Of a stretch of 44,446 nucleotides of DNA, positions 1-44,446 are shown one piece after another. Source of the DNA: Bacteroidales bacterium (GTDB lineage: Bacteria > Bacteroidota > Bacteroidia > Bacteroidales > UBA12077); contig JANQHE010000081.1 in assembly GCA_028282785.1 (NCBI GenBank), forward strand, positions 1 through 44,446, in the 5' to 3' direction. The notes under the pieces are model-generated. The model saw only the letters and a list, made by a program, of their open reading frames with translations. It did no database searches and was not told where the DNA came from. A program made the position numbers and the translations under genes. Numbering within the stretch: position 1 is the stretch's first letter; the number at the start of each line of letters is the position of its first letter.

Positions 1-76
1 CAAAAAGTATTTGACAGCCCTTTTTCTTTGTACTCCTATACGAGTAATTTTTTAAATATTTAATTCTCTAGAAGAT

Positions 77-100
77 AAATTGACTTTTTAGACAGCCCCC
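77..100. repeat. possible insertion-sequence terminal repeat remnant
   Basis: The stretch TTGACTTTTTAGACAGCCCC (reverse strand begins GGGGCTGTCTAAAAAG) resembles the terminal inverted repeats of IS1182-like elements common in Bacteroidota. A related but degenerate copy, AAAAGTATTTGACAGCCC, lies at about 3-20 in the same orientation. No transposase is inside the window. It lies about 25 bp beyond the susD stop codon, so an element may begin or have been lost to the left. The assignment rests on memory of IS ends and is weak. Confidence 0.25.
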
Positions 101-124
101 ATTTTCTCAGTTTAAAATTAATTT

Positions 125-1636
125 TTACAATGGATTTTGCACCATGTTTGGATTGTCATTCATTTCATCTTCAGGTATTAACCATTGCCATCTAACATCG
201 CCGGCAGGTACCTGGAATAAGTTTCCACAAACAGAAGCATCATGATTTGCACCAGTTCTATCTAATGGAAGATTTAAACGTTTTAAATCATACCATCTGA
301 ATCCTTCACCCCATAGTTCAATACGCCTTTGAATCATAATTTCATCAATTAAAGCCTGACCTGTATTTGTTGCCGTATAATAAGCATCTCTTGTTAAAGC
401 AAATTCAGTTAACACGGTTTGAGCTAAGACATCATTTCCTAATCTTGCCTGAGCTTCTGCTTCAATTAAATACATTTCAGCTGAACGTACATGTGGGAAA
501 TTTACACGACTATCACTATTTGAAACTGCTATAAATTTCTGGTTTGTATAAGGAAATCTTGCATGACTTGACAACAATGAAACACCTGGAGGTAAGTTTA
601 AATGTTCTCCTGTTGGATCCCAAAATTGTTTTCTAACATCACTATTACTTATCTGATTATATAACAAAGAGTTAATTGCTTTTGGGTTACCTCTGATGTT
701 TGAAGAACTCATATTTCTTGATAAAAATGCTCCGAAATTACCCCAACGGTCTGTTTGATCTTCTGAAATTTCGGTCCACCACATAAATTCAGATTGATCT
801 GTTAGATCAAAACCGGTAGAATAAGTTGTTGAATCCATTAAAGGGTAGCCAACTCTAGCTTCTTGAGCATACGTAATTGCAGTAGCATATTCTCCCATAG
901 TTAAAGCAACACGCGCTTTAAGAGCCCGAGCAACATCAACATTAATATGTGTTTTGTTTACTCTTGACTGACCATCCAGCAATAAAATTGCCTGATCAAG
1001 ATCTGAATTAACCTGAGCATAAACTTCTTCAACAGTTGCACGTGATAGTCCTTCATAAACTTCAGAATCATCATTTAATAATAATGGAACTCCTAGTTGA
1101 GTATTTCCTCCACCTGAGCTGTAACGTTCACCATATAACTGAACAATTTGATAAAACGAAAATGCTCTTAAAGCCAAAGCTTCTCCCTGAATGATATCTT
1201 TATCATCTTGCGGGCCATTAGCATCCTGAACACCATTTATTAAGGTATTAGCATTTGCAATAATCCTATAATGTCTACGCCATGGATATCTTAAATCAGA
1301 ATCTGATTCGTTCCTGTGATCTAACCATCTGTACATATTTATAAACCAACCATTACCATAGGCAGTTTGTACAACATCCTCGCCCAAACAATCTACCTGG
1401 ATATAGGTTGAAGTAATTCCTACCCTGCCTTGAGAACCAGATACTCTATCCGTATCGTATCTAAAATAAAACAACCTGTATATACCATTTAAAGCGGCAT
1501 AAGCATTATCAGTAGTTGCAACAACATCCAGTGACGAAGTTTGGTCCGTTGGTGTTGTTTCCAAAAACTCTTCTTCACATGCCGTCATCAGTAATCCGGC
1601 AATGAATATTACGAATATATATAATACTTTTTTCAT
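125..1636 (-). CDS. SusD/RagB-family nutrient-binding outer-membrane lipoprotein
   Basis: This is the surface lipoprotein that lids a SusC-type channel and captures a glycan, peptide or other polymer fragment. The N-terminus is a lipoprotein signal with lipobox LMTAC (Cys20) followed by acidic residues, as expected for surface export in this phylum. Length (503 aa) is normal, and the helical TPR-like body and C-terminal pattern (RRIELWGEGFRWYDLKR near the end) are diagnostic of the family. It follows the SusC gene by 11 nt on the same strand, so they form one transcript. No glycoside hydrolase, peptidase or sulfatase is seen beside it, so the substrate cannot be inferred. The reading frame is complete. 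Confidence 0.95.
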   Translation of the reverse strand: MKKVLYIFVIFIAGLLMTACEEEFLETTPTDQTSSLDVVATTDNAYAALNGIYRLFYFRYDTDRVSGSQGRVGITSTYIQVDCLGEDVVQTAYGNGWFINMYRWLDHRNESDSDLRYPWRRHYRIIANANTLINGVQDANGPQDDKDIIQGEALALRAFSFYQIVQLYGERYSSGGGNTQLGVPLLLNDDSEVYEGLSRATVEEVYAQVNSDLDQAILLLDGQSRVNKTHINVDVARALKARVALTMGEYATAITYAQEARVGYPLMDSTTYSTGFDLTDQSEFMWWTEISEDQTDRWGNFGAFLSRNMSSSNIRGNPKAINSLLYNQISNSDVRKQFWDPTGEHLNLPPGVSLLSSHARFPYTNQKFIAVSNSDSRVNFPHVRSAEMYLIEAEAQARLGNDVLAQTVLTEFALTRDAYYTATNTGQALIDEIMIQRRIELWGEGFRWYDLKRLNLPLDRTGANHDASVCGNLFQVPAGDVRWQWLIPEDEMNDNPNMVQNPL

Positions 1637-1647
1637 ATTCTTACTAA

Positions 1648-4600
1648 TTAAAATTTAACATTAATACCAATGGTTACAATTCGTGCCGGTGGATAAACAT
1701 TTGATGTTACACCACTAAATCTTTGCGAAACCATCATACCTTCTCTATTACTAAATAAATAAAGGTTTTCTGCACTTGCATATAATCTTGCAGCTGCTAA
1801 ACCAACATAATCAGTATATTTTTCTGGTAAATTATATCCAAGAGTTAATCGCTTAATATTTAGGTAAGAAGCACTTATTAACCATCTATCCGAAGCAGCT
1901 CCAAAATAAGATGTATTTCCTGCGTCCATCCTAGGAATATCTGTATTATCGCCTGGTTTCTGCCAACGGTCAAGCATCTCTGTACTTATTGCTTCTCCAA
2001 ACGTTCCCGAGCTCATTATATTAGCATGAGCACCATCATATACATAGCCTCCAATTGAATAAGTAAGAAGTAAACTTAAATCAAATCCTTTATATCTAAC
2101 AGTATTTGTAACCGATCCTTGTAAGCTTGGAAATGCGGAGCCTGCGTAATGATACATTGCTTTATTTGAATTAATGGTTAATGTGTCAGTACCCTGGATT
2201 CTAATGTCAGAATCTGTAGCCCAATCCGCTCTATACTCTTTATCTGCTACATATAAAGCCATACCATCATCAGAATCAACTCCATACCAATCTCTCAACC
2301 AATAATCATAAATTGATCTACCAACCATATATTTTTTGGTTCCATCAATAATTTCTTCCTGTGGCATTTCAGTGATTTCATTGTGGTTCGTATAAATACT
2401 TGCACCGACATTCCAGTTCCAGTCTTGTGTTTTTACCACATCAGCCCTAAGTTCCAATTCAAATCCACTGTTAAATAACTCCCCTATATTCTGTGCGATT
2501 TCATCTCCACCACTTGAATAAGGTACAGGAACATAGAATATTAATTCTGATGTGATTTTCTTATAGTAACCAATACTTCCTTGTAATCTTCCAAAAGCTG
2601 CAAATTCCAGTGCTAAATCAAATGAATTCTGAGATTCCCATTGTGTTTCAACAGAAGCTAGAGCGCCTTGGATAATACCAGCTTCGGAACCATTGTTATA
2701 TCCTAAATCATAAAGAGATTGATATGCATAACGAGATAATCCGGCATCGTTACCTACCTGGCCGTAAGAAGCTCTTAACTTTAACATATCAAACCATCCC
2801 AAATTTTTGATGAATGATTCCTGATCCATTTTCCATGCTGCACTTATGGACCAGAAGCTACCCCATCTATAATCAGTATCAAACTTAGAGCTTCCATCCA
2901 TTCTGAGCGAACCAGACAAGAAGTATTTACCCAGGTAATTATAATCTAACCTGCTAAAGTAACCTTCTGTTGTATATTTGTGAGAATAAGAATCCAGATC
3001 TGTAATTGTCACAAAATTTACTAATTCAGTATTATCAGTAACAACTTGTTCCACCTTGTCTCCCCAAAATGTACTATAATTCTCTTGAGTTGATTCGTGT
3101 CCAAATAAGAGCTTAACATCTCCAAAATTAAATGTCTTTTCATAATTCAATAATTGGTTAAATGTCCAGTTTGTTCTTGAAGTATACCATCTTCCTGCGC
3201 TACCTCCCGGAGCACCATCACCAACTAAATGATTATCATAATATGAATTATAGAAATGTCTTTCGTCGTAACCAACATTAGCTCTAAAGCTAAAATCTTT
3301 TAAGAAAGTAATTTCTCCAAAAGTTTTAGCACTCACGCTAGTAATTTCGTCAATATCGGAATTCCATTTTGTTTCTGCAATAATATGGCGGCCAGTGCTT
3401 GCTCCACCAGGTCTATTATCATCAATGTCATATACTTTATTTCCATCGTCGTCTAAAATATACTCACCAGTTACCGGATCATGTTCGTGAACAGGATAAA
3501 TTGGACCAATAGACCTTGCGGTACGGAATGGATTACGATAAGAGCTACTACCGGCATCCTGAGCCTGTTTAGCTTCTGAACTGGAACCAGAAATATTTAA
3601 GCCGGTTTTAAACCAGTCGTTAGCCTGGTAATTTACATTTGCTCTACCTGTAATTCTTTTGAAATTTGATTCAATTGTAAAACCCTCCAAATCCTGATAA
3701 CCTAATGAAACATAATAGTCTGCGCGGTCAGAGCCTCCACTATAATTTAAATCATAGTTTTGGCGAATTCCTGTTTTCATTAAGTCTTTCTGCCAGTCAA
3801 GATCATCTGTATATCCATCAAGAATGCTTGCATTTGGATTAAAAACTCCATTTGTTACGATTTCATCATCCGCTACATTTAAGATGTTATATCCTAACTC
3901 GTTAATTAACTCATCAGTAGCATACTGATTCGCTGTAGCCTCATCATCGCCAACATTATATAAACGATCGTTTCTAATTGCTTCCCACATTAATACATAA
4001 TAGTCTTCAACACCAACTCTTTCATATTCAGGAAATGCGCGTGTTACAAAACCAGTAGAAGCATCGACAGAAAGTTGTCCTTGCCCTTTTCTACCTTTCT
4101 TAGTTGTTATCATAACAACACCGTTTGCTGCTTTATTACCATATAAAGCTGTTGCAGCTGCATCTTTTAAAATACTAATAGACTCAATGTCGTTTGTATT
4201 AATAGAGTTAATGAATCCGCTAAATATAACTCCATCTACTACATATAGAGGGTCGCTGTCTAAATTTAGCGAACCAGTTCCTCTAATTCTAATATCAGGG
4301 CCCTCACCTGGTTGTCCTGTACCTGAAGTTGTTTGCACGCCCAATGTACCCTCTATTGCTTGAGCAAGATGAGTAATTGGTCTTTCTTTTATGGTTTCGT
4401 TGTTAATTTGAACTGCTGATCCGGTATAAGCACTTTTCTTTACTGTACCATATGCAATTACTACAACTTCATCTAAACCTAATAAATCCTCTTCTAGAGC
4501 TACATCTAATACGTTTGACGTTACCAGAATTTCTTGCGTTTTCATACCAAGAAATGAGAACACAAGTACTTGTCCATCTGGTACTGATATAGAATAATTA

Positions 4601-4827
4601 CCTTCTATATCAGTAGAAGTTCCAATAGTGGTACCTTTAACAACAACAGATACTCCTGGAATTACTGTTTGATCAAATGCGTTCGTTACCTTACCGGTAA
4701 CTAGCGTTTGTGCACTTACAACTGCTGTTGTAAAAAGAAAAATCAGGAAAATACTTATTCTCCTGATAAAATCGCTTTTCAAACAATTTTGCTTTTGAAA
4801 AGTAATACTGTTAGGGTGTTTGTACAT
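1648..4827 (-). CDS. SusC/RagA-family TonB-linked outer-membrane transporter
   Basis: A 1059-aa TonB-dependent channel that imports the ligand held by the neighbouring SusD protein. After a signal peptide ending near residue 40 (VVSAQ) comes a carboxypeptidase-D regulatory-like domain (about 42-125, GKVTNAFDQTVIPGVSVVVK), then the plug domain, whose SusC signature is visible (PLYVVDGVIFSG and SISILKDAAATALYGNKAANG, about 195-240). The rest is a 22-strand barrel ending in an aromatic-rich final strand (TIGINVKF). No N-terminal extension with an STN/FecR-interacting domain is present, so it is probably not controlled by an anti-sigma factor. The likely regulator is the TPR/HTH protein encoded just upstream at 5093-6913. 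The start at 4827 gives a rather long, basic n-region; a downstream start is possible. Confidence 0.95.
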   Translation of the reverse strand: MYKHPNSITFQKQNCLKSDFIRRISIFLIFLFTTAVVSAQTLVTGKVTNAFDQTVIPGVSVVVKGTTIGTSTDIEGNYSISVPDGQVLVFSFLGMKTQEILVTSNVLDVALEEDLLGLDEVVVIAYGTVKKSAYTGSAVQINNETIKERPITHLAQAIEGTLGVQTTSGTGQPGEGPDIRIRGTGSLNLDSDPLYVVDGVIFSGFINSINTNDIESISILKDAAATALYGNKAANGVVMITTKKGRKGQGQLSVDASTGFVTRAFPEYERVGVEDYYVLMWEAIRNDRLYNVGDDEATANQYATDELINELGYNILNVADDEIVTNGVFNPNASILDGYTDDLDWQKDLMKTGIRQNYDLNYSGGSDRADYYVSLGYQDLEGFTIESNFKRITGRANVNYQANDWFKTGLNISGSSSEAKQAQDAGSSSYRNPFRTARSIGPIYPVHEHDPVTGEYILDDDGNKVYDIDDNRPGGASTGRHIIAETKWNSDIDEITSVSAKTFGEITFLKDFSFRANVGYDERHFYNSYYDNHLVGDGAPGGSAGRWYTSRTNWTFNQLLNYEKTFNFGDVKLLFGHESTQENYSTFWGDKVEQVVTDNTELVNFVTITDLDSYSHKYTTEGYFSRLDYNYLGKYFLSGSLRMDGSSKFDTDYRWGSFWSISAAWKMDQESFIKNLGWFDMLKLRASYGQVGNDAGLSRYAYQSLYDLGYNNGSEAGIIQGALASVETQWESQNSFDLALEFAAFGRLQGSIGYYKKITSELIFYVPVPYSSGGDEIAQNIGELFNSGFELELRADVVKTQDWNWNVGASIYTNHNEITEMPQEEIIDGTKKYMVGRSIYDYWLRDWYGVDSDDGMALYVADKEYRADWATDSDIRIQGTDTLTINSNKAMYHYAGSAFPSLQGSVTNTVRYKGFDLSLLLTYSIGGYVYDGAHANIMSSGTFGEAISTEMLDRWQKPGDNTDIPRMDAGNTSYFGAASDRWLISASYLNIKRLTLGYNLPEKYTDYVGLAAARLYASAENLYLFSNREGMMVSQRFSGVTSNVYPPARIVTIGINVKF

Positions 4828-5092
4828 AGATTTAATTTTAAGTTAAACATTATTCATTATTCTATAATTTTTCACAGAACATCCAATATACTAATGGATG
4901 ATCTGCTTCGCTCAATTAACTTAATAAACAACCCTAAAATTTTAACCCTTGAAAAAATTAACAAACTTAAAGGTACGATAGTAGTAACTCCTTATCCAAC
5001 TTACGAGGTTTACAAATTTATAGCGTTAATAAAATGTGAGGTTACAAATGGTTAACAAAATTCATAAGCATTTATGAATCTGGTTAATATAG

Positions 5093-6913
5093 TTAGCTAA
5101 TCTGGTGTAAGTAGTTTGTTAATTCTTCAGATTTTGACAACTGCAATTTATTTTTTAAGCGATATTTAGCTACTAATATGCTCCTATACGAATGCTTTGT
5201 TATAACAGATATTTCCTTTGGAGAGAAGTTTAAATACAGTAAAAAACACAATCTTTTTTCACCTTGCGTTAAATTGGGATTTTCAGAAAGTAATTTACTA
5301 TAAAAATCTGAGTGAATATTAGTAAATCTTACTTCGAATTCGACCCATAAATCTTTATCAATCTTTAAGTTAATTTCATTAATAAGTTCTTGAATTTGAA
5401 ATTTTGAATTTACTCCAACATTTGACTTTAGTTGTTTCAGTTTAATTACAAGATATTCCTTTTCTGTATTTTGATTGATTAGCTGTAAAAGCTTAATTGA
5501 CAACTCCTTATTTTTTTGGTCATTACTTTGGCTTAAGGTCTCTATTTTTTTTTCCAGATGTTCAATACTTGTTTTGGTGGTGCTATATTTTAGATAATAC
5601 CTTCTAACCAAGTAAATTGATATTAAAAAGACAATTGCAATTAGTATATAAATAATTGTATTCCATAGCATTCTATTTTCAGCTTCGATCTTAGTGATTT
5701 TCCTATTCTTAGCCATAATATATTCAAACTCTGCACTTATCATATGAATATTTTCATTATACGCTTCAATCTTTTGATTCATCTCCCCATACTTTTTCAT
5801 ATATTCATATGATTTCTCAATATTTCCTAAATCATCATAAAGTGCGCTAAGAGCAAAACTGCTGCTTAAATAAAGCTTCTTGTAACTGTTTTTTTCACAT
5901 AAATTAAAACATAACATTTGATAGTGAATAGCTGAATCATTTTCAAATTTCTGAGCATAGCATGTACCCAAACTATTATACAGATTAGCCAGTTTAATAT
6001 TATCACCCATATTGGAATATGCATTTATACATTTATTGTACAGCTCAATCGCAGCATCGTTATTTCCTAAAAATGAATAAACCAATCCAATGTTGTTATA
6101 AATTCTATAGATAGCTCCCTTTCTATTAAGTTCCATTTCTATTGTGAGAGCTTTGCTGAAGTACCTTAGTGCTTCTTGATATTCTTTTTTATGAAAACAT
6201 ATAAGACCCATATTGTTAAGTAAAAGTGCGTATTTTGATTTTACTTCCAGTTTCTTATAAATATCCATACTTCTGCTTAAATAAACCTTTGATTTATCAT
6301 ATTCCTTAAGATCCTTATATGCTAGTCCAATATTATTGTTAGACCTAGCTATTAAAATTGAATCACCTACAGTTTCACCATACTCTAGTGCTTTAAAGGC
6401 AATCTCAAACGCACTTAAGTAATTCCCAGAATTTCTATGATATTTACACAAATTCATCCTACTATCATTCACCCCCACGGAATCTCCCAGTTCGCTTTTT
6501 AACTTTACTGCATTATTAACGCATTGCAGTATTAATTCATCATTCCCAAAAATTTTATAAACATTTGTTAACTTATCATATATTAAGGCCTCATATTTTT
6601 TATCATTTAATTGTTTAGCAGTCTTTAACGCTTGATAATAATACGATATTGCTTTATCATACTTAAGATCTCGATCAAAATAAGTTCCTAGGAATATATT
6701 TAAATAGAATCTTTGATATATATCTTCAGATGCTTCTAATTTCTTAGTTGCATCGGCTTTGTAACTATTAATTAATGAAGTATCCGTAATTTGATATTTC
6801 CTGAACTGGTGATAAACCTCACGGTAATCTTCTAGCACTTTTGAACTCTGACCAAACGAATTAAAAAAGAAAAATATAGCTAAATTTACTATTGAAGTAA
6901 TAACGTATTTCAT
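5093..6913 (-). CDS. TPR-repeat transmembrane protein with C-terminal LuxR-like helix-turn-helix
   Basis: The protein has a signal peptide or first membrane segment (about 5-20), a long run of tetratricopeptide repeats (about 60-390, with repeated motifs such as NNIGLAYKDLKEYDKSKVYL and NNMGLICFHKKEYQEALRYF), one transmembrane helix (about 417-437), a coiled coil (about 447-500) and a C-terminal region that looks like a DNA-binding HTH (about 545-600, LTQGEKRLCFLLYLNFSPKEIS). This layout puts the sensor outside the inner membrane and the HTH in the cytoplasm. It is a familiar Bacteroidota arrangement, often next to susC/susD genes. Here it sits directly upstream of susC in the same direction with 265 bp between. 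Control of the susCD pair is inferred from context only. The ligand is unknown. Confidence 0.8.
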   Translation of the reverse strand: MKYVITSIVNLAIFFFFNSFGQSSKVLEDYREVYHQFRKYQITDTSLINSYKADATKKLEASEDIYQRFYLNIFLGTYFDRDLKYDKAISYYYQALKTAKQLNDKKYEALIYDKLTNVYKIFGNDELILQCVNNAVKLKSELGDSVGVNDSRMNLCKYHRNSGNYLSAFEIAFKALEYGETVGDSILIARSNNNIGLAYKDLKEYDKSKVYLSRSMDIYKKLEVKSKYALLLNNMGLICFHKKEYQEALRYFSKALTIEMELNRKGAIYRIYNNIGLVYSFLGNNDAAIELYNKCINAYSNMGDNIKLANLYNSLGTCYAQKFENDSAIHYQMLCFNLCEKNSYKKLYLSSSFALSALYDDLGNIEKSYEYMKKYGEMNQKIEAYNENIHMISAEFEYIMAKNRKITKIEAENRMLWNTIIYILIAIVFLISIYLVRRYYLKYSTTKTSIEHLEKKIETLSQSNDQKNKELSIKLLQLINQNTEKEYLVIKLKQLKSNVGVNSKFQIQELINEINLKIDKDLWVEFEVRFTNIHSDFYSKLLSENPNLTQGEKRLCFLLYLNFSPKEISVITKHSYRSILVAKYRLKNKLQLSKSEELTNYLHQIS

Positions 6914-6997
6914 ATCAATGATTTCGGAATAAAAATATAAATATTTTAGAAAATAATTAATTAAGATTCTTTTTAATTTAATTAAAATTTTCGGTCC

Positions 6998-7029
6998 TTT
7001 GTTTTTCTGAAATTTGTGATATAATTTCG
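6998..7029 (+). promoter_or_regulatory. candidate Bacteroidota promoter for aminopeptidase P
   Basis: TTTG at 6998-7001, a 20-nt spacer, then TAATTTCG at 7022-7029 (7 of 8 matches to TAnnTTTG). It would start transcription about 35 nt before the ATG at 7071. Confidence 0.5.
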
Positions 7030-7070
7030 CTTAAATTTAAAATATTAATTATCAAACAAATCGATAAATT

Positions 7071-8462
7071 ATGTTTAAGAAAGATGTTTATATAGAACGA
7101 AGAAGAAAACTAAAAGAAAAGTTAAAGGGTGGTTTAGTATTGTTTTTAGGCAATAAGGAAGCGGCTTTTAATTACCCGGACAATACGTATCATTTTCGTC
7201 AGGATAGTTCTTTCCTTTATTTCTTCGGACTTGATTTACCAAATCTTGCCGGAATAATTGACTTAGACTCTGGCAAAGAATATTTGTTCGGAAATGATTT
7301 CAGTATTGATGATATCATTTGGATGGGGCCTCAACCAAGCACCAAGGAGTTAGCAAATGATATTGGAGTTGAAAATACAGAACCTCTTGATCAGCTTAAG
7401 AATTACTTGTTAAACGCAAAAACACAAGATAGAAATATTCACGTATTACCTTTTTATCGTGGCGATTCAATCATTCAATTCAGTAATTTACTCGAGATCC
7501 ATCATTCAGAAGCTGAAGAATTTGTATCCATCGAATTAATAAAAGCTGTTGTTGATTTACGCTCAATTAAGGATAAATATGAAATTGAGGAGCTAATAAA
7601 AGCTTCAGCTATTGGATATAAAATGCACACCACGGCCATGAAAATGGCTAAACCAGGCATTTATGAACAAGAAATTGCCGGCACAGTTGAAGGTATTGCT
7701 TTAGCTCACGGTTCGATGTTATCTTTCCCAATAATTTTGTCTCAAAACGGCGAAACTTTGCATAATCATTATCATGGTAATATGCTGCAAGAAGGCAAAT
7801 TAATGCTTACTGATACAGGCGCAGAAACAAATATGCATTATGCAAGTGACAATACCAGAACCGTTCCTGTTGGAGGTAAATTCTCACAAAAACAAAAAGA
7901 TATTTATAATATTGTTTTATCAGCGCTTGATCATTCAATTACATTAATAAAACCCGGAGTTCCTTATCGTGATATCCACTTAGAGTCTGCGAAAATACTT
8001 GCAGAAGGTTTAACTGATTTAGGTATAATGAAAGGAAATCCAGGAGATGCTGTTCGTGAAGGGGCTCACGCAATGTTTATGCCTCATGGGCTAGGCCACA
8101 TGATGGGATTAGATGTTCATGATATGGAAAATCTTGGAGAAGATTATGTCGGATATGATGATGAAATTAAACGAGCAACTCAGTTTGGTTTACGTGGTTT
8201 AAGATTGGGACGTAAATTACAGGAAGGATTCGTTTTGACTACAGAACCTGGAATTTATTTTATTCCTGATTTAGTTAAAAAATGGAAAGCGGAAAATATC
8301 AATTCAGATTTCATCAACTTTGATAAGGTTCTTGATGAGTATGTTGATTTTGGTGGTATCAGATTAGAAGATGATATTTTAGTTACTGAAACAGGTTGTC
8401 AAATGTTAGGAAAACGAATTCCTATTACAGTCGAAGAAGTTGAAGAAATAATGAGATCTTAG
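7071..8462 (+). CDS. pepP: Xaa-Pro aminopeptidase (aminopeptidase P, M24B)
   Basis: This cytoplasmic dimetal peptidase removes N-terminal residues preceding proline. The N-terminal AMP_N domain covers about 1-140 (NTYHFRQDSSFLYFFG), and the creatinase/M24 fold follows. The five metal ligands can be placed: D248 (LTDTGAE), D260 (ASDNTRT), H343 (GLGHMMGLDVHD), E392 (TTEPGIY) and E433 (IRLEDD). The second-shell His of the MPHG motif is present. At 463 aa the length is typical. The gene stands alone, with a candidate promoter at 6998-7029 and a strong terminator after the stop. A second, distinct M24B protein is encoded at 19325-20614. The ATG at 7071 is preceded by an AT-rich leader without a Shine-Dalgarno sequence, normal for this phylum. 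Confidence 0.93.
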   Translation: MFKKDVYIERRRKLKEKLKGGLVLFLGNKEAAFNYPDNTYHFRQDSSFLYFFGLDLPNLAGIIDLDSGKEYLFGNDFSIDDIIWMGPQPSTKELANDIGVENTEPLDQLKNYLLNAKTQDRNIHVLPFYRGDSIIQFSNLLEIHHSEAEEFVSIELIKAVVDLRSIKDKYEIEELIKASAIGYKMHTTAMKMAKPGIYEQEIAGTVEGIALAHGSMLSFPIILSQNGETLHNHYHGNMLQEGKLMLTDTGAETNMHYASDNTRTVPVGGKFSQKQKDIYNIVLSALDHSITLIKPGVPYRDIHLESAKILAEGLTDLGIMKGNPGDAVREGAHAMFMPHGLGHMMGLDVHDMENLGEDYVGYDDEIKRATQFGLRGLRLGRKLQEGFVLTTEPGIYFIPDLVKKWKAENINSDFINFDKVLDEYVDFGGIRLEDDILVTETGCQMLGKRIPITVEEVEEIMRS

Positions 8463-8482
8463 TTTCAATTCTATATGTTTAC

Positions 8483-8519
8483 AAACCAGGTAGTTTTTAT
8501 TTTACTGCCTGGTTTTTTT
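8483..8519 (+). terminator. intrinsic terminator after aminopeptidase P
   Basis: An 11-bp stem (8483-8493 with 8505-8515, one G-U pair; arm AAACCAGGTAG) is followed directly by a T run. It ends the transcript of the gene stopping at 8462. Confidence 0.85.
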
Positions 8520-8624
8520 ATTTGTCAAATAATATCAATTTAGATTTTACGTATTTTTTGAAAAATAATAATTTAGAGTTTTAGTTATTAAATATTCATT
8601 TTTATTCTTTAATCAAACAATACT

Positions 8625-9194
8625 GTGACAGAAAAGAATTTATTTGAATTAATAAAGGCTTCGGACGAAAAGGCATTTGAAATACTTTTTAGATTGTATT
8701 ATGAGCCTTTAGTAAGTTTTTGTATCAAATATATTCAGGACAAAGATTTAGCTAAAGGGTTAATTCAAGAAATTTTTGTAAACATTTGGGAAAATAGAAA
8801 AAACCTTCGTCCTCAACCACCTTCACCTTATTTATACAGAGCTGCAAAAAACAGGTGCCTCAATTATATACGCCATCAAAATGTAAAGTATGAATATCAC
8901 AAAGAATTCGAACATGAGGAATCATTTGAGGAAACAATTATTAATGAAACCAGTGACAAATTAGTTCAGATTTATGACTCTATTGACAAATTACCTCCTC
9001 AATGTAAGCGTATCTTTATTATGAGCCGCATGCACGGTTTAAAGCACAAAGAAATTGCGGAAGAACTAGGTATAGCAGTAAAAACCGTGAAAAACCAAAT
9101 AGGTAAAGCATTAAATCATTTAAAAAACGATCTTTCTCGTTTAGATATTGTACTAATAATCACTATCTTAAAGTTATTCAGCAATAAATTTTAA
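8625..9194 (+). CDS. ECF RNA polymerase sigma factor, FecI-like (Bacteroidota RpoE-type)
   Basis: A 189-aa ECF sigma factor that directs RNA polymerase to the promoters of a small regulon, normally including the downstream receptor. Region 2 lies at about 20-62 (LFRLYYEPLVSFCIKY through QEIFVNIWENR) and region 4 at about 120-165 (LPPQCKRIFIMSRMHGLKHK, then EIAEELGIAVKTVKNQIGKA). A hydrophobic C-terminal tail is typical of the Bacteroidota branch. The start is GTG at 8625; no ATG fits the conserved N-terminus. It is followed 48 nt later by its presumed anti-sigma factor (9243-10256), then by an STN-containing TonB receptor, the standard cell-surface signalling order. Confidence 0.93.
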   Translation: MTEKNLFELIKASDEKAFEILFRLYYEPLVSFCIKYIQDKDLAKGLIQEIFVNIWENRKNLRPQPPSPYLYRAAKNRCLNYIRHQNVKYEYHKEFEHEESFEETIINETSDKLVQIYDSIDKLPPQCKRIFIMSRMHGLKHKEIAEELGIAVKTVKNQIGKALNHLKNDLSRLDIVLIITILKLFSNKF

Positions 9195-9242
9195 AATTTA
9201 TAGGCCCTTTTTTAATAACAGGTGTATTAAAAACAAAAGGAT

Positions 9243-10256
9243 ATGAAAAAGGAAGATTTACATAACGTGAATTGGGATTTAATAAGTGATATCTTAACTG
9301 ATACAGCCTCAGAAGATCAAAAAACCGAATTTAAAAATTGGTTAGCCCAAGATGTGTTAAATTCATCCTTTTTTAATGAAATAAAAGAAATTTGGTTAAA
9401 AACGGGGAACTTATCTCACTGTTATTCTTCTGATACAAATTATGCCTGGGGAATTGTTAAATCCAAAACAATTCAAAGGAATAAAAAAGTTGTTAAACTC
9501 AAACGTGCATTATACTGGACTATTTCGGCAGCTGCTAGTTTATTTTTGATATTTTATTTTAGTAAAAACATCTTATCTCCGGAAAAAGCTATTCTTTCTA
9601 CAACCAACAATTCTATTATAGCTTATAAATTACCGGATAATAGTGAAGTAGATTTAAACTATCAAACTGAAATAAAATATAATAAAAAATTTATCAGAAA
9701 AAATCGTGAGTTGTGGTTAAATGGTGAAGCTTTTTTTGATGTTGAAAAAGTGAAAAGTAAGCCTTTTGTTATTCATACACAGCAAGGTAGTTTTAAAGTT
9801 TTAGGAACATCTTTCAATATTTCTTCATATAAAAATGATAGTTTACTATCTCTTTTTGTAAAAACAGGCGAGGTAGAATTCTTCCCGAAAAATGTGAACA
9901 ATAGTTTTGTTGTAAAAAAAGGAGAACAAATTCACTACAACAAAATCAATAAGAAATTATCTAAGAAAAAGAATAAAACTGAAAATTTCATTGCCTGGAA
10001 AACTAAAACATTAACATTTGACGATTTAACACTTGAGGAAATTGCTATAATTCTTAAGAGAACATATAATACCGAAATTAGATTTGAAAATGAGAATATA
10101 CAACAAATTCGATTTACGGCACAATTCAAAAACCAATCATTAGATAAAATATTAAAGGTTATTGCAATGACTTTTGAATTGGAAATACAAAAAACCGATG
10201 ATTACATTAAACTCTTAGAAATTAAACATGAACAAACCACAGATCAAAATAATTAA
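9243..10256 (+). CDS. FecR-family anti-sigma factor
   Basis: A single-pass inner-membrane regulator that holds the ECF sigma factor until the outer-membrane receptor signals ligand binding. The cytoplasmic N-terminal part (1-85) is followed by one transmembrane helix (about 89-107). Next come the periplasmic FecR domain (about 120-215, with LPDNSEVDLNYQTEI, LNGEAFFDVEK and FKVLGTSFNISSY) and a C-terminal DUF4974-type domain (about 255-325, LTFDDLTLEEIAIILKRTYN) that resembles an STN fold. The preceding AAAAGGAT at 9236-9243 is a weak purine-rich leader. The 3' end overlaps the receptor start by 29 nt, indicating co-translation. Confidence 0.93.
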   Translation: MKKEDLHNVNWDLISDILTDTASEDQKTEFKNWLAQDVLNSSFFNEIKEIWLKTGNLSHCYSSDTNYAWGIVKSKTIQRNKKVVKLKRALYWTISAAASLFLIFYFSKNILSPEKAILSTTNNSIIAYKLPDNSEVDLNYQTEIKYNKKFIRKNRELWLNGEAFFDVEKVKSKPFVIHTQQGSFKVLGTSFNISSYKNDSLLSLFVKTGEVEFFPKNVNNSFVVKKGEQIHYNKINKKLSKKKNKTENFIAWKTKTLTFDDLTLEEIAIILKRTYNTEIRFENENIQQIRFTAQFKNQSLDKILKVIAMTFELEIQKTDDYIKLLEIKHEQTTDQNN

Positions 10257-12927
10257 AATCCATATTATCTTTTTTCTTCTTCTAATCTGCATACTTTTCA
10301 CAAAAAATGCATACGCTGGCGATACGCTTAGAGATACAATCTCCATCAAATTAAAGGATAATACTCTTTTAGAAGTATTCGATATAATCTCAAAAGAATC
10401 TGGCTATTCTTTTGCGTTCTCAAGGAAATTAATACCTGAAGAAATTAAATTTACAAAGGAATTTGATAATAAAAGTATTCAGGATATACTATTTTATCTA
10501 TTGCGCGGTACAGGCATTAATTATAAAATTGTAGAAGAGCAAATTATTCTTATAAAAAAGAAAAACCTAAAAAGATATACAATAAGTGGATTTGTCAGGG
10601 ATAATAATACCGGAGAAGCTCTTTTCCAAGCTAATATTTTCGATAAAGAAAGTTTTAAAGGTACTGTAAGTAATCAGTTTGGGCATTACAGCTTAAGCCT
10701 GCCCGAAGGAGCATATACCCTGGTGTATTCCTATATTGGTAGAAATCCAATAAAAAAACAAATCTTATTGGACCGCAATATTGAATTATCAATAAACCTT
10801 GAGCCTAATATTGAGCTTGAAGAGGTTATAATATTAGGTACTGAAAGAAAAGAAATTATTAAAAGAAAGGATCCTTTGGGTAAAATCAATGTAGCGCAAG
10901 AAAAAATTGAAACCTTACCTATAATTATGGGCGAACCCGATTTGGTAAAATCCATTCAGTTAATTCCTGGAATACAGGGAGGATCTGAAGCCAATGGGGC
11001 AATTTATGTTAGAGGAGGAGGCCCATTACAAAATCTTTTTCTACTGGATAATGTACCCATTTATAACTGCTTTCATTTATTGGGTTTATTCTCAGTTTTT
11101 AATTCTGATATTATTGGTAATACGCAAGTGATTAAAGGAGGATTTCCTGCTCAATATGGCGGGAGGTTATCTTCTGTAGTTGACGTAAAAACTAAGGATG
11201 GTAACATGAAAGAATTAAAAGGGAAAATAAGTGTAGGGCTAATTTCATCAAAAATATTTTTAGAAGGGCCCATTATCAAAAACAAAATAAGCTTTGCCAT
11301 AGCCGGCAGATTAGGGTATTATTATATATATGGACAATTGCTGCCAAACGAAATTGGTAATGATAATAATATAAGAAACTACAACTTTAAGGACTTTAAT
11401 GCTAAAGTGACGCATAGATTGTCAGAAAATCAGAACCTTTACTTTTCTGTTTATACAGGCAACGACACAGGTGAAGAAATTGACCGTAGCCGGTATGAAG
11501 ACCCTGTTGATATGTCATTTCAATTTGATGAACTTATTGATGGCCAAAACTGGAATAATTTAATTAGTTCATTAGGCTGGGGCGGGAAAATTTCTAAAAA
11601 AACCTTTGGTAACATTCAACTCTCCACCAGCCAGTATAATTATTCAGGATATGTAACAGACTCAAGCTATTATAGAACCACTTCTGATACAAGCCATTCA
11701 TCAACAAATACAGTATTAAATAATGAGGTGTTAAATTATACTGGATTGGCAAGTATTCAATATCAAATACTACCCCAGGCAAAATTATCTGCAGGATATT
11801 CTTACACCATTTTGAACCTTGCATCAAAAAATAAGCAAACAAACCATAATGAATATTATACAAGTGGCTCTAATGCAAGATTTGATACCGTTTTTTCATC
11901 TTACGATTATAAAACGATAGAAAATTCAGGTTATTTAGAATTACAATTTGATTTATGGAATTCAGTAAATATAAGCCCTGGTGTACATTTATCTTATTTT
12001 CAAAATGATAATTATAACAATCTACTTATTCAGCCAAGAATTACAAGTAGTTGGGAATTTATAGATGACATTATTTTGAAAGCTTCATATAGCAAAATGG
12101 GTCAACACATTCATTTATTAGGAGCAACCCGAATTAAACAAGCATCGGATTTATTGGTTGCTGCGTTAGAAAAAGCTCCCTCAGAAGAATCGGACCAATA
12201 CTCTTTAGGATTTAGCTATTTGCGTTTTAAGCAATTGGGTATTCACATTGATGCTTATTATAAAAAAATGGATAATTTAATTAATTTTTCTGAAGGAGCT
12301 TCATATTTTAGAGATACTCCTAACTGGGAGGATAAAATTGAGGTTGGAACTGGTGAAGCCAAGGGTATAGAACTATTAGCTGAAAAAACTATAGGGCAGT
12401 TTACAGGATGGTTAGGTTATACTTACTCTAATACAACAAGAAAATATGAAAACATAAATTTTGGCAAACCTTTTCCTTATGTTTATGACCACCGCCATTA
12501 TTTTAATATAACCGGGAATTATCGTTTTAATGAAAAATTTAATCTTAGTGTAAACTGGTTATTTCACTCCGGAAACAGGTCTACTATCCCAAGTACTTTT
12601 TATTATAATTCTCTTAATAGAACTGATGGTAGAATGTATGGCCCATATGGGTATAAAATGGTATTTTATAATGAAAAAAATGCATATCAATCACCAGCAT
12701 ACCATAGGTTGGATATTTCAGTAAATTACAATAGAATAAAAAACAAAACTGATAGAAAATGGACATTGTCAATTTATAATGTATATAACAGAAAAAATGT
12801 GTACATATCCAATTATAATGAAAACTGGGCACATATTGTTGGAGGTTTAGGGTATATCAACAGATATATTGACGAAAAAAAATTAATCGGTATCATTCCG
12901 TCAATAAGTTATACTATAAGTTTTTAA
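10228..12927 (+). CDS. TonB-dependent receptor with STN signalling domain
   Basis: An 899-aa outer-membrane transducer/transporter. Domains in order: signal peptide (ends about 31, NAYAG), secretin/TonB short N-terminal (STN) domain (about 36-110, LKDNTLLEVFDIISKESGYS), carboxypeptidase-regulatory-like domain (about 116-205), plug (about 215-330, GGSEANGAIYVRGGGPLQN and VIKGGFPAQYGGRLSSVVDV), then the barrel. The plug sequence with a lone QLIPGIQGG motif matches the receptors that pair with DUF4249 lipoproteins rather than SusC proteins. The STN domain would contact the FecR protein encoded just upstream, and the genes overlap. The substrate is not evident; iron or peptide ligands are both conceivable. 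Confidence 0.93.
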   Translation: MNKPQIKIIKIHIIFFLLLICILFTKNAYAGDTLRDTISIKLKDNTLLEVFDIISKESGYSFAFSRKLIPEEIKFTKEFDNKSIQDILFYLLRGTGINYKIVEEQIILIKKKNLKRYTISGFVRDNNTGEALFQANIFDKESFKGTVSNQFGHYSLSLPEGAYTLVYSYIGRNPIKKQILLDRNIELSINLEPNIELEEVIILGTERKEIIKRKDPLGKINVAQEKIETLPIIMGEPDLVKSIQLIPGIQGGSEANGAIYVRGGGPLQNLFLLDNVPIYNCFHLLGLFSVFNSDIIGNTQVIKGGFPAQYGGRLSSVVDVKTKDGNMKELKGKISVGLISSKIFLEGPIIKNKISFAIAGRLGYYYIYGQLLPNEIGNDNNIRNYNFKDFNAKVTHRLSENQNLYFSVYTGNDTGEEIDRSRYEDPVDMSFQFDELIDGQNWNNLISSLGWGGKISKKTFGNIQLSTSQYNYSGYVTDSSYYRTTSDTSHSSTNTVLNNEVLNYTGLASIQYQILPQAKLSAGYSYTILNLASKNKQTNHNEYYTSGSNARFDTVFSSYDYKTIENSGYLELQFDLWNSVNISPGVHLSYFQNDNYNNLLIQPRITSSWEFIDDIILKASYSKMGQHIHLLGATRIKQASDLLVAALEKAPSEESDQYSLGFSYLRFKQLGIHIDAYYKKMDNLINFSEGASYFRDTPNWEDKIEVGTGEAKGIELLAEKTIGQFTGWLGYTYSNTTRKYENINFGKPFPYVYDHRHYFNITGNYRFNEKFNLSVNWLFHSGNRSTIPSTFYYNSLNRTDGRMYGPYGYKMVFYNEKNAYQSPAYHRLDISVNYNRIKNKTDRKWTLSIYNVYNRKNVYISNYNENWAHIVGGLGYINRYIDEKKLIGIIPSISYTISF

Positions 12928-12943
12928 TTTAATCTTAGAAACA

Positions 12944-14029
12944 ATGAAAAAAATATTATTAGATAAAGTTTCCTTAATTATATTATTGCCATTCTTTCTT
13001 TTTTCATGTGAAAATGATTATAACCTGAATACTAAACAAACAATTCTAGAATGCCATGTTTATGAAGGGCAAGTACCCAAGATTATTTTAGGGCAAACTT
13101 TAGAAGCATTTCCTCAATATGCATTTAACATTGAGTATTACGAGCAGCCATTCTATATAAACGAATATAACTCTAACATTGAAATTTCCGTTACCAGTGA
13201 AAATGAAGTCTATAACAGCTTTGAAATGAAATTTCAAGAAATTCCAAATTATTTTAATTCAACAGATATATATAGCACAAAAATACTATATTTTTCAGAT
13301 GAAAATTTTGTGCCTGAAGAAGGTAAAGAGTATGAGATTGAAATTAAAGAAATACCTGAATATGATCAAAAATATACTTACGGCTTTATTAAGCTAAAAT
13401 CTAAAGCATACATTCCGGAAAGAATACCAATCAACCATGAAATCAGTGAAATTAATGGCTCAAACTATGGTGAGTACTTGGTAGAAGTTTCTTTTGATGA
13501 CCCTTCTGATGAAAGAAATTTTTATTTTTTAACAGTTTCTCTTATTCATAGTGACGTTAGTATTTCCATAGATACAATAAATATGGAACAACTGTGGCTC
13601 GAAACAGGATTATGGCTTGACAAACCTTATTACCCTTCCGTATGGCATTCAAATATAACGAACCGAGTGGTAGAAAATACCGGGAATTTTGATCCAACAG
13701 ACCCTGATTATTTTGATTTACCATCAGCACTAAATGGAGTTTTATTAAATGACGATGATTTTAACGGACAAACAAAAGAACTTCTCTTTGAAATATATGA
13801 ATATGATTTAAGTATGGATTATCCTACTTATATAGTGGCAGAATTATTGCATCTTAGTGAAGATTATTATAATTATTATGATGCTATTGAAAAACAAAGG
13901 GATTCTCAGTCCGATATTTTTAGTGAACCAGCTCAATCATTCACAAACATTGAGAACGGTGTAGGTATTTTTGCCGGAGCAACTATATCAACAGAATATA
14001 TAGAATTACCTATACTAATTTTGCAATAA
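12944..14029 (+). CDS. DUF4249-family lipoprotein
   Basis: A 361-aa lipoprotein with a signal peptide and lipobox LFSC (Cys22), followed by an N-terminal beta-rich segment (QTILECHVYEGQVPKIILGQ) and a family-typical pattern of immunoglobulin-like strands and a C-terminal FAGATIS segment. DUF4249 proteins are known almost only as partners of TonB receptors in Bacteroidota; no biochemical function is established. It begins 16 nt after the receptor stop and completes the sigma/anti-sigma/receptor/lipoprotein unit. By analogy with SusD it may sit on the cell surface and help bind the ligand, but this is inference. Confidence 0.8.
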   Translation: MKKILLDKVSLIILLPFFLFSCENDYNLNTKQTILECHVYEGQVPKIILGQTLEAFPQYAFNIEYYEQPFYINEYNSNIEISVTSENEVYNSFEMKFQEIPNYFNSTDIYSTKILYFSDENFVPEEGKEYEIEIKEIPEYDQKYTYGFIKLKSKAYIPERIPINHEISEINGSNYGEYLVEVSFDDPSDERNFYFLTVSLIHSDVSISIDTINMEQLWLETGLWLDKPYYPSVWHSNITNRVVENTGNFDPTDPDYFDLPSALNGVLLNDDDFNGQTKELLFEIYEYDLSMDYPTYIVAELLHLSEDYYNYYDAIEKQRDSQSDIFSEPAQSFTNIENGVGIFAGATISTEYIELPILILQ

Positions 14030-14111
14030 TAAAGAGAAGACAACGCTTAAATAGAAATAATTATAAATAAGTCCATATTAAAATCAGGTAACAACATTTT
14101 AGTTTTTTATT

Positions 14112-14855
14112 TTATCTCTTTATTATATGCCTTCCTGAATCAAGGAACCTAATTGCAGGAAGTTTTTTTGTTTCATTAAAAATATCGTAGCCTTTTTTTA
14201 AATCAGTCCAAAGGTTAAGATTATTGTCATTCCCCGAGTTTTTGTATCCTAGTTTCTTAAAATTTGATTCGGTTAATTCAGTTGGAAAAATTGTAACCGG
14301 AATGGTATTCTGTCCACTATTTTTAGCTTCAACACAAATAATATATAATTCTTTAATTCCATCATTTGTAATCGGTAAACAACCAATTGTAACACACGAA
14401 CCATGGATGAAAATATCTCCACCTAAATTTCCTTTTTCACCTAATATTTTATCTGATTTATTTGGATAATTTATGCCTAAAGACAAATAGAAATTACTAT
14501 ATGGATTAAACCTATCAATATGATAGAAACCTTCCGGGATTTGTTTATCGCCCTGCTCTCTTTTGGGGCCTAACTTACCAGATGTTCTGCAAATCTTATA
14601 TTCTTTAATCAATTTATATTTTGAATCCGTACTGTTTTTTGCCCAAAGTTCAATTTTCTTTTCTTCCTTAAACGCTCTTAAATAAATTCTTAATTTATTT
14701 CTATTGATCGAATTATCATGAAATAGTTTTATCAATTTAGACTCCTTTTCTTCATATGATTCTCTTACTCTAGCATATCTAAGCTGATCAACTTTAAAAG
14801 AATCCGTTGTAGCTGAAAAAAGAAATATCAATAAAAGATAAATAATTCGAACCAT
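14112..14855 (-). CDS. L,D-transpeptidase-family protein (YkuD fold, YafK-like)
   Basis: An exported protein with the YkuD catalytic signature HGSCVTIGC (His and the second Cys as the catalytic pair), preceded by GKLGPKREQGDKQIPEGFY, the usual substrate-binding hairpin of YafK/ErfK-type enzymes. Such enzymes make or cut 3-3 crosslinks or amide bonds in peptidoglycan. The ATG at 14855 is chosen because it opens a good signal peptide (MVRIIYLLLIFLFSATT); the frame runs further upstream to 14909, but that would overlap the preceding gene by 34 nt. It follows a CAP-domain gene by 20 nt and is probably co-transcribed with it. The specific reaction (crosslinking or amidase) cannot be decided. Confidence 0.82.
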   Translation of the reverse strand: MVRIIYLLLIFLFSATTDSFKVDQLRYARVRESYEEKESKLIKLFHDNSINRNKLRIYLRAFKEEKKIELWAKNSTDSKYKLIKEYKICRTSGKLGPKREQGDKQIPEGFYHIDRFNPYSNFYLSLGINYPNKSDKILGEKGNLGGDIFIHGSCVTIGCLPITNDGIKELYIICVEAKNSGQNTIPVTIFPTELTESNFKKLGYKNSGNDNNLNLWTDLKKGYDIFNETKKLPAIRFLDSGRHIIKR

Positions 14856-14875
14856 GGTTAAATAATTTTTAGTTA

Positions 14876-15622
14876 TTACATCGGTAAAGTAGAAAGTTCT
14901 ACAGCACAAATTACAGTTCCATGCATATCAATCAAACAGTATGCTCCAAAATAATTATGCAATTCATGAAAAAGTCCTTTTCTGTGTCCTCTATCTTTAA
15001 TTCCATCATCTACAATCCAACCTAAAACAATTTCTTGCGCAATATCCTGAATTTCTTTTTTTAGTTCGGCATCAGAATATTTTCCCGGGGTTATTTTATT
15101 TTCCAGCTTTGCTAACACCTCTCCTACCAACTTTAAACCATTACCCTTAAGTTTCATCACATAACTTAATCCTTCTCCATCTGGCCGTGCATGAGTTAAA
15201 ATATCTACTTTTTGAATATATTCACATTGTTTTTTAGCCTCTTGTTTTAATCCTTCATTAAATTTATACGGTTTCATTTCCTCCTGATCTAATAAAAACT
15301 TACTTGCTTCTTGATAAGCTGAAATACCTTCATGCGTAGTTACTTTTGCAACAAAATATTCGCTTTTCTCACGTATAAACCAAGTACCATTTGTCGTTAT
15401 TTCATATCTTAATGGATCTAATCTTCCAGCCTTCTCGATCAATTTATGATATCTTATCGGATATTGCCGAACAAGATTAATTTCTTCCTGTACTTCTTTA
15501 TTTAAAAGATCTACCAATTCTTTATTATTGTAATACTTTTTATGTTGTGCATTTACTACGGAATTAAGTACAATAAATATGAATATTAAAAATAAACTTT
15601 TAAACTTTATTCTATTTTTCAT
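14876..15622 (-). CDS. secreted CAP-domain (SCP/PR1-like) protein
   Basis: A signal peptide (MKNRIKFKSLFLIF through VNAQ) is followed by one CAP superfamily domain. Visible hallmarks are the HARPDGEG segment (first His/Glu region), the GHRKGLFHELHNYFGAYCLI segment carrying the second conserved His, and a C-terminal VICAVEL strand. Bacterial CAP proteins are extracellular and their biochemical role is generally unknown. The ATG at 15622 is preferred over the upstream 15658, which lacks a signal-like start and lies inside the sdh terminator region. Pairing with the L,D-transpeptidase gene 20 nt downstream suggests a cell-wall or envelope role. Confidence 0.8.
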   Translation of the reverse strand: MKNRIKFKSLFLIFIFIVLNSVVNAQHKKYYNNKELVDLLNKEVQEEINLVRQYPIRYHKLIEKAGRLDPLRYEITTNGTWFIREKSEYFVAKVTTHEGISAYQEASKFLLDQEEMKPYKFNEGLKQEAKKQCEYIQKVDILTHARPDGEGLSYVMKLKGNGLKLVGEVLAKLENKITPGKYSDAELKKEIQDIAQEIVLGWIVDDGIKDRGHRKGLFHELHNYFGAYCLIDMHGTVICAVELSTLPM

Positions 15623-15660
15623 AAAACTATCTCGTTGTAATTTGTACTTATAAAACAAAA

Positions 15661-15688
15661 AACCTGCCTAAATATTTTTAGGCAGGTT
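15661..15688 (-). terminator. intrinsic terminator of the sdhCAB operon
   Basis: A perfect 12-bp stem (15661-15672 with 15677-15688, arm AACCTGCCTAAA, loop TATT). On the minus strand it is followed by TTTTGTTTTAT. It lies 24 bp past the sdhB stop. Confidence 0.9.
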
Positions 15689-15711
15689 ATCTTATTTCGA
15701 AAAAAATAATA

Positions 15712-16461
15712 TTATTCAGCTTCTGAAAATGATGCACTTAGGTATTCACGATTTAATTTAGCAATAAAATCAATTCCAATACCTTTTGGACATTCAACTT
15801 CGCAAGCACCGGTGTTAGTACAACTTCCAAATCCAAGCTCATCCATTTTAGCTACCATATTCAAAGCTCTTCGTTTTGCTTCCACCTTACCTTGAGGCAA
15901 TAAAGCTAATTGAGATACTTTTGCCGCAACAAATAACATTGCTGAAGAGTTTTTACAAGCAGCAACGCATGCTCCACACCCAATACAAGCAGCTGCATCA
16001 AATGCCTTATCCGCATCAATTTTACCCACCAAAATCGAATTTGCATCAGGAGCCTGTCCTGCATCAATTGAAACAAATCCTCCGGCCGACATAATTTTAT
16101 CAAAAGCATTACGGTCAACCATTAAATCTTTCATAACAGGAAAACCTTTGGCTCTCCATGGTTCAACAGTAATTGTTTCTCCATCCTTAAAAGATCGCAT
16201 ATGCACCTGACAAGTTGCTGTTTCTTTTCCTGGCCCATGTGGATGCCCATTAATATATAAACTGCAACACCCGCAAATTGCTTCGTGGCAATCGTGCTCA
16301 AAAGTGACAGGTTCTTTTCCTTCTTTGATTAATTTTTCATTTAACGAATCCAGCATTTCTAAGAAAGACATTTCTGTATCAACACCGTCCAATTCATACT
16401 TTTCAAATCTTCCTTTAGCTTTAGCATTCGCTTGTTTCCAAATATTTAGTTTTATTTTCAT
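15712..16461 (-). CDS. sdhB: succinate dehydrogenase/fumarate reductase iron-sulfur subunit
   Basis: The electron-transfer subunit between the flavoprotein and the membrane cytochrome. The N-terminal ferredoxin-like domain carries the 2Fe-2S ligands ([15 protein letters not shown], then the later Cys in ETATCQVH). The C-terminal domain carries the 4Fe-4S/3Fe-4S cysteines ([13 protein letters not shown] and [15 protein letters not shown]). At 249 aa it is typical of the Bacteroidota/Campylobacterota b558-type enzyme. It is the last gene of the sdhC-sdhA-sdhB operon, 74 nt after sdhA, and is followed by a strong terminator. The direction used in vivo, succinate oxidation or fumarate reduction, cannot be told from sequence; frdB would be an equally valid symbol. 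Confidence 0.95.
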
Positions 16462-16535
16462 TTTCTTTAGATTTTAGATTTTAGTAATTAGTATCAAGAT
16501 TCATTTTCTCAAATCTTACAGCTTACATCTCAATA

Positions 16536-18455
16536 CTATTTATAACTTCTTACTTTAACCTCAACATTTTCGAACTTAAGTTCTTCTTTATGAAGCGTTG
16601 GCTCCTTATCATCTCCTTGATATTCCCAAGCAGCTACATAAGAGTATTCTTCATCAATTCGCATTGCTTCGCCACCTTCTGTTCTACTTTCTTCACGATA
16701 GTGACCACCACAAGATTCTTTTCTATTTAATGCATCGGTAACAATTAATTTTGCCAAATCAATAAAATCAGCTACTCTACTTGCTTTTTCAAGTTCTTGG
16801 TTAATTTCATCCATTTTCCCAGGAATCTTCAGATCACTCCAGAATTCCTTCTTAAGTTCATCAATCTCAACTAAAGCTTTCTTCAAACCTTCTTCGTTAC
16901 GTTGCATACCAGCATGGGTCCACATAATATTACCCAATCGCTTATGGAATGAAGTAGCTGTTTTAGTTCCGTTAATACTTAAAAATTTATCTAAAATCGC
17001 TTTTGCTTCTTTTTCGGCTTCAACAAACTCGGGAGAATCTGTAGATGGAACTTTTGTTGAAATTTCATCAGCTAAATAATTTGATATTGTATAAGGTGCA
17101 ACGAAATATCCATCGGCTGCACCTTGCAATAATGAATTTGCACCTAAACGGTTTGCACCATGCTCTGAAAAGTTTGCTTCGCCAATTGCAAATAATCCCG
17201 GAATAGTAGTTTGTAAGTTATAATCTACCCAGAGGCCTCCCATAGTATAGTGGCCGGCAGGATATATCATCATTGGAGTTTCGTAAGGGCTATCGCCGGT
17301 AATTTTTTCATACATGGTAAACAAGTTTCCATACTTATTTTTAATAACCTTTTTACCTTGTTTGGCTACTGCATCCCTAAAATCAAGATAAACAGCCAAT
17401 CCTGTTTTTCCAACACCAAAACCATTATCGCAACGTTCTTTAGCTGCGCGAGACGCTACATCACGCGGAACCAAATTTCCAAATGCAGGATAACGACATT
17501 CTAAGAAATAATCTCTTTCTTCGTCTGGTATATCTTTAGGTTTACGCTTATCTCCTTCTGCTTTTGGAACCCAAATTCTTCCATCATTACGTAATGATTC
17601 CGACATTAAAGTCAACTTAGACTGATATTCATTCAATAAAGGAATACATGTTGGGTGTATTTGAATAAAACTAGGATTTCCAAAAAATGCCCCTTTACGG
17701 TAAGCTTGCATTGCTGCCGAAGCATTCGACTGAACTGCCAATGTAGATAAATAATATATTGTTCCATAACCCCCGGTTGCTAACACAACACAATGTGCGG
17801 CATGTCTTTCGATCTCGCCGGTAACAAGGTTTCTTGTGATAATACCGCGAGCTTTACCATCAATAATAACAATGTCAAGCATTTGTTGGCGGGCAAACAT
17901 TTTAACTTTCCCTGTACCTACCTGACGTTTTAGCGCAGAGTAACCTCCTAGAAGTACTTGTTGCCCGGTTTGTCCTTGTGCATAATTTGTTCGAGATACC
18001 TGAACTCCACCAAATGTTCTGTTTGCTAAGGTACCTCCATACTCGCGAGCAAATGGAACCCCTTGTGCAGTAAGCTGGTCGATAACACTTGCACTTACCT
18101 CAGCAAGACGATATACGTTTGCTTCTCGAGCACGGTAATCTCCTCCTTTTATAGTATCATAAAATAAACGATAAACACTGTCGCCATCGTTTTTATTATT
18201 TCGTGCAGCATTAATTCCACCTTGTGCAGCTACGGAATGAGCACGACGGGCAGAATCCTGAAAACAAAAAACTTTAACATTATAACCCATCTCAGCGAAT
18301 GAAGCTGCTGCTGGTGCACCGGCAATACCTGTTCCAACAACAATTATATCAAGTTTTTTTCTATTGTTTGGACTAACAAGTTTTTGTGTAGCTTTATATT
18401 TTGACCATTTTTCGGCTAATGGGCCTTCTGGTATTTTAGCATCTAATTTATTCAT
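16536..18455 (-). CDS. sdhA: succinate dehydrogenase/fumarate reductase flavoprotein subunit
   Basis: The catalytic subunit interconverting succinate and fumarate on covalently bound FAD. The dinucleotide-binding motif [20 protein letters not shown] is at about 40-59 and the FAD-linking His is H73 in [11 protein letters not shown]. The capping domain and catalytic segments ([49 protein letters not shown]) follow, with a C-terminal helical domain ([16 protein letters not shown]). Length is 639 aa, matching the long Bacteroides-type subunit. It lies 52 nt after sdhC. The protein is expected on the cytoplasmic face of the inner membrane. Confidence 0.96.
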
Positions 18456-18507
18456 AGTGTGTTTTTTACAACCTGCTTACCAGCAAGTAAGTTTTTATTA
18501 AATTAAT

Positions 18508-19182
18508 TTACACAGCGTATTTTATAAGAAAATACAAAGGGATAAAAGCAAATCCACCACATATAATAATTGAATAAATGTATCCGATTACTTTTAATCT
18601 TGGCATCCATTTTTCATTATCCCAGCCAATCGTTTGGAATGCAGACCAAAATCCGTGTGTAAGATGTAAGAAAAGAAAGATCACTCCAACAATATAAATA
18701 ACATCATACCACCACCAACCTTTAAACAATCCGGCAACAAGAGCATACACATCATGCAGTTCTTTTCCTTCTACCATAACAGTTTCAACGGTACCGAACT
18801 TTACTTTCCAGAAAAAATTAGCTAAGTGAATAACTAAAAAGATGAAAATTAACGTTCCTAAAACAAACATGTTTTTTGAAGCCCAGGAAGCCTTGGTTTT
18901 AGTGGTTATTTTGTATCCCTTAGGTCTTGCTTTCATGTTTTTAAGCGTAATGTAAGCCGCATAAATAATATGCAAAATAAATCCGAGCGCTAATATTGGT
19001 TCAATAACTTTCATAACCGGATTACTGCTCATGAAATTTGCAGCTTGATTAAATAAAGTACCATCACCAAAAAGCAACAAAGAATTTATTGTTAAGTGGA
19101 CAATTAAAAACAACATGAGAAACAATCCTGTGATACTCATGAAAAATTTTTGTCCAATGGATGAAGTGAAAAATTTGGTCAT
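18508..19182 (-). CDS. sdhC: succinate dehydrogenase/fumarate reductase cytochrome b subunit (b558 type)
   Basis: A 224-aa integral membrane subunit with five hydrophobic segments (about 15-35, 60-80, 105-125, 160-180 and 200-220), which anchors the complex and exchanges electrons with quinone. Conserved His residues in the helices (LIVHLTINS, FILHIIYA, LVIHLANFFW, LHLTHGFWS) are the expected haem b ligands of the dihaem Bacillus/Wolinella-type family. It is the first gene of the operon, with a near-perfect promoter at 19251-19281, which puts the 5' leader at about 60 nt. No separate sdhD is needed in this type. Confidence 0.94.
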   Translation of the reverse strand: MTKFFTSSIGQKFFMSITGLFLMLFLIVHLTINSLLLFGDGTLFNQAANFMSSNPVMKVIEPILALGFILHIIYAAYITLKNMKARPKGYKITTKTKASWASKNMFVLGTLIFIFLVIHLANFFWKVKFGTVETVMVEGKELHDVYALVAGLFKGWWWYDVIYIVGVIFLFLHLTHGFWSAFQTIGWDNEKWMPRLKVIGYIYSIIICGGFAFIPLYFLIKYAV

Positions 19183-19215
19183 AGATTAGGTTTTTTGTAG
19201 AACATTATTTTTAAC

Positions 19216-19246
19216 TTGCAATTAATTAGAAACATGTATATGTTTA
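19216..19246 (+). promoter_or_regulatory. candidate promoter for the second aminopeptidase P
   Basis: TTG at 19216-19218, a 20-nt spacer, then TATGTTTA at 19239-19246 (7 of 8 matches to TAnnTTTG), about 80 nt before the ATG at 19325. It lies next to the divergent sdh promoter. Confidence 0.35.
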
Positions 19247-19250
19247 TAAA

Positions 19251-19281
19251 CAAATATATTTTCTAATAAATACATTTCCAA
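19251..19281 (-). promoter_or_regulatory. promoter of the sdhCAB operon
   Basis: On the minus strand, TTG (19281-19279), 20 nt, then TATATTTG (19258-19251), an exact TAnnTTTG. Spacing and both boxes fit the Bacteroidota housekeeping consensus; transcription would begin near 19244. Confidence 0.7.
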
Positions 19282-19324
19282 TGTTTAGAAACACAATGTC
19301 AATAATTTAAAACAGTTCTAAGTT

Positions 19325-20614
19325 ATGAAGTACCCCCAGTTAAACAACTCATTATTTGAAAGAAATAGAAAAAAAGTTGTGAAATTTTTACAGCCAAATT
19401 CGCTGGTAGTTGTTCACTCAAATGATCAGATGTATAGAAACGGAGATCAATATTTTCCTTTCCGTCAGGGTTCTGATTTGTTTTATTTAACTGGTATCGA
19501 TCAAGAGAAAACTATTTTAACACTTTGTCCGAATCATCCAAATAAAGAACTACGGGAAATACTTTTTATTATCGAAAGTAATGAAAAAATAGCTGTTTGG
19601 GAGGGTCATAAATATACCAAAGAGGAAGCCGAAAAAACATCAGGGATCAAAAACATTAAGTATTTATCAGAATTTGAATCAACATTCAGGGAACTAGCTA
19701 TTAAAGCTGAAGCTATGTTTTTGAATCTGAATGAAAATCCAAAATTTAAACCCGAAACAATGTCAGCTGATGAACGCTTTGTAGAGAAAGTAAAGAAAGA
19801 ATTTCCCGCTCATGAATTGGAACGGCTGGCTCCTTTTATGAAAAGAGTTAGATTAAAAAAAGATCAGGAAGAAATTGAATTGATGAAAGAGGCATGTAAT
19901 ATAACCGCAAAAGCTTTTGATCGAGTTTTAAAATTTGTTAAGCCAGGAGTTACGGAATATCAGGTTGAAGCAGAAATCACTCATGAGTTTTTATGGAATA
20001 AAGCGACTGGCCATGCCTATACACCAATTATAGCCAGTGGAAAAAGTGCCTGTGTATTACATTATATAGAAAACAATAAAACATGTAAGGATGGTGATTT
20101 ACTTTTGATGGATTTTGGAGCAGAATATGCTAATTATGCCTCAGATTGTACCAGAACTATTCCGGTTAACGGTAAATTTACAACACGGCAAAAAGAATGC
20201 TATGAGGCCGTATTAAGAGTTATGAAGAAAGCAATAACATGGCTAACTCCCGGAACTACAATTAATAGAATTAATGAACGAGTTGAAAAACTTCTACAGG
20301 AAGAACATATAAAACTTGGGCTTTATACTCAAGAGGATGTTGAAAACCAAGATCCTAAAAATCCATTGGTCAAGAAATATTATCCGCATGGAACATGTCA
20401 TTTTATTGGATTAGATGTACATGACGTAGGAGAAAAAACAACTGTTCTGGAAAATGGGATGATATTAACATGCGAACCCGGAATATATATCCCTGAAGAA
20501 AATATTGGAATTAGAATTGAAAATGACGTTATTGTAAACTTAAAGCCAATTGATTTAATGGCAGATATACCAAGGGAAGTAAAGGAAATTGAAGAATTAA
20601 TGTCTGCTAATTAG
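19325..20614 (+). CDS. aminopeptidase P-family (M24B) metallopeptidase, second paralogue
   Basis: A 429-aa M24B enzyme with an AMP_N domain (about 5-135, PFRQGSDLFYLTGID) and the catalytic fold. The ligands are D263 (LMDFGAE), D274 (ASDCTRT), H359 (GTCHFIGLDVHDVG), E384 (CEPGIYIPEENIG) and E399 (IRIEND). It is shorter than, and clearly divergent from, the paralogue at 7071-8462, notably between the two halves and in the missing loop before the EPG motif, so the two are not a recent duplication. It would act in the cytoplasm on X-Pro peptides. A small STAS-like gene follows after 53 nt. The start at 19325 is the only ATG consistent with the conserved N-terminus. Confidence 0.9.
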   Translation: MKYPQLNNSLFERNRKKVVKFLQPNSLVVVHSNDQMYRNGDQYFPFRQGSDLFYLTGIDQEKTILTLCPNHPNKELREILFIIESNEKIAVWEGHKYTKEEAEKTSGIKNIKYLSEFESTFRELAIKAEAMFLNLNENPKFKPETMSADERFVEKVKKEFPAHELERLAPFMKRVRLKKDQEEIELMKEACNITAKAFDRVLKFVKPGVTEYQVEAEITHEFLWNKATGHAYTPIIASGKSACVLHYIENNKTCKDGDLLLMDFGAEYANYASDCTRTIPVNGKFTTRQKECYEAVLRVMKKAITWLTPGTTINRINERVEKLLQEEHIKLGLYTQEDVENQDPKNPLVKKYYPHGTCHFIGLDVHDVGEKTTVLENGMILTCEPGIYIPEENIGIRIENDVIVNLKPIDLMADIPREVKEIEELMSAN

Positions 20615-20667
20615 TCTGAACAAGTTATTGTCGTTCAGCATTATATAACTATATAATATTAATTGAT

Positions 20668-21039
20668 ATGACATTTAGTATTAACTGGGATAAAAATGGC
20701 GTTTATGTTAAATTCCGTGGTGTTGTTAATGCTCAGGATTTGATCGATGCCAATAACTATGTCATAAGTAATGCTAATTTTGAATCAATAAACTATCAGA
20801 TATTTGATTTTCTGGATATAGAAAAATTCAAAATTACATCTTATGATATTAGTATCATTGGAATAATGGATAAATCACAAACAAGTGTTAAGGAAGAGAT
20901 GAAAGTTGCGATTGTAACACAGAGTGATTACATAAAAGAAATTACTACCGAATACGATCAAATTATGTTGGGAAGTAATTGGGAAACCAGAATTTTTCCG
21001 AGTTATGAAACAGCACTGGAATGGGTTTCAATCGAATGA
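20668..21039 (+). CDS. small STAS/SpoIIAA-like hypothetical protein
   Basis: A 123-aa soluble protein without signal peptide or membrane segment. The alternation of strands and helices (VYVKFRGVVNAQDLIDANNY, YQIFDFLDIEKFKITSYDIS, MKVAIVTQSDYI, WETRIFPSYETALEWVS) resembles the SpoIIAA/STAS-like fold used in Bacteroidota for small partner proteins. This is a fold-level guess with no catalytic residues to confirm it. Its stop overlaps the ATG of the downstream alpha/beta hydrolase in an ATGA arrangement, implying translational coupling and a possible functional link. No gene name is justified. Confidence 0.7.
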   Translation: MTFSINWDKNGVYVKFRGVVNAQDLIDANNYVISNANFESINYQIFDFLDIEKFKITSYDISIIGIMDKSQTSVKEEMKVAIVTQSDYIKEITTEYDQIMLGSNWETRIFPSYETALEWVSIE

Positions 21040-21845
21040 AAAAACACTTATTAATTAATCAAAAGAAAATAACTTACACTGATATTGGCAATGGCGAGGT
21101 TATTGTTTTATTGCATGGATATTTAGAGTCAATTGAGGTATGGAATAACTTTTCTTCGAAATTATCTAAAACTTTTCGAGTTGTTTGTTTTGATATCCCT
21201 GGCCATGGTGATAGTGAAATATTATCTGAAAAACATTCAATACGACAACTCACCGCCTGCATTCGGGATTGCCTAAATGTTCTTAATATTGATAAAGTTT
21301 TTATGATTGGGCATTCCATGGGAGGTTATATTACTTTGATGTTTCATGAATTATTTCCGGAAAAACTTTTGGGATTTTCCTTGTTTCATTCCCATCCTTA
21401 TGCAGATACGCAAGAAACTATTAAAAAAAGATTAAGAGAAATTGGTTTAGTAAAAGATGGTAAAAAAGACTTGATCGCAAAATTCAATATCCCTAATGCT
21501 TTTGCTAATAGCAACTTAAAGAAGTTGAAAAATGAAGTTGAAAATACAATTGATATTGCATTAAAAACACCTGGGGACGGTATTATCTCAAACCTTCATG
21601 CCATGATGGGAAGGCCGGATTTGTCTGAATCGTTAAAAGATAGCAAAATCCCTTGTCTATATATTGCGGGTAAAAAAGATAATTATATTGATTTTGAATA
21701 TGTAGCTTCCAGGGTTAAATTATCTCAAAAATCCGAATTCCATACTCTGGAAAATTCAGGGCATATGGGCTTTATCGAAGAGACGGAAAAATCGGTAAAA
21801 ATTATCTTAGATTTTATAAAACAAAAAGCTAACCATGTAGGTTAG
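21036..21845 (+). CDS. alpha/beta hydrolase
   Basis: A 269-aa cytoplasmic alpha/beta-hydrolase. Visible elements are the oxyanion strand (IVLLHGYLESIEVW), the nucleophile elbow GHSMGG with Ser94, the acid on the strand LYIAGKKDNYI and the catalytic His in NSGHMGFIEE. The substrate is not predictable; the family covers esterases, lipases and C-C hydrolases. The ATG at 21036 is chosen because it overlaps the stop of the preceding gene (ATGA). The frame extends five codons upstream to 21021, but that start would lie further inside the previous gene. An intrinsic terminator includes its stop codon. Confidence 0.9.
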   Translation: MKKHLLINQKKITYTDIGNGEVIVLLHGYLESIEVWNNFSSKLSKTFRVVCFDIPGHGDSEILSEKHSIRQLTACIRDCLNVLNIDKVFMIGHSMGGYITLMFHELFPEKLLGFSLFHSHPYADTQETIKKRLREIGLVKDGKKDLIAKFNIPNAFANSNLKKLKNEVENTIDIALKTPGDGIISNLHAMMGRPDLSESLKDSKIPCLYIAGKKDNYIDFEYVASRVKLSQKSEFHTLENSGHMGFIEETEKSVKIILDFIKQKANHVG

Positions 21846-21852
21846 CTTTTTT
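21823..21852 (+). terminator. intrinsic terminator overlapping the hydrolase stop codon
   Basis: A 12-bp stem (21823-21834 with 21840-21851, arm AAAAAGCTAACC, loop ATGTA) whose 3' arm ends in a T run. Because the 5' arm also begins with A residues, it may serve the convergent fabH-like gene as well. Confidence 0.88.
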
Positions 21853-21885
21853 CATGAGATTTGATTGTTAATTTATAATCTTTTA

Positions 21886-22830
21886 CTAAAATTCAATAAT
21901 CGAAGAACCGCTTGAATATCCTCCACCAAATACGGTTATTCCAACTCGAGTACCCGGAACCATTTTCTCAATATTTTGAGAAAGGGTTATTAAAGTACTA
22001 GCACAACCAGTATTTCCAAGCTCTTTAACATTAGTAAGCATTTTACCTTCCGGTAAGTTTAATGAGTGTGCTATATGATCAATAATTCTAATATTCGCCT
22101 GGTGAGGAATTATATAATCCAGATCTTCTATGGACATTTCTGATTTTTTCAAAACAACTTCCAACGCATCTATCATATAGTTGCATGCATGTACAAAAAC
22201 ATCTTTTCCGTAAGGCATTTGAATACCTCCATTTGTCGGATGATTATAAACTCCTGTTGTTCCCCTTCCAATATGACCTAATCCAATAGTATATATATCA
22301 CCTATTTTAGGTTGGTTAGAACGATTTTGGTGTTTTGAAACAAATATACATGCAGCTCCATCTCCCCATAAATGGCCGCTTTTTTCATTTGTTTCATCAT
22401 TATATAATGAGTTCTGCTCAGATGCCACAATTAAAGCGTGTTCAGATTTTCTTGTAGCAAAATATCCCTCAACTATTTCTAAAGCATTTAAAACAGAGGA
22501 ACAAGCTGAAGATATATAAACGGATTTTGCATTATCTAAATTAAACTCTCTCTGTACAGTATGAGCAAGTGTGCCTACCGTATCGTAAGGAGTATAAGAT
22601 GCTCCAATAACAAGGTCAACCTGATTTAAGTTGTATGGTAAATCTTTTGAGGCTTCTCTTACGGCCTCAATTCCCATTGTATTTGTATTTTCGTTATCTG
22701 ATGCTTTTGTACGTGTTTTTATTCCCGTTCGTGAATATATCCATTCATCAGACAACCCATTTACTTCCAAGAAATATTCGTTTGGGATCAACTGGTTTGG
22801 TAAATAATGTCCAATAGAGTCTATATACAT
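21886..22830 (-). CDS. 3-oxoacyl-ACP synthase III (FabH-like ketosynthase)
   Basis: A thiolase-fold condensing enzyme with the KAS III triad: Cys110 (SSACSSVLNA), His243 (IIPHQANIRI) and Asn273 (LGNTGCAST). The glycine-rich C-terminus (FGGGYSSGSSIIEF) is intact. KAS III normally condenses acetyl-CoA with malonyl-ACP. At 314 aa it is slightly short. It is probably not the housekeeping fabH: it stands 27 nt behind a TetR-type regulator in a two-gene operon and away from fatty-acid synthesis genes such as plsX or rpmF. FabH paralogues of this sort can start special acyl chains or make ketones or quinolone-like products, but no such product can be inferred here. Confidence 0.88.
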   Translation of the reverse strand: MYIDSIGHYLPNQLIPNEYFLEVNGLSDEWIYSRTGIKTRTKASDNENTNTMGIEAVREASKDLPYNLNQVDLVIGASYTPYDTVGTLAHTVQREFNLDNAKSVYISSACSSVLNALEIVEGYFATRKSEHALIVASEQNSLYNDETNEKSGHLWGDGAACIFVSKHQNRSNQPKIGDIYTIGLGHIGRGTTGVYNHPTNGGIQMPYGKDVFVHACNYMIDALEVVLKKSEMSIEDLDYIIPHQANIRIIDHIAHSLNLPEGKMLTNVKELGNTGCASTLITLSQNIEKMVPGTRVGITVFGGGYSSGSSIIEF

Positions 22831-22857
22831 TTTAATTATATATTTTAAAAGGAACTA

Positions 22858-23445
22858 TTACATTATTCCTTTAGTTATCATATCAATAAAAAGGTTTAAC
22901 TGTAACTTACAATCATCGTTCCAATTACTTCTTATAAAATCAATTTCCATACCTTTTAATCCAATGTGAATATTTTTTACAGTTAATTCAATGTTCTTAA
23001 TTTTAAATTCTCCTTTTTCTGCTCCTTCTTTAACTATTTTTGTTAACAACTCTAAATCAAATCTGTCGAATCTTTTTCTAAGTTTTAATATCACTTTATC
23101 GTTTTGAATAAATCCAACTTTAAACGCATTATGATTTTCAGCAATTCGGTTTATCGAATTTATTCTTTGATGTGAATAATCTCTTAATTTTTTCTCAGGA
23201 GCTAATTCGGATTTAACAATAGCTTTCATAGGAACAACCATATTAGCAGTTTCTTTTTCTAAAACAGCTTGATAAATTTCCTCTTTACTTTTAAAATACT
23301 GATAAATTGTGCGACGCCCTTTTTTAGCAGCTTTGGCTATATCATTCATAGTAGTTTTATACACTCCTAACCTGCCAAAAACTCTGAGAGCCACAGCAAT
23401 AATAGTATCCTTAGGATTTTTTATGCTCACTTCCTGCTTTTGCAC
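22858..23445 (-). CDS. TetR/AcrR-family transcriptional regulator
   Basis: A 195-aa repressor-type protein. The N-terminal TetR HTH covers about 12-60 (ALRVFGRLGVYKTTMNDIAK through GRRTIYQYFKSKEEIYQAVL), and the rest is a helical ligand-binding domain without recognisable specificity. There is no ATG before the HTH; the start is GTG at 23445 or the in-frame GTG at 23430. The 5' end overlaps tandem and inverted TTGCACA repeats (23440-23474) that could be its own operator. It precedes the FabH-like ketosynthase by 27 nt, so an acyl-CoA or fatty-acid effector is a reasonable but unproven guess, as with FadR/FapR-like circuits. Confidence 0.88.
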   Translation of the reverse strand: MQKQEVSIKNPKDTIIAVALRVFGRLGVYKTTMNDIAKAAKKGRRTIYQYFKSKEEIYQAVLEKETANMVVPMKAIVKSELAPEKKLRDYSHQRINSINRIAENHNAFKVGFIQNDKVILKLRKRFDRFDLELLTKIVKEGAEKGEFKIKNIELTVKNIHIGLKGMEIDFIRSNWNDDCKLQLNLFIDMITKGIM

Positions 23446-23474
23446 ACTTGCACACTTTTTGTGTTTTTGTGCAA
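23440..23474. promoter_or_regulatory. candidate TetR operator (repeated and inverted TTGCACA)
   Basis: The 8-mer TTGCACAC occurs twice in tandem (23440-23447 and 23448-23455). It is followed by its inverted copy TTGTGCAA at 23467-23474; between them ACAC-TTTTT-GTGT forms a smaller dyad. It overlaps the GTG start of the TetR gene. Autoregulation is inferred. Confidence 0.4.
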
Positions 23475-23565
23475 TTTATAATCAATTTTCGAAATGACCA
23501 AATAAAAAAACTTATATGAAGTTATTTTTATACTAACTTTCTGTTATCTATATTAACATAAAAAA

Positions 23566-23586
23566 CAGGAATAAATTATATTCCTG
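23566..23586 (-). terminator. intrinsic terminator of the dtxR/TonB-receptor operon
   Basis: A perfect 8-bp stem (23566-23573 with 23579-23586, arm CAGGAATA, loop AATTA). On the minus strand it is followed by TTTTTTATG. It lies 25 bp after the receptor stop. Confidence 0.75.
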
Positions 23587-23610
23587 CTAAAATTTTATAC
23601 TGTTTTTATA

Positions 23611-25911
23611 CTAAAATGATTTTAAGCGCAAGCCTATATAAAATGTTCTTGGTGCTGCCGGACCATATATATAATTACTATCTCTGTTTTTTCCGGAATC
23701 AAAATCATCCTGATAAGCATTTGTAATGTTTTTTACTCCTCCAAATAATTCAACCCCCGAATCAATAGATTCAAAATCGAACGTATATCCTAATTTAACA
23801 TTAAGTTCAGTGAAAGATGATGAAGTTCTGTATTCATCCGGTTCAAAATGCACCAATTCCATTGGACCAGTATAAACACTACTAATCGAACCATTTATTT
23901 TTTCTGCCGGAGTTAGCGTAACTGTTAAATATCCATATTGATTTGGTGTCCTAAGAAATTCTCTCTTAGCTTCTAATCCTTCGATATTTTCAACAGCCTC
24001 ATCATATAAACTCTGTTGGAAAGTAAATCCGGTTTCCACCTGAATCATTCGATTATAATTAGCTCGTAATTCAATTGTTGTTCCTTGTACCGTTGCTCCC
24101 GGGCCATTTCGTTTTTCGAATAGTTCTCCCAGTGCATCTTCCCCAAAAGGATACAAGTAAAATGCATCTTTTAAATTTGTGTAAAAACCTTCCAGTGTAA
24201 ATCCCGCAATTAATTTTTCGGTCGGATAATCAAAATTAACTGATGCACTTACACTATTCGAACGTTCTTCTTTTAAATCGGGAGCTAACAAAATTCTTGA
24301 AATTCCTCCACCAGCGAAAGCAATGTGCATATCTGCATCAAAAGCTTGTGGAGCTCTAAAACCTGTTCCCCAGGTCACTCGAAACTGGGTCATACTTTTA
24401 AATTTATATAGCAAAGAAATTCTCGGGCTATAAATTACCTGATCAACTAAATTATGTTTATCAATTCGTAAGCCTGCCAATAAATTCAGGCTTGGTAATA
24501 TTTCCCAATCACTTTGTAAGAATCCCCCTAAGTTTCTTGTTATCTGATCTGTTTCGTACCCATATGCAGGGATAGTATCAAACACATCATCAAATACATA
24601 TTCACCTCCAACCGTAAGTACATTGGAGCCGCCTAGAAAACTCATTAAACGATGATTTAGTTGTGTGCCTACCTGTAAAGTTGTATTCTCTGTATAACCA
24701 TAAGGTGGGTCTTCCAAGTGTGTTTCTATATCCAGAGGATCATCCGGAAAGATTCCGGTATAATGATCTCTATCAGTTAACTGCCCAGCAAAATATGTTA
24801 TTAATGAACTATTATCTTCGTTAAAATTAATTTGATAATCTATTCCTCCCATAAAAACATGGTGCGTTCTTTCTTCTGATTGAAGTGCCAGGTGTGCCGG
24901 ATCATTGATGATTTCACCACCATATCGGTATTCATTTAAACTTGAGAAATTAACTTCTAACTTTTGATTTGGAGTTGGTTTATAAAATATGTTTGCACCA
25001 AAAGAATTTGTTCTTAGCTCCGGTAATTCCGAAAAATTATCTCCATTATGATCATATGCCTCGCGATGCCTACGATTAATAAAGATTGCAGCTCCGGCAT
25101 TACGTTTTTGAGTCATTACATTTATGTTGCCATTTAAAACATAATCAGTAGCTCCTTCATCTATACTAAAGGTTGTCATGTTAATATCATAATTATTTTT
25201 TGTAGGAATTTTAGTTATAATATTTACCGTACCACCAATTGCACTTGAACCATATAAAGCTGAACCTCCACCACGTACAACCTCGATCTGTTCAATCATA
25301 TTTGCAGGAATTTGTTCCATACCATACAAACCGGTTAATGGGCTAAATATTGGCCGTCCATTAATCAATATTTGGGAATAGGAACCTCCCAATCCATTCA
25401 TTCGTAATTGAGTATAGTTACATGTTTGGCAATCGGTTTCAACTCTTAAACCGGGTTGAAAACGCAAACCTTCTGAAATATTACAAGCCTGAACTGCGTC
25501 TAAAGATCTACTATCTAATACATTTACTATAACAGCTGATTCGGTAACTCGTTTAAAAGTTTTTGTGCCTGTTACAACGATTTCGGCTAGCTCCATTGTT
25601 TCTTGTTCAAGTTCAAAGTTTACCTCAATAGTTTTTCCCTGTTCAACTTTAATAGTCTTTTTTTGAGTTGTGTAACCCAAGGCTTTGGCTACTATAATAT
25701 GTTCACCCGTTGGTAAATTAATTAACATATAATGACCTGTTTCATCGGTACTTGTACCTATGCTTGTTCCTTCAATATATATACTTGCAAATGGCACATG
25801 TTCATGATGCGATTGCACATCACCAAAAATATTTGCATCTGTTTCCTGTGCCTGTATATTAAGGGTATAAATCCCCAATAAAATCATGAATAAAAGTTTA
25901 GTAAGTTTCAT
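23611..25911 (-). CDS. TonB-dependent receptor, probably for a metal or metal complex
   Basis: A 766-aa outer-membrane receptor: signal peptide (ends about 21, NIQAQ), carboxypeptidase-regulatory-like domain (about 27-110), plug (about 120-235, with QLRMNGLGGSYSQILINGRP and QIEVVRGGGSALYGSSAIGG) and a 22-strand barrel ending in FYIGLRLKSF. The plug carries a CxxC pair (TDCQTCNYTQ), common in this receptor branch. It differs from SusC proteins in length and plug motifs and resembles the siderophore/haem/cobalamin type. It follows a DtxR-family metal regulator by 12 nt, and the pair lies behind a palindrome at 26600-26615, so metal-dependent control is likely. The cargo (iron, manganese, haem or other) is unresolved. 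Confidence 0.92.
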   Translation of the reverse strand: MKLTKLLFMILLGIYTLNIQAQETDANIFGDVQSHHEHVPFASIYIEGTSIGTSTDETGHYMLINLPTGEHIIVAKALGYTTQKKTIKVEQGKTIEVNFELEQETMELAEIVVTGTKTFKRVTESAVIVNVLDSRSLDAVQACNISEGLRFQPGLRVETDCQTCNYTQLRMNGLGGSYSQILINGRPIFSPLTGLYGMEQIPANMIEQIEVVRGGGSALYGSSAIGGTVNIITKIPTKNNYDINMTTFSIDEGATDYVLNGNINVMTQKRNAGAAIFINRRHREAYDHNGDNFSELPELRTNSFGANIFYKPTPNQKLEVNFSSLNEYRYGGEIINDPAHLALQSEERTHHVFMGGIDYQINFNEDNSSLITYFAGQLTDRDHYTGIFPDDPLDIETHLEDPPYGYTENTTLQVGTQLNHRLMSFLGGSNVLTVGGEYVFDDVFDTIPAYGYETDQITRNLGGFLQSDWEILPSLNLLAGLRIDKHNLVDQVIYSPRISLLYKFKSMTQFRVTWGTGFRAPQAFDADMHIAFAGGGISRILLAPDLKEERSNSVSASVNFDYPTEKLIAGFTLEGFYTNLKDAFYLYPFGEDALGELFEKRNGPGATVQGTTIELRANYNRMIQVETGFTFQQSLYDEAVENIEGLEAKREFLRTPNQYGYLTVTLTPAEKINGSISSVYTGPMELVHFEPDEYRTSSSFTELNVKLGYTFDFESIDSGVELFGGVKNITNAYQDDFDSGKNRDSNYIYGPAAPRTFYIGLRLKSF

Positions 25912-25923
25912 TGTATTGCTTAT

Positions 25924-26583
25924 TTAAATTATTTCTTTAACATATATTTTATTTGTGAAGTCTTTATTCAAAAGCAGTTTTGTACTTTCAAGTTCTATTT
26001 CTATCATTTCATTATCTGATAACAGCTTTTTTACTGTTAACCTCGATCCGATCTTAATTTTATTAGTATTACAAAATTCAAATAATTCTTTATCTAAACT
26101 AAGGAGTCGGGTTATAATATAATGAGTACCTTCTTTTGTCCTGGTTAAAATAATATTTTCATCATCAAAACTGACCTCGCCTTTAACAGTAGGTATGGGA
26201 TCACCATGGGGATCAAAAAGCGGATTGTCTAAAAACTGAGAGATTTTATTTGCTAAAAAATCGGAAGTCTGATGTTCCAGCAATTCCGCTTCACGGTGAA
26301 TTTCATGTAGAGAAAGGTTAAGAATTTTATGTAAAAATGTTTCCCAAAGGCGATGCTTACGAATTACGTTTAAAGCTAACTTTTTCCCTTCATCTGTTAG
26401 TTTTAACTCCCGGTACTTTTCATAAATCAACAAGTTTTTCTTTGCCAGCTTCCGGGCAATATCTGTTACTGCTGCATTACTTATACCTAATGATTTAGCA
26501 ACTGAACCAGGTTTTGAATCAAATCCTTCATTGATTTCATACTGATATACCTTCTTTATAAAATTCTCTGTTGCAATTGACAT
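25924..26583 (-). CDS. DtxR/MntR-family metal-dependent transcriptional repressor
   Basis: A 219-aa regulator with an N-terminal winged HTH (about 5-65, SVAKSLGISNAAVTDIARKL), a dimerisation and metal-binding domain with the expected ligand-rich helix (HRLWETFLHKILNLSLHEIH, then EAELLEHQTSD and DPHGDPIP) and a C-terminal FeoA/SH3-like domain (about 150-218). Members sense Fe(II) or Mn(II). Which metal cannot be decided safely from the motifs. It is the first gene of an operon with a TonB receptor, and a 16-bp palindrome lies 17 bp before its start codon, so autoregulation is probable. Confidence 0.93.
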   Translation of the reverse strand: MSIATENFIKKVYQYEINEGFDSKPGSVAKSLGISNAAVTDIARKLAKKNLLIYEKYRELKLTDEGKKLALNVIRKHRLWETFLHKILNLSLHEIHREAELLEHQTSDFLANKISQFLDNPLFDPHGDPIPTVKGEVSFDDENIILTRTKEGTHYIITRLLSLDKELFEFCNTNKIKIGSRLTVKKLLSDNEMIEIELESTKLLLNKDFTNKIYVKEII

Positions 26584-26599
26584 TGTATATTTTTTGTAT

Positions 26600-26615
26600 T
26601 TTAAGTTTACTTAAA
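26600..26615. promoter_or_regulatory. candidate DtxR/MntR-type operator
   Basis: TTTAAGT-TT-ACTTAAA: perfect 7-bp inverted arms around two bases, 17 bp upstream of the dtxR-like start codon. Its form is like known MntR/DtxR boxes (AT-rich palindromes with TTTA...TAAA arms). Function is inferred from position and symmetry. Confidence 0.5.
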
Positions 26616-26662
26616 TTTTAAAACAGGCTTGCTTAAAAATTGTTCAAAATTCCATAAAAAAA

Positions 26663-26684
26663 GGGATAGAAATTAATCTATCCC
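26663..26684 (-). terminator. intrinsic terminator after the LTxxQ-protein gene
   Basis: An 8-bp stem (26663-26670 with 26677-26684, arm GGGATAGA, loop AATTAA). On the minus strand it is followed by a run of seven or more T residues. Confidence 0.85.
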
Positions 26685-26705
26685 CTTAAACCTTTTGTTT
26701 ATCAA

Positions 26706-27209
26706 TTAACCATTTGAATCTTGAATTCCCACACAATAACCACCGTACATTCCTCTTCCGTATCTCATGCTTTTACCATGTCTTGGGCCTCGCATTGGTC
26801 TACTATCAAAAAATATTCTTTGTTCATCTGTTAATAGGTTTCTAATCTCTTGACGATGTTTAGCAGTTGCCTTCATCATTTGGTTTTGAGTCTCGGTCAT
26901 TTGGTCAATTACAGAATTTATTTCCTTAAGATCAGCATTATCTAAAGTCATAAGAGTCCGTTTCCTTGCTCTTAATTCATTCATCTGATTACGGAAAGAT
27001 TTCATTTCTTTTAAGTGATCAACCCTAAGTTCTTTAATTTTAGTCTCCTGTTCCTCTGTTAAGTCAGGAATCCTTTCACAAACCTGATTTTTGTTAAAAT
27101 CTTTATTTCTCGCATAACCTCTTCCCTTTTGCGCATATAGGTTAGAAGCAGTAAGCATTAATAAAGCAATTAAAAATGCACTTAATGTTTTAATTCTTTG
27201 TGTTTTCAT
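26706..27209 (-). CDS. small periplasmic LTxxQ-motif (Spy/CpxP-like) protein
   Basis: A 167-aa exported protein: signal peptide (ends about 26, NLYAQ), then a highly charged helical region with two LTxxQ-type motifs (LTEEQETKIKELR at about 50 and LTDEQRIFFDS at about 128) separated by about 75 residues, as in the Spy/CpxP/CnrX-like fold. The C-terminus is rich in Gly, Arg, His and Met (GPRHGKSMRYGRGMYGG), which might bind metal. Proteins of this family act as periplasmic chaperones or metal sensors. It is monocistronic, between the dtxR operon and the protease operon, with its own terminator. Confidence 0.82.
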   Translation of the reverse strand: MKTQRIKTLSAFLIALLMLTASNLYAQKGRGYARNKDFNKNQVCERIPDLTEEQETKIKELRVDHLKEMKSFRNQMNELRARKRTLMTLDNADLKEINSVIDQMTETQNQMMKATAKHRQEIRNLLTDEQRIFFDSRPMRGPRHGKSMRYGRGMYGGYCVGIQDSNG

Positions 27210-27352
27210 TTTTTTAAGTTTTATGTTCTACTTTAGTTTTTCAAATTTCTATCCTTATGACACAAAGAATTTTTTTTTATTACATTTTTATATTAAAAAA
27301 TTGATTTCATATTTTTTAAGTGTTGTAAATCCTTTTGTTTATTAATAAAAGA

Positions 27353-27373
27353 GGCACTCTCTAAAAGAGTGCC
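27353..27373 (-). terminator. probable terminator downstream of the S41 protease gene
   Basis: A perfect 8-bp stem (27353-27360 with 27366-27373, arm GGCACTCT, loop CTAAA), followed on the minus strand by TCTTTTATTAA. It lies about 95 bp after the protease stop. The rest of the 258-bp gap (27210-27467) shows no gene. Confidence 0.65.
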
Positions 27374-27467
27374 TACTAACCTAAAAACCCAAAATTATGA
27401 ATTAAATTCTTTATTTAATCCTAATTATATTTCTTAGATAATAACTTTCCAGATTGGTTTAATTAAT

Positions 27468-29063
27468 CTATGACTTTTCTTTCATATATTTTATTGCAAT
27501 TTTCAGTGTTGTATCCACCTCTTGAATAATTGGATAAAATCCCTCATTATCAATTACATTCCTTGCAATATTTGCCTTTAACTGGGTGTTTACCAGATGT
27601 TTTGAATGCTTAAATCCTTTTGTAGTTTTTGGGATCCCATTTTCTTCAGCAAAATCAGCAAATTTTTCAAAAATCCTTATAGATTCTAAATATTCATTTA
27701 TACTTTCTGCATTGTTGTATTTATTAAGTTCATCCCGGTGATTATCAACATACTGAAAGGCAAAATTATATAAAACTCCTTTTTGGACTGTTTCTGCATA
27801 ATATTTCGAATAACCTGTAGTATCAAATGGTACAAAAACATCAGGCATAATACCGCCGCCGCCATAAACAATATTTCCATCAGGGGTTATAAATTTTAAT
27901 GAATCGGCAAATTGTATGCTATCCACTTCTGAAAATTCACCATGTTGGTATCTTTTCATAAGATCATTATAGTATTCATTTTTATCATCCGAATATGGTT
28001 TTTGAATGCTTCGTCCAGTAGGCGTATAATATCGCGCAATGGTCAATCTAATTACAGATCCATCTGACAACGGATATGGTTCCTGTACCAGTCCCTTTCC
28101 GAATGACCTTCTTCCTATAATTGCACCACGGTCATTATCTTGAATAGCTCCTGCTAAAATTTCGCTAGCTGACGCGGAAAACTCATCTTGTAAAATAACT
28201 ACATCGAGATCCTTACAAATTCCACGGGCGGTTGAGTAAATGTCTTGTTTTGGACTTGCTTTACCCTGTGTATATACGATCATCTTACCGGCATCTAAAA
28301 ATTGGTCCGCTATATTAGTTGCAGCTAACATTACTCCTCCGGTATTACCTCTTAAGTCAATGATTAATTTTTTAAGATGATATTCTCTTAGCTTCTCAAC
28401 ACCTTCAACAAATTCTTTAAAAGTAGTTTCTGCAAATCTATTAATCTTTATATAACCTATTTCTTCATCAACCATGTATGAAACATCGACACTGTATAAA
28501 GGAATCTTATCTCGAACTATTTCAACTTCTATTAAATCCGGAACACTTTTACGCTCAAGGCTTACTTTTACTTTAGTACCCTTTTTACCCTTTAGCATTC
28601 CAACCACATTATTGCTTGGTATGCTTTGCCCCGCGATAAGAGAGTCATCCACCATCATAATCCTATCTCCCGGAAGAACTCCTACTTTATCTGATGGTCC
28701 TCCGGTTATAACACTAATTATTATTGCAGTATCGGTTTGGTGGTTAAAAACCACACCTATTCCCTCAAAATTACCTCTTAGATCTTCGCTTACTCTTTTC
28801 ATTTCCTTCGCTGGAATATAAATAGAATGAGGATCTAATTCTTCTAACATGGCTGGTATGGCTGATTCTTCTAATTTCGATCTAGAAACAGTATCTACAT
28901 AACGAGTCTCGATATAATCCAGAATTTTCCCCAGTTTATCCGTAGATTGATATAAATGCGCATATCTATTATGAGGATTATTATTCAATGCCTTTCCTAA
29001 CAAAATTCCCGCAACTAAAATTACTGCAAACAATACCGGTAAATATATTTTACTATTTTTCAT
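27468..29063 (-). CDS. C-terminal processing peptidase, S41 family (PDZ protease)
   Basis: A 531-aa membrane-anchored periplasmic protease. An N-terminal hydrophobic anchor (about 7-24) precedes a PDZ domain (about 95-180, GNFEGIGVVFNH and GGPSDKVGVLPGDRIMMVDD). The S41 catalytic domain follows (about 195-375), with RGNTGGVM, the Ser nucleophile in DEFSASASEILAGA and the general-base Lys in GRRSFGKGLVQ. A C-terminal extension of about 150 residues is usual for the Bacteroidota CtpA-like proteins. It is the second gene of an operon with the dCMP deaminase (12-nt gap), a common pairing in this phylum. It probably processes or degrades envelope proteins. Confidence 0.93.
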   Translation of the reverse strand: MKNSKIYLPVLFAVILVAGILLGKALNNNPHNRYAHLYQSTDKLGKILDYIETRYVDTVSRSKLEESAIPAMLEELDPHSIYIPAKEMKRVSEDLRGNFEGIGVVFNHQTDTAIIISVITGGPSDKVGVLPGDRIMMVDDSLIAGQSIPSNNVVGMLKGKKGTKVKVSLERKSVPDLIEVEIVRDKIPLYSVDVSYMVDEEIGYIKINRFAETTFKEFVEGVEKLREYHLKKLIIDLRGNTGGVMLAATNIADQFLDAGKMIVYTQGKASPKQDIYSTARGICKDLDVVILQDEFSASASEILAGAIQDNDRGAIIGRRSFGKGLVQEPYPLSDGSVIRLTIARYYTPTGRSIQKPYSDDKNEYYNDLMKRYQHGEFSEVDSIQFADSLKFITPDGNIVYGGGGIMPDVFVPFDTTGYSKYYAETVQKGVLYNFAFQYVDNHRDELNKYNNAESINEYLESIRIFEKFADFAEENGIPKTTKGFKHSKHLVNTQLKANIARNVIDNEGFYPIIQEVDTTLKIAIKYMKEKS

Positions 29064-29075
29064 GCTCTAAATTCT

Positions 29076-29522
29076 TTAAAGTTCAACATGTTTTATCTCA
29101 ATATTAGCTCTCTCTAACAATTTCAAACCTGATTCATCGCGGTATTTATTATTAAAAACTACTCGTTTAATTCCAGCCTGAATAATTAATTTTGAACACT
29201 CCATACACGGTGATGTAGTGACATATAAGGTAGCATCCTCAGAACTATTATTAGATTTAGCAACTTTTGTAATTGCATTTGCTTCTGCATGTAAAACGTA
29301 TGGTTTGGTTAAAAAGTTCTCATCTTCGCAAACATTTTCAAATCCTGATGGAGTTCCATTGTATCCATCCGAAATAATCATTTTATCTTTTACAATTAAA
29401 GCGCCCACCTGGCGTCTTTTACAATACGAATTTTTTGCCCAGATAAGTGCCATTTCTAAATATCTTTTATCATATTCGTCCTGTTTTTCTTTATAAGGGT
29501 GCAATGGATTATGTTTACTCAT
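29076..29522 (-). CDS. deoxycytidylate (dCMP) deaminase family protein
   Basis: A 148-aa zinc-dependent deaminase of the ComEB/dCMP type, which converts dCMP to dUMP for thymidylate synthesis. The catalytic motif HAEANAI supplies the Zn-binding His and the Glu proton shuttle, and PCMECSK gives the two Zn cysteines. An additional N-terminal segment (WAKNSYCKRRQVGALIVKDK, then DGYNGTPSGF) is characteristic of dCMP rather than cytidine or guanine deaminases. It is the first gene of the two-gene operon with the S41 protease. The start ATG at 29522 lies about 35 bp downstream of a tRNA-locus terminator. Confidence 0.92.
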   Translation of the reverse strand: MSKHNPLHPYKEKQDEYDKRYLEMALIWAKNSYCKRRQVGALIVKDKMIISDGYNGTPSGFENVCEDENFLTKPYVLHAEANAITKVAKSNNSSEDATLYVTTSPCMECSKLIIQAGIKRVVFNNKYRDESGLKLLERANIEIKHVEL

Positions 29523-29556
29523 AGTCGTTCATTTAAGCCGCATAAAGATATAAAAA

Positions 29557-29576
29557 AACCCTCACGAATGAGGGTT
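29557..29576 (-). terminator. intrinsic terminator distal to the tRNA-Leu locus
   Basis: A perfect 8-bp stem (29557-29564 with 29569-29576, arm AACCCTCA, loop CGAA), followed on the minus strand by a T run. It lies 10 bp past the duplicated tRNA 3' end and may be the original terminator of the tRNA gene before the insertion. Confidence 0.85.
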
Positions 29577-29586
29577 GACTTTATTA

Positions 29587-29612
29587 TTTGTAGCTGGAGT
29601 CGGGATCGAACC
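29587..29612 (-). repeat. duplicated tRNA-Leu 3' end (att-like direct repeat)
   Basis: These 26 bp match 29942-29967 at 25 positions and cover the T-arm and 3' acceptor strand of tRNA-Leu. The single change (G for C at 29594 on the plus strand) would break an acceptor base pair. No matching 5' tRNA half adjoins it, so it is a remnant, not a gene. Confidence 0.85.
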
Positions 29613-29626
29613 TGCCTGGATTCTCC

Positions 29627-29642
29627 GGCAGACAGGTCTGCC
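29627..29642. repeat. GC-rich palindrome in the spacer
   Basis: GGCAGAC-AG-GTCTGCC is a perfect 7-bp inverted repeat. It sits in a stretch (29611-29667) much richer in G+C than its surroundings, with further partial repeats CCTGCCT at 29611 and AGACAGG at 29656. Similar CCTGCC/GGCAGG palindromes occur scattered through some Bacteroidota genomes. Confidence 0.6.
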
Positions 29643-29668
29643 CGGCTACGCAGTTAGACAGGCCGGCA

Positions 29669-29905
29669 CTACAACTGGTGCTTCAACCAGCGCTTACCAG
29701 ATGCTTTTAAAAATATTTCTCTCTTATGCTTGCTGATTGTCTACCTGTTGTCTTTTCAGAATAAACCAACTTAAAAGGAGCAATAAGGTTTTGTGCTTCT
29801 ATTTTGTCTCTGATTATGTTGATTAAGCCTTCTTTCCAAATGATCAGTTATTCCAACATATAACCAATCCTTTTTCAAGCTTTTTATTGCATAAACATAA
29901 TACAT
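29669..29905 (-). pseudogene. GIY-YIG nuclease-domain gene, broken by frameshifts
   Basis: The frame opens at ATG 29905 and reads MYYVYAIKSLKKDWLYVGIT with DHLERRLNQHN, the GIY-YIG core (the GIY equivalent is YVY, and YVG is the YIG motif, followed by the Arg-containing helix). It stops at 29771 after 44 codons. In a shifted frame the expected continuation PFKLVYSEKTTGRQSA appears. In a third frame the typical family ending KREIFLKASGKRWLKHQL appears, with a stop at 29669. Total span is 237 bp, the normal length (about 80 aa) for these single-domain proteins. At least two frameshifts are therefore needed, so it is decayed (or misread at T runs). The direction is that of tRNA-Leu, whose 3' end lies 40 bp upstream. 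Confidence 0.8.
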
Positions 29906-29918
29906 GATTTTTACTTAA

Positions 29919-29944
29919 AAAGCTCATCGTAGAAGATGAGCTTT
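29919..29944 (-). terminator. intrinsic terminator directly after tRNA-Leu
   Basis: A 10-bp stem (29919-29928 with 29935-29944, arm AAAGCTCATC, loop GTAGAA). On the minus strand it begins next to the tRNA 3' end and continues into TTAAGTAAAA. It separates the tRNA from the GIY-YIG remnant. Confidence 0.75.
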
Positions 29945-29945
29945 G

Positions 29946-30029
29946 TACCTGGAGTCGGGATCGAACCGACACGGACTAATGTCCACTGGTGTTTGAGACC
30001 AGCGCGTCTACCAATTCCGCCATCCAGGC
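29946..30029 (-). tRNA. tRNA-Leu (anticodon CAA)
   Basis: The minus strand gives a complete class II tRNA: acceptor GCCTGGA/TCCAGGT (first pair G-U), D-arm with GGAATTGGTAGAC, anticodon stem CTGGT/ACCAG with loop CTCAAAC (anticodon CAA at 29993-29995), a long variable arm, T-arm GTCGG/CCGAC with loop TTCGATC, and discriminator A. CCA is not encoded. A consensus promoter lies just upstream (30055-30085). It decodes UUG. Its 3' 26 bp are duplicated at 29587-29612. Confidence 0.95.
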
Positions 30030-30054
30030 AAGTAGATCTAAAAATATCGGATTG

Positions 30055-30085
30055 CAAAAATATGTAATTGTTTGATATTCGCAAA
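30055..30085 (-). promoter_or_regulatory. promoter of tRNA-Leu
   Basis: On the minus strand, TTTG (30085-30082), 19 nt, then TATTTTTG (30062-30055). Both boxes match the Bacteroidota consensus exactly. The predicted start is about 20 nt before the mature tRNA. Confidence 0.75.
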
Positions 30086-30101
30086 TTTTTTTATTACAAA
30101 A

Positions 30102-32015
30102 CTATCCTGCATTCGATAAGAGGTTAGGCTGAATCATTGATTTAACAGAACTTACAATACCTTCAACATCAAACCCGCATTCTTTGTACAATTCTTCCGG
30201 AGTACCATGATCAATAAATTTATCAGGAACTCCCAAACGTTTTACCTGAACAGTGTAACCATTATCGCTCATAAACTCCAGAACAGCACTTCCAAAACCT
30301 CCTACAATAGTTCCATCTTCAATCGTAACAACTGATTTATAATTTTTGCCTACTTCATGTAGTATTTTTTCATCTATTGGTTTTACAAATCTCATGTCGT
30401 AATGAGTTACATCTATATGCTTTTTTTCTAATTCTTTTGAAGCTTTTATAACCGAATTTCCTATATGTCCTATTGATAATATTGCAATATCTGAACCTTT
30501 TCTAATCAGACGGCCTTTCCCTATTTCAACCTCATTTAATGTAGTCCTCCATTCAGGCATAACTCCTCTTCCTCTTGGATATCGAATTGAAAATGGGCCT
30601 TTATCAGGTAATTGGGCGGTATACATTAAGTTGCGTAATTCTTCTTCGTTCATTGGTGCAGAAACAATCATATTAGGAATTCCGCGCATGTAAGCTAAAT
30701 CATAAACACCATGGTGCGTAGCTCCATCCTCACCTACTAAACCTCCACGATCCAGACAAAAAACAACATTTAAGTTTTGAATTGCCACATCATGAATAAC
30801 CTGATCGTAAGCTCGTTGCATAAACGAAGAATATATGTTACAAAATGGTAACATACCTTCAATTGCTAATCCGGCAGAGAAAGTAACTGCATGTTGTTCT
30901 GCAATACCAACATCAAAAGTCCGTTCAGGCATTTCTTTCATCATTATGTTTAATGATGAGCCAGTTGGCATAGCCGGTGTTATTCCGACTATTTTTTTAT
31001 TTTCTTTTGCTAATTCAAGAACAGTATGTCCAAATATATCTTGATATTTTAGAGATATTGGTTTATCTGCTTTTATTTTTAATATTTCTCCAGTCTCTTT
31101 ATCAAATCTCCCCGGTGCATGAAAAACGGTTTGATTTTCTTCAGCTTGTTTAAAACCTTTTCCTTTTTGTGTAACTACATGCAATAATTTTGGACCTTTA
31201 ATATCTTTTAAATCATTAAGTACCTTAGTCAAATAAACTACGTCATGTCCATCAACCGGGCCAAAATACCTGAAATTCAAGGATTCGAACAAATTGCTTT
31301 GTCTTAATAAAAAGCTTTTAATCGCATTATCTATTTGTTGTGCCAGTTTTCTGTAATTATGTCCAAGTTTGTTTAAATGACCCAACAAGTGCCAAACATC
31401 ATTTTTAAGCTTATTATAAGTCTTCGAAGTTGTAATATCTAATAAATATTCCTTTAAAGCCCCAACATTTGGATCGATGGCCATGTTGTTATCATTGAGG
31501 ATTACCAACAAATTCGTCTTTTCAATACCCGCATTGTTTAATCCTTCAAAAGCTAAACCAGCCGTCATAGAACCATCTCCAATAACAGCAACTATTTGCC
31601 TGTCATCTTTATTGAAATCCGTAGCTTTAGCCATTCCCAGCGCTGCTGATATGGAAGTTGATGAATGGCCCACACCAAATGAATCATATTCGCTCTCAGT
31701 GATCTTTGGGAATCCACTAATACCTTTGTATTTCCTGTTTGTATGAAAAACCTCCTGGCGTCCGGTAAGAATTTTATGTCCATATGCCTGATGCCCAACA
31801 TCCCATATTATTCTGTCATACGGAGTATTAAAAACATAGTGTAAAGCAACGGTTAGCTCAACTACACCAAGGCTTGCTCCAAAATGTCCGGGATTTGATG
31901 ATACAACATCAATTATAAATTGACGCAGCTCTTCGCTTAGTTTAGGAAGCTCAGCTAACTCCAATTTTTTAAGATCCGACGGGAATAAAATATTTTTCAA
32001 CAAACCCTCTGACAT
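30102..32015 (-). CDS. dxs: 1-deoxy-D-xylulose-5-phosphate synthase
   Basis: A thiamine-diphosphate enzyme joining pyruvate and glyceraldehyde 3-phosphate, the first step of the MEP isoprenoid pathway (also supplying thiamine and pyridoxal precursors). The 637-aa length is normal. Visible motifs are [35 protein letters not shown], the TPP/Mg motif [16 protein letters not shown] with NDNNMAI, the second-domain signature [17 protein letters not shown] and [16 protein letters not shown], and the C-terminal transketolase domain. It is a single gene with a -7 box at 32035-32042 that would leave a very short leader, and it is divergent from the OmpA-type gene. Confidence 0.97.
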
Positions 32016-32034
32016 ACAACAATGTTAATTAGTG

Positions 32035-32042
32035 CAAAGATA
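32035..32042 (-). promoter_or_regulatory. -7 element of the dxs promoter
   Basis: On the minus strand TATCTTTG, an exact TAnnTTTG match, about 20 nt before the dxs start codon. No clear TTG is seen at the expected -33 distance. Confidence 0.45.
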
Positions 32043-32089
32043 TGAATAATTTTACACTGTTTTAACGAACTTAACGCTTACATATTTTA

Positions 32090-32097
32090 TATCTTTG
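32090..32097 (+). promoter_or_regulatory. -7 element of the OmpA-lipoprotein promoter
   Basis: TATCTTTG, an exact TAnnTTTG match, about 50 nt before the ATG at 32147. It mirrors the dxs -7 box (32035-32042), the shared bases being TATCTTTGC on each strand. The -33 box is weak. Confidence 0.45.
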
Positions 32098-32146
32098 CTA
32101 TTTACGATATTCGTATATTTAACAATCTTAAACTAAAATAGTTGAT

Positions 32147-33157
32147 ATGTCCGTTAAAATCAAACTACACACCTTAGTAATTATCGTTTTTGTGGCTTTT
32201 ACAGCATGTGTGCCAACGAAACAATTCGAAGAACTTCAATTAAAAAATGTTAAATGTGAAGAAGAACTTGAATTAACAAAAGAAGAAAACCAAAGACTTG
32301 AAGTTGCAAATACGGAATTAAATTCAAAAGTTGATATTATGTCTGAAAGACTTAAAAATTATAGTGAAGATAGTCTTGAAAGAGAAAATAAATTTAGATC
32401 TATCAACATGAATTATGATAAATTGAATCGACGATATGAAGAGTTGCAAAAAGCTCAAGATCAATTATTAACAGGTAATATTTCTGAAACAAGGAAATTA
32501 TTGGAAGAATTACAAAACACTCAAGCCGGAATAATTGAAAAGGAAGATCAGTTAAGACAACTTGAAGATAACCTTAAAAGGGATCAAAGTGATTTAAATA
32601 AGTACAAAAAAGAACTGGAAGAGAAAAATACCCGATTGGTTGAACTTGAAGCTATTTTATATAAGAAAGACTCTGTTGTAAATGCACTAAAAAATAAAGT
32701 TTCAAATGCTCTTTTGGGTTTTGCTGATAAAGGTTTGGCCGTAGAGATGAAAAACGGTAAAGTTTATGTTTCATTAGACGAACAATTACTTTTTAAATCT
32801 GGCAGCACAGTTGTTGACCCTAAAGGAGTTAGTGCGTTAAAAAGGTTGGCTGATGTATTAGCTGTTAATCCTGATATAAATATCATGGTTGAAGGTCATA
32901 CGGATGATGTCCCATATATCGCCAGTGAGGCAATAAAAGATAATTGGGATCTTAGTGTAAAACGCGCTACGGCAATTGTTAGAATTTTAATGGAAAACAA
33001 AAAAATAGAAGGCAGCAGAATAATTGCAGCTGGAAGAAGTAAGTATCATCCAATTATTAATTCAAAAGCTCCGGATGCACGAAAGAAAAATAGAAGAACA
33101 GAAATTATTTTAACTCCTAAATTGGATGAGCTGTTTCAAATACTGGAAACAAACTAA
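32147..33157 (+). CDS. OmpA-family lipoprotein with coiled-coil region
   Basis: A 336-aa envelope protein. The lipoprotein signal ends in lipobox FTAC (Cys21). A long coiled coil follows (about 30-190, many Glu/Leu/Lys heptads). The C-terminal OmpA-like peptidoglycan-binding domain covers about 205-325 (LLFKSGSTVVDPKGVSALKR, MVEGHTDDVPY and KNRRTEIIL). It probably links the outer membrane to peptidoglycan. The layout is common in Bacteroidota. It is monocistronic, with a terminator at 33178-33206. Confidence 0.9.
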   Translation: MSVKIKLHTLVIIVFVAFTACVPTKQFEELQLKNVKCEEELELTKEENQRLEVANTELNSKVDIMSERLKNYSEDSLERENKFRSINMNYDKLNRRYEELQKAQDQLLTGNISETRKLLEELQNTQAGIIEKEDQLRQLEDNLKRDQSDLNKYKKELEEKNTRLVELEAILYKKDSVVNALKNKVSNALLGFADKGLAVEMKNGKVYVSLDEQLLFKSGSTVVDPKGVSALKRLADVLAVNPDINIMVEGHTDDVPYIASEAIKDNWDLSVKRATAIVRILMENKKIEGSRIIAAGRSKYHPIINSKAPDARKKNRRTEIILTPKLDELFQILETN

Positions 33158-33177
33158 GTTTTGATATAAAAATATTT

Positions 33178-33206
33178 AAAGGCTGATAATGACATCGGCC
33201 TTTTTT
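33178..33206 (+). terminator. intrinsic terminator after the OmpA-type gene
   Basis: A 10-bp stem with one G-U pair (33178-33187 with 33194-33203, arm AAAGGCTGAT, loop AATGAC), followed by more T. It ends only about 10 bp before the next gene's start codon. Confidence 0.8.
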
Positions 33207-33216
33207 GATTTTAAAG

Positions 33217-34209
33217 ATGATTTGGATTAAATACATTAGTTTCAGAAAAGCAGTAAATCTTCTCAAATTATACTTTAGTTACCATTTATCGATATTAACT
33301 AAAAAAGCCATTATTTGGGGATATCCTTTTAGCATAACAACAGAACCTACAAATAAATGTAACTTGAAATGCCCGGAATGTCCTACTGGGAATAGCACTT
33401 CAAGTAGAGAAAAGGGTCAACTGGATGTGAACTTATACAAAGAAATTATTCGGGATATAAAAGATTTTGCAATATATCATATGATGTATTTTCAAGGTGA
33501 GCCATTTTTACATCCAAATCTTTATGAGTTGATCGAATATGCCGATCAAAATAAAATATACACAACAACATCAACCAATGGTCACTATTTAAATAAAGAA
33601 AATTGTGAAAAGATTATAAAATCAGGATTAAAAAAGATAATAATATCTTTGGATGGAACTGATCAGAAAGTATATGAAAAATATCGTATGAATGGGAACT
33701 TTGATAAAGTTATAAAGGGAATTAAGAACTTAGTATTTATTAAAAAAGAATTGAAATCGGTTTATCCAAAGATTCATCTTCAATTTTTGGTTTTTAAACA
33801 CAATCAACATCAACTTACTGACATAAAATATTTATGCAAAGAATTAGGAGTCAACAAACTTGAACTAAAATCTGCGCAAATTGAAAACTTTACTCACAAC
33901 AGTCATTTAATTCCTGATATTAGTAAGTATTCAAGGTATTTTAAAAAACCTCATTATCAAACCAAAACTAAACTACCAAATAAATGTTTTAGAATATGGA
34001 GCACGGTAGTTATAACTTGGGAGGGAATATTAATCCCATGCTGTTTTGATAAAAATTTGGAATTTAAATTAGGAAACATAAACAAAAATAACATTAAAAG
34101 ACTTTGGAAATATCATGATTTCAGCGAGTTCAGGAAAAATATCTTACAAAATCGAAAAAAAGTTGCGATTTGTAGAAACTGTTCTGAAGGATTACGTATA
34201 AATTATTAA
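33217..34209 (+). CDS. radical SAM protein with SPASM-like C-terminus
   Basis: A 330-aa radical S-adenosylmethionine enzyme. The [4Fe-4S] motif CNLKCPEC (CxxxCxxC) lies at about 48-55. The core barrel segments MYFQGEPFLHPNLYELIEYA, TSTNGHYLN and IIISLDGTDQKVYEKYR follow. The C-terminal part has additional cysteines (FRIWSTVVITWEGILIPCCF and CRNCSEG) typical of a SPASM/twitch auxiliary-cluster domain. Such proteins modify peptides, proteins or cofactors. No precursor peptide gene is seen nearby. The ATG at 33217 is chosen; a TTG at 33205 lies inside the T tract of the preceding terminator and is less likely. The gene stands between a terminator and a TonB-receptor operon, with a 91-bp gap to the latter. 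Confidence 0.88.
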   Translation: MIWIKYISFRKAVNLLKLYFSYHLSILTKKAIIWGYPFSITTEPTNKCNLKCPECPTGNSTSSREKGQLDVNLYKEIIRDIKDFAIYHMMYFQGEPFLHPNLYELIEYADQNKIYTTTSTNGHYLNKENCEKIIKSGLKKIIISLDGTDQKVYEKYRMNGNFDKVIKGIKNLVFIKKELKSVYPKIHLQFLVFKHNQHQLTDIKYLCKELGVNKLELKSAQIENFTHNSHLIPDISKYSRYFKKPHYQTKTKLPNKCFRIWSTVVITWEGILIPCCFDKNLEFKLGNINKNNIKRLWKYHDFSEFRKNILQNRKKVAICRNCSEGLRINY

Positions 34210-34300
34210 TGTGCTAATTAGAAATTTAAACTGAACCTAAAATTCGAGCTTTAGCAATTTTTTCTTAACTTTCTGAACATTGCTAAACAAATTGAGAACT

Positions 34301-36433
34301 ATGAAATATAAGATTTTATATATGTTCTTACTTCTTTTATTATTTCGATCAAATAATATTATATCGCAAGAAATTGATACCACATCAACTGAAGCTCTTT
34401 TCGATCTTACATTAGAAGATTTAATGGATATAGAAATAGTTTCGGCTGTCCGTCAAAATCAAAATATAATTGATGCGCCTTCTATAGTTTCTGTTATTAC
34501 TGAAAAACAAATTAAAGAAAGAGGTTACCTTAGTGTAGATGAAGCGTTAAGCAGCATTGCAGGGTACGATGTAATTACAGATCATTTTCAACCAAATCTT
34601 GGTATTCGCGGAATTAATGGTGGATTAAGAACTTGGTCACGATTAGTAAAGGTTATGGTTGATGGCCAAAGCGTTTCTTTTAGGTCAAGCTCAAATAATT
34701 TTCTAGATGCTTCTCTTATTCCGATTGAAGTAATAGAAAAAATTGAAATCATTCGTGGTCCTAATTCGGCACTTTATGGGAAAAATGCGTTCCTTGGCGT
34801 TATAAATATTATAACAAAATCCGGATCAACGTTACAAGATAATGCAATTTCACACTATATAGCAGATATTAATGATAATTCATCATTTGGCATAAGTACT
34901 ATTTGGGGAGGGGAAAAAGAGAAATTTGATTTTGTTTTTGCCAGCTCATATTCACAAATTGATAATTCAGGTCTGGCTCTTACTAATGTTCCCGGTAGTG
35001 AAATATATTCAGAAGATGATATAAGTAAAAAAAATGAAGCTAATCCACTAAGTATTTTTTTTAAATTAACATATGAAAATGATAAGTTTGGTAAAATCAT
35101 ATTAGACGGAACTCAACAAATAATAAATTCTAATGCAGAGTTTCTAGACTGGGGAGCATTGACACACAAAAACAACATAAGTTTGCTTAATTCTTACGAA
35201 CGATTATCGTATAATAAATATATATTTGAAAATCTGAATACTACGTTAACTGTGTCACGAGCAACTGGTAAACCTCTTAAAGATGAAGTTTTTGAAACAA
35301 ATACAGATCCTTCAGAATGGATTGAAAGAGAAGTAAGTTACACGGGATATGATGTAACCGGTAACCTATCATACAATTTTGACGAAATAAATAATTTCTC
35401 AATAGGAATAGACTATACAACTGATATTCATGATCATCAAAAATTTTATACTGTTAATAGTGCAGGAACTAAAATTTTAAACCCAGGAGGTACTGATGGT
35501 AAAGATCAGTTCAATAATCTAGGTATATATTTACAAATGATTTTTAATGCCAGTGAGTTTTTCGGTGTGAATTATTTAAAGAATTTAACTTTAACCGCAG
35601 GTTATCGATTTGATTATCATAACATATATGGAGATGTATTAACATATAGAATTGCAGCTGTATATCATTTAACAAATGATATCAGCACAAAAATAATGTA
35701 TGGTACATCTTTTAATGCTCCATCATCAGTACAGTTATATACTAATTATATTTATCCGGGAGGAATTGTCGGTAATCCTTCTTTAAAACCGGAAAAAGCC
35801 AAAACGTTGGAATGGGCACTAATGGGAAAAATCACCGAATCCGTTAATTTCAGTACAAATGTATTTTATACTGAAATTGATGATAAAATAGAATACCTGC
35901 TTCCATATGGTCAAATCACAAATATTACAGCGGAGAATGTTTCAAATATTTATTCCGGGGGTATTGAAGCCGAACTAAATGCCAGCTTATTTCAGAATAC
36001 TGCTTATGTAAATTACTCATATCAGAAAAGTATTTTAGAAAAAAATGATCCATTATTACAGGAAATTAAAGTTAATACAGCTTTGTATCCAAATCATATA
36101 ATCAAGTTTGGTGATATATACCATTTACCAAAATTTTATCTAAACATAAATCTTGAAGGAAAGTACATAAGTTCCAGAATAGCTAGTGACCAAAATAACT
36201 TTGTTTACGATCCAATAAACTACGCTACAAATAGATATAAACTGGACCCTTATCTGTTATTAGATTTAACCATCAGTTCTACGGATCTTAATATTTTTAA
36301 AGATAGCAAAGCTAAACTTAGTTTAAAGTTACAGAATCTATTAGATACTAAATTTAACTATCCGGGATTTAATAATTATGATATTCCTGGTGTAGGTCGT
36401 TCAATATATTTTCGATTTACTCAAAATATTTAA
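34301..36433 (+). CDS. TonB-dependent receptor
   Basis: A 710-aa outer-membrane receptor: signal peptide (MKYKILYMFLLLLLF through NIISQ), then a short DLTLEDLMDIEIVSA segment typical of receptors linked to signalling genes, the plug (about 55-175, APSIVSVITEKQIKERGYLS and IEIIRGPNSALYGKNAFLGV) and the barrel ending in GRSIYFRFTQNI. It lacks the carboxypeptidase-like and STN domains. The ATG at 34301 is chosen over the upstream TTG at 34280 because it opens the signal peptide. It is the first gene of a five-gene run with gaps of 3 nt or overlaps. The ligand is unknown. Confidence 0.9.
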   Translation: MKYKILYMFLLLLLFRSNNIISQEIDTTSTEALFDLTLEDLMDIEIVSAVRQNQNIIDAPSIVSVITEKQIKERGYLSVDEALSSIAGYDVITDHFQPNLGIRGINGGLRTWSRLVKVMVDGQSVSFRSSSNNFLDASLIPIEVIEKIEIIRGPNSALYGKNAFLGVINIITKSGSTLQDNAISHYIADINDNSSFGISTIWGGEKEKFDFVFASSYSQIDNSGLALTNVPGSEIYSEDDISKKNEANPLSIFFKLTYENDKFGKIILDGTQQIINSNAEFLDWGALTHKNNISLLNSYERLSYNKYIFENLNTTLTVSRATGKPLKDEVFETNTDPSEWIEREVSYTGYDVTGNLSYNFDEINNFSIGIDYTTDIHDHQKFYTVNSAGTKILNPGGTDGKDQFNNLGIYLQMIFNASEFFGVNYLKNLTLTAGYRFDYHNIYGDVLTYRIAAVYHLTNDISTKIMYGTSFNAPSSVQLYTNYIYPGGIVGNPSLKPEKAKTLEWALMGKITESVNFSTNVFYTEIDDKIEYLLPYGQITNITAENVSNIYSGGIEAELNASLFQNTAYVNYSYQKSILEKNDPLLQEIKVNTALYPNHIIKFGDIYHLPKFYLNINLEGKYISSRIASDQNNFVYDPINYATNRYKLDPYLLLDLTISSTDLNIFKDSKAKLSLKLQNLLDTKFNYPGFNNYDIPGVGRSIYFRFTQNI

Positions 36434-36436
36434 ATT

Positions 36437-37732
36437 ATGAAAAAACATAAATTAATTATATCATTGATTTTCTTGTTTTTTCTTTTTTCGATAGGATGCG
36501 AAAAACTTGAAGAAGATTATAATATCCCCCAATATGATCATTCCATTAAAATTGGAGTTGTAGGAGATGTTTCTGTTTTACGAGAACAAGTTGAAAATAT
36601 GTTTTTCGGAGCAAAACTTGCAAGCGAAGAAATCAATCAAATGGGAGGTTTGGATATTAATAATAAAAATTATAGAATTGAACTTATTTTTAAGAATTCG
36701 GGAGGTTCTCCCGAGGAAGGAGTCAAAGTCACCAACGAGTTAATTAATGATGGAATTAACATAATTATAGGCCCTACATTTTCGTCGGTAGCTGTTGAAA
36801 TGGCAGAGTTATGCGTTGAAAATGAAGCATTAATGATGACTTATTCTGCAACAACTCCTGAACTTACTTTATTAAATGATCAGGATTTTATTTGGCGGAC
36901 ATGCCCTTCTGATCATACATTTGGAACTATATCTGCTCAATACTGCATTGATTCCCTTCTGTATGAAAAAGCAGCAATTTTTTACAGAAATGATAGATTT
37001 GGCCAAGGACTTTCAAGTATTATTAATGAAAATTTTCAAGAGCTTGGTGGGCATATTACTAACTATGTATTATATCCAGGAGATATTCCAAACTTAGAAT
37101 CATATAATTTTAGTTATGAATTAAATACTCTTCTAAGTGAAGAAGTGGATGTTATATTTATTATTGCGTTCTCTTCTGAGGTTGCCGTATTAACAAACGA
37201 GATTTATAATAATGAATTATATCAACAAATTGAAAATAAACCAAAACTTTTCCTTAATGATGGAATAGTTCCGGAAGAACTTATAATTAATGGAAATCCC
37301 GAAATGTTGGAAACTGTAATAGGCATAACCAGTACTAACGAAGGCAATACCAACTATAATATGTATAAAGAAAACTACATTGAAAGATTTGGATTTTCTC
37401 CTTCAACCTATTCAGAACATGCATACGATGCTGTTTATTCTATTGTATATGCAATGCTTCGTGCAAGCTCAGAAGAACCAGAAGATATTATAGAATTTCT
37501 AAGAGAAATATCTGGTTCTGATCTTTGCGGAGATATTATTACTGATCAGGTAGTAATAAATGTTAATGAATTTGATGTGGCTAAAAATATTATAGAAAAA
37601 GGACAAACTATAGATTATGAAGGAGCTTCAGGTCCTTTAAATTTTGATTGCAATGGAGATCCTGCTCCCAAAATAGTTATTTGGGGAATTGAAAATAACG
37701 AATATAAAGAAATAACCTATTACGGAAAATAA
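36437..37732 (+). CDS. periplasmic ligand-binding lipoprotein (branched-chain-amino-acid-binding-like fold)
   Basis: A 431-aa lipoprotein (lipobox FSIGC, Cys21) with the two-lobed Peripla_BP_6 fold: KIGVVGDVSVLREQVENMFF with GAKLASEEINQMGG, IIIGPTFSSVAVEMAELC, ALMMTYSATTPEL and the second-lobe EHAYDAVYSIVYAML. Such proteins bind amino acids, amides or aromatic compounds for ABC import or for signalling. No ABC permease or ATPase is encoded nearby. It sits 3 nt after a TonB receptor and 3 nt before a YfiR-like gene, so it may present a ligand to the sensor kinase rather than to a transporter. Confidence 0.88.
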   Translation: MKKHKLIISLIFLFFLFSIGCEKLEEDYNIPQYDHSIKIGVVGDVSVLREQVENMFFGAKLASEEINQMGGLDINNKNYRIELIFKNSGGSPEEGVKVTNELINDGINIIIGPTFSSVAVEMAELCVENEALMMTYSATTPELTLLNDQDFIWRTCPSDHTFGTISAQYCIDSLLYEKAAIFYRNDRFGQGLSSIINENFQELGGHITNYVLYPGDIPNLESYNFSYELNTLLSEEVDVIFIIAFSSEVAVLTNEIYNNELYQQIENKPKLFLNDGIVPEELIINGNPEMLETVIGITSTNEGNTNYNMYKENYIERFGFSPSTYSEHAYDAVYSIVYAMLRASSEEPEDIIEFLREISGSDLCGDIITDQVVINVNEFDVAKNIIEKGQTIDYEGASGPLNFDCNGDPAPKIVIWGIENNEYKEITYYGK

Positions 37733-37735
37733 TTC

Positions 37736-38311
37736 TTGACATCAAAAAAAATAACATATAATTGTAACACATTCGGTAAAAGAATCATCCTTTTTTTGAT
37801 GCTGATGTTTGCTTCGGTACATGGATTTACGCAGGCAAATGTATATGTGCTTAAAGCTGTTTATCTCGAAAAATTCACCCGTTTTGTCAGTTGGCCGGAA
37901 GAATCAAGGATGAATAATCCTGAATTACCTTTTGTCATTGCCGTGATTGGAAGAACTCCACTTACCGAGAATCTGGACCAAATCTACTCCAACCAAAAAA
38001 TCAATAATAAAAAAGTAGAAGTAAAACGTATTTATAATCTTTATGAAATTGAAAATGTTCATATATTAGTCATTGCGGAGACTGAAAGAAAAAACCTGCA
38101 AAATATTTTAGCTTTAACAAAAAAATTACCCGTGCTAACCATTAGCGAAGCACCTAATTTTGCTGAAAAAGGAGTACTTATTAATTTCTATGAAGATAGA
38201 AATAAACTGCGGTTCGAAATAAATGAAACTGCAGTATTACAGTCTCCTTTACAAATGAGTTTTTATTTATTGAATTCAGCAAAAATTGTAAATCCTGTAA
38301 AAGAAAATTAA
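37736..38311 (+). CDS. YfiR-family (DUF4154) periplasmic protein
   Basis: A 191-aa exported protein: signal peptide (KRIILFLMLMFASVHG), then the family pattern LKAVYLEKFTRFVSWPE, FVIAVIGRTPL, VHILVIAETE, LPVLTISEAPNFAEKGVLIN with LRFEINE, and a final LQMSFYLLNSAKIV. In Pseudomonas YfiR is a periplasmic inhibitor of the CHASE8-containing diguanylate cyclase YfiN (TpbB). Here the partner is the CHASE8-like kinase encoded next, whose ATG overlaps the YfiR stop (TAATG). The start is the TTG at 37736, the only one that leaves a full signal peptide; a start at an internal ATG would trim the n-region. Confidence 0.9.
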   Translation: MTSKKITYNCNTFGKRIILFLMLMFASVHGFTQANVYVLKAVYLEKFTRFVSWPEESRMNNPELPFVIAVIGRTPLTENLDQIYSNQKINNKKVEVKRIYNLYEIENVHILVIAETERKNLQNILALTKKLPVLTISEAPNFAEKGVLINFYEDRNKLRFEINETAVLQSPLQMSFYLLNSAKIVNPVKEN

Positions 38312-40224
38312 TGAAGTTATTTCAAAAAATATCAATTAAAAATAAAATCATTGCAATCATACTTATCGTGAGTACAGTTACGATGATTATAGGATTTACA
38401 CTTGTTGGAATAAGCGATATTAAAAGTTTAAAACAGGAAATGTTGCTTAATAATTTAATGAATACAAAACTAATTGGTGAATATACTGTCGCTCCACTTA
38501 CTTTTGATGACAACGAAGGTGCTAAAAATATATTATCAAAATTATCAACAATTCCTGGAGTAAATAAAGGGGCTTTATATGATCGTAATGGAATTCTATT
38601 TTCATTTTATAAAAAATCGGAAGATATTTTTGTGAATCCACTTTTTGAAAACCCTGATGAAATCGAAGTTTCAAGAACTAGCTTCTCAAAGTCGGCCTTA
38701 CTAATAGAGCATCCAATTGTATATGAGAATTTCCGGTATGGTATAATTATCATCGAAGTTGATACTTCATTATTAACCGAAAAAATGAAAGAATATATTA
38801 TCATTCTTCTGGGTATTTTAATCGGAATGATAGTATTTTCATTTATCCTTGCTAATCGATTACAAAAACCAATATCCCAGCCAATTTTGGAATTGGCAAA
38901 ACTTACCAGGAAAATTTCAGGAAAAGGTGATTACAATGTAAGAATAGAACGTAAAAGCAATGATGAAATTGGAATTCTTTATGATAACTTTAATGAAATG
39001 CTTCAACAAATACTAAATCGCGAAGCAGCTCGCGATGTGGCAGAAAAAAAACTGGTTGAAGCTAAAGAAAAGGCAGAAGAAAGCGATCGACTAAAGTCTG
39101 CTTTTCTGGCAAATATGTCTCACGAGATCAGAACTCCAATGAATGCTATTTTGGGTTTTGCAGAGTTAATTACCATGCCTGATTCTGAAGTTACACCAAA
39201 TGAAAAAGGAAATTTCATAAAATTAATAAGAAGCGGTGGCGATAATTTATTAAGATTGATTGATGATATTATTGATATATCAAAAATTGAAGCCGGTCAA
39301 ATCAAAATTCACAAAAAAGAGTGCAACTTAAATCAAACTTTAAAAGAAATACAACAGTCCTTTTTTGAAATCAGAAAACACAAGGGCAAAGGACAAATTG
39401 ATATTCGTTTAAATGAAAATGCTCAGTCTCAAAATATAGTCATAAAAACTGATCCTCTGAGATTAAACCAGATCTTAACTAACTTGATTGATAATGCATT
39501 AAAATTCACTGAAGAAGGCTTTATTGAGTTTGGATATGAAATATTAAATGAAGAAAAGATTCTTTTTTATGTAAAAGATACAGGAGTTGGGATGGATCAT
39601 AAGAAAAAAGATATGGTTTTTGATCGGTTTACAAAAATCGAAGACGATAAAACCAGGCTCTATCGCGGTGCTGGATTGGGATTAGCAATTAGCAAAAGTT
39701 TAGTTGAATTATTAGGAGGAAGAATATGGGTAGAATCCACATTAGGAGAAGGATCGACTTTTTACTTTGGTTTACCTTTCGATAAGTTAAAAGAACTGGA
39801 AAAACCGGAAAAACCTTTAGCTATTTCGGAGGATTATAATTGGGCGAACAAAACTATCCTTGTTGCTGAGGACGAACCGGCTAACGTAGTCTATATTGAA
39901 GAAGTCCTTAAGATCACAAAAGCTAAGGTATTAAAGGCAATGAATGGTAAAGAGGCGGTCGAAATATTTGAAAAGAATAATGATATTGATATCGTTATTA
40001 TGGATATTAAGATGCCTGAAATGGATGGCTATGAGGCAACTAAGCAAATTAAAAAACTAAATAAAGATATTCCTGTTATATCGCAGACTGCATATGCAAT
40101 GCCTGGTGATATTGATAAAGGTCTGGATTCAGGAATGAATGATTATTTGATAAAACCTGTAAAACCTAAATTATTATTATCAGTATTAAATAAACATCTA
40201 AACCGATTATCACCTACAGGATGA
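38311..40224 (+). CDS. hybrid histidine kinase with CHASE8-like sensor, HAMP and receiver
   Basis: A 637-aa inner-membrane kinase. Order: TM1 (about 13-33), a periplasmic domain resembling CHASE8 (about 40-150, GEYTVAPLTFDDNEGAKNIL and GALYDRNGILFSF), TM2 (about 162-181), HAMP (about 182-235), coiled linker, HisKA with phosphoacceptor His271 (MSHEIRTPMNAILGFAEL), HATPase (N-box ILTNLIDNALKFT, G-boxes DTGVGMD and GAGLGLAISKS) and a receiver domain with Asp565 (IVIMDIKMPEMDGYE) and Lys615. The receiver lacks an attached output domain, so a partner phosphotransfer or response regulator elsewhere is needed. The CHASE8 fold is the one YfiR controls in YfiN, fitting the neighbouring gene. ATG at 38311 overlaps the YfiR stop. 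Confidence 0.93.
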   Translation: MKLFQKISIKNKIIAIILIVSTVTMIIGFTLVGISDIKSLKQEMLLNNLMNTKLIGEYTVAPLTFDDNEGAKNILSKLSTIPGVNKGALYDRNGILFSFYKKSEDIFVNPLFENPDEIEVSRTSFSKSALLIEHPIVYENFRYGIIIIEVDTSLLTEKMKEYIIILLGILIGMIVFSFILANRLQKPISQPILELAKLTRKISGKGDYNVRIERKSNDEIGILYDNFNEMLQQILNREAARDVAEKKLVEAKEKAEESDRLKSAFLANMSHEIRTPMNAILGFAELITMPDSEVTPNEKGNFIKLIRSGGDNLLRLIDDIIDISKIEAGQIKIHKKECNLNQTLKEIQQSFFEIRKHKGKGQIDIRLNENAQSQNIVIKTDPLRLNQILTNLIDNALKFTEEGFIEFGYEILNEEKILFYVKDTGVGMDHKKKDMVFDRFTKIEDDKTRLYRGAGLGLAISKSLVELLGGRIWVESTLGEGSTFYFGLPFDKLKELEKPEKPLAISEDYNWANKTILVAEDEPANVVYIEEVLKITKAKVLKAMNGKEAVEIFEKNNDIDIVIMDIKMPEMDGYEATKQIKKLNKDIPVISQTAYAMPGDIDKGLDSGMNDYLIKPVKPKLLLSVLNKHLNRLSPTG

Positions 40225-41363
40225 AAAAACTATTAAAAACTTTTTTGCCATTAGCACTTGTTTTAGTGCTTTTATTTTTATTTATTCAACCTAATCCTTA
40301 TTTCCGTCGAGCAGTTTACCATTTCACAGCTGACATTTCAGATCATGAAATATTCCCGGAGCGAACTGTTGAAAAAGGAGTGTATCAACCATGGAAAACT
40401 TCTTCTGAATTTAATGCATATCAGCTTAGTTCTGATGATATTCTTTTAATGGATAGTTTTCAAACCACAGCTTTTATAGTTATAAAAGATACATCTTTGA
40501 TATTTGAAAGCTATTGGGATGGTTATTCCGAAGATTCTAAGTCAAGCTCTTTCTCAATGGCAAAAAGTATTGTTAGTTTATTAATTGGAATTGCGATTGA
40601 TGAAGGATTAATTGAATCAGTTGATGATCCGGTTTCAAAATACATTCCGGAGTTTGAAAATAAAAAGTATAATATTTCAATTCGAGATCTTCTTGTTATG
40701 GGTTCAGGCCTGAAGTGGAACGAAAGCTATTTTAATCCATTTTCGGTAACTACTAAAGCTTATTATGGGAAAAATGTAAACAAACTGGCTTTATATGCTA
40801 AATCAATAAAACCTCCTGCACAAGTGTATGAATATATAACTGCAAATCCGCAGTTACTAAGCATTATACTTAAAAATGTTACCAACAAGCCAATTAGTGA
40901 ATATGCATCAGAAAAACTATGGAAACCACTTGGTGCTAAAAATGATGCTACCTGGAGCCTGGATCAAAAAAATGGAGACGAAAAAGCATTTTGTTGTTTT
41001 AATTCTAATGCCAAAGATTTTGCTCGGATAGGTCAGCTAGTTTTAAATGATGGGATGTGGAATGGAAAACGGATTATCTCTAACTCTTACTTAAAAGAAG
41101 CTTTAACTCCCGCTACTTTTCTTGTGGATAATGAAAATAATCCAGTTGATTTTTATGGTTATCAATGGTGGATTGGATCGCACAAAGAAGTTAATTTTTA
41201 TTATGCCCGGGGTATATTAGGCCAATACATTGTAATCATTCCTGAAAAAAACATGGTGTTTGTCCGTTTAGGTCATAAAAGAAGTAAAAATAAAATTAAT
41301 CATCACCGGGAAGATATTTTTCATTACATTGATTTAGCTTTAAAAATTTCAAATAATAATTAA
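40221..41363 (+). CDS. beta-lactamase-related serine hydrolase (class C / 6-aminohexanoate-dimer-hydrolase-like)
   Basis: A 380-aa protein with an N-terminal membrane anchor or signal (about 5-23) and the penicillin-binding fold. The catalytic SxxK is S112-MA-K115 (FSMAKSIVSLLIG). A Tyr segment (YEYITANPQLLSIIL) and the third motif region (FYGYQWWIG, then YARGILGQYIVIIPE) follow. Members are esterases, amidases or peptidases rather than true beta-lactamases. Its ATG overlaps the kinase stop (ATGA), making it the last gene of the receptor-to-kinase operon. Whether it makes or destroys the signal sensed upstream is open. The 3' end coincides with a terminator. Confidence 0.88.
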   Translation: MKKLLKTFLPLALVLVLLFLFIQPNPYFRRAVYHFTADISDHEIFPERTVEKGVYQPWKTSSEFNAYQLSSDDILLMDSFQTTAFIVIKDTSLIFESYWDGYSEDSKSSSFSMAKSIVSLLIGIAIDEGLIESVDDPVSKYIPEFENKKYNISIRDLLVMGSGLKWNESYFNPFSVTTKAYYGKNVNKLALYAKSIKPPAQVYEYITANPQLLSIILKNVTNKPISEYASEKLWKPLGAKNDATWSLDQKNGDEKAFCCFNSNAKDFARIGQLVLNDGMWNGKRIISNSYLKEALTPATFLVDNENNPVDFYGYQWWIGSHKEVNFYYARGILGQYIVIIPEKNMVFVRLGHKRSKNKINHHREDIFHYIDLALKISNNN

Positions 41364-41399
41364 AAGAAAAGCAGCTCAACAGAGCTGCTTTTCTTTTAA
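41360..41399. terminator. bidirectional intrinsic terminator
   Basis: A perfect 18-bp stem (41360-41377 with 41382-41399, loop AACA; GC core AGCAGCTC) with A/T-rich outer arms that give a U run in both directions. It overlaps the stop codon of the hydrolase and serves the convergent frr gene. Confidence 0.92.
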
Positions 41400-41419
41400 A
41401 TGATCGAGGTAATCAACTT

Positions 41420-41983
41420 CTATATTTTCATTATATCTTCTTCCTTGGTTTTTACAATCTTATCAATTTTTTCTCCATATTGATCAGTAACTTTTTGAAC
41501 ATCATCAGATGCGGTTTTCGATTCATCCTCAGATAATCCGTCCTTCTCTAGTTGCTTAATCTCATCATTTGCATCTTTTCGTGCGCTACGAATACTTACT
41601 TTTGCACTTTCTCCTTCAGAATGAACCTGTTTAACTAAAGTTTTTCTTCTTTCTTCAGTTAATGCCGGAATATTTATTCTTATTATTTCTCCATTATTCA
41701 TTGGAGCAAAACCAAGATTTGCATTAATAATAGCTCTTTCTATAGGTTCTATCATTGTTTTTTCCCAAGGCTGAATTGCAATAGTTTTAGGATCAGGAGT
41801 ACCAATATTTGCTACCTGGTTAATAGGAGTCTGATTTCCATAATAATCAACCATGACTGTATCAAGCATTCTTGGATTCGCCTTTCCTGCTCTTAACGAT
41901 CCAAGTTCTACTTCTAAATGCTTAATGGCCTTATCCATTCTTTCTTTGGCAGCATCAATTACAAATTGAACTTCTTCATTCAT
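41420..41983 (-). CDS. frr: ribosome recycling factor
   Basis: A 187-aa cytoplasmic protein that, with EF-G, splits post-termination ribosomes. Family hallmarks are the helical KERMDKAIKHLEVELGSLRA, the signature GKANPRMLDTVMVDYYG, TPINQVANIGTPDPKTIAIQ, PWEKTMIEPIERAI and NIPALTEERRKTLVKQVH. It follows pyrH by 95 nt on the same strand, the standard bacterial order. Its start at 41983 is conserved (MNEEVQ). Confidence 0.97.
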   Translation of the reverse strand: MNEEVQFVIDAAKERMDKAIKHLEVELGSLRAGKANPRMLDTVMVDYYGNQTPINQVANIGTPDPKTIAIQPWEKTMIEPIERAIINANLGFAPMNNGEIIRINIPALTEERRKTLVKQVHSEGESAKVSIRSARKDANDEIKQLEKDGLSEDESKTASDDVQKVTDQYGEKIDKIVKTKEEDIMKI

Positions 41984-42078
41984 AACTTTATATTTTAGGG
42001 TTAGGGTATTGTAGCAACAAATTTAAAAAAAAATCTGGAACCTAAAATCTCATGCTTTTAATTCATTGTATTTTACAA

Positions 42079-42789
42079 TTACCTGCTTACTAATGTTCCT
42101 ATTTCTTCCCCATAAACAACTTTTAACAAATTACCTTTTGTATTCATATCAAATACATAAATAGGTAAATTATTTTCTTTGCACATAGTAAAAGCAGTCT
42201 GATCCATTACATTTAATTCCCTTCTGATAACTTCGTCGAACGTAATATTATTAAACTTTGTTGCTTTTGGATCTTTCTCAGGATCTGCAGTATAAACACC
42301 GTCAACTCGCGTTCCCTTTAATATAATTTCTGCACCAATTTCAACAGCCCTTAAAGCTGATGCTGTATCTGTTGTAAAAAACGGATTACCTGTACCACCC
42401 GATAAAATTGCTACAGTTCCTTGTTCCAAATTCTCAATAACTTTATCTCTAATATAGAGTTCTCCAACTGGCTCCATTCTAATTGCAGTATAAACTACTG
42501 ATTTTAAACCGGAATTTTTCATTGCTGATTGTAATGCTAAACTATTAATAACAGTAGCAAGCATCCCCATCTGATCACCTTTAACTCTATCAAATCCACT
42601 TGCAACTCCTGTCAATCCTCTAAAAATATTTCCACCACCAATTACAATTGCTATTTGGGCACCGGCATCATGTAAATCTTTAATTTCATCAACATATTCA
42701 TTAAGTCGATCCGAATCAATACCATAACCTGCATTACTCATCAATGACTCTCCACTTAACTTTAACAGAATTCGTTTATATTTTAGCAT
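42079..42789 (-). CDS. pyrH: UMP kinase
   Basis: A 236-aa amino-acid-kinase-fold enzyme phosphorylating UMP to UDP, allosterically controlled by GTP and UTP in many bacteria. The P-loop-like start RILLKLSGESLM, the GGGNIFRG motif, DQMGMLATVINSLALQSAMK, the GTGNPFFTTDTASALRAVEI segment and VDGVYTADPEKDP are all present. It is upstream of frr on the same strand. Confidence 0.97.
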   Translation of the reverse strand: MLKYKRILLKLSGESLMSNAGYGIDSDRLNEYVDEIKDLHDAGAQIAIVIGGGNIFRGLTGVASGFDRVKGDQMGMLATVINSLALQSAMKNSGLKSVVYTAIRMEPVGELYIRDKVIENLEQGTVAILSGGTGNPFFTTDTASALRAVEIGAEIILKGTRVDGVYTADPEKDPKATKFNNITFDEVIRRELNVMDQTAFTMCKENNLPIYVFDMNTKGNLLKVVYGEEIGTLVSR

Positions 42790-43495
42790 AAGTTCTAATT
42801 TTTGTTAACGCAAAATAACATAAAAAAATGGTTTTTTAGAAGATACCAAAATCACCTCTTCAATTTTAATTACATATCATCCTTTTCTCTCCTTTATTTT
42901 ATCACATAGTTGAAAGAATTCAAGTAATCAACCACTTAATTGAATTAATTTTTCTGTAATGTTTATAACTTTTTACATTGTTTTACGTACACACATTAAT
43001 TAAAATACTGATAGTTAAATTATTAAATGAACAATATCAAATTTTATTCTAAATAAAACTTTATGTCAAAAAAAATCGTATTTATTGTTAGTGTATTGAT
43101 ATTTAATTAATTTTATAATATTTCAGTATTCAAGGTTAGATTTACAAACATTTTATTAACAGTTTTTGTAAATTCGTGGATTTTACTGAAAACAAAAACC
43201 GTAAAGGTTTTGTAACGTTAGAGCGTATAGAGTAGGACTATATATATAACAAGTGAGGTTAAATCAAAATAACACTTGCTTTTTTCTTTGTTGTCTGAGC
43301 ATTTATGCAAAAACACTAGAAAAGAGCTTTAGTCGATGTATTACCCAAATATTGACTAATGTTTTTTTTATATACATTCAACCTATTCTAAATCAAACAA
43401 AATCAAACCAATATAATACTCTTTTTAGTTTAACAAATTACCATTTGTTAAATCCTAATCAAATCACCAATAGCGTAAAAAATGAAAAATATCAT
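42790..43495. other. long AT-rich intergenic region before the repeat-protein gene
   Basis: No convincing gene in about 700 bp. A GTG-initiated frame (43253-43525) has low-complexity content and overlaps the next start codon, so it is rejected. Two weak hairpins occur: AAAACC-GTAAA-GGTTTT (about 43196-43212) and CAAGTG...CACTTG before TTTTTT (about 43250-43283). They could belong to a long 5' leader of the gene at 43509. No exact TAnnTTTG promoter box was found on the plus strand. Confidence 0.5.
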
Positions 43496-43503
43496 AAGGA
43501 GGT
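43496..43503 (+). promoter_or_regulatory. perfect Shine-Dalgarno sequence
   Basis: AAGGAGGT at 43496-43503, five nucleotides before the ATG at 43509. Full complementarity to the 16S 3' end is rare in Bacteroidota, whose genes mostly lack it. It decides the start of the following gene. Confidence 0.8.
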
Positions 43504-43508
43504 TAGTC

Positions 43509-44446
43509 ATGGATACAAAATTTAAAACATCTTCAAGTGCTCATATGGAGGCTAAGAGCAGAAGTGAAAAACTTAAAAGTATCGTTCATGGAAAATTAGT
43601 ATTAACTATACTCACCTTATTTGTGGTGCTGAGTGGGCAAAGGATATTTGCCCAGGGAGTAGGAATTTCCGAAACAACTATTGTTCCGGACCCTTCAGCT
43701 ATTCTTGAGTTAAGGTATACGTCGGGAGCTTTTAAAGGATTCTTAGCACCAAGGTTGACAACAGCACAACGTACAGCAATAACCACACCAGCTACAGGAT
43801 TATTTGTATATGACACTGATACAGAAACTTTTTGGTATTACAATGGGGTTAGCTGGATTTCTATAGCGGCTAGTTCATTCGGAGCCTCAAATCAAGTTTT
43901 AGGAATGAATGCGGCAGGAACAGCAAATGAATATAAAACATTAAATGGTACCTCCAACCAAATTAATATTAATTATACTCCTGGGAATATTACCTTTTCT
44001 ACGCCTCAAGACATTCATACGGGAGCCTCTCCTACTTTTGTGGGGTTAACCTTAAATGGACTTACTGCAAATTCAGGAGTCTATACAAACGCTACCAGCG
44101 GCTTAACAACAACTCCTCCAACCACAGGTACGCTTGGATACTGGAATAGAACAGGAACAGTTCTCTCCCCTTCTAATGCAGGTGATGATATTTCTACTTC
44201 GGGAGATTTGGATATTGATGGCACCGTAAACCTTTCATCTACAGGTGTATCTACAACAGTGGAAGGTAACCTTGATGTTGATGAAATAGCTAACTTTGAT
44301 GGAAATCTGGATGCAAATAATGGGCTCGATGTAACAGGTGCACCTCTCACCATAGATAACCAGGCAATTACTCAAACTACAGGAGGACAGGTAACTTTTG
44401 CAGGGAACGTGGATGCCAATAACGGACTTGATGTGACTAATGCGGA
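43509..44446 (+). CDS. large secreted repetitive protein, N-terminal part (runs off the window)
   Basis: An open frame of 312 codons continues to the window edge without a stop. A basic n-region of about 35 residues precedes a hydrophobic signal segment (LVLTILTLFVVLSG) and cleavage near IFAQG. Then comes a segment typical of Bacteroidota phage-tail-fibre-like or adhesin-like surface proteins (AILELRYTSGAFKGFLAPRL, then TTAQRTAITTPATGLFVYDT and FWYYNGVSWISI). A repeat region follows: GNLDANNGLDVTGA (44301-44342) and GNVDANNGLDVTNA (44403-44444), spaced 102 bp. The gene is visibly richer in G+C and in Thr, Gly and Asn codons than its surroundings. A C-terminal tail-fibre or sorting domain is expected but not in view. 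Function is unknown; surface attachment is a guess. Confidence 0.85.
   Translation, partial: MDTKFKTSSSAHMEAKSRSEKLKSIVHGKLVLTILTLFVVLSGQRIFAQGVGISETTIVPDPSAILELRYTSGAFKGFLAPRLTTAQRTAITTPATGLFVYDTDTETFWYYNGVSWISIAASSFGASNQVLGMNAAGTANEYKTLNGTSNQININYTPGNITFSTPQDIHTGASPTFVGLTLNGLTANSGVYTNATSGLTTTPPTTGTLGYWNRTGTVLSPSNAGDDISTSGDLDIDGTVNLSSTGVSTTVEGNLDVDEIANFDGNLDANNGLDVTGAPLTIDNQAITQTTGGQVTFAGNVDANNGLDVTNA

Follow-up and report, generated by a model that had tools for sequence, protein, structure and literature searches.

We found that a tRNA-Leu(CAA) gene in the window, the 44,446-nt stretch of Bacteroidales DNA analysed here, carries a minimal GIY-YIG element, one of a tRNA-invading class that is real and widespread. 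The element is inserted into the tRNA gene, restores the tRNA part that it displaces and leaves the displaced part behind as a dead copy split by palindrome-type inserts; across the class, nuclease specificity goes with tRNA isotype. A preliminary description of this DNA had proposed a class of tiny tRNA-targeting GIY-YIG elements, and such a class exists, a split tRNA copy being present in 64 of 73 loci with a nearby tRNA. The present analysis adds elements on the tRNA 5' side, the palindrome-split dead copy, isotype-bound specificity and tandem arrays to that reading. The unit is probably a minimal homing-type mobile element, in which the nuclease would cut the tRNA gene, repair would copy in the cassette and the dead copy would be uncuttable.

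Structure of the tRNA-Leu locus and its empty counterparts

On the minus strand of the window, the tRNA-Leu(CAA) gene is followed by a hairpin, a broken GIY-YIG frame, a GC-rich stretch of 52 bp, a copy of the tRNA 3' end and a second terminator, with the following features:

29945..30029, minus strand: intact tRNA-Leu(CAA), the target gene, its 3' part restored by the insert (ARAGORN; Rfam)
29919..29944, minus strand: terminator-like hairpin between the tRNA and the nuclease gene, part of the insert (DNA fold z -5.25)
29675..29905, minus strand: decayed single-domain GIY-YIG nuclease gene (intact relative 78 aa; 68% identity to the protein of genome G016; three in-frame stops)
29663..29669, minus strand: dead tRNA copy, part 1, 5' strand of the T stem, GTGCCGG (by reading; same place in L005, the G016 locus)
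29637..29662, minus strand: first of two palindrome-type inserts, lying at G53^T54 in the dead tRNA copy (L005 has one of the same 26-nt type)
29611..29636, minus strand: second palindrome-type insert (CCTGTCT...AGGCAGG), adjoining the first (by reading)
29590..29610, minus strand: dead tRNA copy, part 2, T loop to acceptor end, closing the insert (20/21 identical to the tRNA)
29557..29576, minus strand: original terminator of the tRNA-Leu gene, now beyond the insert (fold z -5.30; terminator scan; matches empty-site terminators)

The intact tRNA and a near-identical 26-bp copy of its 3' end had been recognised beforehand, and this direct repeat (29587-29612 and 29942-29967; 25 of 26 identical, spacing 355 bp) was the sole direct-repeat family found within 29540-30040. 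The remnant is present but longer than described, because the dead copy continues past the spacer as GTGCCGG at 29663-29669, where the host tRNA has GTGTCGG; it covers 28 tRNA positions only. The GC-rich palindromic spacer (29611-29662) is also present, but it reads as having been inserted into the dead tRNA copy, precisely at the junction of G53 and T54 in standard tRNA numbering. Its folding as single-stranded DNA is marginal (29607-29669: z -1.5, 21/200 shuffles as good), as is that of the G016 spacer (z -0.87, 34/200 shuffles as good).

The nuclease frame starts with an ATG at 29905, its match spans 29675-29905, and it is broken by one TGA, one TAG and one TAA. Its open 44-aa start alone matched Pfam GIY-YIG at 1.4e-10, in agreement with the decayed single-domain gene first described. 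The terminator proposed directly after the tRNA holds as a hairpin but was not picked up by a simple terminator scan, which 29557-29576 passes. A hairpin like 29919-29944 is also found in G016 and, by reading, is absent at the same place in the empty sites.

A search for the region covered 39 genomes, namely the window's own (G000) and its relatives, 20 of them in the same genus. The tRNA-Leu site was empty in 18 of these 20, each with one tRNA-Leu, and a second tRNA piece was present in the window genome and G016 only. The 18 empty sites share a neighbourhood of the tRNA-Leu and a gene for a 148-aa, presumably deaminase-like protein, with a 637-aa gene on the opposite side in 17. A terminator directly follows the tRNA in 17 of the 18; in G001 (L022), the deaminase-like sequence comes immediately after the tRNA. 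Comparison of genomes with and without the insertion revealed a clean junction at the empty sister sites. G004, which pairs with the window genome on the deaminase-gene tree (support 91/93), has an empty site, and its sequence after the tRNA corresponds to the window sequence after the remnant; the window unit is therefore an insertion and the second terminator is the native one, as had been supposed.

G016 carries an intact element (L005/L089) encoding a 78-aa GIY-YIG protein, with a dead copy made of GTGTCGG, a 26-nt insert and TTCGATCCCGACTCCAGGTAC, ending 332 bp after the tRNA. The window tRNA-Leu is identical over 85/85 bases to the tRNA of both the empty G004 site and the occupied G016 site. 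In line with the small integrase-free unit originally described, GIY-YIG is the only frame in the insert's own direction in the 355-bp window element and the 332-bp G016 element, and no integrase gene was found among frames in that direction. An assembly artefact is unlikely, since the structure is common to two separate assemblies, G000 and G016, the latter on a 1.39-Mb contig.

Presence and absence with clean junctions at an allelic site were observed at this tRNA-Leu, at a tRNA-Arg of the same genus and at a tRNA-Arg of another genus. Among 10 other same-genus genomes, the first tRNA-Arg site (L035 in the window's genome) was empty in four (G004, G007 and G003 judged by sequence, G002 judged by match coordinates), was occupied in G006 and G009, and gave no clear call in the remaining four. 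The second is a tandem element in G193; its counterpart is empty in G662, where the matches from the two sides share 22 bp at the 5' end of the tRNA, is shorter in G659 and is occupied in G089.

Distribution, specificity and selection of the nuclease family

To survey the family, contigs were scanned by protein similarity with four Leu-type proteins, and the best 80 of 147 confirmed stretches were analysed. These 80 loci were mostly from Bacteroidota, with eight named candidate-phyla lineages, and also included Omnitrophota, Ignavibacterium, Balneolaceae and an Akkermansiaceae bin. A same-strand tRNA lay within 300 bp in 70 of the 80 loci, and these tRNAs were 66 Leu (several anticodons), 2 Arg, 1 Trp and 1 Asn. 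The other ten loci had a tRNA-Leu further off (L092, L122, L133), a contig end (L091, L095, L143) or no tRNA near (L114, L120, L147, L155; L114 with a tRNA-Gly 0.9 kb away). All 85 tRNAs within 330 bp were on the strand of the nuclease gene (75 loci counted). Flanking direct repeats of at least 25 bits, some of them tandem units, were detected in 73 of 78 loci with enough flank, compared to 3 of 143 control positions in the same loci.

A split tRNA copy (insert 13-77 nt) was found in 64 of the 73 loci, from the best 80 of 147, that have a tRNA within 450 bp (65 rows, L005 and L089 being one locus), compared to 7/73 on reverse-complemented and 5/73 on shuffled flanks. The procedure is permissive, with four of the 64 rows below 40 bits (L115, L132, L145, L168), of which L115 and L145 look like chance; at 40 or more summed bits, 60 copies stood against 0 and 0 in the controls. 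No split copy was found in 16 of the best 80 of 147 loci. The left part ended exactly at G53 in 26 of the 36 downstream copies and at tRNA position 9-33 in 27 of the 28 upstream copies. CCTGYCT or AGGYAG was present in 50 of the 64 inserts, compared to 2 and 0 in the controls.

When the split arm was searched by pattern alone in 395 genomes of the class, it occurred at 11 places in 7 genomes (reversed control 0), and a nuclease gene adjoined 9 of the 11. These represent six separate loci, namely two at tRNA-Ser, two at tRNA-Leu and two of G494 without a tRNA call. L172 and L173 are palindrome-plus-T-arm matches with no nuclease gene or tRNA in the 3 kb inspected. L169 and L174 show the same element at tRNA-Ser genes, and their nucleases are close to those of the Leu type; a long variable arm is common to Leu and Ser tRNAs.

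Bacteroidota elements are of both the 5' and the 3' type, and the nine candidate-phyla elements near a tRNA are all of the 5' type (L105, L107, L109, L112, L128, L130, L136, L138, L159). The candidate-phyla proteins are 56-82% identical to their best Bacteroidota match, which suggests transfer across phyla, bin errors aside. No relatives were found on plasmids; among phages, 12 records matched, all below 60% identity and none covering 80% of the query, and 22 candidate stretches in viral contigs yielded 0 confirmed. A phage or plasmid origin was rejected on these grounds.

The intact 78-aa protein matched Pfam PF01541 at E 1.2e-17 over residues 1-71, and Y5, Y16, G18, R26 and E62 are invariant in 18 aligned proteins. 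By this domain match and the conserved Tyr, Gly, Arg and Glu of the catalytic domain (PMC2988022), it is a member of the GIY-YIG nuclease family. The domain fills residues 1-71 of 78, with no separate DNA-binding domain, unlike I-TevI as portrayed there (PMC2988022). The only solved sequences matched were PDB 1zg2 and 1ywl (E 1.2e-4 and 1.8e-4), UPF0213 proteins that likewise have one small GIY-YIG domain. An intron-encoded endonuclease was rejected, the NCBIfam group I intron model scoring 20 bits against a cut-off of 56.

On a nuclease tree of 118 rows and 78 columns, with 7/112 inner branches starred, association with Leu or Arg changes 3 times among the 88 rows so labelled. The Arg label needs 5 changes (shuffled mean 17; 0/500 as low). 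Whether the element lies on the 5' or the 3' side switches 21 times over 96 rows. The label Glu of L046 on this tree is wrong, as its dead copies are, by reading, tRNA-Arg. How so small a nuclease tells tRNA isotypes apart becomes testable. The dN/dS ratio was 0.05-0.15 in 8 pairs, with dS above 1 in four of them and four from the same Algoriphagus group, and 2 further pairs were saturated; by this measure, the protein evolves under purifying selection.

The window's own genome encodes nuclease relatives at ten places (11 rows), six within 300 bp of a tRNA or tmRNA (Leu, Arg, Ser, Gly, Val, tmRNA) and four not. Dead copies are visible at Leu, Arg and Val; none was seen within 260 bp on each side at Ser and tmRNA, and the Gly case runs into a contig end. 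The tRNA-Arg element (L035) is a mirror image of the window element: the native promoter region is followed by the tRNA 5' half split by CCTGCCTGCCGGCAGGCAGG, then the nuclease gene and the intact tRNA, inside which a TAG serves as the nuclease stop codon. In four 5'-side tRNA-Arg elements (L035 and L049, both on the minus strand, L053 and L055), the nuclease frame runs about 10 bases into the working tRNA gene before it stops, and the tRNA and nuclease would therefore share one transcript. In L038 (G000:C24), the tmRNA gene at 1290-1710 itself contains a CCTGCCGGCAGGCAGG-type palindrome, and after it comes a GIY-YIG gene from a different clade. By reading, a dead tRNA-Val copy lies 3' of the nuclease gene in L042 (G000:C69), its anticodon arm interrupted by a palindrome-like insert and its T arm by a longer, separate one.

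Proposed mechanism, dispersed palindromes and alternative explanations

As we picture it, the 78-aa GIY-YIG nuclease would cut the tRNA gene of one isotype, here Leu, at the point of the intact gene where the palindrome marks the dead copy. Recombinational repair from an element-bearing copy would then add the cassette, which would bring the nuclease gene and replace the tRNA half that the insertion had displaced; the host would thereby retain a functional tRNA. The displaced half would stay behind as a dead copy, interrupted by the palindrome at the presumed cut site and thereby safe from renewed cutting. We infer cutting of the empty allele from the position of the palindrome in the dead copy and from the precedent of phage SegB, and assignment to the homing elements would depend on this cut. 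Since the restored tRNA is intact and open to renewed cutting, further units could stack into tandem arrays. The window element itself is now decayed.

Several observations bear on this mechanism. In the occupied allele, the dead copy is split in 64/73 loci, yet the working tRNA sequence is unchanged; because the intact tRNA of the carrier is identical to the empty-site tRNA, self-cutting should be a problem. Cutting of the carrier's own tRNA gene would account for the arrays. The dead copies of 5'-type elements lack the T arm, and a different cut site has to be supposed for them. A flank test, which gave a value for 30 of the 36 3'-type loci, revealed that the DNA between the tRNA and the nuclease gene is a near copy (at least 80%) of the host flank beyond the dead copy in 16/30 and unlike it (below 50%) in 10/30, including G016; the window is of the latter kind by reading. 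Entry thus often involves a duplication of host DNA located past the tRNA; this is not what plain homing from distant donors predicts, and it points to local duplication or template switching in repair rather than plain crossing-over with distant donors. Dead copies had a mean identity of 98% to their own tRNA and 77% to the same-anticodon tRNAs of other loci. The own tRNA was strictly best for 31/52 dead copies (2 expected), a figure biased by picking the segments through alignment to the own tRNA.

CCTGCC-family palindromes also seem to move on their own. In the window's genome, 24 sites match CCTGCCTGCCGGCAGGCAGG with at most two mismatches (reversed control 0); 15 of these loci were inspected, and one was a tRNA element. 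At 1501-1520 of L079 (G000:C18:9666-9685), the palindrome forms a 21-bp in-frame insertion in a gene that we take to be peptidase-like; the insertion is present in G000 and G010 and absent in the six other relatives aligned. Within the order, the palindrome (one mismatch) was found in 22/198 genomes, 21 of which hold a GIY-YIG relative (E <= 1e-6), compared to 47 of the 176 genomes without it (Fisher p 3e-10); this link is a correlation, and some counted palindromes belong to the elements themselves. All 11 genomes with two or more palindromes hold a GIY-YIG relative (p 4e-6). Leaving out palindromes seen in elements, among the matches listed, the figures were 18/19 and 50/179. One genome of the 22, G071, has the palindrome but no nuclease match at E <= 1e-6, and the richest, G213, has 30 palindromes and two weak nuclease matches only. 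It is conceivable, if somewhat doubtful, that one GIY-YIG family drives the movement of both the tRNA cassette and the dispersed CCTGCC palindromes; the palindromes would then be its non-autonomous, REP-like offspring that mark the cut site as immune. If so, a GIY-YIG nuclease would power a system of the REP type and be a possible mover of the palindromes. REP palindromes with RAYT, as described in the available part of PMC3733652, are similar in being short, dispersed, sometimes inside genes and tied to the gene of a DNA-cutting enzyme; they differ in their tag sequences, in using an HUH tyrosine transposase and in having no tie to tRNA copies described there. The palindrome string itself occurred in 0 papers among open-licence full texts.

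The dispersal over 24 places and the insertion of a palindrome by itself, as in the 21-bp in-frame case of G000 and G010, would also fit palindromes as the mobile agent, REP-like and moved by another factor, with the GIY-YIG gene and the tRNA duplications as by-products of repeat-driven recombination. We regard this as unlikely, as it leaves unexplained both the tRNA isotype specificity of the nuclease clades and the purifying selection on the nuclease.

A direct repeat of a tRNA 3' end is also the classic footprint of ordinary integrase-borne tRNA elements, of which the unit could be a remnant, the tyrosine recombinase being lost or acting in trans and the GIY-YIG gene being cargo. This is quite improbable: loci retrieved through the nuclease alone repeatedly show the same small unit, 28/64 split copies are on the tRNA 5' side, dead copies carry palindromes, and the 332- and 355-bp inserts have no room for an integrase and no frame but GIY-YIG in their own direction. 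The lack of plasmid relatives and the weak phage relatives, none confirmed in viral contigs, likewise argue against it.

Purifying selection would equally be expected of a nuclease that serves the host, for example in tRNA gene amplification or DNA repair, with the dead copies as tandem-duplication scars, and SegB amplifies tRNA genes to the profit of the phage (PMC13096335). Host service nevertheless has little probability, given the patchy presence (18/20 genus members have no element at this site), the decay of the window copy and the mostly single intact target tRNA beside the element in the loci inspected, by which dosage does not seem raised; L255, with two intact tRNA-Val, is an exception. 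Finally, we rejected the possibility, raised with the preliminary description, that the remnant comes from the end of a second tandem tRNA-Leu gene that was formerly complete, which is extremely unlikely: dead copies cover more of the tRNA in some other loci, but all 18 empty genus sites have one tRNA-Leu without a second piece and the window copy spans 28 tRNA positions.

Related systems and tandem arrays

The homing-type reading can be set beside known systems. SegB proteins are larger than 78 aa and share the GIY-YIG domain with the present nuclease, as compared by description. T6 SegB is a free-standing GIY-YIG homing endonuclease, and the purified enzyme cuts phage DNA within tRNA genes (PMC13096335). 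Of its sites, 23/83 share the motif RAWTSGAAC, which raises cutting and is not strictly needed (PMC13096335). The reverse complement, GTTCSAWTY, reads like a T loop; by reading, it fits 8/9 positions of the window tRNA T loop and 9/9 of that of tRNA-Arg, and the palindrome of the 3'-type elements sits between its first G and T. SegB drives tandem amplification of the tRNA-segB segment by recombination, for which recombination genes are needed and in which catalytic mutants fail, and free-standing GIY-YIG enzymes cut the donor allele inefficiently (PMC13096335). By analogy, SegB supports the proposed route of cutting and repair.

T4 and T6 SegB resemble the present elements in the GIY-YIG domain, in the gene lying beside tRNA genes and in cutting within the tRNA at a T-loop-like motif (PMC13096335, PMC2988022). 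Both also occur in tandem tRNA-nuclease arrays, those of SegB arising through recombination (PMC13096335). In contrast, SegB genes are phage genes without isotype preference across phages, whereas the present elements are chromosomal, encode 78 aa and are isotype-bound, and no palindrome-split dead tRNA copy is described for SegB in the available part of that paper (PMC13096335).

The fungal mitochondrial mORFs (Allomyces atp6; Glomus atp6, atp9, cox2 and nad3) are similar in that an endonuclease gene, on entering another gene, supplies a new 3' end for it while the displaced native end stays behind, the atp9 case being GIY-YIG (PMC3630166). They differ in affecting mitochondrial protein genes, with no palindromes described in the portion of PMC3630166 available, whereas the present elements displace the 3' or 5' part of a bacterial tRNA gene. 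GIY-YIG genes also occur in non-intron insertions within the rRNA genes of CPR bacteria, which concern rRNA rather than tRNA and whose spread by homing the authors thought unlikely (PMC11270868, as far as available). By analogy with fungal mORFs and phage SegB, the present elements would work as a homing element with gene-part displacement. Among the matches listed from open-licence full texts, no GIY-YIG elements inserted in bacterial tRNA genes were described. The elements, which occur in Bacteroidota and candidate-phyla bacteria among others, offer a concrete explanation for the split tRNA pieces that can lie beside tRNA genes in these bacteria. They suggest that one catalytic domain of 78 aa may be enough for an element to spread by itself using the tRNA genes of bacterial chromosomes.

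Tandem units were present in several loci. More than one nuclease gene was found in 7 of the best 80 of 147 loci, one of them cut by a contig end, and tandem units also occurred in L045, L046, L052, L060 and L063, with L045 and L091 looking like one locus. At the tRNA-Val locus of G010 (L254, 349-1082; G010:C31), seven dead tRNA-Val pieces with a period of about 96 bp are followed by the working tRNA and the nuclease gene; a palindrome replaces the anticodon arm in all of the pieces, and another lies in the D arm in all but the last. L255 (294-2001; G024:C3) holds a row of dead tRNA-Val copies with replaced anticodon arms, two nuclease genes and the two intact tRNA-Val. ARAGORN still calls these dead Val copies, as odd tRNAs, and copies of this type are a source of false tRNA annotations.
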